The notes beneath the pieces were generated by a model. The model made no database searches and had not been told where the DNA came from. It was given only the letters and a program-made list of their open reading frames with translations. Shown here piece after piece: positions 1 through 64,000 of a DNA stretch of 64,000 nucleotides (positions are counted from its first letter, which is position 1; the number at the start of each line of letters is the position of its first letter). The DNA is from Marinifilum sp. D714 (lineage in GTDB: Bacteria; Bacteroidota; Bacteroidia; Bacteroidales; Marinifilaceae). The position numbers were made by a program, and so were the translations under genes. The DNA lies in NCBI RefSeq assembly GCF_030851345.1, contig NZ_JALPNU010000003.1, forward strand, positions 1-64,000. Reading direction: 5' to 3'.

Positions 1-86
1 GATATACTATCTACAAAAAGTGGCACAACTTAGACCGAAATCAGTGGCACACTTTGCTCCGATATGAGTGGCATAAGTTCGAGCGA
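1..86. mobile_element. Terminal repeats of an IS21-family-like element (end only)
   Basis: Three direct repeats with a 24-bp period start at 19, 43 and 67. Each begins AGTGGCA and continues with a diverged tail. Multiple terminal repeats containing GTGGCA are typical of IS21-family ends, so this looks like one end of such an element whose transposase genes would lie before position 1. The exact boundary with host DNA (about 86) cannot be fixed because the target duplication and the other end are outside the window. Confidence 0.5.
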
Positions 87-206
87 TTTATCCACACAGA
101 GAGAAATAATCTCTTTGATATCCAATTTTTCCATTAAAGCAGCTTTGCCAATGTACTTCTGTTTTCCCTTTTGAAAAGGATTTTCTTGTAGGTAGTAAGG
201 AATCAT
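30..206 (-). pseudogene. HU-like (DUF4469-type) DNA-binding protein, 5' fragment interrupted by the IS end
   Basis: A 58-codon ORF starts at ATG 206 with MIPYYLQENP and continues to about residue 40 (KEIISLCVDK). This resembles the N-terminus of Bacteroidota HU/IHF-like proteins, which usually run 110-200 residues. From about residue 41 the frame runs into the 24-bp IS repeats and stops at 30. The simplest reading is a gene truncated by insertion. The HU-like assignment rests on the short N-terminal pattern only and is tentative; it could be another small protein. Confidence 0.35.
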
Positions 207-620
207 GCTTTAAGTATTTAATTACATGAAGTTAAAATTCAGATATAATAATTTTATTACAAATATAAAATTACTTAATATGTTATATATAGCAAATGGT
301 TTATACTATAATAAGACTTCACCGCCATTTTTCGTCGGTGAACAACAAAAAGAATAATACATACTTAACCGACTAATGAATTGATTCTCATTTTAAATAT
401 GAGCTTTAAAGTCACTTTTAAAAACAATTTACTTTCTAAATAAGAATTTTTATTAGGAGCTTATTGTTGTATTGTAAGATGTATTACAACTTATAATTAG
501 TGCCTTGCAGAAGTTTTCGAGAATATTAATTTATTTTATTATGCTGCATATGTAGTGTTTGTGGGAGGTATAGAGCTTTCAAATAATAAATGTGTAAAAT
601 AAACTATAAATTATTTTATT
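207..620. other. AT-rich gene-free stretch with one hairpin
   Basis: No convincing coding region is visible. A perfect 7-bp stem (TTCACCG at 318-324 with CGGTGAA at 336-342) is the only clear structure. It has no T-run on either side, so it is not called a terminator. Confidence 0.5.
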
Positions 621-625
621 TAGAG

Positions 626-699
626 GGTTACCTTTTTGCTTTATTCGGAATTAAGGGGTGTAATAAATGAATAGATCTATCGAAAGATAGGTGGTAACC
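626..699 (+). ncRNA. Candidate folded RNA element (three-way junction) upstream of the C25 protease gene
   Basis: GGTTACC (626-632) pairs perfectly with GGTAACC (693-699). Inside lies a second helix, 639-645 with 649-655 (one mismatch, CGG loop). A third helix, 675-681 with 686-692, is closed by a GAAA tetraloop and abuts the outer helix. Together they can form a three-way junction ending 66 nt before the protease start codon. No known riboswitch consensus was recognised. It could be a 5'-UTR regulatory structure or a chance fold. Confidence 0.3.
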
Positions 700-765
700 T
701 GACTCACTACCATTTTAATATTTATTTATTGATAATACATATTAACTAATTCTAAATTTTAATTT

Positions 766-3714
766 ATGAAAAAGAACCTTTACTTTTTCCGAGTATGGGT
801 AATGGCCATTGCCATGCTCATTTCAGTAAGTGCTTCGGCTCAGAAGCGAGAACACATTAAAATTGATCCAAACACTCGTTACGACAAGAATGAGCTGGTT
901 TTAAAGTCGGCCATCGGTAGCGATTATCTGATCGACTTTAAGCTAAACTCCTATGATTTGCTCTATATTGCATCGGAGAATGCCTATAAGGTGGAAGCCA
1001 ACAATATGGGAGATATTCTGGAAAAGGGTAATCCGGCTTTGCCACGATTTGCTCAATCCATCATGATTCCATCAAGTGCGGATATGCAAGTGGAAGTTTT
1101 GTCTTCGGAGTTTATCGAAATTAAGGATTTCAACGTGGTTCCTTCAAAAGGTAATCTTACCCGTGATATCGATCCAAAGTCTATTCCTTATAGCTATGGC
1201 GAGGCTTATCAGCAGGATGATTATTATCCTTCTAACTTGGCTTCGCTTAATGATCCATACATCTTAAGAAGTGTTCGCGGTCAGGCATTGGTGGTGAATC
1301 CGATCACCTACAATCCAGTTCAGAAAACCTTAAGAATCTATACACATATGGAACTGAAGGTGAGTGCAAGCGGAAAAGCATCTACCAAAAATACTTTAAC
1401 TGGTGTCAAGTCTGCTGCTCCTGACAGGGGATTCGAAAAGGTATATGAGTCTCATTTCTTGAATTACGTTCCTTCGAGCACGAAATACACAGCTTTGAAC
1501 GATGAGCCTGGCAACATGCTGATTATTTGTTACGATGATTACATGGATGAAATGGCTGATTTCGTTGCCTGGAAAAAGCAGAAAGGAATTCCTGTTGAGA
1601 TGGTGGCATACAGCACCATTGGTAGTGCTTCGGCTATTAAAACCTATGTGAGTAATTGTTACAACACCAAGGGTTTAACTTATTTGCTATTGGTTGGTGA
1701 TGCACCACAAGTTCCAACATCATCTACAAGTGCAGGCGATTCGGATAACAACTATGGCTTTATTGCTGGGAACGATCATTACATCGACATTTTTGTAGGA
1801 CGTTTTTCGGCACAAACTGCTGCACAGGTAACTACTCAGGTAGAAAGAAGCATACATTATGAACGTGATATCAACTCTTCGGATACATGGATTGCATCGG
1901 GTGTAGGAATTGCATCCAATGAAGGATCTAACCCCTCAGACGAAGAACACATGAATGCCATTCAAACAAAACTGGAAGGTTATGGTTATACCATTTCGCG
2001 CTGTTACCAAGATGGTGGGTCTGCTGCACAGTTGACCAACTTGCTGAATGCCGGTAAAGGAATCATAAATTATGTTGGGCATGGTTCTAATACCGGCTTC
2101 GCAAGTATGGTATATACCAATACCAATGTAAACAATCTTACCAACGATAACAAGCTGCCTTTTATTTTTGATGTGGCTTGTGTGAACGGGAATTTTAAGA
2201 GCATAACTTGTTTTGCCGAAACATGGTTACGCGCTACACATAACGGCAAACCAACGGGTGCTATGGCAATTTGTGCTTCTACCATCAATCAATCGTGGGT
2301 GCCACCTATGATTGCACAGAATGAGATGAACGACATTTTAATTGAGAGCTATGCCAATAACATTAGAAGAACTTTTACTGGTATGGCACTTAACGGGATG
2401 TTTAAAATGGTGGATGTTTACGGATCGGGCGGAGAGAATATGATTGACACCTGGACCGTATTTGGTGATCCTTCTTTGCAAGTAAGAACCAAAACACCTA
2501 CTGTTATGCAGGTAAGTCATTCTGCAACTGCTACTCCTGGCGCTAACAGCTTTACGGTAAACAGCAATACCAACGATGCCTGGATTTCGATGACCCTTAA
2601 TGGTGAGATTATTGGTACTGCTAAAATCAACAACGGTTCGGCAAATGTAAGCATTAGCCCATTGCCATCAAGTGGAACGATTAAACTTACAGTTACAGGC
2701 TATAACAAGATTCCGTATGTTGCTGATATTAATATTTCTGGAAGTGGAGTAGAAGAAGTAGTAGCCAATTTTACAGCGAATAAAACAAGTATTTCTACTG
2801 GAGAAAGCATCAACTTTACGGATTTGTCATCCAATAATCCTACTTCGTGGAATTGGTCTTTTACGGGTGGTACACCAGCGGTTAGTACCGCTCAAAATCC
2901 TACAGTTACTTACAATACTGAAGGAACTTACTCGGTATCTTTAACGGCAGCCAATAACAGTAGCACCAATACCAAAACCATTACCAATATGATTACGGTA
3001 AGTGCTCCAGTATCTCAAACTTACTGCGAAGCAACAACAAATGGCTGTAGTTCTTATGAATACATTTCGAACGTTTCATTCGGAACCATCAACAACAACT
3101 CTACTTGTGATGGGTATTCTGACAATACATCCCAGGTAGCAAATGTTGAACAGGGGCTGAGCTATGATATTACCGTAAGCATTGGTCGTCCTGATTCAAG
3201 AAACCAGGTAAGTGCTTGGTTCGATTGGAATCGTGATGGAGAGTTTAGCGGAGCGGATGAAGAATACTCTTTAAGTTACAATTATGGAAGTAGCGTTGGT
3301 ACGGCAACTGGTAGCATCCAGGTTCCTGCTACAGCCAGCTTAGGTGCTACCCGAATGAGAGTGCGAGTTACCTACAATGAAACACCTCAGGCTTGTGGAA
3401 ATACTAGCTATGGCGAAATAGAGGATTATGGTATTCAGGTAGGAAGTGGAAACAGTTTAAGAGATAGGGCATTAGGAGAGAATGCAAGCATTACGCTGTA
3501 TCCTAATCCTGCTACCGATTATTTTAAGTTGGAACAAATTGGAATTTCAGGAGAAGTAAGTGTAAAGATCATCAACCTTACAGGTACGGTAGTCAACACA
3601 TTTGTCTCCGATGGCTCAGATAAGTTTGATATCAGCAACTTAACTAGTGGAATATACATTGTACAAGTAAGCTCTGGAGAAGAAAGTTGGACTAAAAAAT
3701 TAGTGGTGAAGTAA
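766..3714 (+). CDS. Secreted gingipain-like C25 cysteine peptidase with T9SS sorting domain
   Basis: This 982-residue secreted protease has a signal peptide (residues 1-25, ending SASAQ). A propeptide region follows, to about residue 240. The peptidase C25 domain then carries the likely catalytic His439 (YVGHGS) and Cys472 (DVACVNG). A PKD-like domain lies at about 665-745 and a GEVED-type beta domain at about 750-890. The C-terminus is a type A Por secretion tail (LYPNPATDYF to KKLVVK). The protein should be exported by Sec, carried across the outer membrane by the type IX system and anchored or released. The cleavage preference (Arg, Lys or other) cannot be told from sequence. It stands alone, with a terminator right after it and a possible folded leader before it. 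Confidence 0.93.
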   Translation: MKKNLYFFRVWVMAIAMLISVSASAQKREHIKIDPNTRYDKNELVLKSAIGSDYLIDFKLNSYDLLYIASENAYKVEANNMGDILEKGNPALPRFAQSIMIPSSADMQVEVLSSEFIEIKDFNVVPSKGNLTRDIDPKSIPYSYGEAYQQDDYYPSNLASLNDPYILRSVRGQALVVNPITYNPVQKTLRIYTHMELKVSASGKASTKNTLTGVKSAAPDRGFEKVYESHFLNYVPSSTKYTALNDEPGNMLIICYDDYMDEMADFVAWKKQKGIPVEMVAYSTIGSASAIKTYVSNCYNTKGLTYLLLVGDAPQVPTSSTSAGDSDNNYGFIAGNDHYIDIFVGRFSAQTAAQVTTQVERSIHYERDINSSDTWIASGVGIASNEGSNPSDEEHMNAIQTKLEGYGYTISRCYQDGGSAAQLTNLLNAGKGIINYVGHGSNTGFASMVYTNTNVNNLTNDNKLPFIFDVACVNGNFKSITCFAETWLRATHNGKPTGAMAICASTINQSWVPPMIAQNEMNDILIESYANNIRRTFTGMALNGMFKMVDVYGSGGENMIDTWTVFGDPSLQVRTKTPTVMQVSHSATATPGANSFTVNSNTNDAWISMTLNGEIIGTAKINNGSANVSISPLPSSGTIKLTVTGYNKIPYVADINISGSGVEEVVANFTANKTSISTGESINFTDLSSNNPTSWNWSFTGGTPAVSTAQNPTVTYNTEGTYSVSLTAANNSSTNTKTITNMITVSAPVSQTYCEATTNGCSSYEYISNVSFGTINNNSTCDGYSDNTSQVANVEQGLSYDITVSIGRPDSRNQVSAWFDWNRDGEFSGADEEYSLSYNYGSSVGTATGSIQVPATASLGATRMRVRVTYNETPQACGNTSYGEIEDYGIQVGSGNSLRDRALGENASITLYPNPATDYFKLEQIGISGEVSVKIINLTGTVVNTFVSDGSDKFDISNLTSGIYIVQVSSGEESWTKKLVVK

Positions 3715-3734
3715 TTAGATATGCTAATCACCCA

Positions 3735-3776
3735 GGGACTGTTGAATTCCCCTACTCACAGTCCCACCCCTTTTTA
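3735..3776 (+). terminator. Terminator of the C25 peptidase gene
   Basis: An 8-bp perfect stem, GGGACTGT (3735-3742) and ACAGTCCC (3758-3765), is followed within 5 nt by a T-run. It lies 21 bp after the stop codon. Confidence 0.8.
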
Positions 3777-3848
3777 TTCATTTGGTGCGTGAGTCACACC
3801 AATAAGTCTGCCTAAGTTATCATTTAATGTAAATTTAAGTAGTAGTGT

Positions 3849-3894
3849 AGAACCGGATTTTCGATGCAAATTGATCTTCCGGTTCTTTCTTTTC
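3849..3894 (+). terminator. Second terminator-like hairpin before the thioesterase gene
   Basis: A 9-bp perfect stem, AGAACCGGA (3849-3857) and TCCGGTTCT (3878-3886), is followed by TTCTTTT. It is about 80 bp after the previous terminator, with no ORF between. It could be a backup terminator or the end of a short RNA, but no clear promoter was found between the two. Confidence 0.55.
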
Positions 3895-3977
3895 AATAAA
3901 AAGTAGTTTTTAATTGCTTTTGTTTAATTTCACCACTCGTTTGTATGTTCAGACAAAATATTAAAAACATTAGTACA

Positions 3978-4382
3978 ATGAGTCAATATATTTACACACT
4001 AAAGCTTAAAGTGCGCGATTACGAGTGCGATATCCAGGGAGTAGTTAACAATTCAGTCTATCAAAACTATCTAGAGCATGCGCGTCATGAGTTTTTGGAA
4101 TCAATTGGTAGCAACTTTAAGCAACTACACGAAGAGGGAGTAGACGCCATGGTCTCTCGTATCGAAATAGATTATAAAACCTCACTAACCAGTGGCGATG
4201 AGTTTGAAGTGCGATTAAATATTGAAAGAGAAGGATTAAAATTGGTATTCAACGAGGATATCTACCGAACATCAGACAATAAACTCTGTGCCAAAGGAAA
4301 GGTATTCGTTATTTGCCTTGTGAATGGCAGGTTGAGCAAAGGAGAAGTCTTCGATGAACTGTTTAAAGAATATCTTGTTTAA
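3978..4382 (+). CDS. Acyl-CoA thioesterase, 4HBT hotdog family
   Basis: About 134 residues with the hotdog-fold pattern of 4-hydroxybenzoyl-CoA/YbgC-type thioesterases: VRDYECDIQGVVNNSVYQNYLEHAR, in which Asp and the following NNSVY segment form the usual active-site helix. It probably hydrolyses an acyl-CoA or acyl-ACP; the substrate is unknown. The ATG at 3978 (MSQYIYTL) is preferred over the in-frame ATG at 3945 because family members begin just before the first strand. Its stop shares a TTAA with the stop of the convergent methyltransferase. Confidence 0.85.
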   Translation: MSQYIYTLKLKVRDYECDIQGVVNNSVYQNYLEHARHEFLESIGSNFKQLHEEGVDAMVSRIEIDYKTSLTSGDEFEVRLNIEREGLKLVFNEDIYRTSDNKLCAKGKVFVICLVNGRLSKGEVFDELFKEYLV

Positions 4383-5008
4383 AATTTACTTTTCTGCATC
4401 AGGCAAAATATTGCCTGGTGTGGGATAGTCTTTCCTTCCAGTTCTACTTCCTTAATCTCCAATATCCTAAAATACTGACTCATTAAATCCTGAATTTCTT
4501 CTACAGAAGAGAAGTAGAGTTCTGTTCCAATAGGAGTTTTCCTATATTTGCCTTCTCCTCCAAAGTTTTGATCCTTTTTGCTAAAACAAATTGAAAGATA
4601 ATAGCCACCTTCCGATAAAAGCTTACGTACATTCTGCACATACATTTTCCTGTATTCAGGATAAATATGATGAAGAACTTCAAATTCATAGGCTAGTTCT
4701 ATTGGAGGCAATGTAATATTGGTAGTCTTACACAAGTCTAACTCATAGAAATCTCCCTTTAAATTCTTGATTCCAAATAATTGATTGGCATGACTGACGG
4801 CTATTTGAGAGATGTCTATTCCTGATACTTTGTATCCATTTTGTGCAAAGTAGGCTGCATAATGTCCTAAACCACAACCTAAATCCAGTAAATGCGAAGG
4901 TGATGAAACTAGACTTTTTATGGTGTTGATTAAAATATCAGGAGGCGTTTCACGTTTCCATGGTATTTTATCAAGGGGTATTCCTTTATAAATATCTTTC
5001 TCATTCAT
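4379..5008 (-). CDS. Class I SAM-dependent methyltransferase
   Basis: This 209-residue Rossmann-type methyltransferase has motif I LDLGCGLGHYAAYFAQ near residue 40 and the acidic motif II residue in VSGIDIS. The middle region (LAYEFEVLHHIYPEYR) resembles TPMT/tellurite-resistance-like and ubiquinone-type methyltransferases. The substrate cannot be assigned. It is transcribed convergently to the thioesterase, with both stop codons in one TTAA. The terminator of a small RNA lies about 50 bp upstream of its start. Confidence 0.8.
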   Translation of the reverse strand: MNEKDIYKGIPLDKIPWKRETPPDILINTIKSLVSSPSHLLDLGCGLGHYAAYFAQNGYKVSGIDISQIAVSHANQLFGIKNLKGDFYELDLCKTTNITLPPIELAYEFEVLHHIYPEYRKMYVQNVRKLLSEGGYYLSICFSKKDQNFGGEGKYRKTPIGTELYFSSVEEIQDLMSQYFRILEIKEVELEGKTIPHQAIFCLMQKSKF

Positions 5009-5054
5009 GTTTACCTAAGAAAGAAAAAAACAGCATAATTATCAAGTTACAGGC

Positions 5055-5155
5055 AATAAAAAAGGATCGAACTCCTCCGATCCTTTCCTAACACAAAGTG
5101 TTAACCTTAATCTCAATCTATGATAAAACTACTCTATTCTTTTTTCTTCTTGAAT
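5055..5155 (-). ncRNA. Candidate small RNA 1 (about 100 nt)
   Basis: A TAnnTTTG -7 box (TACCTTTG, 5169 to 5162 on the minus strand) is followed about 75 nt later by a perfect 9-bp hairpin (arms 5061-5069 and 5078-5086) and a T-run. This is a complete promoter-to-terminator unit without an ORF of useful size. A second 6-bp hairpin (TAACAC/GTGTTA) sits just before the terminator. It could be a free small RNA, or an attenuated leader of the methyltransferase gene 54 bp beyond. No known RNA family was recognised. Confidence 0.4.
5061..5086 (-). terminator. Terminator of small RNA 1
   Basis: Perfect 9-bp stem AAAGGATCG/CGATCCTTT with an 8-nt loop, followed on the minus strand by TTTTTTATT. Confidence 0.75.
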
Positions 5156-5161
5156 ACATTT

Positions 5162-5169
5162 CAAAGGTA
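5162..5169 (-). promoter_or_regulatory. -7 box of small RNA 1
   Basis: TACCTTTG on the minus strand matches the Bacteroidota -7 consensus TAnnTTTG. The best upstream TTTG lies 23 nt away, longer than the usual 19, so the promoter is only moderately supported. Confidence 0.45.
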
Positions 5170-5221
5170 AGGCAATACGCGGTTAAGAGCTGCAAAGGAA
5201 AGTTAAAAAAGATTAAATGTA

Positions 5222-5377
5222 ATAGAATAAAAAATGGCTGAGAAACTCAGCCATTTTTATCTAACCATTAACCAACTAACTAAAAAACTCATTTCATGAA
5301 AATCCCCTAATTTTCAATTGGCCTATTAGCCTGATATCCTGACAATAACAAGTCGCAAAGCCGTTGTGAGTTTTAAT
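5222..5377 (-). ncRNA. Candidate small RNA 2 (about 155 nt)
   Basis: A strong Bacteroidota promoter just upstream and a 12-bp terminator hairpin at 5231-5257 define a roughly 155-nt unit with no meaningful ORF. Near its 5' end AAAACTCA (5374 to 5367) can pair perfectly with TGAGTTTT (5291 to 5284), closing a domain of about 75 nt that contains smaller helices such as GAAAAT/ATTTTC. The size and architecture suit an independent structured RNA. No family (6S, SRP, tmRNA, RNase P) was recognised. Confidence 0.5.
5231..5257 (-). terminator. Terminator of small RNA 2
   Basis: Perfect 12-bp stem AAAATGGCTGAG/CTCAGCCATTTT with a 3-nt loop, followed on the minus strand by TTATTCTATT after the paired T-run. 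Confidence 0.8.
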
Positions 5378-5383
5378 CGGCGG

Positions 5384-5413
5384 CAAAAGTAGAAAGTATT
5401 TGTGAAATTACAA
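5384..5413 (-). promoter_or_regulatory. Promoter of small RNA 2
   Basis: On the minus strand TTG (5413-5411), exactly 19 nt, then TACTTTTG (5391-5384). This is a textbook Bacteroidota -33/-7 arrangement. The predicted start of transcription is near 5377. Confidence 0.65.
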
Positions 5414-5627
5414 GTCTTGCATGCATAAAATGTGCGCTTTTAAACATTATTTAACACTTCTTATATTGATCTTTTTTCATTTTTAGATTGACATCTATTT
5501 ATAGTTTCTCTATATTGCAGGTAGAAAGCCTTCCAATTATCTTATTACCACCAAAATATTAGGATATCACAAGTTGTGGCACTGTATATATTGCATTGCT
5601 AATTGTGTAACTCTAATACTTTAATTC

Positions 5628-6854
5628 ATGTTCGATCTTGACAAATGGCAGGAGATTTTTGAAACCATCCGAAAAAATAAACTTCGAACCATCCTTACAG
5701 GCTTTAGTGTATCCTGGGGTATTTTTATGCTGATTATCCTTTTGGGTTCTGGTAATGGGCTACAAAATGGGGTGTTAGATCAATTCAAGCGTGACGCTAT
5801 GAATAGCCTCTGGATCTATAGTGGCAGAACCAGTATGGCATTTGATGGCATGCAACCAGGAAGAAGAATACAGTTTACTAATGAGGATTATACTCGCACT
5901 AAAGATTCTGGGCTTGATGTAGATAAAATCAGTTCTCGCTATTCCATTTATAGAAATAACGTAATTTCATACAAATCGGAGTACGTTTCCTATGAAATTA
6001 TTGCGGTACATCCCGACACTGAAGTCTTAGAGAATACGACTTCCCTAAAAGGAAGATTTTTAAATGATGTCGATATAAACCAATATAGAAAGGTGGTAGC
6101 CATAAGCACTATTTTAGAGGAAGCACTCTTTAAAAGAGAGGAACCTGTCGGAAAATACATTAAGCTCAATGGCATTCCATTTCAGGTTATAGGAGTCTTT
6201 ACCGATCATTCAGATAGAGATTTACAAAGGGTATATGTTCCGGTATCCACAGCTCAAAGGGTGTTTAATGGAGCCAATCGAATTTCCAACATGTCTTTTA
6301 CCACCAATACTCATGATATTGAAGCATTGCAGCAAATGGAGAATCATTTGAGAAAGAGTTTTGCTGCTCGCCATAAATTTGATCCAAAAGACAGAAGAGC
6401 CATGTGGATTAATAATAACATGGAAGGTTATCAACGTACCATGGCGTTATTTTCAGGCATTCGAATTTTTGTTTGGATCATTGGTGTATTTACCATTATA
6501 GCAGGAATTGTGGGAGTTAGTAATATCATGATTATTGTTGTGCGTGAAAGAACCCGCGAAATTGGAATTCGAAAAGCACTTGGTGCAACCCCTAAATCTA
6601 TTGTAGGGTTAATTTTGCTAGAATCAGTTCTGATAACCTCTGTAGCAGGATATATGGGATTGGTAATGGGGGTGTTATTATTAGAACTTCTTGCTCCACA
6701 TACTCAAATCGAATTTTTTATGAATCCATCAGTTGACCTAAGTGTAGGTTTGCAAGCTACGGCTGTACTGGTTTTTGCTGGCTTATTGGCTGGGTTTTTT
6801 CCAGCCTGGAAGGCGGCAAACGTCAAGCCAATAGAAGCTTTGGCTGATGAATAG
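5628..6854 (+). CDS. MacB/FtsX-type ABC transporter permease
   Basis: A 408-residue permease of the MacB/LolC-like class. It has an N-terminal transmembrane helix (about 20-45), a large MacB_PCD periplasmic domain (about 50-270), then the FtsX domain with three C-terminal helices and the cytoplasmic motif TREIGIRKALGATPKSI. Such permeases work with a LolD/MacB-type ATPase in export or mechanotransmission across the envelope. No ATPase gene is adjacent in this window, so the partner must be encoded elsewhere. It is paired with a related permease 53 bp downstream. Confidence 0.88.
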   Translation: MFDLDKWQEIFETIRKNKLRTILTGFSVSWGIFMLIILLGSGNGLQNGVLDQFKRDAMNSLWIYSGRTSMAFDGMQPGRRIQFTNEDYTRTKDSGLDVDKISSRYSIYRNNVISYKSEYVSYEIIAVHPDTEVLENTTSLKGRFLNDVDINQYRKVVAISTILEEALFKREEPVGKYIKLNGIPFQVIGVFTDHSDRDLQRVYVPVSTAQRVFNGANRISNMSFTTNTHDIEALQQMENHLRKSFAARHKFDPKDRRAMWINNNMEGYQRTMALFSGIRIFVWIIGVFTIIAGIVGVSNIMIIVVRERTREIGIRKALGATPKSIVGLILLESVLITSVAGYMGLVMGVLLLELLAPHTQIEFFMNPSVDLSVGLQATAVLVFAGLLAGFFPAWKAANVKPIEALADE

Positions 6855-6907
6855 AAAAATAAAACTCATTTCAATAAAAGAAACTTTTAATCACTAAATG
6901 AATTATC

Positions 6908-8176
6908 ATGTTTGATAGAGATCGATGGACCGAAATATATATGGCACTTAAAAGCAATAAATTAAGAACATTCCTAACTGCTTTTGGTGTTTTTTGGGGT
7001 ATTTTCATGTTAATCATCATGCTTGGATCTGGAAGAGGTCTGGAAAATGGCGTGTACCATGGTATGGGCGACTTTGCAACCAATTCAGTATTTATCTGGG
7101 CACAGCCAACAAGCAAACCGTATAAAGGATACAAACAAGGACGACGCTATAACTTCACCAACCAGGACACCAAGGCCATTTTGGATAACATACACGAAAT
7201 TGAGATTCTTGCACCACGTATCCAAGCCTGGGGCGGTGGTGATGGCGAAAATAATGTAATTAGAGGATTGAAAACAGGCGCATTTAGTATTCTGGGCGAT
7301 GTTCCTGAAGTTAATCAAATAGACCCAGTGACTCTTACATCAGGTAGGTTTATTAACAAAATGGACATCAAAGACATGCGAAAGACTGCTGTTATTGGTA
7401 AGCGCGTAATTGAAGTTCTATTTGACGAGGGTGAGGAACCTCTTGGAGAATACATTAAGATTAATGGAGTTTACTTTCAAATCGTTGGAACCTTTAAATC
7501 TATGCATAATCAAGGTTGGGGTGATTGGCAAAATCAATGTGTAATTATTCCATTTGCAACCTTGCAAAAAACATATAATTACGGCAATCGAGTAGGACAT
7601 TATTCCATTACTTCAAAGAAAGAATACTCTGCAAGCTTGGTTGAAGAAAAAGTTAAGAATTTACTACGAAGACGTCATGCCATTCATCCTGATGATCAAA
7701 GAGCATTTGGAAGTAATAATGTTGAAAAAGAATTTATTCAAATTAATAACTTATTTATAGGTATAGCTGGCTTAATATGGATTGTTGGCACAGGTACTCT
7801 TCTTGCAGGAATTATTGGCGTTAGTAATATCATGCTATTCATTGTTAAAAAACGAACCAAAGAAATTGGAATACAACGAGCTTTGGGAGCTTCTCCATCA
7901 ATTATAATTAGTTCAATACTTACAGAATCTGTAGTGTTAACTGCAATAGCAGGTTGGATTGGTCTTGTTTTTGGTGTATTTCTTTTGGAGATCATTACAA
8001 AAGCAATCCAAAATGGTGGAGGAGATGAAAGTATGTTTTCCAATCCAGAGGTTGATTTCAATATTGCAATTATTGCCTTGGTAATATTAATCATTTCAGG
8101 TTTGGTTGCTGGAATAATTCCAGCTAAAAAAGCGATGGCGGTTCGACCAATTGAAGCAATTAGAGATGATGGGTGA
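6908..8176 (+). CDS. MacB/FtsX-type ABC transporter permease, second copy
   Basis: This 422-residue paralog of the preceding gene has the same order: N-terminal helix, MacB_PCD periplasmic domain, then the FtsX domain with TKEIGIQRALGASPSI around residue 315. The two probably form a heterodimeric permease or two related ones. N-termini are alike (MFDRDRWTEIYMALKSNKLR versus MFDLDKWQEIFETIRKNKLR), showing tandem duplication. The 53-bp gap has no terminator, which suggests cotranscription. Confidence 0.88.
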   Translation: MFDRDRWTEIYMALKSNKLRTFLTAFGVFWGIFMLIIMLGSGRGLENGVYHGMGDFATNSVFIWAQPTSKPYKGYKQGRRYNFTNQDTKAILDNIHEIEILAPRIQAWGGGDGENNVIRGLKTGAFSILGDVPEVNQIDPVTLTSGRFINKMDIKDMRKTAVIGKRVIEVLFDEGEEPLGEYIKINGVYFQIVGTFKSMHNQGWGDWQNQCVIIPFATLQKTYNYGNRVGHYSITSKKEYSASLVEEKVKNLLRRRHAIHPDDQRAFGSNNVEKEFIQINNLFIGIAGLIWIVGTGTLLAGIIGVSNIMLFIVKKRTKEIGIQRALGASPSIIISSILTESVVLTAIAGWIGLVFGVFLLEIITKAIQNGGGDESMFSNPEVDFNIAIIALVILIISGLVAGIIPAKKAMAVRPIEAIRDDG

Positions 8177-8258
8177 TGTTATAGTGGCTTGACTATATTG
8201 CTGTTTTTTGCTTTATAATAATCTAATTATTATTTTTATTAATTAATAATTAAATATT

Positions 8259-8927
8259 ATGAAAGCTATATTTAAATTAACAAGCATAATTTTCCTTGTA
8301 TTGTGTTCTATTAGTTGCTTCTCTCAGAGAATTGATGTGAGAGGTAAAGTGGTAGTATTTGACTCTATACCAGTTGTTAATGCTAATGTAATAATAAAAA
8401 GTACTAAAGAAACCGTTAAAACCAATCATTTGGGAGTCTTTAAGTGTGAATGTAATGAAAAAGATAAATTAATCGTTCTTGCTAAGGGGTTTAATAAGTA
8501 TACAATTAAGGTTAAAAAGAAGAACAATGAGTTGATAGGCAAATTAAAATTGGCTAAAATCCCTAAAGCAGCAGAAATTGCAATCAATAAAGGACATATT
8601 CTGAAGGTTGATTCATTTAAAGAATTGGCAAAAAAATATTCTGATCAAAAGGATTACTCTAAATATACGTCCTTTATGGATATTATTAGAAACGAATTCC
8701 CTTCATTGCAAATTTCAAGTGGAGAAATTATTATACGGGGAAAATCATCATTTTATGGATCAAGTGCAGCAAATATTGAGATTGATGGAGTTATGACAGA
8801 TTATTCTACTTTGTCTAATTTATCGCCAAGCAATATTGCTAAAATTGAAATTGTTAAAGGGAGTGATGCTGCAATATATGGTGTTCGAGGAGGAAATGGA
8901 GTAGTTAAAGTAACTACAAAGAAATAG
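8259..8927 (+). CDS. Barrel-less TonB-plug protein with carboxypeptidase-regulatory-like domain
   Basis: This 222-residue exported protein has a signal peptide (about 1-22, ending CFSQ). A CarboxypepD_reg-like beta domain follows (about 24-100: VRGKVVVFDSIPVVNANVII). The rest is a plug-like segment ending ASSAANIEIDG and IEIVKGSDAAIYGVRGGNGV. These are the first two modules of SusC/RagA-type TonB receptors, but no beta-barrel follows; the stop is natural and a terminator comes 23 bp later. It may be a stand-alone sensory or adaptor protein, or a stable truncation. Confidence 0.7.
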   Translation: MKAIFKLTSIIFLVLCSISCFSQRIDVRGKVVVFDSIPVVNANVIIKSTKETVKTNHLGVFKCECNEKDKLIVLAKGFNKYTIKVKKKNNELIGKLKLAKIPKAAEIAINKGHILKVDSFKELAKKYSDQKDYSKYTSFMDIIRNEFPSLQISSGEIIIRGKSSFYGSSAANIEIDGVMTDYSTLSNLSPSNIAKIEIVKGSDAAIYGVRGGNGVVKVTTKK

Positions 8928-8949
8928 TTATTATAGAAAATAATAAAAA

Positions 8950-8985
8950 AGGGTGTCATGTTTGAATTTGACACCCTCTTTGTTT
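8950..8985. terminator. Bidirectional terminator between plug protein and cysK
   Basis: Perfect 9-bp stem AGGGTGTCA (8950-8958) and TGACACCCT (8969-8977). It is flanked by A-rich DNA on the left and CTTTGTTTTT on the right, so it can serve both converging genes. Confidence 0.75.
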
Positions 8986-9894
8986 TTAAAATAGCTCCTC
9001 TATCGAGAGATACCTTTCTCCTGTATCGTAATTAAAGGTAAGAACTGTTGCATTAGCTTCAACTGAGTTTAGTTGCTTGCTAACAGCAGCAAGTGATGCT
9101 CCGGTTGAAATACCTGCAAGTACACCTTCTTTAACAGCTAGTTCTTTTACTTTAGCAAAAGCCTCTTCTTTACTTACCTGAATTGCACCATCGAGTATTT
9201 CTGTATTTAAGTTTTTAGGTATAAAACCTGCACCAATACCTTGCAATGGGTGAGGTCCTGGCTGGCCTCCGCTAATTACAGGTGATGCCTCTGGCTCTAC
9301 AGCAAATACTTTAAGATTTGGAAATTGCTTCTTTAAAATTTCAGCAACTCCACTAATATGGCCTCCTGTTCCAACACCTGTTATCAGATAATCTATACCT
9401 TCAGGAAAATCTGCTATAATTTCCTCAGCGGTAGTAGTTCTGTGAATTTCAACATTGGCCTCATTGTCAAATTGTGATGGCATCCAGGAATTAGGATTGC
9501 TAGCAATTAACTCTTCGGCCTTTTCAATTGCACCTTTCATTCCCAATTCTCTTGGTGTAAGCACAAATTCGGCTCCATATGCAGCCATAAGACTTCGTCT
9601 TTCAACCGACATTGATTCAGGCATTACCAAAATTAACTTATATCCTTTAACAGCAGCTACCATAGCCAATCCAACTCCAGTATTTCCAGAAGTTGGTTCA
9701 ATAATTATTGATCCTTCCTTTAGAGATCCATCTTTTTCAGCTGTCTCTACCATAGATAATGCAATTCTATCTTTAATACTACCCGCAGGATTCGACCTTT
9801 CAAGTTTCATCCATACATTAGCTCCATTAAATATTTTATTAAGTTTTACTACTGGAGTATTTCCAACTCCTTCTAAAATATTGTTCAGTTTCAT
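8986..9894 (-). CDS. cysK: Cysteine synthase (O-acetylserine sulfhydrylase) CysK
   Basis: A 302-residue fold-type II PLP enzyme that makes L-cysteine from O-acetylserine and sulfide. The PLP lysine is Lys41 in NPAGSIKDR. The substrate loop [16 protein letters not shown] and the phosphate-binding [10 protein letters not shown] are present. Length matches the family. It is the second gene of the cysE-cysK operon, 11 bp after the serine acetyltransferase, behind a poly-cysteine leader ORF. It should act in the cytosol as the last step of sulfur assimilation. Confidence 0.95.
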
Positions 9895-9905
9895 TTGGTT
9901 GATAT

Positions 9906-10745
9906 TTAAATTTGAAAATTGATAATTTTACTTTCATCAAGGTTTGTTCTAACCTTAGTTTCATGCTTGTGATAAACGATACTGTTTGATTCTACACTAG
10001 AAGTTAACCAAACATTACCTCCAATAATGCTGTTCCGTCCAATTACAGTATCACCACCTAATATCGTAGCACTTGAATAAATAATTACATTATCCTCCAC
10101 GGTAGGGTGTCTTTTCTTCTTGGCTAAGCTTTTTTTAACTTGTAATGCTCCTAAAGTCACCCCTTGATATATTTTTACATTGTTCCTTATTATTGCAGTT
10201 TCACCGATTACAACACCAGTTCCATGGTCTATAAAAAAAGATTCCCCGATTGTTGCCCCAGGATGAATGTCAATACCTGTTTTTGTATGAGCATACTCAC
10301 TCATGAGTCTAGGAACAGTAGGAACTCCAAGTCGATGCAAGACATTACTTAGACGATATACCATTATTGCAAAAAAACCAGGATAAGCTATTATTACTTC
10401 ACCAATAGTTTCCGCAGCAGGGTCAAATTTTTGTATTGCCTCAGCATCTTTTAAAAGTGCGCGATAAACCGATGGTATTTCTATCATAAAATCGTGTGTG
10501 ATTTCTTCAACTGATTTCTTCAACTGAAAGTTTACAGGTAATAACAAGAGCTTTAAAGTTGATTCCATTTGATAAAGCAAAGACTCTTCTGCACAACAAC
10601 TCTTACTTCTCCTGGCACTAATAGGAAATAGGGTGTTCATGGCTTCTTCAACAAATCGATGTGCAAGATCTCTTGCAGGCATGTCAATTTCATTGTTGTT
10701 TCTGGAAGCTTGTAATTCATCCATTACTTTACTTAAATAACTCAT
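9906..10745 (-). CDS. cysE: Serine O-acetyltransferase (EpsC/CysE type)
   Basis: This 279-residue enzyme makes O-acetylserine from serine and acetyl-CoA, the substrate for the adjacent CysK. An alpha-helical N-terminal half is followed by a left-handed parallel beta-helix of hexapeptide repeats (from about [14 protein letters not shown] to [10 protein letters not shown]). The catalytic His is in [12 protein letters not shown]. The form is the long SAT version common in Bacteroidota. It is first in the operon, 93 bp downstream of the leader ORF, and thus likely controlled by it. Confidence 0.93.
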
Positions 10746-10783
10746 TGCTTTTATGATTTTTAATGTATTGATACGTAATTATT

Positions 10784-10807
10784 TAGGTAAACTTATAAGT
10801 AAACCTA
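10784..10807. promoter_or_regulatory. Imperfect 24-bp dyad between leader ORF and cysE
   Basis: A dyad with outer arms TAGGT/ACCTA and a perfect inner palindrome ACTTATAAGT, interrupted by two AA/AA mismatches. It lies 39 bp upstream of cysE. It may be a protein-binding site or a weak hairpin. No T-run follows, so it is not an intrinsic terminator. Confidence 0.35.
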
Positions 10808-10815
10808 TGAGGGGA

Positions 10816-10878
10816 TTGTTAGTAAGATTGATTATCTACTAACAACAGCAACAGCAACAACAGACTTGATTGTTGTTG
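10816..10878 (-). promoter_or_regulatory. Two hairpins flanking the poly-Cys codons (putative attenuator)
   Basis: Hairpin A has arms CAACAACA (10878-10871) and TGTTGTTG (10862-10855), 8 bp with an 8-nt loop; its 3' arm is made of the first Cys codons. Hairpin B has arms TTGTTAGTA (10845-10837) and TACTAACAA (10824-10816), 9 bp with a 12-nt loop; its 5' arm holds the last Cys codons and the stop codon. A ribosome paused on Cys codons would open A and, depending on position, B. There is no U-tract, so control would be translational or Rho-dependent rather than by an intrinsic terminator. Confidence 0.6.
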
Positions 10879-10994
10879 TATCCAAACCTTTGGGAATAAT
10901 TTGAAAAGGATTGTTGAATTGAATGCACACCCAATGCAATCGAAGAAGTTCGATCTGATTGTTTGGTTCTGATATGCTTTAAATTCCTTTTCAT
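10839..10994 (-). CDS. Poly-cysteine leader peptide of the cysE-cysK operon (51 aa)
   Basis: An ORF of 52 codons starts at ATG 10994 (MKRNLKHIRT) and ends QV followed by seven consecutive Cys codons (TGT TGT TGC TGT TGC TGT TGT) and TAG at 10841-10839. It lies directly upstream of cysE on the same strand. A -7 box (TAAGTTTG) 17 bp before the ATG predicts a very short 5' UTR. A C-terminal Cys run just ahead of the cysteine biosynthesis genes is what a cysteine-sensing leader peptide would look like. Polycysteine leader ORFs acting this way are known in mycobacteria. Function here is inferred. The ORF is too short for ordinary gene callers. Confidence 0.75.
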   Translation of the reverse strand: MKRNLKHIRTKQSDRTSSIALGVHSIQQSFSNYSQRFGYNNNQVCCCCCCC

Positions 10995-11011
10995 TTTGAA
11001 GTTTCTAGAAG

Positions 11012-11019
11012 CAAACTTA
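11012..11019 (-). promoter_or_regulatory. -7 box of the cys leader/operon
   Basis: TAAGTTTG on the minus strand fits TAnnTTTG. A TTG lies 16 nt upstream (11038-11036), a little closer than usual. Transcription would begin near 11005, about 11 nt before the leader ATG. Confidence 0.55.
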
Positions 11020-11155
11020 AAAAAAATAAATTAAACAAGACTCTTAAGTCTGAATATTTCTGTAAAAAAAATGTTATTTATTTTAGCCATGTAAAAAAAT
11101 AACTTTAACGAGCTTTTTTATTACTTTTAGTATTAGTAACATAAACTAACTGAAA

Positions 11156-11365
11156 ATGAATACATCAAAATATATTTGCCCAAAATGTGGGAGCAATAGC
11201 TTTGAAACGGATGAGTTTAGGGCTACAGGAGGAAGGTTTGCTAAAATTTTCGATGTTCAAAATAAAAAATTTACTACAATTACATGTTCCAGATGTTCTT
11301 ATACGGAATTGTATAAAGGAACAACTAGTCAATTAGGAAATATCTTTGATTTCTTAACCAATTAA
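11156..11365 (+). CDS. Small zinc-ribbon protein (YpzJ/COG3478-like)
   Basis: A 69-residue protein with two CxxC pairs: YICPKCGSNSFE near residue 9 and ITCSRCSYTELY near residue 48. These probably bind one zinc. The central TGGRFAKIFDVQNKKF matches the predicted nucleic-acid-binding zinc-ribbon family of this size. No enzymatic role is evident. It starts 10 bp before the phosphatase gene and likely shares its transcript. Confidence 0.75.
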   Translation: MNTSKYICPKCGSNSFETDEFRATGGRFAKIFDVQNKKFTTITCSRCSYTELYKGTTSQLGNIFDFLTN

Positions 11366-11375
11366 AATCATTTTA

Positions 11376-11849
11376 ATGAAGAAAAAATTACTTTTTGTGT
11401 GTTTGGGAAATATATGCCGATCGCCAAGTGCCGAGGCTGTTATGAATGGATTTTTAAAAGTAAATATGCTGGATGATGAATTCGAATGTGATTCTGCAGG
11501 AACAGGTGGATGGCATGTTGGCGAAAGGGCTGATAGTCGAATGAGAACTCACGCTGCTCGAAGAGATTATGACTTGACAAGCATTGCAAGACAGTTTAAT
11601 CCGAAAAATGATTTTGATGAATTTGATCTCATTTTAGGTATGGATTCACAAAATGTATCTGACCTGAAAGGAATGGCAAGAAATCCTGAAGATTTGAGTA
11701 AAATCAAATCAATGACTGATTATTGTAGCCGATACAAGCACTACAATTCTGTTCCTGATCCATACTACGGTGGGGCTGATGGTTTTGAATTAGTTTTAGA
11801 TATTTTAGAAGATGCATGTGATGGATTGCTAAAACAAATCGATAAATGA
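11376..11849 (+). CDS. Low-molecular-weight protein tyrosine phosphatase
   Basis: A 157-residue LMW-PTP. The phosphate loop is C9-LGNIC-R15-S near the N-terminus, and the general-acid Asp is in VPDPYYGG near residue 129. This is the usual full length. It dephosphorylates phosphotyrosine or related substrates in the cytosol. Its stop overlaps the start of the fructosamine kinase-like gene by 4 bp (ATGA), an arrangement often seen when the two families are paired. Confidence 0.92.
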   Translation: MKKKLLFVCLGNICRSPSAEAVMNGFLKVNMLDDEFECDSAGTGGWHVGERADSRMRTHAARRDYDLTSIARQFNPKNDFDEFDLILGMDSQNVSDLKGMARNPEDLSKIKSMTDYCSRYKHYNSVPDPYYGGADGFELVLDILEDACDGLLKQIDK

Positions 11850-12715
11850 TAAAATCTCAAATTATTGAGAAAATAGAAAGCTGGGCAGGATGTAAAATAC
11901 AGAAAGAAAAATCTGTATCTGGAGGTTCTATTGCTCAAACCAATTTGATTAAACTGGAGGATAACAGAACCTGTTTACTAAAAACGGGTTCTGAGTATTC
12001 TGATAGCTTCTTTAAGGAAGCTAATGGCCTTAAAGAGATTCAAAAAGCTACTTGCATCAGAACACCAGAGGTTTATTTTGTTGAAGAAGAATTTTTATTA
12101 ATGGAGTTCATTGAACAAGGCCATAAAGATCAAAACTTCTTTATAAAATTTGGAAAGCAATTGGCAGATTTACATAGCCGTACCACTTTCAAATTTGGTT
12201 TTAAAGAAGACAATTACATAGGTTCGACACCACAGTTAAATATCCCAAAGGGCACAGAATCTGAAAGTTGGATTGATTTTTACTATAACAAAAGATTGTT
12301 GTATCAATATAAATTAGCAGAAAAAAATCAACTGGTTGGAAACGAATTAAAAAACGGATTTCTGGTTCTTGAAAATAGGATAGAGGAAATACTGGAAGGT
12401 AGCGAAGAAAAACCTTCACTTTTGCATGGTGATTTATGGGGTGGAAATTATCTGTGTGATTTGGATTCTAATCCAGTCTTAATTGATCCAGCAGTGTACT
12501 ATGGCCATCGCGAAGCTGATTTGGCCATGACGAAGTTATTTGGTGGCTTTACCGATGAATTTTATCAATCCTATAGCAAACACAAGCCTTTACCACAGGG
12601 GTACGATTACAGAGAAAACATTTACCTACTATATCATGTACTTAACCATTTAAATTTATTTGGTTCTTCTTATTATGGCCAGGCTGTGCGTTTGGTGTGG
12701 TCTTACCTGCACTAA
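11846..12715 (+). CDS. Fructosamine kinase family protein
   Basis: A 289-residue aminoglycoside-phosphotransferase-fold kinase of the fructosamine/ketosamine-3-kinase family. The catalytic loop LLHGDLWGGNYL is near residue 193, and the metal-binding DPA comes from LIDPAVYYGHREADLAM. Such enzymes phosphorylate sugar adducts on amines so that glycated proteins are repaired. It is translationally coupled to the phosphatase gene upstream. Confidence 0.9.
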   Translation: MIKSQIIEKIESWAGCKIQKEKSVSGGSIAQTNLIKLEDNRTCLLKTGSEYSDSFFKEANGLKEIQKATCIRTPEVYFVEEEFLLMEFIEQGHKDQNFFIKFGKQLADLHSRTTFKFGFKEDNYIGSTPQLNIPKGTESESWIDFYYNKRLLYQYKLAEKNQLVGNELKNGFLVLENRIEEILEGSEEKPSLLHGDLWGGNYLCDLDSNPVLIDPAVYYGHREADLAMTKLFGGFTDEFYQSYSKHKPLPQGYDYRENIYLLYHVLNHLNLFGSSYYGQAVRLVWSYLH

Positions 12716-12730
12716 ATGCAAATAATTTAA

Positions 12731-13441
12731 CTAAGGAATAAAGAAGTCTTCGGCAATACTTTCAATTTGCTTGTAAGATATTAGTTTGCCCTTTTTATGA
12801 TATTCTTCCACCCTGATAAGACCTACATTAATTGCATACCACTCAATAAGCGTTGTTTTGTTTCTCAATATGCCAGAGAAATATATTTTATCTGAGGAGA
12901 TTTTATAGCATTTAAATTTACCTGCAGGCGTTTCAATTCTTTCAACACCATCAACCTTTCGATTTACCAACAAAACAGTCATAGACATTAAAACTGAGCC
13001 TGTGCCACGAAGGATATCAGCTTTACAGCTAGCTTCGGGAAGAATTTTACCTGGAATTGGTTTAATTGGTAAAACAACTCGATCCGCATCGATCTTAACG
13101 ACCATTTTCTGGTAGGAATCTAATTGAATCGGATCTAAATATCTCTCGGCACCAATATAGAAGTTGGAATCTTTAGAGGTGAAATGAAAGTATTGATAGA
13201 AGGTGTTTTGCTTGACAGTTGTAATCTCTGATTCGATATTATATCTTATTTTTCCTGTTGAATCTTTTGATTTACTAGCCAATTGCCAAACCTCTGTGTA
13301 AGCTTTTCTATTTTTATGATCGTAATTCACATATTTAACTTTAAAATTCCTCTTAGAAGGCATGTATGAGTAATCTCTTTGTCCAAAACAAAAAGTAGAA
13401 ATCATCAAGAATAAAAGAGTAGAATATATACGCTTCATCAA
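12731..13441 (-). CDS. Secreted protein of the DUF3108/TapB-like class
   Basis: A 236-residue protein with a signal peptide (residues 1-20, ending FCFGQ). The mature part is predicted beta-rich, with a central ERIETPAGKFKCYKISS segment typical of DUF3108/TapB-like periplasmic proteins and a late TTLIEWYAINVGLIRVEEY. There are no catalytic motifs, so the function is unknown. It is monocistronic and convergent with the kinase gene, with only 15 bp between stops. Confidence 0.65.
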   Translation of the reverse strand: MMKRIYSTLLFLMISTFCFGQRDYSYMPSKRNFKVKYVNYDHKNRKAYTEVWQLASKSKDSTGKIRYNIESEITTVKQNTFYQYFHFTSKDSNFYIGAERYLDPIQLDSYQKMVVKIDADRVVLPIKPIPGKILPEASCKADILRGTGSVLMSMTVLLVNRKVDGVERIETPAGKFKCYKISSDKIYFSGILRNKTTLIEWYAINVGLIRVEEYHKKGKLISYKQIESIAEDFFIP

Positions 13442-13560
13442 TTCTGTTTTAAAATAATGATTGTATTAAAAATAAATTTACATAAATTTCAACTGAGCAA
13501 AAAACTTTAAAGCCTAATATTTATAAGAAGTTCATAGAATTCTAAATAAGCACTAGTCAG

Positions 13561-13590
13561 TTTAATTATTCTTAAAAACAACTATATTTG
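13561..13590 (+). promoter_or_regulatory. Promoter of the CAP-domain gene
   Basis: TATATTTG (13583-13590) fits the -7 consensus. TTTA (13561-13564) is 18 nt upstream as an imperfect -33. The predicted 5' UTR is about 48 nt. Confidence 0.5.
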
Positions 13591-13644
13591 AATGACCAAC
13601 CTTCTAAAATCAACCTGCATTATTAATTATTAATTTTTTTGAGA

Positions 13645-14151
13645 ATGAGAAAATTATTATGTGTAGGTTTAGCTACTATTTTATTAGGATTAAGTGCATG
13701 TAGTAGTGATGAATCTGAAATCATTGAAGAAGGGATTGTATCACAACCCCTTAAAATTGATTCTAAAGTGTTGTTGAATTTGGTAAATGATGTTAGAGCA
13801 GCAGGTACAACCTGTGGAGATAACTATTATCCACCTGTTGATGCTGTTTCATGGAGTACTAAACTTGAGGAAGCTGCAATAAATCATAGTACCAATATGT
13901 ATGAAAATGACTTTTTTTCACACGAATCGCCACAGGGAAGCACTCTAACAACACGTTTACAAAAAGTAGAGTATAACTACTCCACAGCAGGTGAAAATAT
14001 CGCTTATGGCTATACCAGCGAGCAACAGGTGATTGAGGCTTGGTTAAAAAGTCAGGGCCATTGTGCGAATTTAATGAATGGCAATTTTAAAGAAATGGGT
14101 GTAGGGCGAGTTGGGAAATACTGGACTCAGAATTTTGGAACACAAAGGTAA
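13645..14151 (+). CDS. CAP/SCP-domain lipoprotein
   Basis: About 168 residues. A lipoprotein signal (MRKLLCVGLATILLG, lipobox SACSS) precedes a CAP (PR-1/SCP-like) domain. That domain has the classic NHSTNMYENDFFSHESPQG and GENIAYGYTSEQQVIEAWL blocks and the C-terminal GVGRVGKYWTQNFG. Bacterial CAP proteins are extracytoplasmic; roles are poorly defined. ATG 13645 is chosen over TTG 13639. Confidence 0.88.
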   Translation: MRKLLCVGLATILLGLSACSSDESEIIEEGIVSQPLKIDSKVLLNLVNDVRAAGTTCGDNYYPPVDAVSWSTKLEEAAINHSTNMYENDFFSHESPQGSTLTTRLQKVEYNYSTAGENIAYGYTSEQQVIEAWLKSQGHCANLMNGNFKEMGVGRVGKYWTQNFGTQR

Positions 14152-14183
14152 AAAAAAACCACACCGAGCGTTAATCGGTGTGG
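14152..14183 (-). terminator. Terminator of the rpsF-rpsR-rplI operon
   Basis: Perfect 9-bp stem CCACACCGA (14159-14167) and TCGGTGTGG (14175-14183). On the minus strand it is followed by a run of T, making it a strong terminator for the ribosomal operon. On the plus strand it lies right after the CAP stop codon but has only a weak T-stretch. Confidence 0.8.
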
Positions 14184-14255
14184 CTTATATCTGTTTGTTT
14201 GAAAAGCTTTAAGTCTGTCTGTTAAAAACTTAAATTAATTGTGTTGTGAAGCGAA

Positions 14256-14699
14256 TTATTCTGACACTACTTCAAATTCGATCTCAACCTTAACTTCTTT
14301 GTGAAGTTTGATTGAAGCGGTATATTTACCGATCTCTTTTACAGCGTCTTTAATAGAAATCACTTTTCTGTCAATTTCAAATCCTTTTTCAACTAATGCT
14401 TCAGCGATTTGGATGTTGTTAACAGAACCGAAGATCTTACCAGTAGTACTAGTTTTAGCACCTAAACTTAAAGTAACACCTTCTAGTTTTTTAGCAACTT
14501 CTAGTGCTTCGTTCTTAATTTTTTCCTCTTTATGAGCTCTTTGTCTCATGTTTTCAGCATGCATTTTCTTAGCTGACTCTGTAGCTAAAATAGCAAGACC
14601 GTTAGGAATTAAATAGTTTCTTCCGTAACCATTCTTAACAGTTACGATATCGTTCTTATATCCTAAAGTATGGATATCTTGTTTTAAGATTACTTCCAT
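14256..14699 (-). CDS. rplI: 50S ribosomal protein L9
   Basis: 147 residues with the L9 N-terminal domain (MEVILKQDIHTLGYKNDIVTVK and GYGRNYLIPNGLA), connecting helix and C-terminal rRNA-binding domain (GSVNNIQIAEAL). It is third in the S6-S18-L9 operon, a standard Bacteroidota order. Confidence 0.97.
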   Translation of the reverse strand: MEVILKQDIHTLGYKNDIVTVKNGYGRNYLIPNGLAILATESAKKMHAENMRQRAHKEEKIKNEALEVAKKLEGVTLSLGAKTSTTGKIFGSVNNIQIAEALVEKGFEIDRKVISIKDAVKEIGKYTASIKLHKEVKVEIEFEVVSE

Positions 14700-14722
14700 T
14701 TCGTTTCCTCCTTCTTTAAAGA

Positions 14723-14992
14723 TTATTTCATCATGTCAGTTACGTATGGTAGTAATGCTAAGTGACGAGCACGTTTAACAGCAGTGGCTACCTTTCTTTG
14801 ATATTTTAAAGAAGTACCTGTGATACGACGAGGTAAAATTTTACCTTGCTCGTTTAAGAATTTCTTCAAGAATTCAGGATCTTTGTAATCAATGTACTTG
14901 ATCTTGTTTTTCTTGAAACGACAGTATTTTTTCTTTTTGATCTCAACTGAAGGTGGGGTCAAATATCTGATTTCTGATTGATTCTGTGCCAT
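14723..14992 (-). CDS. rpsR: 30S ribosomal protein S18
   Basis: 89 residues with the S18 core: [17 protein letters not shown], then [12 protein letters not shown] and [13 protein letters not shown]. It sits 3 bp after rpsF and 23 bp before rplI in the same operon. S18 binds S6 in the 30S platform. Confidence 0.97.
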
Positions 14993-14995
14993 AGC

Positions 14996-15346
14996 TTATT
15001 TCTCCTCTTTAGTTTCTTTAAGGTTTCCTTTTCTTTTAATTGAATACTCATAAGCGTATTTATCAAGCTTGAAAGTTAAGAAACGCATGATTCTTTCATC
15101 ACGTCTGTAGTTAACTTCTAATTTCTCGATGAATTCACCTGGAGCTTCAAATTGAAGCAATTGGTAAAAACCAGTGCTTTTTTTCTGAATTGGATAAGCA
15201 AGCTTGCGCAGTCCCCAGTTCTCTTCATTTTCAATCTTACCGCCATTTTCGGTAATAAGAGTCTTGAATTTTTCTACCGCTTCCTTTACCTGAGCCTCAG
15301 ATAAAACGGGAGTTACAATGAAAACGGTTTCATAATGATTCAACAT
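14996..15346 (-). CDS. rpsF: 30S ribosomal protein S6
   Basis: 116 residues, with the S6 pattern [39 protein letters not shown] and [20 protein letters not shown]. It is first in the operon and has a good promoter about 50 bp upstream. No S6:S18 leader-RNA motif was identified in the short 5' UTR. Confidence 0.97.
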
Positions 15347-15397
15347 AACTTAAATAATTTAATTAATACTTAATAATTAAGTGTTTTTATTGAGCCG

Positions 15398-15428
15398 CAA
15401 AATTAACTATTCTTTTTTGATTTTTCAA
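15398..15428 (-). promoter_or_regulatory. Promoter of rpsF-rpsR-rplI
   Basis: On the minus strand TTG (15428-15426), 20 nt, TAATTTTG (15405-15398), matching the Bacteroidota consensus. Confidence 0.65.
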
Positions 15429-15636
15429 GAATATCAATTCTTTATTCGACTACGATTTGCAAATGTACGGATTACAAGTTTATTAGTAAAGGACTTTAGA
15501 GGATTAATTTAAAGCAATATACGGACAGATCAGCATAAAATACACTGTTTTTAATCAGTCTGTATTCCTAGGCTTCCTTGGCAAGAGATCTATTTTTTTG
15601 TAACTTATTAGTAACAGTATAACTAAACTCAGGCTT

Positions 15637-16761
15637 ATGAAGGACAGGATGATAACATTAGCGACCTATAGTTACTCGAGAGCCCAGTTGCTTCAAACTC
15701 GTCTGGAATCAGAAGGAGTAGAGTGCTATTTAAAAAATTTAAACCTTATTCAATCTGCTATTGGAGGTGGAGTAAAGGTTAGAATAAAAGAAGAAGATCT
15801 CAATCGAGCTTTAAAAATTATCGAAGAGCTTGACTTAAGCTACGCGCAGGAAGATTTAGATGCAGCTTTTCCGCATCAGAATATTGATGTAAATCGCATT
15901 TTGGTTCCTGTTGATTTTTCGGATTTTTCTCCAAAACTATGTGATTCTGCAGTTGGAATAGCTAAAAAGTTTAATGCAGATATTTTACTTTTTCATACCT
16001 ATTTTGCTTCGGCCATTGAAACTGTTCCATTTTCTGATAGCTATACATACAATTCAACCGTTGTAGAAGTATTATCAGAGGTAGAGAAGAATGCAAAGGC
16101 GAAAATTAAGGAATTGTATTACGATATCCGTAATAGGTTAGAAAAGGAGAAAATTGAAGGAATAGAGGTGGATTATGCACTTAGTGGAGGAACTGCTTCT
16201 TCCGAAATTTTAAACATGTGTAACAAGTATCGACCAGATTTAATGATAATGGGTAGTAGAGGCGAAACTGCTGGTACAACGAACCTTTTAGGAAGTGTAG
16301 TTTCCAATGTAATTGAAGAAACAGATGTGCCTATGTTAATTTTATCTGACCAAGGAGATGAAGTTGATTTTGATCAGGTTCGTAACATCATGTATGCAAC
16401 AGATTTTGATAAAGCAGATTTTAGAGCAATTGCCAATCTTAAATATATTACTCAACCATACGACATGAAAATTCACTGTGTTCATTTCGATGATAAGTCC
16501 ACGAATGATCCAATGGAAGAACACCGAATGCAAATTATTCGCAAATACTTAAAGCGTGCTTTAGGAGATACTGAAGTAAGTTGTAGAATTATTCATGAAA
16601 ATGAAAAAATGGAAGGAATTGACAAATATATTCATGATCATGATGTAGGCTTAATTGCAATTTTGGCAAGAAAACACAATTTGTTACAAAGACTATTCTT
16701 TGGACAAATGTCACGAAAACTATTTATAAAAACACATATGCCAATATTGGTGTTCCACTAG
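15637..16761 (+). CDS. Universal stress protein with N-terminal DUF2007 domain
   Basis: 374 residues. Residues 1-70 resemble the DUF2007 putative signal-transducing domain (ATYSYSRAQLLQTRLESEGV). Two UspA-fold domains follow. The first (about 85-235) has the nucleotide-binding pattern LMIMGSRGETAGTTNLLGSV. The second (about 245-374) is diverged, with ILARKHNLLQRLFFGQMSRK. Its role in stress or metabolite sensing is inferred from family. It is monocistronic, ending at a bidirectional terminator. Confidence 0.85.
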   Translation: MKDRMITLATYSYSRAQLLQTRLESEGVECYLKNLNLIQSAIGGGVKVRIKEEDLNRALKIIEELDLSYAQEDLDAAFPHQNIDVNRILVPVDFSDFSPKLCDSAVGIAKKFNADILLFHTYFASAIETVPFSDSYTYNSTVVEVLSEVEKNAKAKIKELYYDIRNRLEKEKIEGIEVDYALSGGTASSEILNMCNKYRPDLMIMGSRGETAGTTNLLGSVVSNVIEETDVPMLILSDQGDEVDFDQVRNIMYATDFDKADFRAIANLKYITQPYDMKIHCVHFDDKSTNDPMEEHRMQIIRKYLKRALGDTEVSCRIIHENEKMEGIDKYIHDHDVGLIAILARKHNLLQRLFFGQMSRKLFIKTHMPILVFH

Positions 16762-16780
16762 ATAGCCAATTAGAACTATA

Positions 16781-16809
16781 AAAAAAAGACGCAAATTGCG
16801 TCTTTTTTT
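16781..16809. terminator. Bidirectional terminator between usp and mtaB
   Basis: Stem GACGC/GCGTC (16788-16802) flanked by an A-run on the left and a T-run on the right, which themselves pair. It serves both converging genes and touches the mtaB stop codon. Confidence 0.8.
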
Positions 16810-18091
16810 ATTTTACTTGTTCACCTATCAGCACAGGGTCTGTATCCTTAGTGATTTCCTTTATTTTTACTTTATAGAAATGATTCCTCTTAAGTTCGCA
16901 TCCCTCAAACACAACCGGTACATAATGCTCTCCATATCCTTTCGCATTTTTACCATCCGTTTTTTCAACCAAAACAATTTGCTCTTTACCAATAAATTGC
17001 TTTCTATATTGAAACTTCACATCATCAGCAATCTCTCTTAAGACTTCACTTCTTTGAGTTTTAATTCTTTCATCTACCTGAGCTGGCATTCGCTCAGCTC
17101 TTGTTCCTTTTCTTATTGAATATTTAAAAGCATGTACGTGGCCAAATTGCAAATCTTTGATGATATTACATGTAGATTCAAAATCTTGGTCTGATTCGTC
17201 AGGAAAACCAATAATAATATCTGTAGTAATATTAAAATCAGCACGAACTGAACGAACTTTATTTACAATTTCCTTAAATCGCTTAATATTATACATTCTT
17301 CTCATCTTCAGAAGAATAGGATCTGATCCACTTTGTAAACAAAGGTGGAGGTGAGGAGTCATCTTTGGGTGATTTAACAGACCTAGAAATTTATTACCAA
17401 AACCATCAGGTTCTATAGATGAAATGCGTAGGCGAAAATCTCCTTCTAAATCAAGGATTTGCTCCACAACATCATCGAATTTGTAGCTTTCATACTCGTA
17501 TCTTCCAATGTTTACTCCTGTTAAAACTACCTCTTTCGCACCATTTTTAACGACATTTTTTACGTTATCTAAGATGTCCTGAATAGGCCTACTTACAGCT
17601 CTGCCGCGTACCGAAGGAATGATGCAAAATGTACAGAAATTATCACAACCATCTTGTATTTTAACCATACTTCTCGTGTGGAATCCTTTATCGGTTGAAC
17701 CGTAAGAAAACAGATCAGAATTTATTTTCGATGGATGAAAAATCTCACCATTATAATGTGCTTCCACCAATGAATAAACCGAACTTTTATGGTCATTTTC
17801 AACTACATAATTGATTTCGTTGCGACCTTCGAGTTCTGTTTTAGCATTGTTTGCCATACATCCCGTTACGACTAAAACAGAATCTGGATTTTTTCGATTG
17901 GCTTGACTGATAAAGTTTCTGGATTTATGATCACTTTGATGTGTAACTGTACATGAGTTAATGACGTACACATCCGCTTCTTTATCAAACGGAACCAATT
18001 TAAATCCATTATCTTGAAACTGAGAAGCTATGGCATCAGTTTCATACTGATTTAATCTACAACCTAAGGTTTTGAAAGCTACTTTTTTCAC
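16808..18091 (-). CDS. mtaB: tRNA t6A37 methylthiotransferase MtaB
   Basis: A 427-residue radical SAM methylthiotransferase. The N-terminal UPF0004 domain has three cluster cysteines (TLGCRLNQYE, NSCTVTHQSD, VTGCMAN). The radical SAM motif is GCDNFCTFCIIPSVRGR, and the C-terminus is TRAM-like. The TLGCRLNQ start and CTVTHQSDHKSR are characteristic of the MtaB subgroup, which makes 2-methylthio-t6A at tRNA position 37. It overlaps the upstream methylthiotransferase gene by 4 bp, so the two are translationally coupled. Confidence 0.92.
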   Translation of the reverse strand: MKKVAFKTLGCRLNQYETDAIASQFQDNGFKLVPFDKEADVYVINSCTVTHQSDHKSRNFISQANRKNPDSVLVVTGCMANNAKTELEGRNEINYVVENDHKSSVYSLVEAHYNGEIFHPSKINSDLFSYGSTDKGFHTRSMVKIQDGCDNFCTFCIIPSVRGRAVSRPIQDILDNVKNVVKNGAKEVVLTGVNIGRYEYESYKFDDVVEQILDLEGDFRLRISSIEPDGFGNKFLGLLNHPKMTPHLHLCLQSGSDPILLKMRRMYNIKRFKEIVNKVRSVRADFNITTDIIIGFPDESDQDFESTCNIIKDLQFGHVHAFKYSIRKGTRAERMPAQVDERIKTQRSEVLREIADDVKFQYRKQFIGKEQIVLVEKTDGKNAKGYGEHYVPVVFEGCELKRNHFYKVKIKEITKDTDPVLIGEQVK

Positions 18092-19431
18092 GCTACTTTT
18101 TCATTTACAACAACCAATTCTCCTTCAACAGAAAAATCAGTAGCTGATGTAATTTTAATATCAACAAACTCACCTATTAAAGATTTGTCCAACGATAAAA
18201 ATCGAACATTTATCTTTCCTTCTGTTAGGGCAGCCAAAAATCCTTCGTGTCTTGCTTCTCCTTTTACCAAAACTCTGAATGTTTTACCCACCATGCTTTC
18301 ATTATAAGCTCTGGAATGAATTTTCAATTCCTCCGTCAACTGATGATGGCGCTGCTTTTTTACATCTAAGCTCACATCATCAAACCATCTATGACTTAAA
18401 GCACCAGGACGAGGAGAATACATGGCGATATAGGCCATATTGTACTGAAATTCTTCCATGGCTTTTCTAGTATTCTCAAATTGCTCGTCATTTTCACCCG
18501 TAAATCCAACAATAATATCGGTAAACAAAGTTGCCTGAGGTATTAATCTTCGTATGGTTCGAACAATTTGGCGATACTTCTCAATACCATGTTTTCTGTT
18601 CATGTGAATCAAAACCTTGTCATCACCTGACTGTATAGGTAGATGAATCTGCTTTGCAAGACAGTCATAATCAGCAATTACCTCAATCACTTCATCCGTC
18701 ATATCACGAGGGTGTGGAGAGGTAAAATATACCCAAAATTCTTTCTTTAAATGATTTCCTAACTGACCAATTCTTCTTAAAAGTTCAGGAAAATCAACCT
18801 CTTCACCTTTTTTATCCAGACCATAGGAATTAACATTCTGTCCAAGCAATGTAATGGATTTAAAACCTTTTTCTACCAGGTTTTTCACCTCGTCAACAAT
18901 TTCATCGGATGGACGAGACACCTCTCTACCTCTTGTATATGGTACAGCACAAAAAGAACAGAACTTATCACATCCATTTTGTATTGGTACAAATGCTTCA
19001 AAATGTGAAGTATAATTTGGTTTTACATTCCAAAATTCTGAAATATTTTCATTTCGAGCATCAAAACCGCTTTGCAATCCAACTGGTGTAGAGATTCCAT
19101 ATTGCTGAATCATTTCAGGTAATTTTGGTAAATCCTTCATCTGAAAAATGATATCAAACAGTTTTAAAAATTTCTCTAAATCAGATGGTAAAATGCAACC
19201 AGAAACGAATGTAACAAGGTTTCGTTTGTTTTTCCAAAGGTTCCATTTATGAATTTTAGAATATACTTTATCAATCGCTTTTTGACGCACGGAACAAGCC
19301 AATATTCCAATTAGATTAGCCTCCTCTTCACGATCGGTCCATTGGTATCCCATTTTTTCAATAACCGAACGAACACGCTCTCCATCGGAGGCATTCATTT
19401 GGCAACCCAATGATACTAAGTGATATTTCAT
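18088..19431 (-). CDS. miaB: MiaB-type tRNA methylthiotransferase (divergent)
   Basis: 447 residues with the same three-domain plan: UPF0004 (SLGCQMNASDGERV, LACSVRQKAIDKV, VSGCILP), radical SAM (NGCDKFCSFCAVPYTRGREVSRP) and TRAM. The QMN and VPYTRGRE blocks place it with MiaB (ms2i6A37 synthesis). However, LACSVRQKAIDKVYSKI differs from the usual NTCSIR-type block of Bacteroidota MiaB. It may therefore be a second or transferred MiaB-like enzyme, with a canonical one elsewhere. It is first gene of a two-gene operon with mtaB. Confidence 0.8.
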   Translation of the reverse strand: MKYHLVSLGCQMNASDGERVRSVIEKMGYQWTDREEEANLIGILACSVRQKAIDKVYSKIHKWNLWKNKRNLVTFVSGCILPSDLEKFLKLFDIIFQMKDLPKLPEMIQQYGISTPVGLQSGFDARNENISEFWNVKPNYTSHFEAFVPIQNGCDKFCSFCAVPYTRGREVSRPSDEIVDEVKNLVEKGFKSITLLGQNVNSYGLDKKGEEVDFPELLRRIGQLGNHLKKEFWVYFTSPHPRDMTDEVIEVIADYDCLAKQIHLPIQSGDDKVLIHMNRKHGIEKYRQIVRTIRRLIPQATLFTDIIVGFTGENDEQFENTRKAMEEFQYNMAYIAMYSPRPGALSHRWFDDVSLDVKKQRHHQLTEELKIHSRAYNESMVGKTFRVLVKGEARHEGFLAALTEGKINVRFLSLDKSLIGEFVDIKITSATDFSVEGELVVVNEKVA

Positions 19432-19520
19432 TCTTCAATAATTATGAATTATAAATGATGAGTTAACTCAATTGCATTTTACATACCATTCGTTCACTCA
19501 TCTAATTAGTTTATAGTATT

Positions 19521-20165
19521 TTAAAAATATACTTCCGTATGAATAGGACCCAAGTTAATTCCTTGTTTCTCTAGAATATCATATGCTTCATAAATCATAT
19601 GGCAATTACCGCATAAATAGCAAACCGTATCAGAAGGTACCGGATTTTGTTTCAAATATTCCGTAACCCTTCCATAAAAATCACCTGAATTTTCCCTAGA
19701 AGTACACAATATATAGTTGTTGTTTTGGTAAGATTCTCTTTCGTAGGCTTCTTCTTCCTTTCTTACTCCATGCAACAATTGGTAATCCATATTAGGATGA
19801 GTTGCAATAAAGCTATGGATAGGAGAGATGCCTGTTCCCGTAGCAATAAATAAAAACTTCTTTTTGGAAATTTCATCTTCCTTCAAAGAAAAATGACCAA
19901 ATGGACCATCAACATCTAAATAGTCGCCAGGTTTACAGCGTTTTAATTTCTTCGAAACCAAACCATCTTCCACCTCTTTAATCAATACCTCTAAAAATTT
20001 ATCTTGTTCAGAACTATAAATTGAATATTCTCTTCGGTCGATACTGCCAGAAAATCCTAAGGTGATATATTGTCCAGTCTTAAAAGTGAAATCTTTCTTT
20101 TCCATTTTTATAATATAAGTAGATGGAGTAAGATTTCTTATTTCAATAACTTTATGTGATCTCAT
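19521..20165 (-). CDS. Ferredoxin-NADP reductase-like flavoprotein
   Basis: A 214-residue single-module FAD/NAD(P) oxidoreductase. The FAD-binding motif is RREYSIYS near residue 44, the pyrophosphate-binding motif GTGISPIHSF near residue 110, and a C-terminal VCYLCGNCHMIYEAYDIL segment binds nicotinamide. It has no attached ferredoxin domain, so it probably moves electrons between NAD(P)H and a separate carrier. It is monocistronic. Confidence 0.82.
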   Translation of the reverse strand: MRSHKVIEIRNLTPSTYIIKMEKKDFTFKTGQYITLGFSGSIDRREYSIYSSEQDKFLEVLIKEVEDGLVSKKLKRCKPGDYLDVDGPFGHFSLKEDEISKKKFLFIATGTGISPIHSFIATHPNMDYQLLHGVRKEEEAYERESYQNNNYILCTSRENSGDFYGRVTEYLKQNPVPSDTVCYLCGNCHMIYEAYDILEKQGINLGPIHTEVYF

Positions 20166-20563
20166 ACAAATTTTCTATTTTTTTTGATTTTCCCTTCAAT
20201 TCCCTTTTTCTTTTTTATGTGGAATCTTTTTAAATAAGGGATTACAAAAAAATAGAAATTTCCTTTAAGTTACAAGAATAATAAGACCTTTTTATCTGTT
20301 TAGAGTTCAAAAATTATCACTTTTACAAAAAATGCCTTAAAAAAGGTAATTTTACTCTAGATTTATCCAAAATGTGATTTGTTTAATTTATTATCAAATA
20401 CCTGTATATCCGAATGTTTAGTGTGTGAAGGTACGTTTTAAACTCTCTCAGAATCCATTATTTATTTCCTGCCTTAGTTCTTGGTCAGAATATTATAGAA
20501 TTTTCGATTTAAAAATTTTAATTGTATCTGTGAATTTTATCACATCATAACTTTGCAATATTT
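20166..20563. other. Gene-free AT-rich spacer
   Basis: About 400 bp between the reductase start and the bioD stop. No ORF with coding character, strong terminator or repeat was seen. It must hold the reductase promoter, but no clean TAnnTTTG box was identified. Confidence 0.5.
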
Positions 20564-21241
20564 TTATTCGAAAAATGCAGAAAAATCGACTTCTGATTTT
20601 TTATAATCATTAATTACTGGAATTTCAATAATTGGACAATCAAAATTCATTTTTTTCAAATAGTGTTCAAAAACTTTTACTGAGTCTTTCAAGATAAATT
20701 CACTATTGGCTGGAAAATGATTGTAAATTAACCCGTGCAGTGGAATGTTTCTTTTTTTCAAAATTTCCAAGCTAAGCAGGGTATGATTGATGCTACCCAA
20801 TTTGGAAGAGCTAACCAAAATGGTTGGGTATTTCTTTTCCTCCAAGAAATCCAGCAATGAATAATCTAATGTAATAGGAACATTTAAACCTCCAACACCT
20901 TCAAGAAGAACAATTTCGAACTGGTTATTTAATTTTTTGCTTGAAATATTAATTTTCTCAATATCAATGGTTTCATTTTGCATTTCAGCAGCCAAATGAG
21001 GCGATGCGGGATAGTCGAAAACAAAAGGGCAGGTGGTGCCATCTTTATCAACATCCATTAATTCAATTCCCATTATTTCGCGATGAGTCTGAATATCTTC
21101 AGATACTCCCTTACAACCTGTCTGTGCAAATTTTTGTGTTATAACATTTACTTGCTTTTTCAATAAGTACTTAGCTAATAGTCCTGTAGCAAAAGATTTT
21201 CCAGCATCTGTATCAATTCCAGCAATAAAATATATCGACAT
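20564..21241 (-). CDS. bioD: Dethiobiotin synthetase BioD
   Basis: A 225-residue ATP-dependent carboxylase that closes the ureido ring of dethiobiotin from DAPA and CO2. The P-loop GIDTDAGKSFATG is at the N-terminus, and LLEGVGGLNVP near residue 113 is the conserved EGAGG-like loop. It is last in the bioA-F-G-C-D operon. BioB, the next enzyme, is not in the window. Confidence 0.93.
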   Translation of the reverse strand: MSIYFIAGIDTDAGKSFATGLLAKYLLKKQVNVITQKFAQTGCKGVSEDIQTHREIMGIELMDVDKDGTTCPFVFDYPASPHLAAEMQNETIDIEKINISSKKLNNQFEIVLLEGVGGLNVPITLDYSLLDFLEEKKYPTILVSSSKLGSINHTLLSLEILKKRNIPLHGLIYNHFPANSEFILKDSVKVFEHYLKKMNFDCPIIEIPVINDYKKSEVDFSAFFE

Positions 21242-21246
21242 GTAAT

Positions 21247-22008
21247 TTATTTTTTAGGTTTTGCAATAAAGTAAATTGGTTGATAGGTTAGAGGCACTCC
21301 TAATTCAGTTCCAAAGAGGTCTAAATAATCCTCTTCAAATCTTTTTAAATCACTCTTTGTCCACGCTTTACCAGGAATTCCATTTACTCCAGTTTGTTTC
21401 ATATGCTTTAATACTCCTACCGGATCGGCAAAGTACCTTGTAATCGTTTCCCTATCACTCCATATAATTTCAAATTTATCAGCGAGCAACCTTTCATGCT
21501 TTCCGAAAGGCAGGTAGTTTAATCCTTTGCCTTCAACATCTCTAATTTCCCTGTAGTTATCAGGTCCAAAGGAGCTGAATGCTAATAAAGAGTCAGGATT
21601 TAGAACATCGTAAATGTTATTCAAAAACAACTCCAAATCAGTAAACCATTGAAAAGTAGAACTTGAAATAATCAGATCCAGATTCTTAGGAAGTTCAATT
21701 GATTCAATATCCCCTCCAAAAAATTGAATGCTATTATCTATGCTTTGTAATACATCTTTATACTCTTCAACAATATCATTAGCAAAGTATTCCTTTGCCT
21801 TAAAATGGCGAAAAAACTTCTCTGTTAGGACTGCTGGCCCACATCCTATTTCAAGAACCTTTTGAAAATTCTCCTTTTTAATGTTCAGTAACTCATTTAT
21901 AAGTCTTGATGCAATAGCTTCTTGAACTATAGCATGTTTACGATAGGTTTCAATGCTTTTTACAAAGCTTTTCTGAACATTTTCTTTATTAATATTTTGA
22001 TTTCCCAC
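21247..22008 (-). CDS. bioC: Malonyl-ACP O-methyltransferase BioC
   Basis: A 253-residue SAM methyltransferase that caps malonyl-ACP to start pimelate synthesis. The N-terminal FVKSIETYRKHAIVQEAIA and motif I VLEIGCGPAVLTEKF are typical of BioC; STFQWFTDLELFL is the conserved post-motif helix. It overlaps the bioG stop by 20 bp and lies 5 bp before bioD. Confidence 0.93.
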   Translation of the reverse strand: MGNQNINKENVQKSFVKSIETYRKHAIVQEAIASRLINELLNIKKENFQKVLEIGCGPAVLTEKFFRHFKAKEYFANDIVEEYKDVLQSIDNSIQFFGGDIESIELPKNLDLIISSSTFQWFTDLELFLNNIYDVLNPDSLLAFSSFGPDNYREIRDVEGKGLNYLPFGKHERLLADKFEIIWSDRETITRYFADPVGVLKHMKQTGVNGIPGKAWTKSDLKRFEEDYLDLFGTELGVPLTYQPIYFIAKPKK

Positions 22009-22678
22009 AACTTAAACCTTCAATTATCTCATCCCACGAATTCCATTTGTCAAAGCAATAATGAGGATATTCTCTTTCTACAATTTCAATAGATTCTTCC
22101 CATGCAAGCTTCTGGCTGGCCGCTGAGAAAATTAAATCTTGCTTGCCCATTAAGGCTTTGTTGTATATGTTCCAATCTATAAAGTGATTTTGAATTAGCT
22201 TCTTTAATTCCTTCAATTCCAGCAGTTGATCATCAAATTCTCTATTCGGAATATTCGATTTAAAGTGAGTGAAGGCAGATTTTCCTCCACACATTCTCAT
22301 CCAAAATTTTTCCAGATTTTTTGAGTTTAATCCATCAATAGTACCCTGAAAAACAGCAGGAGGAATACCTTTTAAGTTGTCAATCGGGTGTAAAGTGCCA
22401 TTAATAGCTATCACATCAGCAAATAAACCCTTACGTGCCTTCAGTAGTAGATTTGCAACGTAAACACCTAATGACCACGATATAAGATATACCTTTTCGT
22501 AATTTTCGAAAAGACGATTTATCTCCTTAGGAAGTAAAATATCCCTATAATCGTAGCAACTAAGAACATCATACTCCTTTGAAGTTAAATGCTGCAATGG
22601 CTTTTCATCACAGCTCCATCCGTTAAAAAAAAGAATACACTTCTTTTTTGAAGTTTTATGTAACCATTTAGTTTCCAT
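21989..22678 (-). CDS. bioG: Pimeloyl-ACP methyl ester esterase BioG
   Basis: A 229-residue DUF452 alpha/beta hydrolase. CILFFNGWSCDEKP provides the oxyanion region and LISWSLGVYVA the nucleophile elbow with Ser near residue 70. BioG removes the methyl ester from pimeloyl-ACP and replaces BioH in Bacteroidota. It overlaps both its neighbours, bioF by 11 bp and bioC by 20 bp. Confidence 0.9.
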   Translation of the reverse strand: METKWLHKTSKKKCILFFNGWSCDEKPLQHLTSKEYDVLSCYDYRDILLPKEINRLFENYEKVYLISWSLGVYVANLLLKARKGLFADVIAINGTLHPIDNLKGIPPAVFQGTIDGLNSKNLEKFWMRMCGGKSAFTHFKSNIPNREFDDQLLELKELKKLIQNHFIDWNIYNKALMGKQDLIFSAASQKLAWEESIEIVEREYPHYCFDKWNSWDEIIEGLSCGKSKY

Positions 22679-23789
22679 CGCAATATTCTTTTATCAATCG
22701 TGGTACATCTTGTAATTCTTCCCAATTCATATCTGCACAAATCGACAAACGCAAACGCGAAGTTCCAACTGGCACTGCTGGTGGCCTAATTGGAAAGATC
22801 AAAAAACCTTTCTTTTGCAGATATCCAGCTAAATTTACACATTTTTGACTATCACCGATAACTACTGGTACAATATTCGAATTGCCATCGGTTTTTAGAC
22901 CTAACTCGATGAGTTTATCTCTCAGTTTCTTGGCCAACATCATCACGTGCTCTCTTTCTATCCGCATTTTAACGATAGTACGCAACATGATAATATTCCA
23001 ACTAATTACAATAGGAGGTAGCGCTGTAGTGAAAATCAAGGATCTCATTCGATTAATCAGGTATTTCTTAATGATTGAATCGCAAATTACAAATGCTCCG
23101 ATTGAGTTCATAGCCTTTCCAAAAGTACCAATCAAAAGGTCTATTTCATGCATTAAATCAAGCTCTTCAGCCAATCCTAAGCCCTTTTCTCCTCTTACTC
23201 CTAATGAATGAGCTTCGTCCAGATATAAAAAGCAATTGTACTTTTTCTTTAATTCGATAAGATTTTGCACATCAGCTTCATCACCATCCATGCTAAAGAT
23301 CGATTCACTTACAATAAATACCTTATCGTACTTATTTCTTTTATTTTGCAATATTGTTTCAAGATGATTGTAGTCCAAATGCTTAAAACGCATGTACTCT
23401 GCATTTGACAGGCGAATACCATCAATTATACTAGCATGGTTTAACTTATCTGATAAGATTAAATCTCCTTTTCCAGATAAGGCCGATAAAATTCCGATAT
23501 TTGCATGATATCCAGAGTTGAAAAATAGGGCAGAACGTGAGTATAGCTTTTCCAATTCTTCTTCCAACTGCTCATATTCCGTAAAGTTTCCGGTAAGCAA
23601 ACGTGATGAACCAGATCCAAAAGAATTCCCTTTAGGTCTTGGTATGTTTTTTTTACTTACACCTAGATAATCATTGGAGGAAAGGTTTACTTTAAAATCT
23701 TTATATGAGATATTTTTCAATGATCTCAGGTTCCCCGAATCCTCTAATTTACTTAATTCTTCTTTATATCTATTCAATAAACTATTCAT
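22668..23789 (-). CDS. bioF: 8-amino-7-oxononanoate synthase BioF
   Basis: A 373-residue PLP-dependent alpha-oxoamine synthase that joins pimeloyl-ACP and alanine. LYLDEAHSLGVRGEKGLG is the cofactor-stacking region, and the PLP lysine lies in LIGTFGKAMNSIG. The N-terminal NLSSNDYLGVS and GSGSSRLLTGN blocks are typical. It is second in the operon, 7 bp after bioA. Confidence 0.94.
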   Translation of the reverse strand: MNSLLNRYKEELSKLEDSGNLRSLKNISYKDFKVNLSSNDYLGVSKKNIPRPKGNSFGSGSSRLLTGNFTEYEQLEEELEKLYSRSALFFNSGYHANIGILSALSGKGDLILSDKLNHASIIDGIRLSNAEYMRFKHLDYNHLETILQNKRNKYDKVFIVSESIFSMDGDEADVQNLIELKKKYNCFLYLDEAHSLGVRGEKGLGLAEELDLMHEIDLLIGTFGKAMNSIGAFVICDSIIKKYLINRMRSLIFTTALPPIVISWNIIMLRTIVKMRIEREHVMMLAKKLRDKLIELGLKTDGNSNIVPVVIGDSQKCVNLAGYLQKKGFLIFPIRPPAVPVGTSRLRLSICADMNWEELQDVPRLIKEYCDGN

Positions 23790-23796
23790 CGTAAAA

Positions 23797-25083
23797 TCAA
23801 GATGGTTTAACTATAGAAATAAGTCTTTCGCATAAGAAAATCAATTCTTCGTCACTGATAATAAATGGAGGCATTAGGTATACATTCTTGCCAAATGGAC
23901 GAACCCAGATTCCATTTTCAACAAATTTCTTTTGCATATTGGCCATATCAATAGGTTCTTTCATTTCTATAACGCCAATTGCCCCTAAAATACGTACTTC
24001 GGCAACATTACTAAAGCTTCTTGCAGCACTTAACTCCTGTTTCAGAATACTTTCAATCGTATTTACTTTATTTTGCCAATTATCGCTCAATAGCAAGGAA
24101 ATACTGGCAATTCCAACTGCACAAGCCATTGGATTTCCCATAAAAGTAGGTCCGTGCATAAAATTTCCTGGTGTACCATTGGAAATTCCTTCACTTACTT
24201 TTAAATTGGTTAAAGTTGCTGCAAATGACATGTATCCGCCTGTAATTGCCTTGCCGACGATCATGACATCTGGCTCTATGCTTGCGTATTCGCAGGCAAA
24301 CATTTTGCCAGTTCTACCAAATCCCGTTGCAATTTCATCCAATATCAATAAGATGTCGAATTCATCGCAAATTTGTCTTAATTTTTTCAAATATTCTGGA
24401 TGATAGAAACGCATACCTCCTGCACCTTGAACAATTGGCTCAAGGATAACAGCAGTTAATTCTTCATGATGCTCCCTTATCATTTTATCCATTGGAGAAA
24501 ATGCTTCTTCATCCCAACTCTCATTAAATTTGCAAGAGGGAGCTTCTACAAAATAATTTATCGGTAATACTCCCGTGAAAATTTCATGCATTCCAGTAAC
24601 TGGATCACAAACCGACATTGCGTTAAAAGTATCGCCATGATAACCAGAACGTATTGTAAGAAACTTGTTTTTTTTAAAATTTCTGGTAGCAAATCTATAC
24701 TGTATTGCCATTTTCATTGCTACTTCAACAGCAACAGAACCCGAATCGCAATAAAATACTTTTTCCAGGGATTTAGGAGTAATTTTTACTAGTAATTTAG
24801 CAAGGTCGACTGCAGGTTGGTGTGTGATCCCACCGAACATCACATGAGACATATTTTTTAGTTGCTTTTCAACAGCTTCATTTAAAACAGGATGATTATA
24901 TCCGTGAACCGCGCACCACCAAGATGACATTCCATCAATAAGTTCACGACCATCTTCAAGTTTTAACTTTACACCATTTGCTGATACCACCGGATATACT
25001 GGCAATGGATCTTTCATAGAGGTGTAAGGATGCCAAATATGGTTTTTATCAAAACAAAGGTCTATTTTACCTTGCATACTCAT
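23797..25083 (-). CDS. bioA: Adenosylmethionine-8-amino-7-oxononanoate aminotransferase BioA
   Basis: A 428-residue class III aminotransferase that uses SAM to convert KAPA to [22 protein letters not shown] and [14 protein letters not shown] are BioA signatures. [17 protein letters not shown] carries the cofactor Asp, and the PLP Lys is in [13 protein letters not shown]. It is the first gene of the biotin operon. Confidence 0.95.
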
Positions 25084-25426
25084 ACAATATAAATTCTTTT
25101 AATTTCCTGCGTAAAGCTATGATTTCTTAGTTTACAAGGATAGGATTTGAATGTATTTTTATAACATATCTCCTTAAAATCCTTACAATCTAGATTATAA
25201 TACTAGAAAGGCTGTTATTTCCATGTTAAAAATCAATTTCAAACTCCTTTCATTGAAATTAATGATTAATTTCGAACATTATTAAATCTGACGAATGATA
25301 TAAATACTAAACAAATGAAACGAACATGAATTTTAGCATTCTAAAATACACACACGAGAATGATTAAATTCATCAAGATCCTGAAAGCTTTCGGGACCAT
25401 CTAGCAAAAAAATAAAATTTAAACAG
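25084..25426. other. Divergent control region between bioA and the thioredoxin-like gene
   Basis: 343 bp without a gene. It must contain the bioA promoter (minus strand) and that of the thioredoxin-like gene (plus). TATCCTTG on the minus strand near 25137-25144 is a one-mismatch -7 box. TTGTAAAC with a partly matching inverted GCTTTACG (25110-25137) loosely recalls a BirA operator, but the spacing is wrong. Confidence 0.4.
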
Positions 25427-25912
25427 ATGAAAACATTTAAGTTTTTTTTGACTCTAAGTCTGGCTTTATTCCTAATGAATAACCTATCAGCTCAAAAGAT
25501 CTATAATCCAAATGCTGATGCAAAAAAGGATATTACTAAGGCCGTGGCTAAAGCAAATAAAGAAGGGAAGCATGTTTTAATTCAAGTTGGGGGAAATTGG
25601 TGTCCGTGGTGCATCAAAATGCACAGATATCTTCACAATCAAGAAGAAATCAATAATCTTTTGAATAATAACTATGTATTCTTAGAAGTAAATTACAGTA
25701 AAGAAAATAAAAACAAGGAAGTTTTAAAGGATCTTGGTTATCCTCAACGATTTGGTTTTCCTGTAATGATAGTCCTTAACGCTAAAGGGGAGAGAATTCA
25801 TACTCAAAACACAGGGAATTTGGAAAAAGATAAAAGCTATGATTTCGATCGGGTTAAATCATTTCTTTACAATTGGCGTCCGGACGCTCTGAATCCAGCC
25901 AATTACAAATAA
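25427..25912 (+). CDS. Exported thioredoxin-fold protein with CPWC active site
   Basis: A 161-residue protein with a signal peptide (1-22, ending LSAQ) and a single thioredoxin-fold domain. The redox motif is C59-P-W-C62 in GGNWCPWCIKMH, and the cis-Pro block is RFGFPVMIVLNAKGE. It resembles thioredoxin-7/DUF255-like proteins and should act in the periplasm as a thiol-disulfide enzyme. No dedicated partner is adjacent. Confidence 0.85.
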   Translation: MKTFKFFLTLSLALFLMNNLSAQKIYNPNADAKKDITKAVAKANKEGKHVLIQVGGNWCPWCIKMHRYLHNQEEINNLLNNNYVFLEVNYSKENKNKEVLKDLGYPQRFGFPVMIVLNAKGERIHTQNTGNLEKDKSYDFDRVKSFLYNWRPDALNPANYK

Positions 25913-25954
25913 TCACTAAAATTTGTTAATATTAGACCAAGAACTCCGATTTTA

Positions 25955-25985
25955 TTTGAATAAAGAAATAAATGTACTTTCTTTG
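25955..25985 (+). promoter_or_regulatory. Promoter of the SlyD-like gene
   Basis: TTTG (25955-25958), exactly 19 nt, TTTCTTTG (25978-25985). This is the consensus with one mismatch in the -7 box. The 5' UTR would be about 45 nt. Confidence 0.5.
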
Positions 25986-26035
25986 TATCGGATTTATAAG
26001 AAAATCTAAAGAATAAAATAATAAAAAAAGATTTT

Positions 26036-26578
26036 ATGACTATTGCAAAAGATAAAATGGTATCAGTTATTTACGAATTAAAAACTGATCCAGCTGGTGA
26101 AATCATTGAAAAAGCAGTTGCTGAAACTCCTCTAACATTCTTGTGTGGAGCTGGTCAAATGCTTGAAAAATTCGAATCTAACCTTATGGGATTAAAAGTA
26201 GGTGAATCATTCGATTTTAAATTAGAAACAGCTGAAGCATACGGAGAAGCTTCTGAGCAAGCTGTTATCGACCTTCCAAAAAATATTTTCGAAGTAAACG
26301 GAGAGTTTGACGCAGAAATGATTAAAGAAGGAAACGTGGTTCCAATGCAGGATAGTTCAGGTCGTAGAATGAACGGTATCGTATTAGAAGTAGCAGATGC
26401 AACTGTTAAAATGGACTTCAATCACCCATTAGCTGGTGATGACTTGTATTTTAAAGGTGAAGTTATCGAAGTAAGAGATGCTACCGACGAAGAAAAACAA
26501 GCAGTTTATGCACCACAAGGTGGATGTGATAGCGGAAGTTGTAATGACGGAGGCTGCGGAAGCGGTTGTGGTTGCTAA
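26036..26578 (+). CDS. slyD: SlyD-like FKBP-type peptidyl-prolyl isomerase
   Basis: 180 residues with the split FKBP domain (VISVIYELKTD-like N-terminal strand, FLCGAGQMLEKFE, then the inserted flap and MDFNHPLAGDDLYFKGEVIEV). The C-terminal tail is rich in Cys, Gly and Asp (GGCDSGSCNDGGCGSGCGC), a likely metal-binding tail in place of the His-rich tail of E. coli SlyD. It is a cytosolic folding helper and possible metallochaperone. Confidence 0.88.
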   Translation: MTIAKDKMVSVIYELKTDPAGEIIEKAVAETPLTFLCGAGQMLEKFESNLMGLKVGESFDFKLETAEAYGEASEQAVIDLPKNIFEVNGEFDAEMIKEGNVVPMQDSSGRRMNGIVLEVADATVKMDFNHPLAGDDLYFKGEVIEVRDATDEEKQAVYAPQGGCDSGSCNDGGCGSGCGC

Positions 26579-26597
26579 TAGCAATTCAAAAATATAC

Positions 26598-26637
26598 AAA
26601 GCCCGAAAGCCAATTGGTTTTCGGGCTTTGTTTTTTT
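26598..26637 (+). terminator. Terminator of the SlyD-like gene
   Basis: Perfect 11-bp stem AAAGCCCGAAA (26598-26608) and TTTCGGGCTTT (26619-26629), then a T-run. Confidence 0.85.
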
Positions 26638-26680
26638 ATTTCATAAAACTACCTTTAAAGCTCATTAAAATAATTGCTCT

Positions 26681-27985
26681 ATGTGGAAAAGATTACCCCT
26701 TTATGTAAAAATACTAGTAGGAATGGCTTTAGGTATTGTTGCCGGAATGCTTGCTGTTTATTTTGATCTAACCAAATTCACTACAGACTGGATTAAACCA
26801 TGGGGTGCAATCTTTTTAAACCTCTTAAAATTAATAGCAGTTCCTCTAATATTTGTTTCATTGGTAAAGGGGATTTCAAGTCTTTCCAATATCTCCAAAC
26901 TCTCACGCATAGGGATAAAAACCATCTCACTTTATGTAATTTCTACAGTTATAGCTGTTAGTTTTGGGCTTTTACTTGTAAATAGTTTTGAACCAGGAAA
27001 CACCTTCCCAGAACACAAAAAAATTGAGCTACAGGAAAGATTTGGATCAGATATTAGCCTTAAGAAGAATCAAGCCGATCATATCAAGGAAGAATCTCCA
27101 CTTCAGTTTTTAGTTGACGTAGTACCAGACAATTTCTTCAAAGCAGCCACAGACAATACCAAAATGCTGCAAATCATATTCTTCGCCATTTTATTTGGGA
27201 TTGCAATGGTAAGTCTGGAAGAAAAAAAGGTAAAACCAGTAAAGGATTTTTTTGATGGAATAGATGCTATTATTCTCAAAATAATAGACATCATCATGCT
27301 TTTCGCACCATATGGAGTATTTGCATTAATTGCTGGATTAATTGTTGATTTTTCAGGTGATGCAGATCTTTTTACAGCATTGGGATGGTATGCAATTACG
27401 GTCATAGCAGGATTATTGATCATGATATTTTTAATTTATCCTTTATTCTTAAGAATTTTTACCCCAATAAAGTATACTGACTTCTACAAATCCATTTCTC
27501 CAGCTCAATTACTAGCTTTTTCGACCAGTTCCAGCGCAGCAACACTTCCTGTAACAATGGAATGTGTTGAGAATAAAATGGGGGTTTCAAATGAGGTTGC
27601 CAGTTTTGTTTTGCCTGTTGGCGTTACCATTAATATGGATGGTACTAGCTGTTATCAGGCTATTGCAGCGGTTTTTATTGCCCAGGTGTTTGGTGTACCA
27701 TTAGATATTTACGATCAGCTTTTAATTGTGGTAACAGCCACTTTGGCTTCAATTGGAACGCCTGGTGTACCAGGTGGTAGTATTGTAATGCTTATTATTG
27801 TCCTCACATCTGTTGGTATTCCTATTGAAGGTCTGGCATTAATACTTGGCATAGATAGACCATTAGATATGCTTAGAACGGTTGTAAATGTAACTGGAGA
27901 TGCCACCGTTTCGACAATTGTTGCGAAAACGGAAGGAAAATTAACTTACCCTCCACAAATAATCGCAGAAAAAGTAAAATCTTAA
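26681..27985 (+). CDS. Dicarboxylate/amino acid:cation symporter (DAACS family)
   Basis: A 434-residue inner-membrane transporter with about eight helices plus re-entrant loops. The signatures are the serine-rich loop FSTSSSAATLPVTMECVE near residue 285, NMDGTSCYQAIAAVFIAQ near residue 320 and the second hairpin GTPGVPGGSIVML. These match GltP/DctA-type Na+ or H+ symporters for glutamate, aspartate or C4-dicarboxylates. The exact substrate is not decided by what can be seen. Confidence 0.9.
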   Translation: MWKRLPLYVKILVGMALGIVAGMLAVYFDLTKFTTDWIKPWGAIFLNLLKLIAVPLIFVSLVKGISSLSNISKLSRIGIKTISLYVISTVIAVSFGLLLVNSFEPGNTFPEHKKIELQERFGSDISLKKNQADHIKEESPLQFLVDVVPDNFFKAATDNTKMLQIIFFAILFGIAMVSLEEKKVKPVKDFFDGIDAIILKIIDIIMLFAPYGVFALIAGLIVDFSGDADLFTALGWYAITVIAGLLIMIFLIYPLFLRIFTPIKYTDFYKSISPAQLLAFSTSSSAATLPVTMECVENKMGVSNEVASFVLPVGVTINMDGTSCYQAIAAVFIAQVFGVPLDIYDQLLIVVTATLASIGTPGVPGGSIVMLIIVLTSVGIPIEGLALILGIDRPLDMLRTVVNVTGDATVSTIVAKTEGKLTYPPQIIAEKVKS

Positions 27986-28024
27986 AATCCCTCACAAATA
28001 GAGTATTTAGGCTTATTGTTGTAT

Positions 28025-28032
28025 TAGCTTTG
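28025..28032 (+). promoter_or_regulatory. -7 box upstream of the FAS1 lipoprotein gene
   Basis: TAGCTTTG fits TAnnTTTG, 75 bp before the start codon. No clear -33 box at the usual distance. Confidence 0.4.
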
Positions 28033-28107
28033 TTTAATCTTTTACTATTTTGCTTGAACAAAAATCAATTGAATTTGTTTCCTGATTGAACCATTAAAAA
28101 AAATGAC

Positions 28108-29895
28108 ATGAATTTCAGGAATTACAAATTTAGTTTAGGATTATTTCTCCTAATGATCGCAGCAATAGTTAATGTTTCATGCGAAGACGATGACGATGAC
28201 ATGCCGAAACCAATGCCAATTAAAGAAAATATTGTTGACATTGTTATAGGTAATGATAACTTCTCAATTTTAGCTGCCGCTCTTACAAAGGCAGATTTAG
28301 TAGATGCTTTAAATGCCAATGGACCTTTTACAGTATTCGGTCCAACAAATGCAGCTTTTGAGCAATTGTTTATGGATTTGGGAGTTTCAGGTATTGATGA
28401 TTTGAGTGCTGAAGCTTTAACTCCAATTCTTTTATATCATGTATTGGGAATTCAAGCAAAATCAACAGATTTATCCAATGGGTATCTGGAAACACTAAAT
28501 ACATTTACTCCTGGGGATTATCCGATTAATTTACTTGTTAGTTTTGATTCGGGCGTAAAATTAAATAATAGTGCCAATGTTACCACCGCAGATGTTATGG
28601 CGTCCAATGGCGTTATTCACATCATAGACGAGGTTCTTCTTCCTCCTGATGTTGTTGATATAGCTATCGCAAATGCTACATTCTCACATTTAGTAGATGC
28701 GGTTATTAAAGCTGATTTAGTGGATGCACTTAAAGGAGATGGGCCATTTACGATTTTCGCTCCAACTGATACTGCTTTTGAGGCATTATTTGCCGATCTG
28801 GGCATAAATGGAATTCAAGATTTGTCAGCAGAAGATCTTACCCCAATTCTTACCTATCACGTTGTTTCAGGAAATGTTCGAGCAGCAGATGTTAGCACAG
28901 GTACAGTTTCGACCCTAAATACCGAAGCTGATCTTGAAATAGATGCTGATGGTAGTGGAGTTATTATCAACGGATCAAGTAATGTTATTGCTACTGATGT
29001 ACAAGGAACCAATGGAGTAATACATGTAATTGATAAAGTATTAATTCCTGGTGCAGAAGAGGAAGCACAGTCGATAGCAGATATTGCAGCAGCAAATAGC
29101 GATTTTTCTAGCCTGGTAGCAGCTCTTGACAAAGCAGGTCTTGTAGAAACAATGGATGGAGAAGGTACATTTACAGTTTTTGCACCAACCAATCAGGCTT
29201 TTCAGGATTTATTTAACAGCCTAGGTGTTTCAGGAATTGAGGATTTATCTGTTGAAACACTAACTCAAGTTCTACTTTATCATGTTTTAGGCAGTAAGGT
29301 AATGTCATCGGATATTAATCCAGGATATGTGGAAACACTTGCGACCAATAGTCCGGATATGGATCCTGTAATGTTACGATTAGACACTGATGATGGAGTG
29401 AAGTTAAACAAAGAAACAATGGTAACATCTGCAGATATTGAAGCATTTAATGGTGTTATTCACGTAATCGATATGGTTTTATTACCTCCTAATGTAGTTG
29501 ATATTGCAATTGCTAACGATAGCTTTAAGCATTTGGTAGCTGCAGTTGTTAAGGCTGATTTAGCTGGAACTTTAAGTGGAGATGGACCATTTACAATATT
29601 TGCTCCAACCGACGCAGCTTTTGAAGCACTTTTTGAAGCCATAGGCGTTGATGGAATTGACGACTTAAGTGCAGAAACTTTAACCCCAATTTTGCTTTAC
29701 CATGTTGTTTCCGGTAATGTAAGATCAGATCAGGTATCAACTGGCATGGTTGCAACTCTAAATGAAGGTAGTATGCTTGATATTGATACAAGTTCGGGCG
29801 TAACAATAAATGGAGATACCAACGTAACTGCAACAGATATTCAGGGAACTAACGGAGTAATTCATGTAATCAATAAAGTTTTATTGCCAGAATAA
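28108..29895 (+). CDS. Lipoprotein with four fasciclin (FAS1) domains
   Basis: 595 residues. A lipoprotein signal (lipobox NVSC near residue 26) leads into an Asp-rich linker. Four FAS1 domains of about 130-140 residues follow. Each has the H1 block FTVFAPTNxAF (or TIFAPTDxAF), the YHV block and the H2 block NGVIHVIDxVLLP. Domains 1 and 3 share a VLGxxxxSxDxxxGYxETL insert; domains 2 and 4 share VVSGNVRxxxVSTGxxxTLN. This indicates duplication of a two-domain unit. It is probably surface- or periplasm-exposed, with an adhesion-type role inferred from family only. Confidence 0.92.
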   Translation: MNFRNYKFSLGLFLLMIAAIVNVSCEDDDDDMPKPMPIKENIVDIVIGNDNFSILAAALTKADLVDALNANGPFTVFGPTNAAFEQLFMDLGVSGIDDLSAEALTPILLYHVLGIQAKSTDLSNGYLETLNTFTPGDYPINLLVSFDSGVKLNNSANVTTADVMASNGVIHIIDEVLLPPDVVDIAIANATFSHLVDAVIKADLVDALKGDGPFTIFAPTDTAFEALFADLGINGIQDLSAEDLTPILTYHVVSGNVRAADVSTGTVSTLNTEADLEIDADGSGVIINGSSNVIATDVQGTNGVIHVIDKVLIPGAEEEAQSIADIAAANSDFSSLVAALDKAGLVETMDGEGTFTVFAPTNQAFQDLFNSLGVSGIEDLSVETLTQVLLYHVLGSKVMSSDINPGYVETLATNSPDMDPVMLRLDTDDGVKLNKETMVTSADIEAFNGVIHVIDMVLLPPNVVDIAIANDSFKHLVAAVVKADLAGTLSGDGPFTIFAPTDAAFEALFEAIGVDGIDDLSAETLTPILLYHVVSGNVRSDQVSTGMVATLNEGSMLDIDTSSGVTINGDTNVTATDIQGTNGVIHVINKVLLPE

Positions 29896-29912
29896 CCTGT
29901 ATAATATACACT

Positions 29913-29949
29913 AAAACCTGCCATTTCATGCAGGTTTTAGTTTTTTTGA
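29913..29949 (+). terminator. Terminator of the FAS1 lipoprotein gene
   Basis: Perfect 9-bp stem AAAACCTGC (29913-29921) and GCAGGTTTT (29930-29938), followed by AGTTTTTTTG. Confidence 0.85.
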
Positions 29950-30007
29950 TTAGATTTAATAATTATTAAAAGGAGTGGATTTAAAATCTTCTCACCAATT
30001 GAAAAAT

Positions 30008-30889
30008 ATGAGTAAATATTCCATAAAAGATCTTGAAAAAATAACAGGAGTAAAAGCTCACACCATTAGAATATGGGAGAGAAGGTATGGTATTATTCAG
30101 CCAGAAAGAAGCAAAACCAATATTCGTTCTTATTCTGATAGTGATCTTCGTAAACTGCTCAATATTTCAATGCTTAATTCATCAGGAATTAAGATTTCCC
30201 ATCTAGCTAAATTAAGCAGTATTGATCTTGAAGCTAAGATTTTAGAGTTATCAAGATCAAATAAAAGTATCGGATTTCACATAGAGAAACTTACACTTGC
30301 AACCGTAAATTTTAATGAAGAGTTGTTTGAGTCTATCTTATCCAAATGTGTACTCGAAAGTGGAATGGAATCAACCATTACAGAAGTACTTTTTCCATTT
30401 TTCGAAAGGATAGGAGTGCTTTGGCAAGTTGGCTCAATCAGTCCGGCTCAGGAACACTTTATTTCAAATTTAATTAGACAAAAATTATTTGCATCCATCG
30501 ATTCTCTTTCAGGAAAGTCAGTTGAAGGTGCTTCGAAAGCATTGATATACTTAAAGGAAGGTGAGTTGCATGAAGTCGGGATTCTATTCTATAATTATAT
30601 ACTAAGAAGAAATGGATTCAGTACACTTTATCTTGGACAAGATCTGCCATTTAAGGATTTGGTAAGTGCAGTAAATGATTACAATCCTGATTATATTATC
30701 AGCTCTTTCATTTCGCCAATTAATGCAGAGGATATTAACGTTTACTTGTTAAGTATGGAAAAATCCTTTAAAGGTATAGAGCTAATGGTCACAGGACTAC
30801 AGCTTAAGCAAGATGGAGTAGAAGTGCCAGATTCCATGAAGTTGATTACATCTCCTCAAAAATTTAAAGAGCTACTTCAATTGAAGTAA
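30008..30889 (+). CDS. MerR-family regulator with B12-binding domain (CarH/LitR-like)
   Basis: 293 residues from ATG 30008; an upstream in-frame GTG at 29975 is less likely. Residues 4-70 form a MerR winged helix (YSIKDLEKITGVKAHTIRIW). The B12-cap helix bundle carries W139-x9-E149-H150 (LWQVGSISPAQEHF). The Rossmann-like B12-binding domain has E186-x-H188-x-x-G191 (EGELHEVG) followed by LYLGQDLPFKDL. W-x9-EH plus ExHxxG is the signature of adenosylcobalamin-dependent light sensors that release DNA on illumination. An ECF sigma gene follows, as in Bacteroidota light-response modules. The targets are not visible here. Confidence 0.85.
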   Translation: MSKYSIKDLEKITGVKAHTIRIWERRYGIIQPERSKTNIRSYSDSDLRKLLNISMLNSSGIKISHLAKLSSIDLEAKILELSRSNKSIGFHIEKLTLATVNFNEELFESILSKCVLESGMESTITEVLFPFFERIGVLWQVGSISPAQEHFISNLIRQKLFASIDSLSGKSVEGASKALIYLKEGELHEVGILFYNYILRRNGFSTLYLGQDLPFKDLVSAVNDYNPDYIISSFISPINAEDINVYLLSMEKSFKGIELMVTGLQLKQDGVEVPDSMKLITSPQKFKELLQLK

Positions 30890-30936
30890 ATAAAAGACTC
30901 TCCGGTCTTATTTAGAAAAACTAATATAAAATTGCC

Positions 30937-30972
30937 AAAAGCCTTTCATTTAAAAGAATGTAGGCTTTTTTT
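30937..30972 (+). terminator. Terminator of the MerR regulator gene
   Basis: Stem AAAAGCCT (30937-30944) and AGGCTTTT (30962-30969), extended inside by CATT/AATG, followed by Ts. It separates the regulator from the sigma factor gene. Confidence 0.75.
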
Positions 30973-31074
30973 ATTTAGAATCAGAGGCTGTTATTAAAGT
31001 TCTGTTTAAGGATTGATTGATTTTTGTCTAATCTTTTTGTATTTTTATTAGACAAAACAACAGGAGGTACAATC

Positions 31075-31569
31075 ATGACAACAATAGAATTTAATAATAC
31101 GATCGTTAATTTAGAAGAGCAACTTAGAGTTTATGCTTACAGATTAACTAACAACAGAGAAGATGCATTGGATTTATGCCAGGAAACCGTTTTGAAGGCT
31201 TTCATATACAAAGCGAAATTTAGCCATAACAATCTTAAAGCTTGGCTCTATACAATTATGAAGAACTTGTTCATAAATGCATATAGAAAGAAGTTAAAAC
31301 AACGTGAGTGGATGGCTCATGAAACAAACAACAATCTTGGAAAAATGAATGTAAGTTTTGACAATCCATATTCTACACAAAATTATAAGGATATCATGAA
31401 GGAACTAAACAAATTGGAAGAATCACTACGTACACCTTTTAAAATGTTTTTAGAGGGATTCAAATATCGTGAAATTGCTGAACATGCAAATTTACCAATT
31501 GGCACCATTAAAAGTAGAATATTCCAGGGGCGTAAAATTTTAGCTGAACAATTGGCTGACTACTCATAA
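31075..31569 (+). CDS. ECF-type RNA polymerase sigma factor
   Basis: 164 residues from ATG 31075 (MTTIEFNNTI); the longer frame from TTG 31024 adds an implausible extension. Region 2 is LRVYAYRLTNNREDALDLCQETVLKAF with AWLYTIMKNLFINAYRK. Region 4 is PFKMFLEGFKYREIAEHANLPIGTIKSRIFQGRKIL. No anti-sigma gene is adjacent. AGGAGGT lies close before the ATG, unusual in this phylum where Shine-Dalgarno sites are rare. It sits downstream of the B12-type MerR gene and could be its target. Confidence 0.9.
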   Translation: MTTIEFNNTIVNLEEQLRVYAYRLTNNREDALDLCQETVLKAFIYKAKFSHNNLKAWLYTIMKNLFINAYRKKLKQREWMAHETNNNLGKMNVSFDNPYSTQNYKDIMKELNKLEESLRTPFKMFLEGFKYREIAEHANLPIGTIKSRIFQGRKILAEQLADYS

Positions 31570-31619
31570 GTGCCATCAAGTTTTATCCATTTTTAAATGA
31601 TAAATTAATCGGGGTTTAT

Positions 31620-31627
31620 TACCTTTG
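31620..31627 (+). promoter_or_regulatory. -7 box upstream of the 95-aa protein gene
   Basis: TACCTTTG fits TAnnTTTG. It sits inside an inverted repeat with arms ATCGGGGTTT (31608-31617 region) and AAACCCGAT (31646-31654), which could be an operator. Confidence 0.45.
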
Positions 31628-31676
31628 TTCTCGATCAGAGGGAAAAAACCCGATTTATTCATCAAAAACGATTAAG

Positions 31677-31964
31677 ATGGCTAGTAGAAGACGCTTAAAA
31701 AAAGACATTGATTATCTTTGTTTTGAGGTTATTTCAGATTGTTATAACTACAATTATTTGCACCCGGAAAACAAGGAGCAGGTAATGGATATCATCAAGG
31801 ATACTATTATTGCAAGAAATAATTTAATTGCAAGAGTTAATCATCCTGATGGAAAAGATAATCCTAAAATGGTAAAGGCATATTACAAGTCAATTTTTAA
31901 CGACTTGATTAAGAATGTAGATGAATCATTTACCAGATTAAGCACCTTAATTAAGGAAAAGTAA
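31677..31964 (+). CDS. Small conserved-looking basic protein of unknown function
   Basis: 95 residues, probably all helical and soluble, starting MASRRRLKKDIDYLCFEVI. It has a YNYLHPENKEQ turn and a long C-terminal helix, with no signal peptide or membrane segment. It was not matched to a named family. Good codon character, its own -7 box and a terminator right after it support a real single gene. Confidence 0.65.
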   Translation: MASRRRLKKDIDYLCFEVISDCYNYNYLHPENKEQVMDIIKDTIIARNNLIARVNHPDGKDNPKMVKAYYKSIFNDLIKNVDESFTRLSTLIKEK

Positions 31965-31987
31965 TTTCCAAAATTAGATATTTTAAT

Positions 31988-32014
31988 AGCTTTGCATTTT
32001 GCAAAGCTTTTTTT
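31988..32014 (+). terminator. Terminator directly abutting the ygjP-like start codon
   Basis: Perfect 9-bp stem AGCTTTGCA (31988-31996) and TGCAAAGCT (32000-32008) followed by a T-run that ends at the ATG at 32015. Confidence 0.8.
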
Positions 32015-32737
32015 ATGCCTACAGAAAAAATCATCTATATTAAAGACATTGGCGAAGTTGCACTAAGAACTGATAAGCGTTTCAAGCGGTTATCAATTCG
32101 TATGGCTCCAACAAAAGGAATTTGGATAAATGTTCCGGATGGCATTTCAATCAAGGAAGCCATAAAATTTGCTGAAGAAAACAAGGCATGGATTATTCAA
32201 GCCAAACAAAAGAAAGATGCCAGGGAAAGTCAGCAAACCATTTTCGATCAGGATACCAAATTTAAAACCAAATACCACGAGCTAAGAATTACTCAGGTAA
32301 CTACCAAGTCTTATTCTTCGAAACTTAATAATGGCATACTTGAGGTAATGTATCCTGTAGGAATGGAAATTATTAATACGGACTTGCAAGAGTTCATTAG
32401 AAAATCAATCATTGAAACTCTTCGGCGCGAAGCAAAATACTATTTGCCTAAAAGGATAGAATTTCTTGCGAAACAACATGGATTTAAGTACCATTCCGTA
32501 CAAATTAAGAATACCAAAAGCCGATGGGGATCTTGTTCTCATGATAATAAAATCAATTTAAGTTTGCATTTAATGCGTTTGCCAGAAGAATTATCGGATA
32601 TGGTTATCCTCCACGAATTGTGTCATACAGTTGTTAAAAACCATTCCATCCAATTCTGGGAACTTTTAGCAAGTCATTGCCCCAATCTTGCGGAAAAGAA
32701 AAATAGAATCAAGAAACACTCTATAAACATCATATAA
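32015..32737 (+). CDS. YgjP-like zinc metallopeptidase domain protein (DUF45)
   Basis: A 240-residue protein of the YgjP/DUF45 family. The zinc motif is H200-E-L-C-H204 (VILHELCHTVV), with the third ligand in NHSIQFWELLASHCP. Upstream, KNTKSRWGSCSHDNKINLSLHLMRLP is the family hallmark. The family is often linked to restriction or DNA-processing loci, but none is adjacent here. The start codon immediately follows a terminator T-run. Its stop touches the ATG of the next gene (coupled). Confidence 0.88.
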   Translation: MPTEKIIYIKDIGEVALRTDKRFKRLSIRMAPTKGIWINVPDGISIKEAIKFAEENKAWIIQAKQKKDARESQQTIFDQDTKFKTKYHELRITQVTTKSYSSKLNNGILEVMYPVGMEIINTDLQEFIRKSIIETLRREAKYYLPKRIEFLAKQHGFKYHSVQIKNTKSRWGSCSHDNKINLSLHLMRLPEELSDMVILHELCHTVVKNHSIQFWELLASHCPNLAEKKNRIKKHSINII

Positions 32738-33091
32738 ATGAGTACAGAATTATATATCGTAATAGGACTATGCGTATTTGCCTTTCTTGTGGGTAGTCGA
32801 TTAAAAAAAGCATTGAAAACACCACAAAGTAAATCGAAGCATCAAAAAAAGAAAAACCATGTCAAAAAAAAGGAGTTGTCACCAAAGCAAATAAAACTCC
32901 GACGGATATTTACAATTGCAATGCTGGTTTTGGTTTTTGGACTTTTGATCTTCATGATTCCAGCATTATCAAGAGATATTTTAACATCCAATGGGAGTGT
33001 AACAGAAAACCTTATTTTAAGAATTTTAATTGTAGGATTCTCAATTTATATTCTTTTTATGGGATATGTAAAGATAAGAAAGTCGAAATAG
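32738..33091 (+). CDS. Small membrane protein of unknown function
   Basis: 117 residues. An N-terminal helix (about 3-20), a strongly basic stretch (KHQKKKNHVKKKELSPKQIK, about 37-56), then two membrane helices (about 58-78 and 95-113) give three membrane segments. No family was recognised. It begins at the base after the ygjP-like stop, so the two form an operon. Confidence 0.65.
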   Translation: MSTELYIVIGLCVFAFLVGSRLKKALKTPQSKSKHQKKKNHVKKKELSPKQIKLRRIFTIAMLVLVFGLLIFMIPALSRDILTSNGSVTENLILRILIVGFSIYILFMGYVKIRKSK

Positions 33092-33104
33092 GCTTTCTTA
33101 TCTT
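33071..33104 (+). repeat. 12-bp inverted repeat at the end of the operon
   Basis: AAGATAAGAAAG (33071-33082) and CTTTCTTATCTT (33093-33104) form a perfect 12-bp stem overlapping the stop codon. No T-run follows, so it may be an mRNA 3'-end stabiliser or a weak terminator. Confidence 0.55.
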
Positions 33105-33314
33105 GCAAACACCATTTTTCCTCTAGATTTTAGCAATAATTATTTTGCTATTTACACTTGCATCTGATTCAATTACTGAGCATTGTCAACAATTCTTACC
33201 ATTTTTAAGCTCCTTAGCTTGTAATTTTTGTAAACAATCAGACCATTTTGATTGAAAAAATACAATTGTCAATCCATTTCGAGTAAACAAAAGCATTTTT
33301 TTCTCATATTATTT

Positions 33315-33343
33315 GTTTACATCATTAAATTAATGTTGTAAAC
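33315..33343. repeat. 29-bp near-perfect palindrome with GTTTACA/TGTAAAC ends
   Basis: The outer arms GTTTACA and TGTAAAC are perfect. The inner part CATTAA/TTAATG also pairs, so only the centre and one symmetric position pair deviate. It is the best single operator candidate in the TGTAA-rich region. Confidence 0.55.
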
Positions 33344-34024
33344 TGAAATCGGAGTTAAATCCAGTTTTCAAAAATTGAATATTTACATGTGTAGTTTATA
33401 GTTGTAACTAAGTTGTCTGTTTCGTATCCAAACTATTGTTCATTCTCAATTGCTTTTTGTATACACATTTCAAATGTATTATATCATTTAAATATAGGTT
33501 ACAAATCTAATAGTAGTTGATACTTAAGCACATTGGATTCTAGTAACCAGACTTTTACGGATTTGTATTACATCATTACTTTAATTATTTAGTTTACAAT
33601 ACTATAAAACTGTGTGTGTATGGATGATAATTGTAAAATACTAGTCGTTATAATATTGTAATTCAATGTTTTATGAGCTTTAATTGATTTAAAAATCGAA
33701 TAGTATTTCAATCAAACAGGCCGAACTAGTGTTGATTCTTGTTATATTTCTAATAAATACATTTGTAAATAAATCCTAATGAGCTGCAGTACTGTAATTT
33801 AGATCGACAATGGCTATATTTATAGTATTATATACTCTTTTTGTTTAGGTAATGGTTAATGGATGCTATTTATTTTAAGAAGCCTTTTCAAGTCTATGTA
33901 TACAGAAATTAGGAGCTTAACGCATTTAGAAATGTAATCTACAATTGTAATTAATAATTGTAACTGTTTAAATTACCTATTTACATGCATAAATTACATA
34001 AGTAACACGGATTTAAATTTCTTA

Positions 34025-34055
34025 TTTGATTTTTGTAAATTTTATTTTACCTTTG
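34025..34055 (+). promoter_or_regulatory. Promoter of the XRE regulator gene
   Basis: TTTG (34025-34028), exactly 19 nt, TACCTTTG (34048-34055): a full Bacteroidota consensus promoter. TGTAA words lie between the boxes and again near 34079, where bound protein could block transcription. Confidence 0.7.
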
Positions 34056-34094
34056 TATCGATAGACACAATTAACATCTGTAAAATATCAACCT

Positions 34095-34532
34095 ATGAAA
34101 GATAGAATCGTTCAATTAATTAACAGTGAAGGTTTAACATCTTCTAAATTTGCTGATACAATTGGTGTACAACGCTCTAGTATATCTCATATATTATCAG
34201 GCAGAAACAAACCAAGCCTTGATTTTGTACAAAAAATAAGACGTTCCTTCCCTCATGTTAACATTGATTGGATTATTTTTGGAGAAGGTGAAATGTACAC
34301 ATCACAAGACCCTGCTAAACTTTTCGAGAATGAGATGATTCAGTTTGAAAAGGAAGAAGAAACACCTAATATCACTCCACAACCACCCAAACTAAAAAAG
34401 GAATCGTCTAATAAGGCTGTTAATCAGCCTGAATCCTTCTCAGAAATGAACGTATTCGTTCCTGGTAAACAAATAGAAAAGGTAGTTGTGTTTTATACTG
34501 ATAAAACTTTTAGGGAATACAACCCATCTTAA
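34095..34532 (+). CDS. XRE-family helix-turn-helix regulator
   Basis: 145 residues. The N-terminal lambda-repressor-like HTH (about 1-62) includes TSSKFADTIGVQRSSISHILSGRNKPS and the following NIDWIIFGEGEMY. A polar linker then leads to a short C-terminal segment (VFVPGKQIEKVVVFYTDKTFREY). There is no peptidase or sensor domain. Preceded by a 1-kb region full of TGTAA/TTACA sites, it is probably autoregulated. pyrK follows 61 bp downstream but has no obvious functional link. Confidence 0.85.
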   Translation: MKDRIVQLINSEGLTSSKFADTIGVQRSSISHILSGRNKPSLDFVQKIRRSFPHVNIDWIIFGEGEMYTSQDPAKLFENEMIQFEKEEETPNITPQPPKLKKESSNKAVNQPESFSEMNVFVPGKQIEKVVVFYTDKTFREYNPS

Positions 34533-34593
34533 GCATTTTTTAAATTATCTTTGCCTGGATTTATTCTTAACAGATATAATATTGCTAGGCACC

Positions 34594-35358
34594 ATGAAAA
34601 AATTAGTACAAGACTTTGAGGTACTACAAAGAAAAGAGCTGAACGATGAGCATTTTGTGCTGGATGTAAAGGCTTTAGAGCCACTTCCGGAAATACGTCC
34701 AGGACAATTTGTAAACGTTTTGGTAAAAGACTCCAACACAACCTTCCTTAGAAGACCATTATCGATCCATTTTGTAGATTATGAGCACAATACAATTAGC
34801 TTATACATCAAAAAAATTGGTGATGGAACCAAAAAATTGGGCAATCTTAAAGAAGGTGATTCATTAAACATTGTTTATCCATTGGGTAATCAATATTCCA
34901 TTCCAAATAATGCCAATACATTACTTGTTGGTGGCGGTTGTGGTGTAGCTCCCTTGCTATATCTTGCAAAACACCTAAAAGAAGCAGGTAATAATGTAAC
35001 TACCCTTCTTGGTGTTAGATCGGAAAAAGATGCCGTAGAGCTTGATGCTTATAAAGAATACGGTAACATCCTGGTTACTACAGAAGATGGTTCCTTTGGT
35101 GAAAAAGGATACCCAACCCAACACTCTGTATTGGAAAAAGAAAAGTTTGATTACGTATTTACATGCGGTCCAGAGCCAATGATGAAAGCCGTTGCGGCAT
35201 ATTCTGTACAAAAGAACATCCCTTGCGAGGTGTCGCTTGAAAACACTATGGCATGTGGATTTGGCGCTTGCTTATGCTGCATAACTGAGACAACAGAAGG
35301 TAATAAATGTACTTGTACCGAAGGACCGGTATTCAATATAAACGATCTGAAATGGTAA
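34594..35358 (+). CDS. pyrK: Dihydroorotate dehydrogenase electron transfer subunit PyrK
   Basis: 254 residues from ATG 34594; the upstream extension from 34486 overlaps the XRE gene and is rejected. The FAD-binding motif is [11 protein letters not shown], the NAD-binding block [15 protein letters not shown], and the C-terminal 2Fe-2S cysteines are in [12 protein letters not shown] and [11 protein letters not shown]. It partners PyrD type 1B to pass electrons from dihydroorotate to NAD+. It overlaps pyrD by 7 bp. Confidence 0.94.
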
Positions 35359-36266
35359 ATTTAGGAGTAAAACTTAAAGATCTAAGCTTAAAAAACCCAG
35401 TAATGACCGCTTCTGGAACCTTTGGGTTCGGTGAAGAGTTCGAAGATTTTATCGATTTAAGCAATTTAGGCGGTATTTTAGTAAAAGGTACCACCAGACA
35501 CCATAGAGAAGGAAATCCTTACCCTAGAATGGCAGAAACGCCTTCAGGAATGCTAAATGCAGTAGGATTACAAAATAAAGGCGTTGAAAACTTCTGCAAG
35601 GAAATTTATCCACGAATTAAGCACTACGATACCAATATCTTGGTTAATGTTTCAGGATCAGTAATTGAAGATTATGTAGAAACAGCAGCTATGATTAACG
35701 AGCTGGAGTATATTCCAGCCATTGAGTTGAATATCTCATGTCCTAATGTAAAGGAAGGTGGTATGGCATTCGGAACCAGCTGTACTTCTGCTGCTTCAGT
35801 GGTTAAAGCGGTTCGTGAGGTGTATAATAAGCATTTAATGGTAAAACTATCACCTAATGTTACTGATATTACCGAAATAGCCAAAGCAGTTGAAGCTGAA
35901 GGAGCTGATTCCGTATCATTGATCAACACCCTATTGGGCATGGCAATTGATGCAGAAACCAGAAAGCCTTTATTATCAACAGTTACCGGAGGTTTATCAG
36001 GTCCTGCAGTAAAGCCTGTTGCTCTTAGAATGGTGTGGCAAGTATTTAATGCAGTTAACATTCCCATAGTTGGATTAGGAGGCATAATGAATGCCAAAGA
36101 TGCCATTGAGTTTATTTTGGCCGGGGCTACTGCAATTCAAATTGGAACAGCGAATTTTATCGATCCACAGGTTACTGAAAAGGTAGTTGTGGGCATCGAA
36201 GACTACATGAAGCGTCACAACGTTCAAGATATCAATGATTTAATTGGCACATTGCAAATTCAGTAA
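35352..36266 (+). CDS. pyrD: Dihydroorotate dehydrogenase class 1B catalytic subunit PyrD
   Basis: 304 residues from ATG 35352 (MVNLGVKL), which gives the usual family start. This is an FMN TIM barrel. [37 protein letters not shown] and the C-terminal [26 protein letters not shown] are class 1 hallmarks. The type 1B active-site Cys is in GTSCTSAA or nearby NISCPN. It catalyses the fourth step of pyrimidine synthesis with PyrK. Confidence 0.95.
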
Positions 36267-36309
36267 TTGAACTTGATTTATTAAAGAAAAAATTCTTTAA
36301 TTGACATAT

Positions 36310-36355
36310 AATGAGTTTACATGTGTAATTACATCTGTAAACTCATTCTTTTTTG
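36310..36355 (+). terminator. Hairpin after pyrD, containing TTTACA/TGTAA words
   Basis: Perfect 12-bp stem AATGAGTTTACA (36310-36321) and TGTAAACTCATT (36336-36347), followed by CTTTTTT. It can act as an intrinsic terminator for pyrKD. It also carries four TTACA/TGTAA words in 28 bp and shares TTTACATGTGTA with the XRE control region (near 33382), so it may double as an operator ahead of the cobamide cluster. Confidence 0.75.
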
Positions 36356-36415
36356 AAAGAAATTACCAGAAGTAATATCTTTATACTTTATAACCTTTAT
36401 ATATTATATAACAAC

Positions 36416-37447
36416 ATGTTACAGGGACACGGAGATGATGGATACAAATATAAACAGGACATTAAAGCCAATTTTAGCACCAATGTCTGGTACGGTGGGT
36501 ATTCCGAAGCGTTAAAAAAACATCTGATAAAGAATTGGAATGCCATAGACTCCTATCCTGAAGCTTCTGCAGAGAGCTTTACCCATGTTTTGGCGAAAGA
36601 TCTTGATGTTGAAACCAATATGTTGATGGCTGTAAACGGTGCTACTGAAGCCTTTTATCTTATCGCCCAATGCTATGGTAATACGAGCTCTACAATTGTT
36701 GTTCCTACATTTTCGGAATACGAAGATGCCTGTAGAATCAATAAACACAAGCTTGACTTTATCAATTGGAAAGACTTGTCCTCTTCTGCCAGCTTCGATA
36801 CGGATCTTATTTGGATCTGTAATCCTAATAATCCAACTGGCGATATTTTATTACAAAAAGATCTTGATATTTTGCTACAGAATCATCCAAATTCTGTTTT
36901 TGTAATTGATGAAGCCTATATAGATTTCACTGATGCAATTTCATCTTCAATAGATTTGATTAAAAAGCATCAAAATCTTATCATCGTAAAATCGCTCACA
37001 AAAAATTTCGCAATTCCCGGCCTGAGATTGGGATATTTGATCGCAAACAAGGCATTGGTACAGAAAATTGAATTCTACAAGGCTCCCTGGACGGTAAATT
37101 CACTAGCCATTGAGGCTGGAAAATACCTAATTCAGCACAAAGCGGATGTTTTACCTCCTATAAAGTATTATAAATCAAGCACAGAAAAATTCAGAGAAAA
37201 ATTGGCTAAAATTTCAGGCATTAAAATTCACCCTACAAAAACTTCCTATTTTTTAATCGAACTAGAAAAAGGAGACTCTACAGGGCTAAAAAATTACTTA
37301 ATTTCTGAATTTGGCATCCTGATTCGAGATGCTAAAAATTTTCGTGGCCTAAATTCTTCTTATATTCGCGTGGCAACATTAAATGAAGAAAAAAATCAGT
37401 TGCTAATTGATGCATTACAAAAATGGAGCAAATTAAATACATTATAA
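36416..37447 (+). CDS. cobD: L-threonine-O-3-phosphate decarboxylase CobD
   Basis: 343 residues from ATG 36416 (MLQGHGDD). The longer frame begins with TTG inside the preceding terminator. It is a class I PLP aminotransferase-fold enzyme: ICNPNNPTGDIL, VIDEAYIDFTDA and the PLP lysine in IVKSLTKNFAIPGLRLGY. In the cobamide context it makes (R)-1-amino-2-propanol phosphate, the linker between corrin ring and lower loop. The homolog HisC is the main alternative, but the neighbours favour CobD. It overlaps cbiB by 25 bp. Confidence 0.88.
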   Translation: MLQGHGDDGYKYKQDIKANFSTNVWYGGYSEALKKHLIKNWNAIDSYPEASAESFTHVLAKDLDVETNMLMAVNGATEAFYLIAQCYGNTSSTIVVPTFSEYEDACRINKHKLDFINWKDLSSSASFDTDLIWICNPNNPTGDILLQKDLDILLQNHPNSVFVIDEAYIDFTDAISSSIDLIKKHQNLIIVKSLTKNFAIPGLRLGYLIANKALVQKIEFYKAPWTVNSLAIEAGKYLIQHKADVLPPIKYYKSSTEKFREKLAKISGIKIHPTKTSYFLIELEKGDSTGLKNYLISEFGILIRDAKNFRGLNSSYIRVATLNEEKNQLLIDALQKWSKLNTL

Positions 37448-38370
37448 TACCTCTTCTAATAGGATATATATTGGATCTAGTTTTTGGAGATCCAAGAAAG
37501 TTACCTCACCCTATAGTTGGTTTTGGAAATTCAATTTCTATTCTGACCAATTGGTTGAACAAAGGAAAAAATAGATTGATTAAAGGTGCAACGATGTGTT
37601 TGTTTTTGGCATCATCAGTATTTGCCCTTTTTTACCTGTCGTCATATTTATTGCTTCAACTTAATGAATATGCGTACCTAATTTTTACATCGGTATTTGT
37701 ATTTTACGGATTGGCCAACAAAAGTCTTTTGCAGGAAGGAGTTGAAGTCTTTCACCATTTAAATAGCATGGGATTAGAGGCCGGACGTAAAAGACTATCC
37801 TGGATTGTTGGACGTGATACATCCCAATTGTCAGAGCAAGAAATTCGCTTAGCTGTATTCGAGACCTTATCAGAGAATTTATCGGATGGCGTTGTTGCAC
37901 CACTATTTTACTATGCAATTGGTGGAGTTCCTGGCATGATGTGCTACAAAATGATTAACACCATGGACTCCATGATTGGATACAAAAATGACAAGTACAT
38001 ATTATTTGGTGGATTCGCCGCACGTTTGGATGATGTAGTTAATTTTATCCCAGCTCGAATCACTGCCTTGTTAATGACCTTTGTTACTTTGAGTTACCGT
38101 GGACTAAAATTCATTTTTAAATATGGGAAAGCACATACCAGTCCTAATGCAGGATATCCCGAATCAGCACTGGCTGGCATTTTAAATTGTCGATTTGGCG
38201 GCCCGCATGACTATGGTGGAGTTAGTGTTGATAAACCTTATATTGGTGAGAATGATAGACCTCTGAAAAATGAAGAAATCAATAAAATCAGATACATAAA
38301 CCACGCTGTCTGTTTTGTTAGCATCCTAATTATTATTGCATGCTATTTACCATGGAATAGCCTGTTTTAA
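37423..38370 (+). CDS. cbiB: Adenosylcobinamide-phosphate synthase CbiB
   Basis: A 315-residue integral membrane enzyme. GYILDLVFGDPRKLPHPIVGFG is the CbiB opening. GRDTSQLSEQEIRLAVFETLSENLSDGVVAPLFYY and DSMIGYKNDKYILFGGFAARLDD are conserved loops. It attaches aminopropanol phosphate to adenosylcobyric acid. (Naming: CobD in Pseudomonas equals CbiB.) Second gene of the cobamide cluster. Confidence 0.94.
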   Translation: MEQIKYIIIPLLIGYILDLVFGDPRKLPHPIVGFGNSISILTNWLNKGKNRLIKGATMCLFLASSVFALFYLSSYLLLQLNEYAYLIFTSVFVFYGLANKSLLQEGVEVFHHLNSMGLEAGRKRLSWIVGRDTSQLSEQEIRLAVFETLSENLSDGVVAPLFYYAIGGVPGMMCYKMINTMDSMIGYKNDKYILFGGFAARLDDVVNFIPARITALLMTFVTLSYRGLKFIFKYGKAHTSPNAGYPESALAGILNCRFGGPHDYGGVSVDKPYIGENDRPLKNEEINKIRYINHAVCFVSILIIIACYLPWNSLF

Positions 38371-38457
38371 AAAAGGGAAAAAATATTCTTGTCAGACTTA
38401 TAAATTCGTAAATTCACCATAACAAATCATTCTTATATATAACACTTACATTTAGCT

Positions 38458-38973
38458 ATGATTCATTTAATTACAGGAGGACAAAGGTCTGGGAAAAGCG
38501 AATTTGCAGAAAAATTGATCTTAGGTAAAACTTCAAATCCTGTATATATGGCCACTTCAAGGGTTTGGGATGATAATCATAGAAAAAGAATTGAAGCACA
38601 TAAAACTCGCAGGGGACCTCAATGGACCAATATCGAAGAGGAAAAGTTTCTAAGTAAACATGACGTAAATAACAGAGTCATCTTGCTTGACTGCATTACC
38701 CTATGGCTCAACAATTTTTTCTTCGATAATGGAGAAGATGATGATAAAACAATTGCTCAAGCCAAGGAAGAGTTGGACAAAATATTGTCACAGGATTGTG
38801 ATTGGATTATTGTGACAAACGAATTAGGCTTGGGCGGTCATCCGGGCAATGAAATGGCAATGCGCTTTAATGACATCCAAGGAACCATTAACCAATATAT
38901 AGCAGCTAAGGCTGATATTGTTAGCATGGTTATATCGGGGATTCCAATAGAAATAAAGAACACACTAAAATAA
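38458..38973 (+). CDS. cobU: Adenosylcobinamide kinase/guanylyltransferase CobU
   Basis: 171 residues with P-loop GGQRSGKSEFAE, the guanylylated His in RIEAHKTRRG and LLDCITLWLNNFFF. It phosphorylates adenosylcobinamide and transfers GMP, giving AdoCbi-GDP for CobS. 87 bp after cbiB. Confidence 0.94.
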   Translation: MIHLITGGQRSGKSEFAEKLILGKTSNPVYMATSRVWDDNHRKRIEAHKTRRGPQWTNIEEEKFLSKHDVNNRVILLDCITLWLNNFFFDNGEDDDKTIAQAKEELDKILSQDCDWIIVTNELGLGGHPGNEMAMRFNDIQGTINQYIAAKADIVSMVISGIPIEIKNTLK

Positions 38974-38991
38974 ACCACTAACTAAACTAAC

Positions 38992-40140
38992 ATGAACAAA
39001 CTCCTTACAATTGGAGCACTATTAATTGCTCTTTTATTTACTACATTCTCTTGTAAAAGAGTTCCTACAAAAGCCGAGAAAAGAATAAAGGTTGGCGTAT
39101 TCGACAAAAATGGCGATAGCCCTTGGTGCATTACCGATGCTGTTGAAGCTCTTAAAATCGATCCAAAAATTGATTGCGAAGTGATTCGTGCAAGTCAGAT
39201 TGTGTCTGATGAAATTCTTGAGTTCGATGCAATTGTATTTCCTGGCGGAAGTGGAAGAAGTGAAACCATGAGTCTTGGAGAAACAGGTATCGAAAGAGTT
39301 GTTTCTTTGGTAAAAGATAAAGGCATAGCTATTGTTGGTATTTGTGCCGGAGCATACATCATGACCAATACACCAAACTATCCAAGTTTGAATTTAACTG
39401 GCTATAAAGCAATTGATATTGAGCATGATCATCGTGGACATGGCTTGGCAAAATTCTCTTTAACCAAAGAAGGCGAAAAAATCTTTCCTGAATTAAAAGA
39501 TCGTGAAATTTCGTTTTGTCAGTATTATGAAGGACCCGTTTTGGTTTCTGCAGAAGATGAAATTGAAGAATCATCATTGGGAACCATGTTGTCTGATGTT
39601 CACACTGTTGAAGGATCACCTGCAAATATGACTAACAACAGACCATTTATAGTAGCCAACACTGTTGGAAAAGGAAAAGTAGCATCATTTGTTGGTCACC
39701 CAGAATGCACCCCTGGTATGCGTTGGATGCTTCCTCGTATTGTTCGTTGGGCTACCAATAGTGAAATAGTTAAATATCCTAAGTCTGTAGTTCGTCCGGA
39801 TTTCTTCAAGGAGGAAATCATTTATACCAAAGATATTCAGGATCTTCAATCAAAATATTACAATAACCTTTTGGGATCGAAAGAAGAGAAATTGGAAGCA
39901 ATTGATAAGGTGGTTGAATTGGCTTGCTGGTCTTCAAAAAAATGGATTCCTGGTTTATTGCGCGATAAAGATGCTACTGTAAGAAGCAAAGCCTCAATTG
40001 CATTGGTAAAATTAGAAAGAACAGATGCATTAGCTGATTTGGAAGTAGCATTCGCTAATGAAACTAATGATGATTGTAAAGTTCAGTTGGAGAAGAGTTT
40101 AACTGAATTAAAAAATATTCTTGGTAAAAATAGAAATTAA
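38992..40140 (+). CDS. BPL_N-domain (class I glutaminase-like) lipoprotein in the cobamide cluster
   Basis: 382 residues. A lipoprotein signal (lipobox ending C21 in TTFSCKR) is followed by a BPL_N/DJ-1-PfpI-like domain (about 30-265). That domain has the FPGGSGRSE loop and the nucleophile elbow C118 in VGICAGAYIM. A short HEAT-like helical region (about 300-375, with DKDATVRSKASIALVKLE) ends the protein. It lies between cobU and cobT with 18-bp and 3-bp gaps, so it is surely cotranscribed. No cobamide step known to me uses such a protein; a periplasmic hydrolase or scavenging role is speculation. Confidence 0.75.
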   Translation: MNKLLTIGALLIALLFTTFSCKRVPTKAEKRIKVGVFDKNGDSPWCITDAVEALKIDPKIDCEVIRASQIVSDEILEFDAIVFPGGSGRSETMSLGETGIERVVSLVKDKGIAIVGICAGAYIMTNTPNYPSLNLTGYKAIDIEHDHRGHGLAKFSLTKEGEKIFPELKDREISFCQYYEGPVLVSAEDEIEESSLGTMLSDVHTVEGSPANMTNNRPFIVANTVGKGKVASFVGHPECTPGMRWMLPRIVRWATNSEIVKYPKSVVRPDFFKEEIIYTKDIQDLQSKYYNNLLGSKEEKLEAIDKVVELACWSSKKWIPGLLRDKDATVRSKASIALVKLERTDALADLEVAFANETNDDCKVQLEKSLTELKNILGKNRN

Positions 40141-40143
40141 CAG

Positions 40144-41190
40144 ATGATTGAATTTAAAATTGATTCTTTATCAGATAATTTAAATAAAGAATTACAGGAG
40201 AAGATTGATACGAAAACCAAACCTATTGGTTCGTTGGGAATGTTGGAAAAAATTGCTTTCCAGCTAGGGAAAATTCAAAATAGCCTAAATCCTACAATTA
40301 ACAATCCTAATGTGGTGGTATTTGCTGGAGATCATGGCATTGCTGATGATGGAGTTAGTTTTTATCCAAAATCTGTTAGCTACCAAATGCTATACAATTA
40401 TATGGAAGGTGGTGCAGCATCAACTGTATTTGCCAAACAACATGGTATAAAATTTAATGTAGTTGATGCGGGTGTTGATCATGATTTTGATCCAAGCCTT
40501 CCTATAATAAACAGAAAGTTGGCCTACGGTACTAATAACTACCGATTGGAACCAGCAATGACCAAAGAGCAATGCCTAGAAGGAATTAAACGAGGTGCCG
40601 AAGTAATTAAAGAAATTCACCAAAATGGATGTAATTTCATTATTTTCGGTGAAAAAGGAATTGGAAATACTTCATCGGCTTCACTAATACTTAGTCTTTT
40701 AGGAGATATTTCTTTGGAAGAATGTGTTGGCAGAGGTACCGGATTAGATAAGGAAGGTGTAAAAAGTAAATTCGATCTTTTAAACGAAGGGCTTTTAAAA
40801 TATAACAAATCCAATGATCCAATTGATGTGCTTACTCACTTCGGAGGATTTGAGATTGTGATGATTGTTGGGGCGATGCTAAAAGCAGCCGAACTTAAAA
40901 TGACACTTTTAATTGATGGATTCATCATTACATCGGCATTACTGGCTGCATTCAAAATCAATCCTAAGGTAAAGGATTACTGCTTATTTGCACACAAATC
41001 AAATGAACAGGCTCACATTAAAATGCTGAATATCATTGGTGGCGAACCAATTCTAGACATCGGCATGCGCTTGGGAGAAGCAACAGGAGCAATGGTTTGC
41101 TATCCTTTAATAAAGAGTGCAGCTCAGTTCATGAACGAGATGGCTTCCTTTCAGGATGCTGGCGTTAGCGAAGCAAAAGAAGAAGTATAA
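40144..41190 (+). CDS. cobT: CobT-like phosphoribosyltransferase, copy 1 (divergent base pocket)
   Basis: A 348-residue member of the nicotinate-nucleotide:dimethylbenzimidazole phosphoribosyltransferase family, which activates the lower ligand base. It retains KTKPIGSLGMLE, VFAGDHGIADDGVS and the catalytic-type Glu312 in GMRLGEATGA. The usual base-pocket segment YPQEVTxQM reads YPKSVSYQM, and the GEMGIGNT loop reads GEKGIGNT. These changes suggest a different base preference or partnership with copy 2. Confidence 0.85.
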   Translation: MIEFKIDSLSDNLNKELQEKIDTKTKPIGSLGMLEKIAFQLGKIQNSLNPTINNPNVVVFAGDHGIADDGVSFYPKSVSYQMLYNYMEGGAASTVFAKQHGIKFNVVDAGVDHDFDPSLPIINRKLAYGTNNYRLEPAMTKEQCLEGIKRGAEVIKEIHQNGCNFIIFGEKGIGNTSSASLILSLLGDISLEECVGRGTGLDKEGVKSKFDLLNEGLLKYNKSNDPIDVLTHFGGFEIVMIVGAMLKAAELKMTLLIDGFIITSALLAAFKINPKVKDYCLFAHKSNEQAHIKMLNIIGGEPILDIGMRLGEATGAMVCYPLIKSAAQFMNEMASFQDAGVSEAKEEV

Positions 41191-41213
41191 ACCAGATTAA
41201 ACTCAATTTCAAT

Positions 41214-42263
41214 ATGAATTTCGATATAAAAACCCCAAACAAAGAGTTGATTGAACAACTTCAACACAAAATTGATTTTAAAACCAAACCCATTGGTTCA
41301 TTAGGAATGTTGGAACAATTGGCCGTTAAAATCGGTTGCATTCAAAATACCTTATCCCCAGAATTAAACCAACCTACAATAATGGTTTTTGCTGGAGATC
41401 ACGGCATTGCACTAGATGGCGTTAGTCCTTACCCACAGGAAGTTACCTGGCAAATGGTTGCCAACTTTATGGCTGGAGGCGCTGCCATTAATGTATTTGG
41501 TCGTCAGAATGGCATTGATATAAAAATTGTTGATGCAGGTGTAAATTACGATTTCGACAAAGAATGGAATGTAATTGATGCCAAAGTGGCTCACGGAACC
41601 AAATCATACCTTAATGGAGCGGCCATGACAGCAGAACAATTTCAGCTTGCCATTAAAAGAGGAGCAGATTTGGTAGAACAAGCTCACAAAGGTGGAACCA
41701 ATACCATAGGTTTTGGTGAAATGGGTATTGCAAACACCTCTTCTGCAGCTGTATTATTGCATTTATTGGCTGATGTAGATTTAAAAGAGTGCGTTGGACG
41801 AGGAACTGGATGGGACGATGAAGGCTTGAAAAGAAAGTATGAAATTTTGAAATCGGCCGTTGAAAACTACAAAGGAGACTCATCTATTGAAAGTATATTC
41901 GCTCACTTCGGAGGATTTGAAATTGTAATGATTGCCGGAGCTATGCTGAAAGCTGCAGAGCTAAAAATGGTAATCATGGTTGATGGATTCATCATTACCT
42001 CAGCACTTTTGGCTGCCTCCAAAATTAATCCTAAAGTATTGGAATATTGTATTTTCACTCACAAATCGAATGAAAATGGACACAAGCACATGCTAGAGCA
42101 TTTAAATGCTGATGCAATTTTAGATTTGGGAATGCGATTGGGTGAAGGAACCGGTGCTGCTGTAGCTTATCCTATTATCGAATCAGCAGTTAACTTCCTG
42201 AATCAAATGGCTAGTTTCGAGGATGCTGGCGTAAGCAATAGCGATAAAGTCGTTAATGAATAA
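41214..42263 (+). CDS. cobT: CobT-like phosphoribosyltransferase, copy 2
   Basis: A 349-residue tandem homolog of the previous gene; the two look about half identical by eye. It keeps the more usual YPQEVTWQM pocket near residue 73 and GMRLGEGTGA with the catalytic Glu near 311. The GIGNT loop, however, reads GEMGIANTSS. 23 bp after copy 1. The pair may be two CobT enzymes with separate base ranges, or a heterodimer like ArsA-ArsB of Sporomusa, which activates phenolic bases. Confidence 0.87.
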   Translation: MNFDIKTPNKELIEQLQHKIDFKTKPIGSLGMLEQLAVKIGCIQNTLSPELNQPTIMVFAGDHGIALDGVSPYPQEVTWQMVANFMAGGAAINVFGRQNGIDIKIVDAGVNYDFDKEWNVIDAKVAHGTKSYLNGAAMTAEQFQLAIKRGADLVEQAHKGGTNTIGFGEMGIANTSSAAVLLHLLADVDLKECVGRGTGWDDEGLKRKYEILKSAVENYKGDSSIESIFAHFGGFEIVMIAGAMLKAAELKMVIMVDGFIITSALLAASKINPKVLEYCIFTHKSNENGHKHMLEHLNADAILDLGMRLGEGTGAAVAYPIIESAVNFLNQMASFEDAGVSNSDKVVNE

Positions 42264-42289
42264 TATCAGTTCTAAAGCTTAGAAAAAAC

Positions 42290-43045
42290 ATGAAACGCGA
42301 ATTCAACATTTTCTTTACAGGTTTATCCTTTTTCACAAGAATTCCATTTCCAAAATGGGCTGATTTTAAAAAGGAATATCAGCACGAAGCCATTAAGTAT
42401 TTTCCTATTGCTGGCTTGTTAATTGGTGGAGTAGCGGCTCTTGTTTTTTATGTGAGCAATATACTTTTGCCCTTTAATTTGGCTGTGATATTGAGCATGG
42501 TAGCCACAGCATTGCTAACCGGAGCATTACATGAAGATGGCTTTATGGATGTGTGCGACGGATTTGGTGGCGGTTGGACCAAAGAAAGAATCCTTGAAAT
42601 TATGAAGGATTCGTTAATTGGTGCATTTGGCGTTACGGGAATTATCTTCCTGATATTGACAAAGTTTTATTGTCAGTTCTCCATATCGGCGAACCAATTG
42701 CCTTGGATTTTAATTGCTGCACACGCGACAACACGAATGGCAGCAGCTACTTTGGTAAACACACACCAATATGCAAGAGTTGAGAATTCCAAAGCCAAAG
42801 ACTATTCACAAAAACTAAGCATTGGTAATTTTATATTTATGGTATTAACAGGAATTTTGCCTTTGGCTCTTTTAGGCAATGCTAAATTTTCCCTGATTAT
42901 AATTCCTGTATATCTTTGCAAGTTCTTATTAGGAAGATATTACAACAAGTGGATAAACGGATACACAGGCGATTGCATTGGTGCAACGCAACAGGTTTGC
43001 GAAATCGTCTTTTACCTATCTTATTTAGCACTTTTAAACTATTAA
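42290..43045 (+). CDS. cobS: Cobalamin (5'-phosphate) synthase CobS
   Basis: A 251-residue membrane enzyme joining AdoCbi-GDP to alpha-ribazole(-phosphate). FFTRIPFP near the N-terminus, LTGALHEDGFMDVCDGFGGG with its Asp cluster near residue 80, and the C-terminal GYTGDCIGATQQVCE are CobS hallmarks. Several transmembrane helices. 26 bp after cobT copy 2. Confidence 0.95.
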   Translation: MKREFNIFFTGLSFFTRIPFPKWADFKKEYQHEAIKYFPIAGLLIGGVAALVFYVSNILLPFNLAVILSMVATALLTGALHEDGFMDVCDGFGGGWTKERILEIMKDSLIGAFGVTGIIFLILTKFYCQFSISANQLPWILIAAHATTRMAAATLVNTHQYARVENSKAKDYSQKLSIGNFIFMVLTGILPLALLGNAKFSLIIIPVYLCKFLLGRYYNKWINGYTGDCIGATQQVCEIVFYLSYLALLNY

Positions 43046-43054
43046 TATTACAAA

Positions 43055-43585
43055 ATGGAAATCTATTTAATTCGTCATACATCAGTAGCAGTAGAACAAG
43101 GAGTTTGCTATGGACAAAAAGATGTTGATTTGGCAGCAACATATCCTGAAGAGTTGGAAGCTGTCAAGAAAAATCTTGATGGAGTGGAGTTCGATAAAAT
43201 TTATACAAGTCCACTTTCAAGAGCAAAAAAACTAGCCAACGATATTTATCCTGATCAAGCTGAAGAAGAAAAAAGACTAATGGAATTGCACTTTGGCGAT
43301 TGGGAAGGAAAAGTTTGGGACGAAATTAAAGATCCTTTCCTTGAGAAATGGATGGAAGATTTCGTAAACCTTAAATGCTCTAATGGTGAGTCGTTTGTAA
43401 TGCTTCGCGATCGTGTTTTGGAATTTTGGAATGAATTGAAAGCACAGGATCACAATAAAGTTGCTGTGTTTACTCATGGCGGTGTGATTCGAACCATTCA
43501 AGCTATTGAAAAGAACATTAAGTTGGAAGATTCATTTAATATCGCAACACCAGCATTTGGCGAAGTGGTTGTATTAAATGTATAA
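43055..43585 (+). CDS. cobC: Alpha-ribazole phosphatase CobC (histidine phosphatase)
   Basis: 176 residues with the histidine phosphatase start IYLIRHTSV, YTSPLSRAKKLA and the late VAVFTHGGVIRTIQ. It removes the 5'-phosphate from alpha-ribazole-5'-P or adenosylcobalamin phosphate. Last gene of the cobamide cluster, followed by a terminator. Confidence 0.9.
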   Translation: MEIYLIRHTSVAVEQGVCYGQKDVDLAATYPEELEAVKKNLDGVEFDKIYTSPLSRAKKLANDIYPDQAEEEKRLMELHFGDWEGKVWDEIKDPFLEKWMEDFVNLKCSNGESFVMLRDRVLEFWNELKAQDHNKVAVFTHGGVIRTIQAIEKNIKLEDSFNIATPAFGEVVVLNV

Positions 43586-43608
43586 GTTTCTTTCGATAGT
43601 ATAAGCTT

Positions 43609-43639
43609 AAGCAGAGCCAATTAGGTTCTGCTTTTTTTG
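43609..43639 (+). terminator. Terminator of the cobamide cluster
   Basis: 10-bp stem AAGCAGAGCC (43609-43618) and GGTTCTGCTT (43624-43633, one G-T pair), followed by a T-run. Confidence 0.85.
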
Positions 43640-43678
43640 TGGATTTTATTGTGTGGTTTAATGAACAACCTCCCTCGA

Positions 43679-43979
43679 AAACAAAAATACACCCTTTACA
43701 CTCATGCAAAGAGTATTTTCTTTTGATAAAACATGCTTTACACGCATGAGAAGCATATTTTTTTGTAGATCCACGAGCAATGCAAGCATGTGCAAATCAT
43801 TTTTCTCTGATAAAACATTCTTTGTAAGCATGTGAAGTATATTTTTTTTGCGTAAAATAAGCTTTGTATGCATGAGATTTATATTCCTCTGCAATAAAAG
43901 ATACATTGCAAGCTTGAGATACACATTTTTTTATGGTCGAACATGGATTTAAAGCTTGCAATCCATTTTTTCCTAAAAT
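43679..43979. repeat. Degenerate 42-bp tandem repeat, about seven units
   Basis: Units of about 42 bp follow one another from 43679. Most begin AAAA (often GATAAAACAT), contain GCATG or GCTTG in the middle and end in a T-run. Unit sequences have drifted, yet the spacing stays at 42 bp, a multiple of three. On the minus strand, 43924-43658 is open for 88 codons with a 14-residue pattern (for example TKNVLSEKNDLHML). On the plus strand another frame also shows a 14-residue pattern but has stops. Coding is unproven; it is listed as a minisatellite-like repeat. Confidence 0.7.
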
Positions 43980-44124
43980 TAAGTTGCTTCCGCAGTATAG
44001 TGGTATTTAGAGAGTTTCTGATTGATCGCAAGTACTTGTGCTACTCAACGATCATTTTAGTTTTAAATTTGTCATCAAAAAATAAAATACTATTTTAGCA
44101 AACTGAAATTAACAATAATTCAAT

Positions 44125-44994
44125 ATGAAACAACTGTTTATTTCTTTGATTTACTTGCTTTTAATGTGTGTGTCATGTACAGAACGTGTGGTATTTACAC
44201 ATGAGAAGGTTACTCCGGAATATGCAGAGATTGTAAGCAAAGAAGATGTACATGCCTTTGCTGATACACTCATTACTCCTTATATATATACCAAGGTGAT
44301 CTCGTTACGAATGCTTCCTGTAAAAGAGAAAAAGCAGAAGTTTGTAGAAATGTTATTGCCATCGGTTCTTTTGGCTCAACACAATTTAAATCAGAAAATT
44401 AAAAGAGTAGAGCACATTGAAAATTGGCTAAACCAATATCCAAATTACATTGAGAGCGATAGTGTTTTCCTTTTTCAATTGTTCGAGCAGTACAAATGTT
44501 CCGAAATATCAGAATTGAAGAAAAGGTTAAAACCGCATCCGGCAAGCATTGTTCTTGGACAAGCAGCTTTGGAATCAGGTTGGGGATCATCCAGGTTTTT
44601 TCAGGAAGGTAATAATGTTTTCGGTATATGGTCGTACAACAAAGGAGAGAACAGAATTAAAGCATTGGTGGGAAGAGATTCTACGCATATTTACGTGCGC
44701 AAATACTCCAGTATTGAAGAATCAGTAAACGATTATTATCAGACCATTGCAAGAGTTCGTGCCTACAAAGAATTTAGGTTAGAGAGATCAAATACCGAAG
44801 ATCCTAGCAAATTGGTACCATTATTGCATCGTTATTCGGAGATTGGAGAGGCATATACGAAAAAACTCAATAGACTGATAAAGAACAATAAGCTTACTCA
44901 ATACGACAGCTATACGATTGATGATAAGTATTTGCAAAAGGAAACCGTTGAATTGGCCCAATTAAATAAATTTCCTCTAAACAATCTTTATTGA
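44125..44994 (+). CDS. Glucosaminidase-domain lipoprotein (Bax-like)
   Basis: 289 residues. Lipoprotein signal with lipobox ending CVSC near residue 14. A glucosaminidase/Bax-like domain (about 95-250) has the catalytic Glu in ILGQAALESGWGSSRF and NVFGIWSYN, VRKYSSIEESVNDYY. It should cut peptidoglycan glycan strands from the outer-membrane side. Monocistronic. Confidence 0.88.
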   Translation: MKQLFISLIYLLLMCVSCTERVVFTHEKVTPEYAEIVSKEDVHAFADTLITPYIYTKVISLRMLPVKEKKQKFVEMLLPSVLLAQHNLNQKIKRVEHIENWLNQYPNYIESDSVFLFQLFEQYKCSEISELKKRLKPHPASIVLGQAALESGWGSSRFFQEGNNVFGIWSYNKGENRIKALVGRDSTHIYVRKYSSIEESVNDYYQTIARVRAYKEFRLERSNTEDPSKLVPLLHRYSEIGEAYTKKLNRLIKNNKLTQYDSYTIDDKYLQKETVELAQLNKFPLNNLY

Positions 44995-45098
44995 AGAATA
45001 TTTTTGTGTTAATTCTATTTGATTTTTCTCTGAAATCGTTATTTTTAGGCTTGTTTTGACCGAAAAATCTAAAATCAAATAATCATAAAATTCAAAGT

Positions 45099-45782
45099 AT
45101 GAAAAAATTAATTTTATTTATCGCAGTATGTTTTTGTGCCACAAGTTTATTCGCACAATCAGCAGAGGAATTAAAAAATGCCGGTAATGATGCGTTAAGA
45201 TCTAAGGATTACAAAACTGCTCTAGAAAAATACGAAGCATTTTTAGGAGCTGAAGATACATTCGAAGATACTGCATTGGTTTTTAATGCTGCCTACTGTG
45301 CTAATAAATCGAAAGATTACGCTAAAGCAGAAAAGTATTTTGCTCAATCTGTTGCAAATAATTATAAACTTTCAAAATCGTATCAATATCTTGCTTTAGT
45401 ACTAAAAAAGCAAAAGAAGTATGATGAAATGGTTGCTACCTTGAATAAAGGTATCGAAGCTTGCCCTACAAAAAATAAGAAACTAAAAGCATCTTTGGCT
45501 AAACATTACTTCAGTGCTGCACAAAAAGCCAATAATTTCGAAAAGTCAGAAGATCTTTATAAAAAAGCTGCAGGGATAGAATCTAAGTATAAAGAAACTG
45601 CACTTTTGGCATTGGGTCAGTTGTACTATAATAAAGGAGCTGAATTTTGGCCTGCAAATCAACCTAAAGCTAAATCATATTTTGAAAAATCAACTAATAC
45701 ATTAAATGATGTATTAAAAATGAACCCAGGAAGAAAAGAAGCTTCAGATTTAATCGCAACCATTAAAGGTTTGGTGAAGTAA
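45099..45782 (+). CDS. Exported TPR-repeat protein
   Basis: 227 residues. A signal peptide (1-20, ending SLFAQ) is followed by about five TPR-like helical pairs: ELKNAGNDALRSKDYKTALEKYEAFL, then AAYCANKSKDYAKAEKYFAQSV and so on. TPR proteins are scaffolds; no partner can be named. It resembles the two larger TPR proteins near 58.6-61 kb in style (YKQSI/YFAQSV repeats). Confidence 0.85.
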   Translation: MKKLILFIAVCFCATSLFAQSAEELKNAGNDALRSKDYKTALEKYEAFLGAEDTFEDTALVFNAAYCANKSKDYAKAEKYFAQSVANNYKLSKSYQYLALVLKKQKKYDEMVATLNKGIEACPTKNKKLKASLAKHYFSAAQKANNFEKSEDLYKKAAGIESKYKETALLALGQLYYNKGAEFWPANQPKAKSYFEKSTNTLNDVLKMNPGRKEASDLIATIKGLVK

Positions 45783-45805
45783 TTTCTTAGAAATAATATA
45801 AATAG

Positions 45806-45840
45806 AAAGGGATACTCAATTTTGAGTATCCCTTTTTGTT
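45806..45840 (+). terminator. Terminator of the TPR gene
   Basis: Perfect 13-bp stem AAAGGGATACTCA (45806-45818) and TGAGTATCCCTTT (45823-45835), then Ts. Confidence 0.85.
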
Positions 45841-45880
45841 TTCTTTCGTATAGGAAATTGTATTTTCATGCCATCAGATT

Positions 45881-46345
45881 ATGAGATTAAATTACGAGCA
45901 CATTCAAAAGATTCTTTTCAAGGGTATTCTTCTCTTGGCAATATGTGTGCTGTCATTTTCGGTCTGTGCGAACAATGAATTGAAAGGCAAATTCAATTTG
46001 CATTCCGTAAACTTGGTTCAGAAGTCTATAGACGTTAGCAAATCAGATGAAACACTTTATTTCTCATTGAGAGCCTATTCTTTGCAGGGATTAAATAAGG
46101 TTGACATATACTTTGAATCTCCATCTGGAAAACAAATCATTCAGACCACTTGTGAGAACAAGAAAAAAACCAAAGTTGGAATGCTTTTGGGTAGAATCTT
46201 GTTTAAAAAGAAATCAGAAAGTGGTGAATGGAAAATTAATAAGATTGTTGTTGAAGATTTGGAAGGCAATTGCCACACTTACGACAAGAAATTCCTTGCT
46301 GAAAATAAATTTACTCACTCTTTGCTAATCAAAAGCAAAAGATAG
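45881..46345 (+). CDS. Exported protein of unknown function
   Basis: 154 residues with a signal peptide (about 1-30, ending SVCANN) and a beta-rich mature part (TLYFSLRAYSLQGLNKVDIYFESPSG). Two Cys (TTCENKK and EGNCHTY) could form a disulfide. No named family was recognised. Monocistronic, 98 bp after the TPR gene. Confidence 0.65.
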   Translation: MRLNYEHIQKILFKGILLLAICVLSFSVCANNELKGKFNLHSVNLVQKSIDVSKSDETLYFSLRAYSLQGLNKVDIYFESPSGKQIIQTTCENKKKTKVGMLLGRILFKKKSESGEWKINKIVVEDLEGNCHTYDKKFLAENKFTHSLLIKSKR

Positions 46346-46538
46346 CTGACCAATACCCGTATATTCAAGAAAAATTTCTCTTATTTATCACTAGTCTTAA
46401 TTAAAAGTAATTCAGTAAGATACTGATATCATTACAGTTTTTAACTAATTCTCTATATTTCTTACGCTGTTTTATTAGCATCTTTGCAACTCACAAAATA
46501 CTATTAACCGTGCCTCTTGCACGAAGAAAAACAAACAA

Positions 46539-48800
46539 ATGGCAAAGATTAGTTCAAAAGATGCTTTAAGATACCATGCCGAAGGGCGTCCTGGTAAAAT
46601 TGAGGTAATTCCAACAAAACCATACAGAACTCAACGAGATCTGGCTTTAGCCTATAGTCCAGGTGTTGCCGAGCCTTGTCTTGAAATTGAGAAAAATGCT
46701 GCAGATGCTTATCGATACACAGGAAAAGGAAATCTTGTGGCAGTAATTTCCAACGGAACAGCAGTTCTAGGCTTAGGTAATATTGGAGCATTGGCCGGAA
46801 AACCTGTTATGGAAGGTAAAGGTCTGTTGTTTAAGATATTTGCGGATATCGATGTTTTTGACATCGAAGTGGATGCTACTGATGTAGATAAATTTGTAGA
46901 AACCGTTAAAGCTATTGCTCCAACTTTTGGAGGTATTAACCTGGAGGATATCAAAGCTCCGGAATGTTTCGAAATTGAAGAAAGACTAAAAAAAGAACTT
47001 GATATTCCTGTGATGCATGATGATCAACATGGTACTGCTATTATTTCTGCTGCAGGTTTATTAAATGCTTTAGAACTTGGAAACAAAAAAATTGAAGAAG
47101 TAAAAGTAGTGGTAAATGGAGCAGGAGCTGCTGCAATATCTTGTACCAAACTTTACATTTCGTTGGGAGTGAAGCCTGAGAATGTAATCATGTGCGATAG
47201 TCGTGGCGTGATCAACACCAAACGTACCGATTTAAATACTCAGAAAAAACAGTTCATGACAACAGAAGATGTTGATACTCTTGAACAAGCTTTAGTGGGT
47301 GCAGATGTATTTTTAGGTTTATCAGTTGGTGGAATCATGAGCAAAGAAATGGTTCTTTCAATGGCCGAAAATCCTGTAGTATTCGCTTTGGCAAATCCTG
47401 ATCCTGAAATTTCATACAATGATGCTTTCGATGCTCGAAAAGATGTTATTGTTGCTACGGGACGTTCTGATTATCCTAACCAAATCAACAATGTATTAGG
47501 TTTCCCATATATTTTCCGTGGTGCTCTTGATGTTAGAGCTACAGCCATTAACGAAGATATGAAAATTGCTTCGGTTCATGCCATTGCCAAGTTGGCAAAA
47601 GAGCCTGTTCCAGAGGCAGTTCATGCTGCTTATAACGAAGCCAACATCGTATTTGGCAGACATTATATTATCCCTAAAGCATTGGATCCTAGATTGGTTT
47701 CGAGTGTTTCCATTGCAGTTGCAAAAGCTGCTGTTGAATCAGGTGTTGCACAAAAAGAAATTACAGACTGGGATGCTTATGCTGAAGAGTTAAAACAGCG
47801 ATTAGGCACAGAAAATGAGTTGCTAAGAACAGTATTCAACAAAGCAAAAAGATTCCCTAAACGTGTTGTATTTGCCGAAGGTAATAACTTTAATGTGCTT
47901 AAAGCTGCCCAAATTGCTCTAAACGAAGGAATAGCAAAGCCAATTATATTGGGTAATCCAGAAAATATTCAGCGCATTGTTGAAGAAAATGAGTTGGATT
48001 TAACTGGTGCTGATATTATTGACGTTCGAAGTGAAGCTGAAAGAAGAAGAAGAGACAGCTATGCTAATATTTTATGTGAGAAACGCGGCCGTAAAGGTTT
48101 AACTCACAAGGAAGCAGCTGAAAAAATGTACGACCGAAATTATTTCGGTGCCATGATGGTTGAAAATGGCGATGCAGATGCATTTATTTCAGGATACGCA
48201 ACCAGATATTTCGAAGCACTTAAAATTGCCAGCAAAGTAATCGGTATCGAGGAAGGAATGAAAACTCTTGTGGGAATGAACATAATCATGACCAAAAAAG
48301 GACCTCTTTTCTTCTCTGATACTACAGTAAATTCAGAACCAACACCACAATCCTTGGTTGATACAACGTTAAGTACTGCTCGCGCATTAAAAACATTTAA
48401 TGTTGATCCGGTAATGGCCATGGTATCTTATTCAAACTTTGGTTCGGTAAGAAAAGGTAGCCCTGTAAAAGCCAATAAGGCAATTGAATATTTGCACGAA
48501 AATCATCCTGAATTGCCAGTTGATGGTGAAATGCAATTGAATTTTGCCCTTGATAAAAAACTGAGAGATGAGACCTTTGCTTTTAACAAGATTAAAGGAA
48601 AAGATGTGAATACAATCATATTTCCAAATCTGAGCTCCGGAAATATTGCTTACAAGCTAATGCAAGATCTTGGTGGATTGGAAAATATCGGACCTATTTT
48701 GTTAGGAACTGCAAAGCCTTTCCATATTGTACCAATGGGATGTTCTGTAAGAGAAATCATTAACATGACGGCAATAGCCGTAGTGGATGCACAGGGATAA
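46539..48800 (+). CDS. maeB: NADP-dependent malic enzyme with phosphotransacetylase-like domain
   Basis: 753 residues. N-terminal malic enzyme (about 1-425) with [16 protein letters not shown], the metal-binding [11 protein letters not shown] and NAD(P) fold [14 protein letters not shown]-terminal phosphotransacetylase-like domain (about 430-750) with [14 protein letters not shown] and FFSDTTVN. This is the MaeB fusion architecture: it decarboxylates malate to pyruvate, with the C-terminal domain thought to bind acetyl-CoA as regulator. Length matches the family. Confidence 0.94.
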
Positions 48801-48822
48801 ACTAAAAATTAACACAAATATG

Positions 48823-48857
48823 AAGAGGATGGAAGTTAATTTCATCCTCTTTTTTTA
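48823..48857 (+). terminator. Terminator of maeB
   Basis: Perfect 9-bp stem AAGAGGATG (48823-48831) and CATCCTCTT (48843-48851), then Ts. Confidence 0.85.
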
Positions 48858-48889
48858 TTAAGAAAGATCATTTTAATTGACAATTGGTA

Positions 48890-48918
48890 TTGTTTTATCA
48901 TCGGACTTTCTAATTTTG
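48890..48918 (+). promoter_or_regulatory. Promoter of the TRIC-type channel gene
   Basis: TTG (48890-48892), 18 nt, TAATTTTG (48911-48918). It places transcription start near 48925 and so supports the ATG at 48934 over the in-frame ATG at 48877. Confidence 0.6.
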
Positions 48919-48933
48919 CAAAAATTTTTAATC

Positions 48934-49539
48934 ATGAGTGTAATATATTTTCTAGATCTTATTGGAACGCTAGTATTTGCAATCAGTGGAACATTATCTG
49001 CAGCAAATAAAAAGCTTGATTTATTTGGAGCTTACTTTACTGGATTTATTACAGCTATTGGCGGTGGTACGCTAAGAGATGTGATTTTGGGTAACTTCCC
49101 AGTTGCCTGGATTAGTGATTTAAATTATATCGTGATTATTAGTTTGGGAGTAATTCTTACTTTCCTTTTCAAGAATACAATTATGACTTTGAAACGCACA
49201 CTGTTTCTCTTTGATACTATTGGAATTGGAGTTTTTACAATTATCGGTATTGAAAAATCATTGAGTCTTGGTATTCACCCATTTCTGGCAATTATCATGG
49301 GCTTATTCTCAGCGGTAATGGGTGGAGTAATTCGCGATACTTTGTGTAACGATATTCCTTTAATTTTCAGAAAAGAAATTTATGCAACTGCATGTCTCGC
49401 TGGTGGTGTATTATTTATTTTGTTAAATTCAATAGAGATTAACTCTGCATTAAATCAGTCTCTTACCATTTTTTGTATTATACTTTTCAGATTGCTTTGT
49501 ATTAGATTTAAAATCTCATTGCCTGTATTAAAATACTAG
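48934..49539 (+). CDS. TRIC/UPF0126-family membrane protein
   Basis: 201 residues from ATG 48934 (MSVIYFLDLIG). Seven predicted helices in two similar halves. AISGTLSAANKKLDLFGAYFTGFITAIGGGTLRD and VMGGVIRDTLCNDIPLIFRKEIYA are the paired glycine-rich UPF0126 motifs. Relatives are trimeric intracellular-cation-type channels. The start choice is backed by the promoter position. Monocistronic. Confidence 0.85.
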   Translation: MSVIYFLDLIGTLVFAISGTLSAANKKLDLFGAYFTGFITAIGGGTLRDVILGNFPVAWISDLNYIVIISLGVILTFLFKNTIMTLKRTLFLFDTIGIGVFTIIGIEKSLSLGIHPFLAIIMGLFSAVMGGVIRDTLCNDIPLIFRKEIYATACLAGGVLFILLNSIEINSALNQSLTIFCIILFRLLCIRFKISLPVLKY

Positions 49540-49612
49540 CTGGTAAGCCATTCCTTTTTCTTTAACGAGCTGAAATTTCGTATATTTAGTAAGCTCGTTA
49601 AAAAGGATTCAG

Positions 49613-51097
49613 ATGGCTAATAAAAAAGCAATTTCCATAAACAAACAAGTTCTCCATTTTACTCCGGATGATTCTCGAGTGGTAACTCGTTTTTTTACTC
49701 CAGGAAACTTAAAACGCATAGAGAATATTTTTGAACGAATATTTCTTTTGCCTGAGGAAGAAGCTAAAAATATTCTAGATCAAACTTTAAAAAGTTTTTC
49801 TAAGCGCCATCGCAATATAAAGAGAATTTTTAAGGATAATTTCGACCAAATTGTTAAGATAACAGAATTCGAAAATGACTTTAGCTTGGAACAAAAGCTA
49901 TTAATAGGCTCTTATTTCACAATGGAATATTCCATTGAATCCGCTGCGCTTTTTAATCCATCCATTGTTATTCACCCTGAGGCTATCGATTCTGAATCTG
50001 ATAGATTAAAGGTTCTGTTAAGCTTCAGAGCTGTAGGAGAAGGGCATATTTCTTCAATTGTTTTTAGACGAGGTGTAATTAGGTCTAATGGTGAATTGCT
50101 GGTACAAAAAAACAGCGCTTTGGTTGAACGGGTAAACCGAATTCCTGATCCCATATATTTAAAAAGTGATTTTTGCCTGAAGTTAAAAGAAATTGGTACT
50201 TATGATTTGGTTTCAAAAATATTAGACAATTTATTGGATGAGTTTACATTTAATGAACTAGAGGAAGCCATTCAAATATTCAGAAAAAAGAAAGATATAA
50301 AGCACAAAAAAATAGGGAGGAGTAGCGAAGAGGCTATTGATACCTTACTGTGGTTAGCCAACGCTAATTATGAGATCAAATTTTCGCCTGAATTGGATAT
50401 TAGCGCACGAGTAATTTTCCCTATTTCGAATAATGAAATCAAAGGAGTTGAAGATGCCAGGTTTGTATTATTTAAAAATGGTAATGGAACGGGAAAACAT
50501 GTTTACTACGCAACTTATACTGCTTACAATGGTTTTACAGCTTTGCCCCAATTGATAGAAACTGTTGATTTTTGTCATTTTAAAGTATCAGTTCTTTTGG
50601 GTGAAGGATCAAAAGGCAAAGGCATGGCATTATTCCCTAGAAAAATACATGGCAAATACGCTACAATATCCAGGAATGACAATGAAAACTTATACATCAT
50701 GTTTTCTGATAACATTAAGCATTGGGAAAACCCAATTCTTTTGAAACCACCTGCATTTTACTGGGAGTTTTTCCAAATTGGCAATTGCGGTTCTCCCATT
50801 GAAACTGAAAAAGGCTGGCTTCTTTTAATTCACGGTGTTGGTCCAGTACGAACCTATACCATAAGTGCCATTTTGCTAGATTTGGAAGATCCAACAAAAG
50901 TTATCGGATTATTAAAGGATCCATTTTTAATTCCTAACGAACAAGAAAGAAACGGCTATGTTCCTAATGTTGTCTATTCTTGCGGTGCAATTATTCATAA
51001 AGACATGCTGATCCTACCATATGCGATGTCCGATTCACGTTCCGGGATTGCATCACTTAAGGCAGAGGAATTATTCGATAAGATGGTTTACTATTAA
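49613..51097 (+). CDS. GH130-type glycoside phosphorylase, long form
   Basis: 494 residues. A helical N-terminal extension (about 1-110) precedes a five-bladed propeller domain. The GH130 acid is likely Asp281 in KGVEDARF, with further blades marked by MALFPRKIHGKYATISR, GNCGSPIETEKGWLLL and NGYVPNVVYSCG. GH130 enzymes phosphorolyse or hydrolyse beta-mannosides. Specificity is not assignable here. It converges on a GT4 gene with shared TTAA stops, and a second GH130 gene lies beyond it. Confidence 0.85.
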   Translation: MANKKAISINKQVLHFTPDDSRVVTRFFTPGNLKRIENIFERIFLLPEEEAKNILDQTLKSFSKRHRNIKRIFKDNFDQIVKITEFENDFSLEQKLLIGSYFTMEYSIESAALFNPSIVIHPEAIDSESDRLKVLLSFRAVGEGHISSIVFRRGVIRSNGELLVQKNSALVERVNRIPDPIYLKSDFCLKLKEIGTYDLVSKILDNLLDEFTFNELEEAIQIFRKKKDIKHKKIGRSSEEAIDTLLWLANANYEIKFSPELDISARVIFPISNNEIKGVEDARFVLFKNGNGTGKHVYYATYTAYNGFTALPQLIETVDFCHFKVSVLLGEGSKGKGMALFPRKIHGKYATISRNDNENLYIMFSDNIKHWENPILLKPPAFYWEFFQIGNCGSPIETEKGWLLLIHGVGPVRTYTISAILLDLEDPTKVIGLLKDPFLIPNEQERNGYVPNVVYSCGAIIHKDMLILPYAMSDSRSGIASLKAEELFDKMVYY

Positions 51098-52254
51098 TGA
51101 ACAATTTTTGTGTTTGAATCCAAACGTTCTGGCCTATAATAGAACTGTGCACCATTAATGGGTGGTACCAAAAGTTTTTCATACACTTCAATATGCCTTT
51201 TAGCAATTTGTGACCAATTAATTTTCTCATTATTAATTCTTATATTCTCTTGAAATTCAATCCTTAAGTCATCATCTTGTAGCAGATTGGTGATGTGATT
51301 TACATATTCATCATCCGTTGTTGCATAAAATCCACCTTTAACTTCTTCTATCCAATTTTTGAAACTTATTAATTCAGAAGTAACTACTGGTAATAGCAAA
51401 GCTGATGCTTGAGCCAACACTCCACTTTGACCTCCTTTAAGATATGGTAGAGCCATAATATCTGCAGCACTTAAAATTGTATCCAACGTAAATTGCGGAA
51501 ACTTACCGTAAAGAATTTTAACATAATTCTTGATCTCAGGATTATCCAATGATTTATACATTTGATCTTTGTAATCGGATTGCTCATTAATTCTGCTTCT
51601 GGAAGCCATAAGCAAAACTAAATCTTTATTCTTTTCAATTAGTCGAGGAAGCAAATCAATGATTTTCTCAAAATTTTTGGTTGATCTCATATAACCAGCC
51701 AACAGAAGCACTTGTTTTCCTTCCAAACCGAGTAATTCCTTCGCATTCTCAACTCTCTTTATTTCACGAACACCGTGTGGAATAACAAGTATTGGATTCG
51801 GGCAATCATAGTCCTTCAAAAGAATATCTTTTTGAAAGCTTTCATGAACAATTATCGACGAGCTTAAATTTAAAATATGCTGAACAATTATTTTTTCTTG
51901 ATATTTAAGGTCCTCAAAAACAGTATGCAAAGTTACAACTACAGGTGTGTCTGCTAAATTACAACGAATTAAAAACTCTACAATCTGCACTCCTCGTTGA
52001 TCCCCAAATAAGCCAAACTCATGTTCGATTTGAACGATATCAGGAGTTAATCTTTCTACATGAAAGAATAATTTAGAAGCAATGTCCTTGTCATGTGGTG
52101 CATATACCTCAAATACATTATCCCCCTTTGCTCCAATTTGAGCTAATATTCTAATTTCTTTTCCCTTAGCACTTACAGAGTTAGTTAAATATTGAGTGTA
52201 AGTTGCGATTCCGCATTCCGTAGGCGGATACGTTGAAATATATGCAATTCTCAT
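51094..52254 (-). CDS. Glycosyltransferase family 4
   Basis: 386 residues, GT-B fold: MRIAYISTYPPTECGIATYT start, acceptor half with VQIEHEFGLFGDQRG, and donor half with PHGVREIKRVENAKELLGLEGK, LAGYMRSTKNFEKIIDLLPRL and YLKGGQSGVLAQASALLLPVV. The usual first Glu of the E-x7-E motif is replaced within GGQSGVLAQ, which is a variation. The donor (GDP-mannose or other) is unknown. It lies 7 bp after a GH130 gene, so synthesis and phosphorolysis of the same glycan is a fair guess. Confidence 0.85.
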   Translation of the reverse strand: MRIAYISTYPPTECGIATYTQYLTNSVSAKGKEIRILAQIGAKGDNVFEVYAPHDKDIASKLFFHVERLTPDIVQIEHEFGLFGDQRGVQIVEFLIRCNLADTPVVVTLHTVFEDLKYQEKIIVQHILNLSSSIIVHESFQKDILLKDYDCPNPILVIPHGVREIKRVENAKELLGLEGKQVLLLAGYMRSTKNFEKIIDLLPRLIEKNKDLVLLMASRSRINEQSDYKDQMYKSLDNPEIKNYVKILYGKFPQFTLDTILSAADIMALPYLKGGQSGVLAQASALLLPVVTSELISFKNWIEEVKGGFYATTDDEYVNHITNLLQDDDLRIEFQENIRINNEKINWSQIAKRHIEVYEKLLVPPINGAQFYYRPERLDSNTKIVH

Positions 52255-52261
52255 AATAAGC

Positions 52262-53293
52262 TTAATTAAAACATTTTAATAGATTTTGTACACTTGTAAT
52301 CGCAAGACAAACCGTCTCATCACAAGCCCCATAATAAATCCATAATTCTCCATTATCCTTTTCCACTATACCATTGGTAAAAACAACATTAGGGAAGAAG
52401 CCATTCTTCTCGTATTCCATTTCTGGAATCAACACAGGTGCATCGAGCTTCTTTAGTATTTTAGTAGGATCATGAAAATCAAGAAGCAGTAATTTTAAGG
52501 AGTAAACGCTTTCTTCTCCTTTCGCATGGTATATTATCAACCAACCTTTATCTGTCTTAATTGGAGAGGAACCACCTCCAATTTTTTGCCGTTCAGTTTT
52601 TGAACCATCAGGACGTAACAAACAAATATGTTCACCCCAATTCTTCATATCTGGAGAAGTGGCATACCAAATAGAGGGCAATCCAAACCCCTTATTATCG
52701 GGGCGATGAATTGCTGCATATTTTCCATTTACTTTTTCAGGGAAAAATGCCACATCCTTGTTTAAAGGAGGAAAAACAATTCCAAGTTTTTCAACATTTA
52801 TAAAGTCTTTTGTTTTTGTCAAATAAGTTACATATCCATCTCCTGACACAGCTGTGTAATTAATGTAAAAAACATCGTCTATTTGAACTATTCTAGCATC
52901 TTCAACGCCAAAACATTCACAATCCAGAGTAGGATAGATAAATGGTTTGTCCTCTACAATAAAGTTAATCCCATCTTTACTTCTAGCCAATCTCAAGTGG
53001 CTTATCGTTGTTAAATAATCAACACCTTGATAAAAATACCCCCGTGTATCTTTGTAGATTAATTTAGGATCATTTTTATCAATTCTCATTACCTTGGGCT
53101 CACCATCATGGTAATACGGAATGGTAATGTGATTTTTTTCAGGTAAAGAATTCTCCGCCACCCTGATTAAAAGAAGAGTTTCATCTTTAAACTGTATGGC
53201 ACCAGGATTAAATGCTCCTAATACCTTAAAAGAAGGATTAGAAGCCTTAACATCTTCAGGGTGAATCAATGGATTATTTTTATGTCTCTTCAT
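52262..53293 (-). CDS. GH130-type glycoside phosphorylase, short form
   Basis: 343 residues from ATG 53293 (MKRHKNNPLIHPEDVKASNP); the ORF can extend 6 codons further to 53311, overlapping the previous gene. A five-bladed propeller with FNPGAIQFKDETLLLIRV, the likely catalytic Asp132 in CFGVEDARI, and AFFPEKVNGKYAAIHRPD. Sits between a small zinc-ribbon gene and a GT4 gene on the same strand. Confidence 0.87.
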   Translation of the reverse strand: MKRHKNNPLIHPEDVKASNPSFKVLGAFNPGAIQFKDETLLLIRVAENSLPEKNHITIPYYHDGEPKVMRIDKNDPKLIYKDTRGYFYQGVDYLTTISHLRLARSKDGINFIVEDKPFIYPTLDCECFGVEDARIVQIDDVFYINYTAVSGDGYVTYLTKTKDFINVEKLGIVFPPLNKDVAFFPEKVNGKYAAIHRPDNKGFGLPSIWYATSPDMKNWGEHICLLRPDGSKTERQKIGGGSSPIKTDKGWLIIYHAKGEESVYSLKLLLLDFHDPTKILKKLDAPVLIPEMEYEKNGFFPNVVFTNGIVEKDNGELWIYYGACDETVCLAITSVQNLLKCFN

Positions 53294-53297
53294 GATT

Positions 53298-53699
53298 TCA
53301 AGACATATCAATCAAATTGGTGAAGTTTAAGTATTTAGCAGCATGTTCACCATAGGTATCTACTTTATCCTCGGAAATCTGATAAGTGCAACGTTCACCA
53401 TATACTCCAGAAAATAAAATTTCATACTCCTGATCTTCTTCATCCTGCATTACAATTTTGTAAATGTTCTCATGAATTCTTTTATCCAATAAACTCTTGT
53501 GGCAACAAGGACAAAACATAGAGATCTTTTCATTGTTTTCCATTTCAAAATTTGCATGTTTAAGAATCTCATAATCACCAAGGTGTATGCTAAATAGCAG
53601 AACTCCTTTTTGACCTTTTTCATTTTTAGCTGAGATTACAATTCTATCATTAACATTCAGATAGTTTCTACAATGTGGACATATATAATTTGCATTCAT
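53298..53699 (-). CDS. Small zinc-ribbon-like protein of unknown function
   Basis: 133 residues with two cysteine knuckles, ICPHCRNYLNVNDR near residue 6 and MFCPCCHKSLLDKR near residue 62, which probably bind zinc. The rest is beta-rich (EDQEYEILFSGVYGERCTY). It is first in the GH130-GT4 operon and could regulate or assist it. No named family recognised. Confidence 0.65.
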   Translation of the reverse strand: MNANYICPHCRNYLNVNDRIVISAKNEKGQKGVLLFSIHLGDYEILKHANFEMENNEKISMFCPCCHKSLLDKRIHENIYKIVMQDEEDQEYEILFSGVYGERCTYQISEDKVDTYGEHAAKYLNFTNLIDMS

Positions 53700-53868
53700 A
53701 ACAATGTGTTTAAATAGTTCGTTATTTATAAAAAATATACGCCTTTAATTGAAGAAAGTCAATTTAAATTGATTAATAATCAAGTATATAAAATATTAAA
53801 TGTTGGCTCATCAAATATAGAAAGCAATTTAGTTTAAGATCAAACTTTCAAATCCATTTTAAATCGGT

Positions 53869-53876
53869 TATATTTG
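53869..53876 (+). promoter_or_regulatory. -7 box upstream of the 124-aa membrane protein gene
   Basis: TATATTTG fits TAnnTTTG and lies 36 bp before the TTG start. Confidence 0.45.
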
Positions 53877-53912
53877 AGATACTCAGAATTGAAATAGAAA
53901 ACACAATTAGAT

Positions 53913-54287
53913 TTGAAGTTATTAATAAATATTATACGTTGGGTAGCAAGATTTTTAGGAATATTTCTATTCCTATTTTTTGTTTGGTTTGCTATTGAAA
54001 TTGGTGCACCGGATTTGGATATGATGAGTAATCAAGAGGTAAAATTATTTCTGGGCAATTTAATAATGCTTATAGGATTAATTGTTGTTTGGAAGTATGA
54101 ATTTATTGGATGTGTACTTTTAATTGGAGGTTACATCTTTTTCTCCATTGTTAATTACTCATTTTGGATAGGACCCATTTTTCCAATATTTATGTTAATT
54201 GGTATTCTTCACCTATTTTGTTGGTTTGCAGATGTTTTTAAAATTGCGAAAAAATTTAATTTTTCTGCTCGATTGTTTTTAAAATAA
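53913..54287 (+). CDS. Small integral membrane protein of unknown function
   Basis: 124 residues, starting with TTG at 53913; no ATG exists in frame between the upstream stop at 53895 and residue 31. Four hydrophobic helices (about 4-27, 45-62, 66-85, 87-108) with a polar loop near 30-42. No family was recognised. It is alone, with its own -7 box. Confidence 0.6.
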   Translation: MKLLINIIRWVARFLGIFLFLFFVWFAIEIGAPDLDMMSNQEVKLFLGNLIMLIGLIVVWKYEFIGCVLLIGGYIFFSIVNYSFWIGPIFPIFMLIGILHLFCWFADVFKIAKKFNFSARLFLK

Positions 54288-54336
54288 TAGAGTATATAAA
54301 AACATTAAAAACGTGTAGATGTAGCATAAAAATTAC

Positions 54337-54344
54337 TAATTTTG
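54337..54344 (+). promoter_or_regulatory. -7 box of the double adenylate kinase gene
   Basis: TAATTTTG fits TAnnTTTG and lies 37 bp before the ATG. No clear -33 box. Confidence 0.45.
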
Positions 54345-54380
54345 AATCTTGACTAACTTAAAAAACATAAATTTAACCAC

Positions 54381-55550
54381 ATGTTAAACATTGCATTGTT
54401 TGGACCTCCAGGAGCCGGAAAAGGAACCCAGTCTAAAATGCTGGTTGAGAAGTATAACTTAGCATATATTTCAACTGGTGATATCCTAAGAAGTGAAATT
54501 GCGGAAGGAACTGAACTTGGCCTACAAGCTAAAGATATAATCAAAAAGGGAGGCTTGGTGCCCGATGAAATTATAGTTCAAATTATTGAGGAGAGAATAA
54601 AAACAAATACTGAAGTTAAAGGTTTTTTATTTGATGGTTTTCCTCGCACAACAGTACAGGCCTATATTCTAGAAGGTTTGCTTCTAAAAATGAACACAAA
54701 ATTGGATTGTATGTTGAGCCTAGAAGTTCCTACGGATCAATTACGCAATCGTTTGCTTGAAAGAGCAACAAAAGAGAATAGACCTGATGATACTGAAGAA
54801 GTTATCGATGTTAGGTTACAAGAATATGATACCAAAACTGCTCCTGTAGCTAACTTTTATAAAGAAAAGGAAATCTATCACGGGATTGATGGGTTAGGTG
54901 GTATTAATCAAATTTTCGATCGTCTAACGAATGTTATTGATCAAACACTTGAAAAATCTTGGATCAATTTAGTCCTTCTCGGACCTCCAGGTTCGGGAAA
55001 AGGAACTCAGGGAAGAAAATTAGCTGAAAAATTCAATTTGGTTTATATTTCAACCGGACATTTAATGCGCCAGGAAATTAAGAAGGGAACCGAAATGGGT
55101 AAAAGTGCTAAAACTTATATTGAGAAAGGGGATATTGTTCCTGATGAAATTGCCATTAAACTAATTGAAAGGCAAATTAAAAAACATCCTGATGCAAATG
55201 GATTTATTTTTAAAGGATTCCCTAGAACAATTGTTCAGGCATATATATTAGATGGATTGCTAAGAAAACTTCAATCTACTGTTACTTCTGCCATTAACTT
55301 GAATGTACCTACATTAGAATCGATTAAAAGGCTTACAGCCAGAAGTAAAACACAAAGCAAACGAGCTTATGATGCTGATACAGATATAATAATACATCGA
55401 TTGGAACAGCATGAAAAAAGAAGTTCTAAAGTAAGTGATTACTATTCGAAACAAAATAAATTAGAATTAGTTGATGGAGTTGGGGATGAAGATCTGGTTG
55501 CAGATCGATTAAGTGAAGCTGTAATTGAATCATTTAAAAAGATTAGATAA
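54381..55550 (+). CDS. adk: Tandem adenylate kinase: active-looking first half, degenerate second half
   Basis: 389 residues, twice the usual adenylate kinase length. Domain 1 (1-190) has P-loop GPPGAGKGT (8-16), STGDILR with Asp34, DGFPRT with Asp85 and KENRPDDTEEV, all as in active enzymes. Domain 2 (195-389) keeps P-loop GPPGSGKGT (201-209) and R230/R282, but STGD becomes STGH (His227), DGFPR becomes KGFPR (Lys278) and the RxDD block is lost (SKRAYDADTD). Domain 1 should interconvert ATP+AMP and 2 ADP. Domain 2 may be a nucleotide-binding pseudokinase or have a different substrate. Confidence 0.9.
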   Translation: MLNIALFGPPGAGKGTQSKMLVEKYNLAYISTGDILRSEIAEGTELGLQAKDIIKKGGLVPDEIIVQIIEERIKTNTEVKGFLFDGFPRTTVQAYILEGLLLKMNTKLDCMLSLEVPTDQLRNRLLERATKENRPDDTEEVIDVRLQEYDTKTAPVANFYKEKEIYHGIDGLGGINQIFDRLTNVIDQTLEKSWINLVLLGPPGSGKGTQGRKLAEKFNLVYISTGHLMRQEIKKGTEMGKSAKTYIEKGDIVPDEIAIKLIERQIKKHPDANGFIFKGFPRTIVQAYILDGLLRKLQSTVTSAINLNVPTLESIKRLTARSKTQSKRAYDADTDIIIHRLEQHEKRSSKVSDYYSKQNKLELVDGVGDEDLVADRLSEAVIESFKKIR

Positions 55551-55557
55551 CAAAAAA

Positions 55558-55590
55558 GCCGGTTTTGATTTAAAAACCGGCATTTTTTTT
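55558..55590 (+). terminator. Terminator of the double adenylate kinase gene
   Basis: Perfect 9-bp stem GCCGGTTTT (55558-55566) and AAAACCGGC (55573-55581), then ATTTTTTTT. Confidence 0.85.
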
Positions 55591-55707
55591 CGATAAAACA
55601 CAAAATCTACCGCTTGACAAGCTCATTTTGATATTTTGTCAAATCTGAGAAAAAATATTTTTTTATTTTGCTAACATTGTAGACAACACCAATCACTGTT
55701 AGGGTTT

Positions 55708-56805
55708 ATGTATTTAGAAAAACCTACTATCAATAGTATTCTTAAAGGGTTAAAGGAACTTTCTGTTTCTGATAACACTCAATTTTTATTATTGATAGGA
55801 GAAAACTGTAAACTAAATCTGGAGAAACTAGTTCTTTCTTTAAATAAAGCAAAACATTTATTTATAGGCGGGGTTTTTCCTAAAGTGATCTACAAAAGTA
55901 TTACCTCCGATACTGGGATTATCATTAAAAAGATCAATTTTGATGTTGTTCCAATTTATTTCAACTCTGAAGAGGAGTTTTTAAGTCAATTTGCAAGTTA
56001 TCACGATCGTCAATTTACTACTGCATTTACTTTAATTGATGGTCTTTCCGAAAAGGCATCTGATCATTTGACTACATTATTTACACACTTAGGAAATAAT
56101 GTTCGGTTCTTTGGTGGGGGTGTAGGCTGTTTAGAAACCAAAGATAAAGGCATCTTATTAACAAATGATGGCGTTTTTAATACTGGAACCATTATTGTTT
56201 TCCTCAATTCAAATACTAGAATGGATGCAAAACATGGTTGGCAGAAGTCTGAAGGACCATTCATAGTCACCAAATCAGAAAAAAATTTAATTAAGGAACT
56301 CAATTGGGAAAATGCGTTTGATGTATATCAAAAATGTCTCAAAGAAACCCAAAACCTAAATCTCACAAAAGAGAATTTCTCATCTCATTCAATTCATTTC
56401 CCATTTGGAATCTATAAAGAAGACAGGGATTATATCGTTCGAGATCCATTTGAAGTAAATTCCAAGGGATACATTACATGCGTTGGCAACATTCCAGAAA
56501 ATTCATTAATTGATATTCTAGCAATAGAACAGGACACGCTAGAAAGCATCTCCAGTACAATGATATCCAATTGTGTTATAGAGTCTAAAAATAATCCTAT
56601 AGCACTAATATTTAGCTGTATATCAAGAGTTAAACATTTACAAACCCGGTTTGATGACGAATTGGTAGCATTTAACAATGAGATAATTACAAATTTTCCT
56701 CATTGCGAATTAGAAGGTGCTTTATCCATAGGAGAAATTTATTCTAGTGGAAATGGATACTTGGAATTACTTAATAAATCGGTTGTTTTAGGACTAGCTT
56801 ATTAA
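55708..56805 (+). CDS. FIST-domain sensor protein
   Basis: 365 residues with FIST N (about 25-210; FIGGVFPKVI, HDRQFTTAFTLIDGLSEKA, RFFGGGVGCLETKDKGILLTNDGVF) and FIST C (about 215-360; HSIHFPFGIYKEDRDYIVRD, ALIFSCISRVKHLQ, GEIYSSGNGYLELLNKSVVLG). FIST proteins are proposed to bind small ligands, perhaps amino acids, and to pass the signal to a kinase or cyclase. Ten bp before a histidine kinase gene, so the two form a sensor-kinase pair. Confidence 0.88.
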   Translation: MYLEKPTINSILKGLKELSVSDNTQFLLLIGENCKLNLEKLVLSLNKAKHLFIGGVFPKVIYKSITSDTGIIIKKINFDVVPIYFNSEEEFLSQFASYHDRQFTTAFTLIDGLSEKASDHLTTLFTHLGNNVRFFGGGVGCLETKDKGILLTNDGVFNTGTIIVFLNSNTRMDAKHGWQKSEGPFIVTKSEKNLIKELNWENAFDVYQKCLKETQNLNLTKENFSSHSIHFPFGIYKEDRDYIVRDPFEVNSKGYITCVGNIPENSLIDILAIEQDTLESISSTMISNCVIESKNNPIALIFSCISRVKHLQTRFDDELVAFNNEIITNFPHCELEGALSIGEIYSSGNGYLELLNKSVVLGLAY

Positions 56806-56814
56806 TTTATAATA

Positions 56815-58521
56815 ATGAATACAAATAGCTTAATTACTGATATATCGTTTCTATATGAACTTTCTTTATCTGTAGGACAATCTCTTGATAGAAAAGAAAA
56901 CTGCAAAAATTTCTTACAAACTCTGATGTCAAGAAAAAACCTGGAGTTTGGTGGCGTTTGGATTCGAAATTATAGTATTCCATACTCAACAAAAACTACA
57001 GGATATACAGTAATATATTCACATCCTCAAATTAAACTCGAACAAACTGATATAGAAGACTCAGATTTTTTAAATCAATGTTTTGAAGATAAGGATTCCT
57101 TTTCAATTCCGTTAAGCATAGAGGCAAGAGAAGCCATTGGATTTAAAAAGAAGGAGAGAGGTGTAATCACTTGTTACAAATTACAGGAGTTGGGTTTTGT
57201 AGTTCTGTATACTTCAGCACAGGATAAACTATGGAATGAAATTGAACAAAGGAAACTTAAAAATGTAATCAATAAATTTGCCATTTCAGTAAAAGCATGC
57301 CTGTTTCACGAAAAATCTATTCTTGATCTCATCACAATCTCAAAGACCCAGAAAGAATTAGAAAAAGCCAAGAAAGAAGCTGAAGAATCAAATGAATTAA
57401 AATCGGCATTTCTTTCAAATATCAGTCATGAATTTAGAACCCCAATTAATGCAGTAATTGGATTTTCAAATCTACTAAAGAATCAATATATTGATTCTTC
57501 GGAACAGAAAGGATTTATTGACAACGTACTGAATAGCAGCTACAAACTACTTAAAATGGTTAATAATTTGTTGTATGTATCAAAAGTAGATTCAAACCAA
57601 CTAAATTACACATTGAAAACCTTTAAAATCAATGAAACATTAAAGGAAGTAAAAGCTCATTTAAATTCCCAACTCTCCAATAAGCCTCAAGTAAATTTTA
57701 AATTGGTATTTCCCAATAATTCTGAGGATGTACAGATTGAATCTGACCGTGACAAATTGATTCAAATAATGGATTGTCTGGCTGATAATGCTATCAAATT
57801 TACGAATGCTGGCAAAGTTGAATTAGGATACTATATTGATGATAAGTCTATTCCTGTTTTTTACATAAGAGATACGGGCATTGGAATTTCGCAGGAAAAA
57901 CAAAAACACATATTTGAAGTCTTTCGACAATTGGATTATGAAGCCAATAGAAAATTTGAAGGATTTGGATTGGGACTTACTTTGTGTAAAAAGTTAATTC
58001 AATTGTTAAAGGGTGAAATCTGGTTTGATACAGAAGAAGGCGTTGGATCAAATTTTTACTTCAGATTATCGGGCAATGGTAGAATTCAGATGGACTTATT
58101 AAATGATACTAAGCCAAACTCAAATGATAGTCTGGGTTCCATTAATGATTTAGATTTTTCTGAAAAAAATATTTTAATAGCTGAAGATGTTCGATCCAAC
58201 TTTAATTATCTAAACGCAATAATCGAATTAACCGACGCATCTGTTGTATGGGCTCAAAATGGAAAAGATGCAATCCAAATTTGTCGTCATAACAATCCTA
58301 AAATAGATTTGGTGCTAATGGATATCAGAATGCCTGAAATTGATGGTTTGGAAGCCATTAAGCAGATTAAAGGCACAAATAAATCAATTCCTGTAATTGT
58401 ACAAACGGCATATGCAATGAACAATGAACGCGAAGAATGTTTACATGCAGGAGCTGATAATTTCATAACCAAACCAATTGATCCAAGAAAACTAATTCAG
58501 ATACTTCAGGAATATTTGTAA
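56815..58521 (+). CDS. Hybrid histidine kinase-response regulator paired with FIST
   Basis: 568 residues, soluble. A GAF-like N-terminal region (about 10-170) leads through a coiled coil (about 175-200) into HisKA, with His205 in FLSNISHEFRTPINAVIGF. HATPase_c (about 310-420) has CLADNAIKFTNAG, RDTGIGIS and FEGFGLGLTLCKKL. The C-terminal receiver (about 450-568) has Asp503 in DLVLMDIRMPEIDG and the Lys in FITKPIDP. There is no transmembrane segment and no DNA-binding output, so the signal probably comes from the FIST protein and a further partner is needed. Confidence 0.9.
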   Translation: MNTNSLITDISFLYELSLSVGQSLDRKENCKNFLQTLMSRKNLEFGGVWIRNYSIPYSTKTTGYTVIYSHPQIKLEQTDIEDSDFLNQCFEDKDSFSIPLSIEAREAIGFKKKERGVITCYKLQELGFVVLYTSAQDKLWNEIEQRKLKNVINKFAISVKACLFHEKSILDLITISKTQKELEKAKKEAEESNELKSAFLSNISHEFRTPINAVIGFSNLLKNQYIDSSEQKGFIDNVLNSSYKLLKMVNNLLYVSKVDSNQLNYTLKTFKINETLKEVKAHLNSQLSNKPQVNFKLVFPNNSEDVQIESDRDKLIQIMDCLADNAIKFTNAGKVELGYYIDDKSIPVFYIRDTGIGISQEKQKHIFEVFRQLDYEANRKFEGFGLGLTLCKKLIQLLKGEIWFDTEEGVGSNFYFRLSGNGRIQMDLLNDTKPNSNDSLGSINDLDFSEKNILIAEDVRSNFNYLNAIIELTDASVVWAQNGKDAIQICRHNNPKIDLVLMDIRMPEIDGLEAIKQIKGTNKSIPVIVQTAYAMNNEREECLHAGADNFITKPIDPRKLIQILQEYL

Positions 58522-58606
58522 TAACAATTAAAAACAAAATTCATAATAGATATAAAACCAAGCCATTAAAAGTCTTATAATTCACATTATGTTATTTTTA
58601 TGTATA

Positions 58607-58632
58607 TAAAAAAAGGACCAAACTTTGGTCCT
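58607..58632 (-). terminator. Terminator of the 389-aa TPR gene
   Basis: Stem AGGACC/GGTCCT (58614-58632, extended by AAA/TTT), followed on the minus strand by a run of seven T. Confidence 0.8.
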
Positions 58633-58643
58633 CCAATTTAGCC

Positions 58644-59813
58644 CTATTGCATATTATCCAATTGAGTTTTTACCTCATTATATTTTTCAAGATAAGCTTC
58701 TTTTTGATTTCTAAGTTTGAAATAAATTTCTTTTAGAATCAACAAGGTGTTTTTCTCACCAGGTTTTACTTCGAGTGCACTTTCAAAATATGGTATAACC
58801 TGTTCGTAATCAGCATAAACCTCTTTTATTGCTTCATTATACTTTTTAGCATCCAAAATTTCATTTACTTCTTTATGATGCTTACTAACTCTATTTGAAA
58901 CTATAATGGCCAAATTATATCTAGGAATAAACGCTTCTGGATCTAATTCTATTGATTTTTTATACATAGAAATGGCATTATCTAACTCTCCCATTTTATC
59001 ATACAATTGGCCTTTTGCGCTATAAAAAGATGCATTGTTTGGATCCAGAGCAATCGCTTTATCTAAATAATCTGCTGCTTTCTGTGGCTCTCCACCGAAC
59101 ATGTAATAATTAATCAGTTCTACAAGCATATCTGAATCATTGGGAAACAACTCAAATCCATTGTGAATATATTCTACAGCTTCTTTTTCATTACCGTTTG
59201 CTTTTAAAACTTTCGACAAATATGCATATGTTTTTGCCCCACCATAATTGTATTCAATAGATTGCTTATAATACTTGATAGCTTTTTCAAAGTTTTCAGC
59301 TTTTTGAGCAGCCATACCTGCATTAAAAATAACTACAGTATCTACAATTGGATTATCTTTAAATAAATCCATTGATTCAATTTCAAGAACTTTTTCAAAT
59401 GCAGCCAATGCTCCTGAATAATCTTTATCATTATAGCGATTAACCGCTTCGTTTGTGTAATCAGGAATCATATTAATCATTTGTGCTTTTACCGGCTTAA
59501 GCATCTTCCCTTTCTGATCTAACTCAAGAGCTTTCAAATATGCATTATAAGCAATATCCAAAGGATTTTTTTCCAAGTTTTTATAAGCAGGAAGCGGACT
59601 TTCGAAAATACCCTGGTAAACTTTACCTTTTACTAGGTAGGCTTTTGGATAATTTGCACATTTTTCATGCTGAATTCCTTCATCGATATTTTCTTTCGCT
59701 TTATCTAGCTTACCAGATGTAAGATAATTTTGCGCTCCAGAAACTTTACTTTTTTGTGCGAATACGGAAGAAGCGCTCAACATCATAACTAGAATGAATA
59801 GTATTTTTTTCAT
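58644..59813 (-). CDS. Exported TPR-repeat protein, paralog 1
   Basis: 389 residues with a signal peptide (1-20, ending SVFAQ) and many TPR motifs, for example NAGMAAQKAENFEKAIKYYK, SLDPNNASFYSAKGQLYDKM and LDNAISMYKKSIELDPEAF. Very similar along its whole length to the next gene upstream. Likely a periplasmic scaffold; function unknown. Confidence 0.87.
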   Translation of the reverse strand: MKKILFILVMMLSASSVFAQKSKVSGAQNYLTSGKLDKAKENIDEGIQHEKCANYPKAYLVKGKVYQGIFESPLPAYKNLEKNPLDIAYNAYLKALELDQKGKMLKPVKAQMINMIPDYTNEAVNRYNDKDYSGALAAFEKVLEIESMDLFKDNPIVDTVVIFNAGMAAQKAENFEKAIKYYKQSIEYNYGGAKTYAYLSKVLKANGNEKEAVEYIHNGFELFPNDSDMLVELINYYMFGGEPQKAADYLDKAIALDPNNASFYSAKGQLYDKMGELDNAISMYKKSIELDPEAFIPRYNLAIIVSNRVSKHHKEVNEILDAKKYNEAIKEVYADYEQVIPYFESALEVKPGEKNTLLILKEIYFKLRNQKEAYLEKYNEVKTQLDNMQ

Positions 59814-59850
59814 GTTTTCTATAATTAAACTTAATAATGTTTAAATGTAG

Positions 59851-59886
59851 AAAAAAAAGAGGGAAACACAATGCTTCCCTCTTTTT
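59851..59886 (-). terminator. Terminator of the 391-aa TPR gene
   Basis: Stem AGAGGGAA/TTCCCTCT with A-run and T-run on both sides, so it works on the minus strand after TPR paralog 2. Confidence 0.8.
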
Positions 59887-59904
59887 TATGTCAATATAGA
59901 AATC

Positions 59905-61074
59905 TTATTCCATTCCTTCCAACTTCGCTTTCACTTCGTTGTATTTTTCCAAATAAGCTTCTTTTTCATTTCTAAGCTTGAAATATAATTCTTTCAAAGT
60001 AATCAATGAGTTTTTCTCATCTGGTTGCATTTCAAGAACTTTTTCAAAATATGGGATTACTTTTTCGTACTCTGCGTAAACACCCTTAATCGCATCATTG
60101 TACTTTTTAGCATCCATAATTTCGTTAGCTTCTTTATGCTTAGCAATTGCTGCGTTCAGTTTTAAAAGCCCTAAATTATACTGAGATGTGTAATCATCTG
60201 GAGTTAATTCTAAAGCCTTAATGTACATTTCTTCAGCTTTTGCAGGTTCTTTAGTCTTTTCGTATAAAGTACCTTTTGCTCGATAGAAAGAACCATTATT
60301 AGGATCTAAAGCAATTGCTTTATCAAGGTAATCAGCAGCTTTTTGAGGCTCTCCTCCTAACATGTAGTAGTTAATTAACTCAACTAGCATCCATGAATCA
60401 TTTGGAAACAACTCAAATCCTTTATGAAGATATTTTACAGCTTCTTCTTCATTACCGTTTGTCTTCAAAACATTAGCTAGGTTAGCATATGATTTAGCTC
60501 CTCCATAGTTGTAGTCGATAGACTGTTTGTAATACTTAATAGCTTTTTCATAATTTTCAGCTTTTTGAGCAGCCATACCTGCATTAAAAATAACTGCAGT
60601 ATCTACTACAGGATTATCTTTAAACATATCCATAGCTTCAATTTCCAATACTCTCTCGAAAGCTGCCAACGCGCCAGCATGATCTCCTTCGTTGTAACGA
60701 TTTACTGCCTCATTGGTGTAATCAGGAATCATATTGGTCATTTGTGCTTTTACAGGCTTAACCATTTTTCCTTTTTCATCTAACTCTAAGGCTTTCAAAT
60801 ATGCATCAAAAGCAACATCAAGAGGATTTTTAGCCAAATCTTTGTATGCTGGAAGTGGACTTTCAAAAATACCTTGGTAAACTTTACCTTTTACAAGGTA
60901 TGCTTTAGGGTAGTTTACACATTTTTCATGCTTAATTCCTTCATCAATAGCTGCTTTAGCCTTATCTAACTTACCTGAAGTAAGAAAGTTTTGTGCTCCG
61001 GTAACCTTACTTTTTTGTGCGAATACAGCCGAAACGCTCAAAATCATAACCAGAATTAATGATAATTTTCTCAT
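59905..61074 (-). CDS. Exported TPR-repeat protein, paralog 2
   Basis: 389 residues from ATG 61074 (MRKLSLILVMILSVSAVFAQ); the frame can be read from TTG 61080 but ATG is favoured. Signal peptide then TPR units nearly matching paralog 1 (NAGMAAQKAENYEKAIKYYK, LGGEPQKAADYLDKAIALDP). The pair arose by tandem duplication. Each copy has its own terminator, and this one has its own -7 box. Confidence 0.88.
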   Translation of the reverse strand: MRKLSLILVMILSVSAVFAQKSKVTGAQNFLTSGKLDKAKAAIDEGIKHEKCVNYPKAYLVKGKVYQGIFESPLPAYKDLAKNPLDVAFDAYLKALELDEKGKMVKPVKAQMTNMIPDYTNEAVNRYNEGDHAGALAAFERVLEIEAMDMFKDNPVVDTAVIFNAGMAAQKAENYEKAIKYYKQSIDYNYGGAKSYANLANVLKTNGNEEEAVKYLHKGFELFPNDSWMLVELINYYMLGGEPQKAADYLDKAIALDPNNGSFYRAKGTLYEKTKEPAKAEEMYIKALELTPDDYTSQYNLGLLKLNAAIAKHKEANEIMDAKKYNDAIKGVYAEYEKVIPYFEKVLEMQPDEKNSLITLKELYFKLRNEKEAYLEKYNEVKAKLEGME

Positions 61075-61106
61075 AATCAATGTTTAGTTTTTATAACAAT
61101 CTTGAA

Positions 61107-61114
61107 CAAAAATA
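61107..61114 (-). promoter_or_regulatory. -7 box of TPR paralog 2
   Basis: TATTTTTG on the minus strand fits TAnnTTTG, 33 bp before the ATG. Confidence 0.45.
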
Positions 61115-61176
61115 TACCTTTCTCCGAATATTCGAACAAGATTAATCACTTTATAATTATTCTAAGTATCAAAATA

Positions 61177-63675
61177 CTATTCTTCAGCATTTTCCGTTGC
61201 TTGCTCCGCTCCTTTTTCTTCATCATCTTCATTTGAAGAATTTACCTTAGCTACAGCAGCAATCGAATCGCTCTTCTTACTCAGGTTGATCAAACGAACA
61301 CCTTGAGTTGCACGTCCCATAACTCGAAGATCTGAAACTGCCAATCGAATGGTAATACCTGATTTGTTGATAATCATCAAATCATCAGCATCAGTAACAT
61401 TCTTAATAGCAATCAAATCGCCAGTTTTTTCAGTAATGCTTATGGTTTTAACACCCTTACCACCTCTGTTGGTAATTCTGTAATCATCAATATTTGATCT
61501 CTTACCATAGCCATTTTCCGAAACAACAAGAATATCCTCTTCTCCATTCTCAACACATATCATGCCAACAACTTCATCACTCTCGTCTTTCAGCGTAATT
61601 CCTCGTACTCCAGAGGCTGTTCTACCCATTGAACGAACTTGATCTTCAGCAAATCGAATGGCTTTACCCGAACGCCCAGCAATTACAATTTCATTTTTAC
61701 CATTGGTAAGTTTTGCTTCAAGAAGTTGATCTCCTTCTCGAATAGTAATTGCATTTACTCCATTTACTCTAGGACGAGAATAAGCTTCAAGAGGAGTTTT
61801 CTTAACAACACCTTTCTTAGTACATAGAACAATGTAGTTGTTATTAATATATTCTTCTTCTTTTAGGTTAAGAACATTTATATATGCCTTCACATTGTCA
61901 TCAGGTTCTATATTCAATAGATTTTGAATAGCTCTACCCTTCGACTGCTTAGTTCCTTCTGGAATTTCGTATACTTTTAGCCAGAAACATTTTCCTTTTT
62001 CTGTAAAGAACAACATGGTATTATGCATTGTAGCCATAATCATGTGCTCAAGGAAATCTTCCTCCCTGGTAATTGATCCTTTTGAGCCTACACCACCTCT
62101 ATGCTGTGTCTTAAACTCTGCCAATGGCGTACGTTTAATGTAACCCATATGAGAAATCGTAATTACCATTTCTTCATCAGCATAGAAATCTTCTGGGTTG
62201 AATTCTTCAGAAGCATAAACAATGTCGGTTCTTCTTTCATCACCGTATTTTGCTTTAACTTCTAACAATTCTTCTTTAATGATATCCATTCTCATCGATT
62301 CATTAGCAAGAATTGCATTCAAGTGATCGATCAACTTCATCAATTCTTCGTATTCCTCATGCAATTTCTCACGTTCTAAACCTGTAAGTTTTTGCAAGCG
62401 CATATCAAGAATTGCTTTTGCTTGAATTTCATCCAAATCAAAGTTGCTCATCAATCCGTTCTTCGCTTCCTCAGGAGTTTTAGAGCCTCTGATTAATGCA
62501 ATCACTTCATCAATATGATCTAAAGCTATAATCAAGCCTTTAAGGATGTGAGCTTTCTTTTCAGCTTGTCTTAACTCATATTGAGTTCTGCGTACAACAA
62601 CATCATGTCTGTGCTCTACGAAATTATCAATCAACTCACGCAGATTAAGCAATTTTGGACGCCCTTTTACCAGTGCAATATTATTTACACTAAAAGAGGT
62701 TTGCATTTGAGTGTATTTGAACAACTTATTCAACACAACATTTGCAATTGCATCTCTCTTAAGATCAAAAACGATTCTCATACCATTACGGTCCGATTCA
62801 TCGTTTACATTCGAAATTCCATCAATTTTTTTATCATTGATTAAATCAGCAGCCTTCATAATCAGCTCTGCCTTATTAACCATGTAAGGAATTTCTGTTA
62901 CAATTATCTTTTCACGGCCTTTTTCATCCGTTTCAATATTTGTTTTGGAACGAATTACTACTCGACCTCTACCTGTCTCAAACGCTTCTTTAACACCTTG
63001 ATATCCATAAATTGTACCACCTGTTGGGAAATCTGGAGCTTTAATAATCCTTATAAGCTCATCCATTTCCACTTCTTTATTATCGATAGTGGTTACAATT
63101 GCATCAATGGTATCCGATAAGTTATGTGGAGGCATATTGGTTGCCATACCTACAGCAATACCAGATGCACCATTAACAAGAAGGTTAGGAATACGGGTTG
63201 GAAGTACAGTTGGCTCCTTTAATGATTCATCAAAGTTTGGAACCATATCAACAGTATCTTTATCCAGATCCGATAAGGTTTCTTCAGCAATCTTATCCAT
63301 TCTTGCCTCTGTATAACGCATAGCAGCTGGGCTATCACCATCTACAGAACCGAAGTTTCCTTGTCCATCAATCAATGGGTAACGTAAAGACCAATGTTGA
63401 GCCATACGAACCATAGTCATGTATACAGAGCTATCACCATGTGGATGATATTTCCCCAATACCTCACCAACAATTCTTGCTGATTTCTTATACGGTTTGT
63501 TTGCTGTAATACCTAACTCGCCCATTCCGAAAAGTACTCTTCGGTGAACCGGTTTTAAGCCGTCTCTAACATCTGGCAAGGCTCTGGAAACAATAACCGA
63601 CATCGAATAATCGATATAGGCGGATTTCATTTCCTCCTCGATGTTGATACGTATAATTCTTTCTCCCGTAGTCAT
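61177..63675 (-). CDS. gyrA: DNA gyrase subunit A
   Basis: 832 residues. N-terminal topoisomerase IV/gyrase A domain with [20 protein letters not shown], the DNA-cleaving Tyr121 in [11 protein letters not shown], and the quinolone region [17 protein letters not shown]. Six C-terminal beta-pinwheel repeats follow, with a GyrA box (NRGGKGVKT) marking gyrase rather than topoisomerase IV, and an acidic tail. The residue at the position of E. coli Asp87 is Met86 here. It introduces negative supercoils together with GyrB. Confidence 0.96.
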
Positions 63676-64000
63676 CTATAATTAATTTAAAATTCTAAAC
63701 TTTTCTCAGAACTACAAAAGTAACAAAATATGTGATTTTTGCGTAAGAAAAGCATCTATATTTGTGTATGGATTAAGATAAATATTTTACTTTTTTACTT
63801 TAAAGCTTGATTTCTAGTTTAATTCCGATTCTAATTGAGTTTTTAATTGAAAATTGATGTGGAAATTAGGCGGTATCTAATATTTTTTCATTATTTTAAA
63901 GTTGCTTTAATCAATTCGAAAAATAATATTCGAATATTTAAATAACAATTACTTACGAATTTAATTTAAAGACCTACTATATGGATTCAAAATTTTCACC
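63676..64000. other. Region upstream of gyrA
   Basis: AT-rich, no gene visible to the window end. It holds a -7 box for gyrA (TACTTTTG on the minus strand, 63722-63715), about 40 bp before the start codon; no -33 box at the usual distance. Confidence 0.5.

Follow-up and report, generated by a model that had tools for sequence, protein, structure and literature searches.

A Cys-run leader ORF in front of cysE and cysK

The DNA analysed here (the window) is the first 64,000 nucleotides of contig NZ_JALPNU010000003.1 of Marinifilum sp. D714, and a short ORF ending in a run of Cys codons lies on its minus strand upstream of two genes of cysteine synthesis. The features of the locus, in the order in which they would be transcribed, are as follows:

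11012..11019, minus strand: presumed -7 box TAAGTTTG, Bacteroidota type, with 17 nt between the box and the leader ATG
10994-10839, minus strand: leader ORF of 51 codons encoding MKRNLKHIRTKQSDRTSSIALGVHSIQQSFSNYSQRFGYNNNQVCCCCCCC, with seven terminal Cys codons and then TAG
10842..10862, minus strand: the seven Cys codons, proposed sensing codons, abutting the leader stop
10746..10838, minus strand: gap from the leader ORF to cysE, 93 nt, G-poor, without an intrinsic terminator
9906..10745, minus strand: cysE, serine O-acetyltransferase (best NCBIfam model TIGR01172, 2e-47; 161 bits, below the model cut-off of 211)
8986..9894, minus strand: cysK, cysteine synthase A (TIGR01139; 413 bits, above the cut-off of 351)

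The spacing from cysE to cysK is 11 nt. An earlier note on this DNA had described the ORF, its seven Cys codons, the TAG, the 93-nt gap and the -7 box, and all of these were re-read as described; we take TAAGTTTG to be a Bacteroidota -7 box from the consensus of such boxes. One short ATG ORF with at least five consecutive Cys codons occurs in the window, and none occurs in 200 dinucleotide-preserving shuffles. Five consecutive TGY codons are found at 7 distinct sites in the genome, and the leader site is the only one of them without a larger overlapping ORF in another frame. The leader ORF (10839..10994) matched no NCBIfam family, and no Rfam family reached its gathering threshold in the window.

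Directly upstream of the leader promoter there is also an inverted repeat, AGACTTAAGAGTCT, at 11038-11051, which is possibly a regulator site; some near relatives have dyad-like counterparts of it.

Conservation of the leader among close relatives

A family-wide search for cysE covered 56 genomes, 30 of which gave a match with an E value no higher than 1e-40. The Cys-run ATG leader is intact in all 22 family genomes in which cysE identity is at least 73%, ending 89-104 nt from cysE, and it is absent from the other 8 of the 30 matched genomes (cysE identity 51-60%). A second collection, made up of the best 80 loci, held 8 close relatives with cysE identity of 77-91% (Marinifilum, Labilibaculum, Ancylomarina and two further records, unnamed or MAG), and the leader is present in all 8, which are partly the same genomes as those of the family-wide search. 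For the comparison of leaders, 22 distinct sequences were used, 21 from the family search together with L003, the duplicate L089 being left out.

Across these 22 leaders, TGT and TGC replace each other in the Cys columns, and Tyr, Ser or Trp codons turn up there rarely. Among 13 chosen leader pairs, dN/dS was 0.14-0.86 in 11 and undefined in one that had no synonymous change; the remaining pair (L088/L092) gave 2.80 and weighs against the explanation that we favour below. The position of the sensing codons is also kept: the last CC is separated from the stop by 0-1 codons in all but one of the 22 leaders; the exception, L097, has 7 codons from the last CC to the stop and its last single Cys 1 codon before the stop. 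The -7 box is TAAGTTTA in L086, and each of the other 21 leaders has TAAGTTTG or TAGATTTG. Downstream, cysK adjoins cysE at all 21 family loci with a leader that were checked (all but L091), and it also does so in L104, though that locus has no leader.

Two loci deserve separate mention. L102 has twelve consecutive Cys codons followed by FTSCC, with the frame kept. In L105 (G037, contig 22), the cysE match comes in two pieces, one with internal stops, and the leader is intact; the split is possibly an assembly error.

The earlier note had asked for ORFs ending in Cys runs in relatives, with synonymous drift and kept Cys codons, and this is what the relatives have, with 22 of 22 frames intact. 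The opposite case that it named, a decaying CAA/ACA repeat with broken frames, has no instance here, as no frame is broken among the 22. That the Cys-run leader is kept in close relatives means that it very probably measures cysteine supply.

Folding of the leader RNA

The leader ORF is more stable than the mean of its shuffles in 22 of 22 sequences (z -0.8 to -4.2), and folding of the gap relative to shuffles is inconsistent (z -2.3 to +0.6). Three predicted hairpins have to be considered:

10938..10955, minus strand: hairpin H1, 7-bp stem and 4-nt loop, inside the leader ORF; it covaries and was absent from the earlier note
10855..10878, minus strand: hairpin A, formed by Asn codons and the first Cys codons; part of the consensus built from 21 sequences
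10816..10845, minus strand: hairpin B, spanning the leader stop; clear in just six sequences, namely the window and five near relatives

RNAalifold on the whole alignment gave hairpin A alone, which is why an ungapped alignment was used to test H1. This alignment held 16 of the 22 sequences, L091 (a near copy of L090) and five sequences of one clade being omitted; the omitted five have a stem at the H1 position with a different loop, weak in L101. In the 16 sequences, 98.2% of H1 cells are paired (84.3 in shuffles), 16 cells are changed on both sides (5.9 in shuffles), and the covariation score is 0.452, compared with 0.187 for shuffles and at most 0.102 for slid versions. The two weaker of the five measures are the pairs with two-sided changes (4 of 7, with 2.2 in shuffles; 7 of 500 shuffles reach this) and the further pair types (8, with 6.7 in shuffles; 73 of 500 reach this). 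Some caution is due, since the bases of H1 also encode a partly conserved peptide and since related sequences can inflate such scores; thus peptide constraint and shared descent may contribute to the H1 covariation scores.

The earlier note had, as we read it, proposed hairpins A and B, flanking the Cys run, as a switch. Both fold locally in the window (-10.2 kcal/mol for A and -11.0 kcal/mol for B), and to this extent the description stands. Hairpin A is in the RNAalifold consensus of 21 sequences, but its changes are one-sided and none is two-sided. For the stem of hairpin B, folding energies are -6.7 to -13.3 in the window, L003, L084, L085, L086 and L105, whereas the same region in the other 16 of the 22 gives -1.6 to -6.6 with different pairings. 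Hairpin B was rejected as the switch, not being kept beyond near relatives, and the hairpin that covaries is H1; the proposed switch of A and B is not supported.

Terminators and antiterminators

No intrinsic terminator was found in the gap of the window, and the scan of the stretch from leader to cysE was negative at 21 of the 22 leader loci and gave one weak site at the other, L103; the suggestion that the leader works without an intrinsic terminator is borne out to this extent. No leader-gap pairing common to all 22 was found either. A long-range antiterminator between leader and gap was rejected, since such stems are clade- or species-specific only, for example one of 10 bp in L087.

Elsewhere in Bacteroidota, Cys leaders upstream of cysE do come with terminators. 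Within 500 nt upstream of cysE, a sense-strand short ATG ORF with CCC occurs in 18 of the best 80 loci (the 8 close relatives and 10 of 72 others), and on the opposite strand in 1 of 80. A wider survey took 141 cysE upstream regions outside the close family, namely the 72 from the best-80 collection and 69 of the 70 match rows from other genomes in a class search (29 and 40 loci, G426 left out), which possibly overlap with the 72; some of its distances are too short, as the cysE start was set at the furthest upstream in-frame ATG. By the scan, 14 of the 141 regions combine a terminator-like site with a Cys-rich short ORF, 25 have the site alone, 18 have the ORF alone, and 84 have neither. The terminator follows the Cys ORF in 10 (L027, L048, L055, L070, L074, L132, L137, L141, L168 and L171), L168 being without adjacent Cys codons, and four more with terminators missed by the scan were read by eye (L025, L028, L133 and L045, the leader of L045 being nearly identical to that of L070). 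Apart from L168, these are the loci, about 13 of 141, in which a leader with adjacent Cys codons has an intrinsic terminator.

Pairing of the antiterminator type, between the RNA from the Cys codons to the terminator and the 5' arm of the terminator, scored at or below 0.05 in 9 of 12 loci (300 mononucleotide shuffles, uncorrected; L048 stands at exactly 0.050, and L025, L055 and L132 lie above). With a ribosome stalled at the first CC, minimum-energy folds replace the terminator by the antiterminator in 3 of 13 (L027, L055 and L074), and the terminator hairpin persists in the other 10, as it may in an equilibrium fold, which disregards the order of transcription. The terminator-bearing leaders share little beyond their Cys codons, and 3-14 codons separate the last CC from the stop in 12 of them, compared with 0-1 in nearly all leaders of the window's clade. 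We read the terminator-bearing cysE leaders as ordinary trp-like attenuators tuned to cysteine.

Leaders of the classical kind are also present in the genome of D714 itself, where gene names were taken from Pfam families and leaders and terminators were identified by eye:

L193, before hisG: His-rich leader MKFIALHHRHHHFTYPQVS with a U-tract terminator
L194, before trpE: Trp-rich leader MFGLNSKYWWWYNCNLSNTMSGSVLPMC with a U-tract terminator
L197, before ilvD: Ile/Val-rich leader MLSFNVIIIVIIISIVIIRMRIREDVHIQ with a U-tract terminator
L200, before the prephenate dehydratase gene: two tandem Phe-rich leaders, MNRVHTNRFFFFFSI and MRTIFSFSFFFSFFFFGDEKDRILMV, each with its own intrinsic terminator

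A second match to Anth_synt_I_N (L195) has no such leader upstream, and two homoserine dehydrogenase matches are uninformative on leaders, since the region upstream of one (L198) looks coding and the sequence read at the other (L199) stops short of its true start. Amino-acid leaders are thus in use in this organism, and among those examined in its genome the cysteine leader alone has no terminator.

Base composition and Rho

The genome encodes Rho (PF07497, 6.4e-35). In all 22 leaders, the middle has an excess of C over G at or beyond the 96th percentile, as measured against 571 coding windows taken from the window, a bias that may stem from the encoded amino acids. C minus G in the gap is 0.118 in the window and 0.00 to 0.118 across the 22, which is moderate beside the 141 regions upstream of other cysE genes, where the mean is 0.009, the sd 0.071 and the 90th percentile 0.10. 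Before the Cys codons of 12 terminator-bearing loci, C over G ranges from -0.095 to 0.296 on short stretches, and the bias at this position is not special to terminator-less leaders. In the genome of D714, the values are 0.05 for the hisG leader and 0.018 for its gap, and -0.034 for the trpE leader and 0.034 for its gap.

Discussion

The best reading of the leader ORF is that of a predicted ribosome-mediated sensor of charged tRNA-Cys. We consider it somewhat probable that the terminal Cys codons sense charged tRNA-Cys in such a way that stalling turns cysE-cysK on, and that with plentiful cysteine the transcripts end before cysE. In this mechanism, transcription would start directly upstream of the leader ORF, and H1 may pause RNA polymerase, letting the ribosome catch up. 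When cysteine is short, the ribosome would stall in the Cys tract, and cysE-cysK would be expressed; when cysteine is plentiful, it would get to the adjacent stop and depart, and most transcripts would end before cysE. Termination might be the work of Rho, loading on leader or gap RNA that is poor in G, and a ribosome stalled beside the stop would block this. Rho is a tentative candidate for the termination factor, suggested by the base composition and by the lack of alternatives. The whole mechanism is supported by the 22 of 22 kept leaders, their synonymous drift, the covariation of H1 and the missing terminator, by the terminator-bearing Cys leaders of other Bacteroidota and the classical leaders of the same genome, and by the C-over-G excess in the leader middle, the presence of Rho and the constant predicted accessibility of the cysE start. 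What the earlier note had called a cysteine-responsive attenuator without a terminator is thus retained in its conserved Cys leader and absent terminator, and is changed in that hairpins A and B are not supported as its switch.

Four other explanations were weighed. It is unlikely that the leader acts by translational attenuation, with the position of its ribosome opening or closing the cysE start site and transcription running on, even though no terminator is present here and, in the part of the source available to us, translation attenuation is named as the mode of regulation of the M. smegmatis cysteine genes (PMC13236596). The predicted accessibility of the cysE start over 22 sequences is 0.55 with no ribosome, 0.56 with a stalled one and 0.56 with one at the stop; being constant across ribosome states, it led us to reject sequestration of the start, and the missing common pairing between leader and gap speaks against this account as well. 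We have less confidence still in a weak or unusual intrinsic terminator, whereby hairpins of the gap would halt RNA polymerase without a U-tract: such hairpins are predicted before cysE in most sequences, differing in sequence by clade, and L103 has its weak terminator-like site, but gap folding is not consistently more stable than in shuffles and the other leaders of the genome have strong U-tract terminators. Arrest of the ribosome by the nascent peptide itself, with cysteine or a related compound as the signal, seems improbable. In its favour, two of the three clades have NNNQ, or something close to it, ahead of the Cys run; the third has other residues there, and the classical leaders elsewhere have little but Cys codons in common. 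A TGT/CAA triplet repeat without function can be dismissed almost entirely, since the frames are intact in 22 of 22 with TGT and TGC mixed and the CCC ORFs favour the sense strand, even if the twelve-Cys run of L102 suggests repeat expansion.

Considering the known systems, attenuators of the trp and his type have a leader peptide containing codons for the product of the operon. The cysE leader likewise has codons that match its operon's product, but neither an intrinsic terminator nor a common antiterminator was found in the Marinifilum clade, so that of the classical attributes it shows the pathway codons alone. The tnaC leader of E. coli senses free tryptophan through its peptide, in which it differs; the likeness is that the access of Rho would depend on a ribosome close to the stop of the leader. 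Canestrari 2020 reportedly names a leaderless start for a Cys leader in its title; the Marinifilum leader ATG comes 17 nt after its -7 box, which may be a difference. Lopatovskaya 2010 is said to treat attenuation across bacteria and could contain a prediction of a Bacteroidota cysE leader. A full-text literature search, mostly reaching titles and abstracts, found no description of such a leader.

The nearest counterparts are in Actinobacteria, where, in the part of the source available, Cys-run leaders near a stop and without terminators were predicted in 2005, with Rho suggested, for the cys operons of Mycobacterium and Propionibacterium acnes and for cbs of Bifidobacterium longum (PMC1262725). 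They share with the Marinifilum leader the Cys run near the stop, the position before cysteine genes and the lack of a conserved terminator; they differ in phylum and, as far as that part goes, in the covarying hairpin that Marinifilum has inside its ORF. The uORFC-8-2 motif before cysS in Rhodobacterales, in the portion of its description available, is a Cys leader that ends in an intrinsic terminator (PMC8632094); its first leader stem also contains Cys codons in tandem, but the motif has a terminator and controls cysS, whereas the Marinifilum leader has none and stands before cysE. Within Bacteroidota, the accessible passages mention leader-peptide attenuation upstream of amino-acid operons in Flavobacterium psychrophilum (PMC9723704) and, in B. 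thetaiotaomicron, short ORFs that resemble leader peptides (PMC7366714). The earlier claim that nothing of the kind had been described in this phylum thus holds for cysE in the literature searched, and the F. psychrophilum report tells against its wider form.

We tentatively suggest, as a possibility on which we would place less weight than on the mechanism above, that the clade of Marinifilum, Labilibaculum, Ancylomarina and their relatives is terminator-less at this locus and has converged with Actinobacteria on a Rho-gated, H1-timed leader with its sensing codons set against the stop. The locus offers a natural comparison inside one genome, in which His, Trp, Ile/Val and Phe leaders with terminators stand beside one without, and a concrete test case for Rho-dependent leader control in Bacteroidota. 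More than one phylum would then use a run of Cys codons to sense cysteine.
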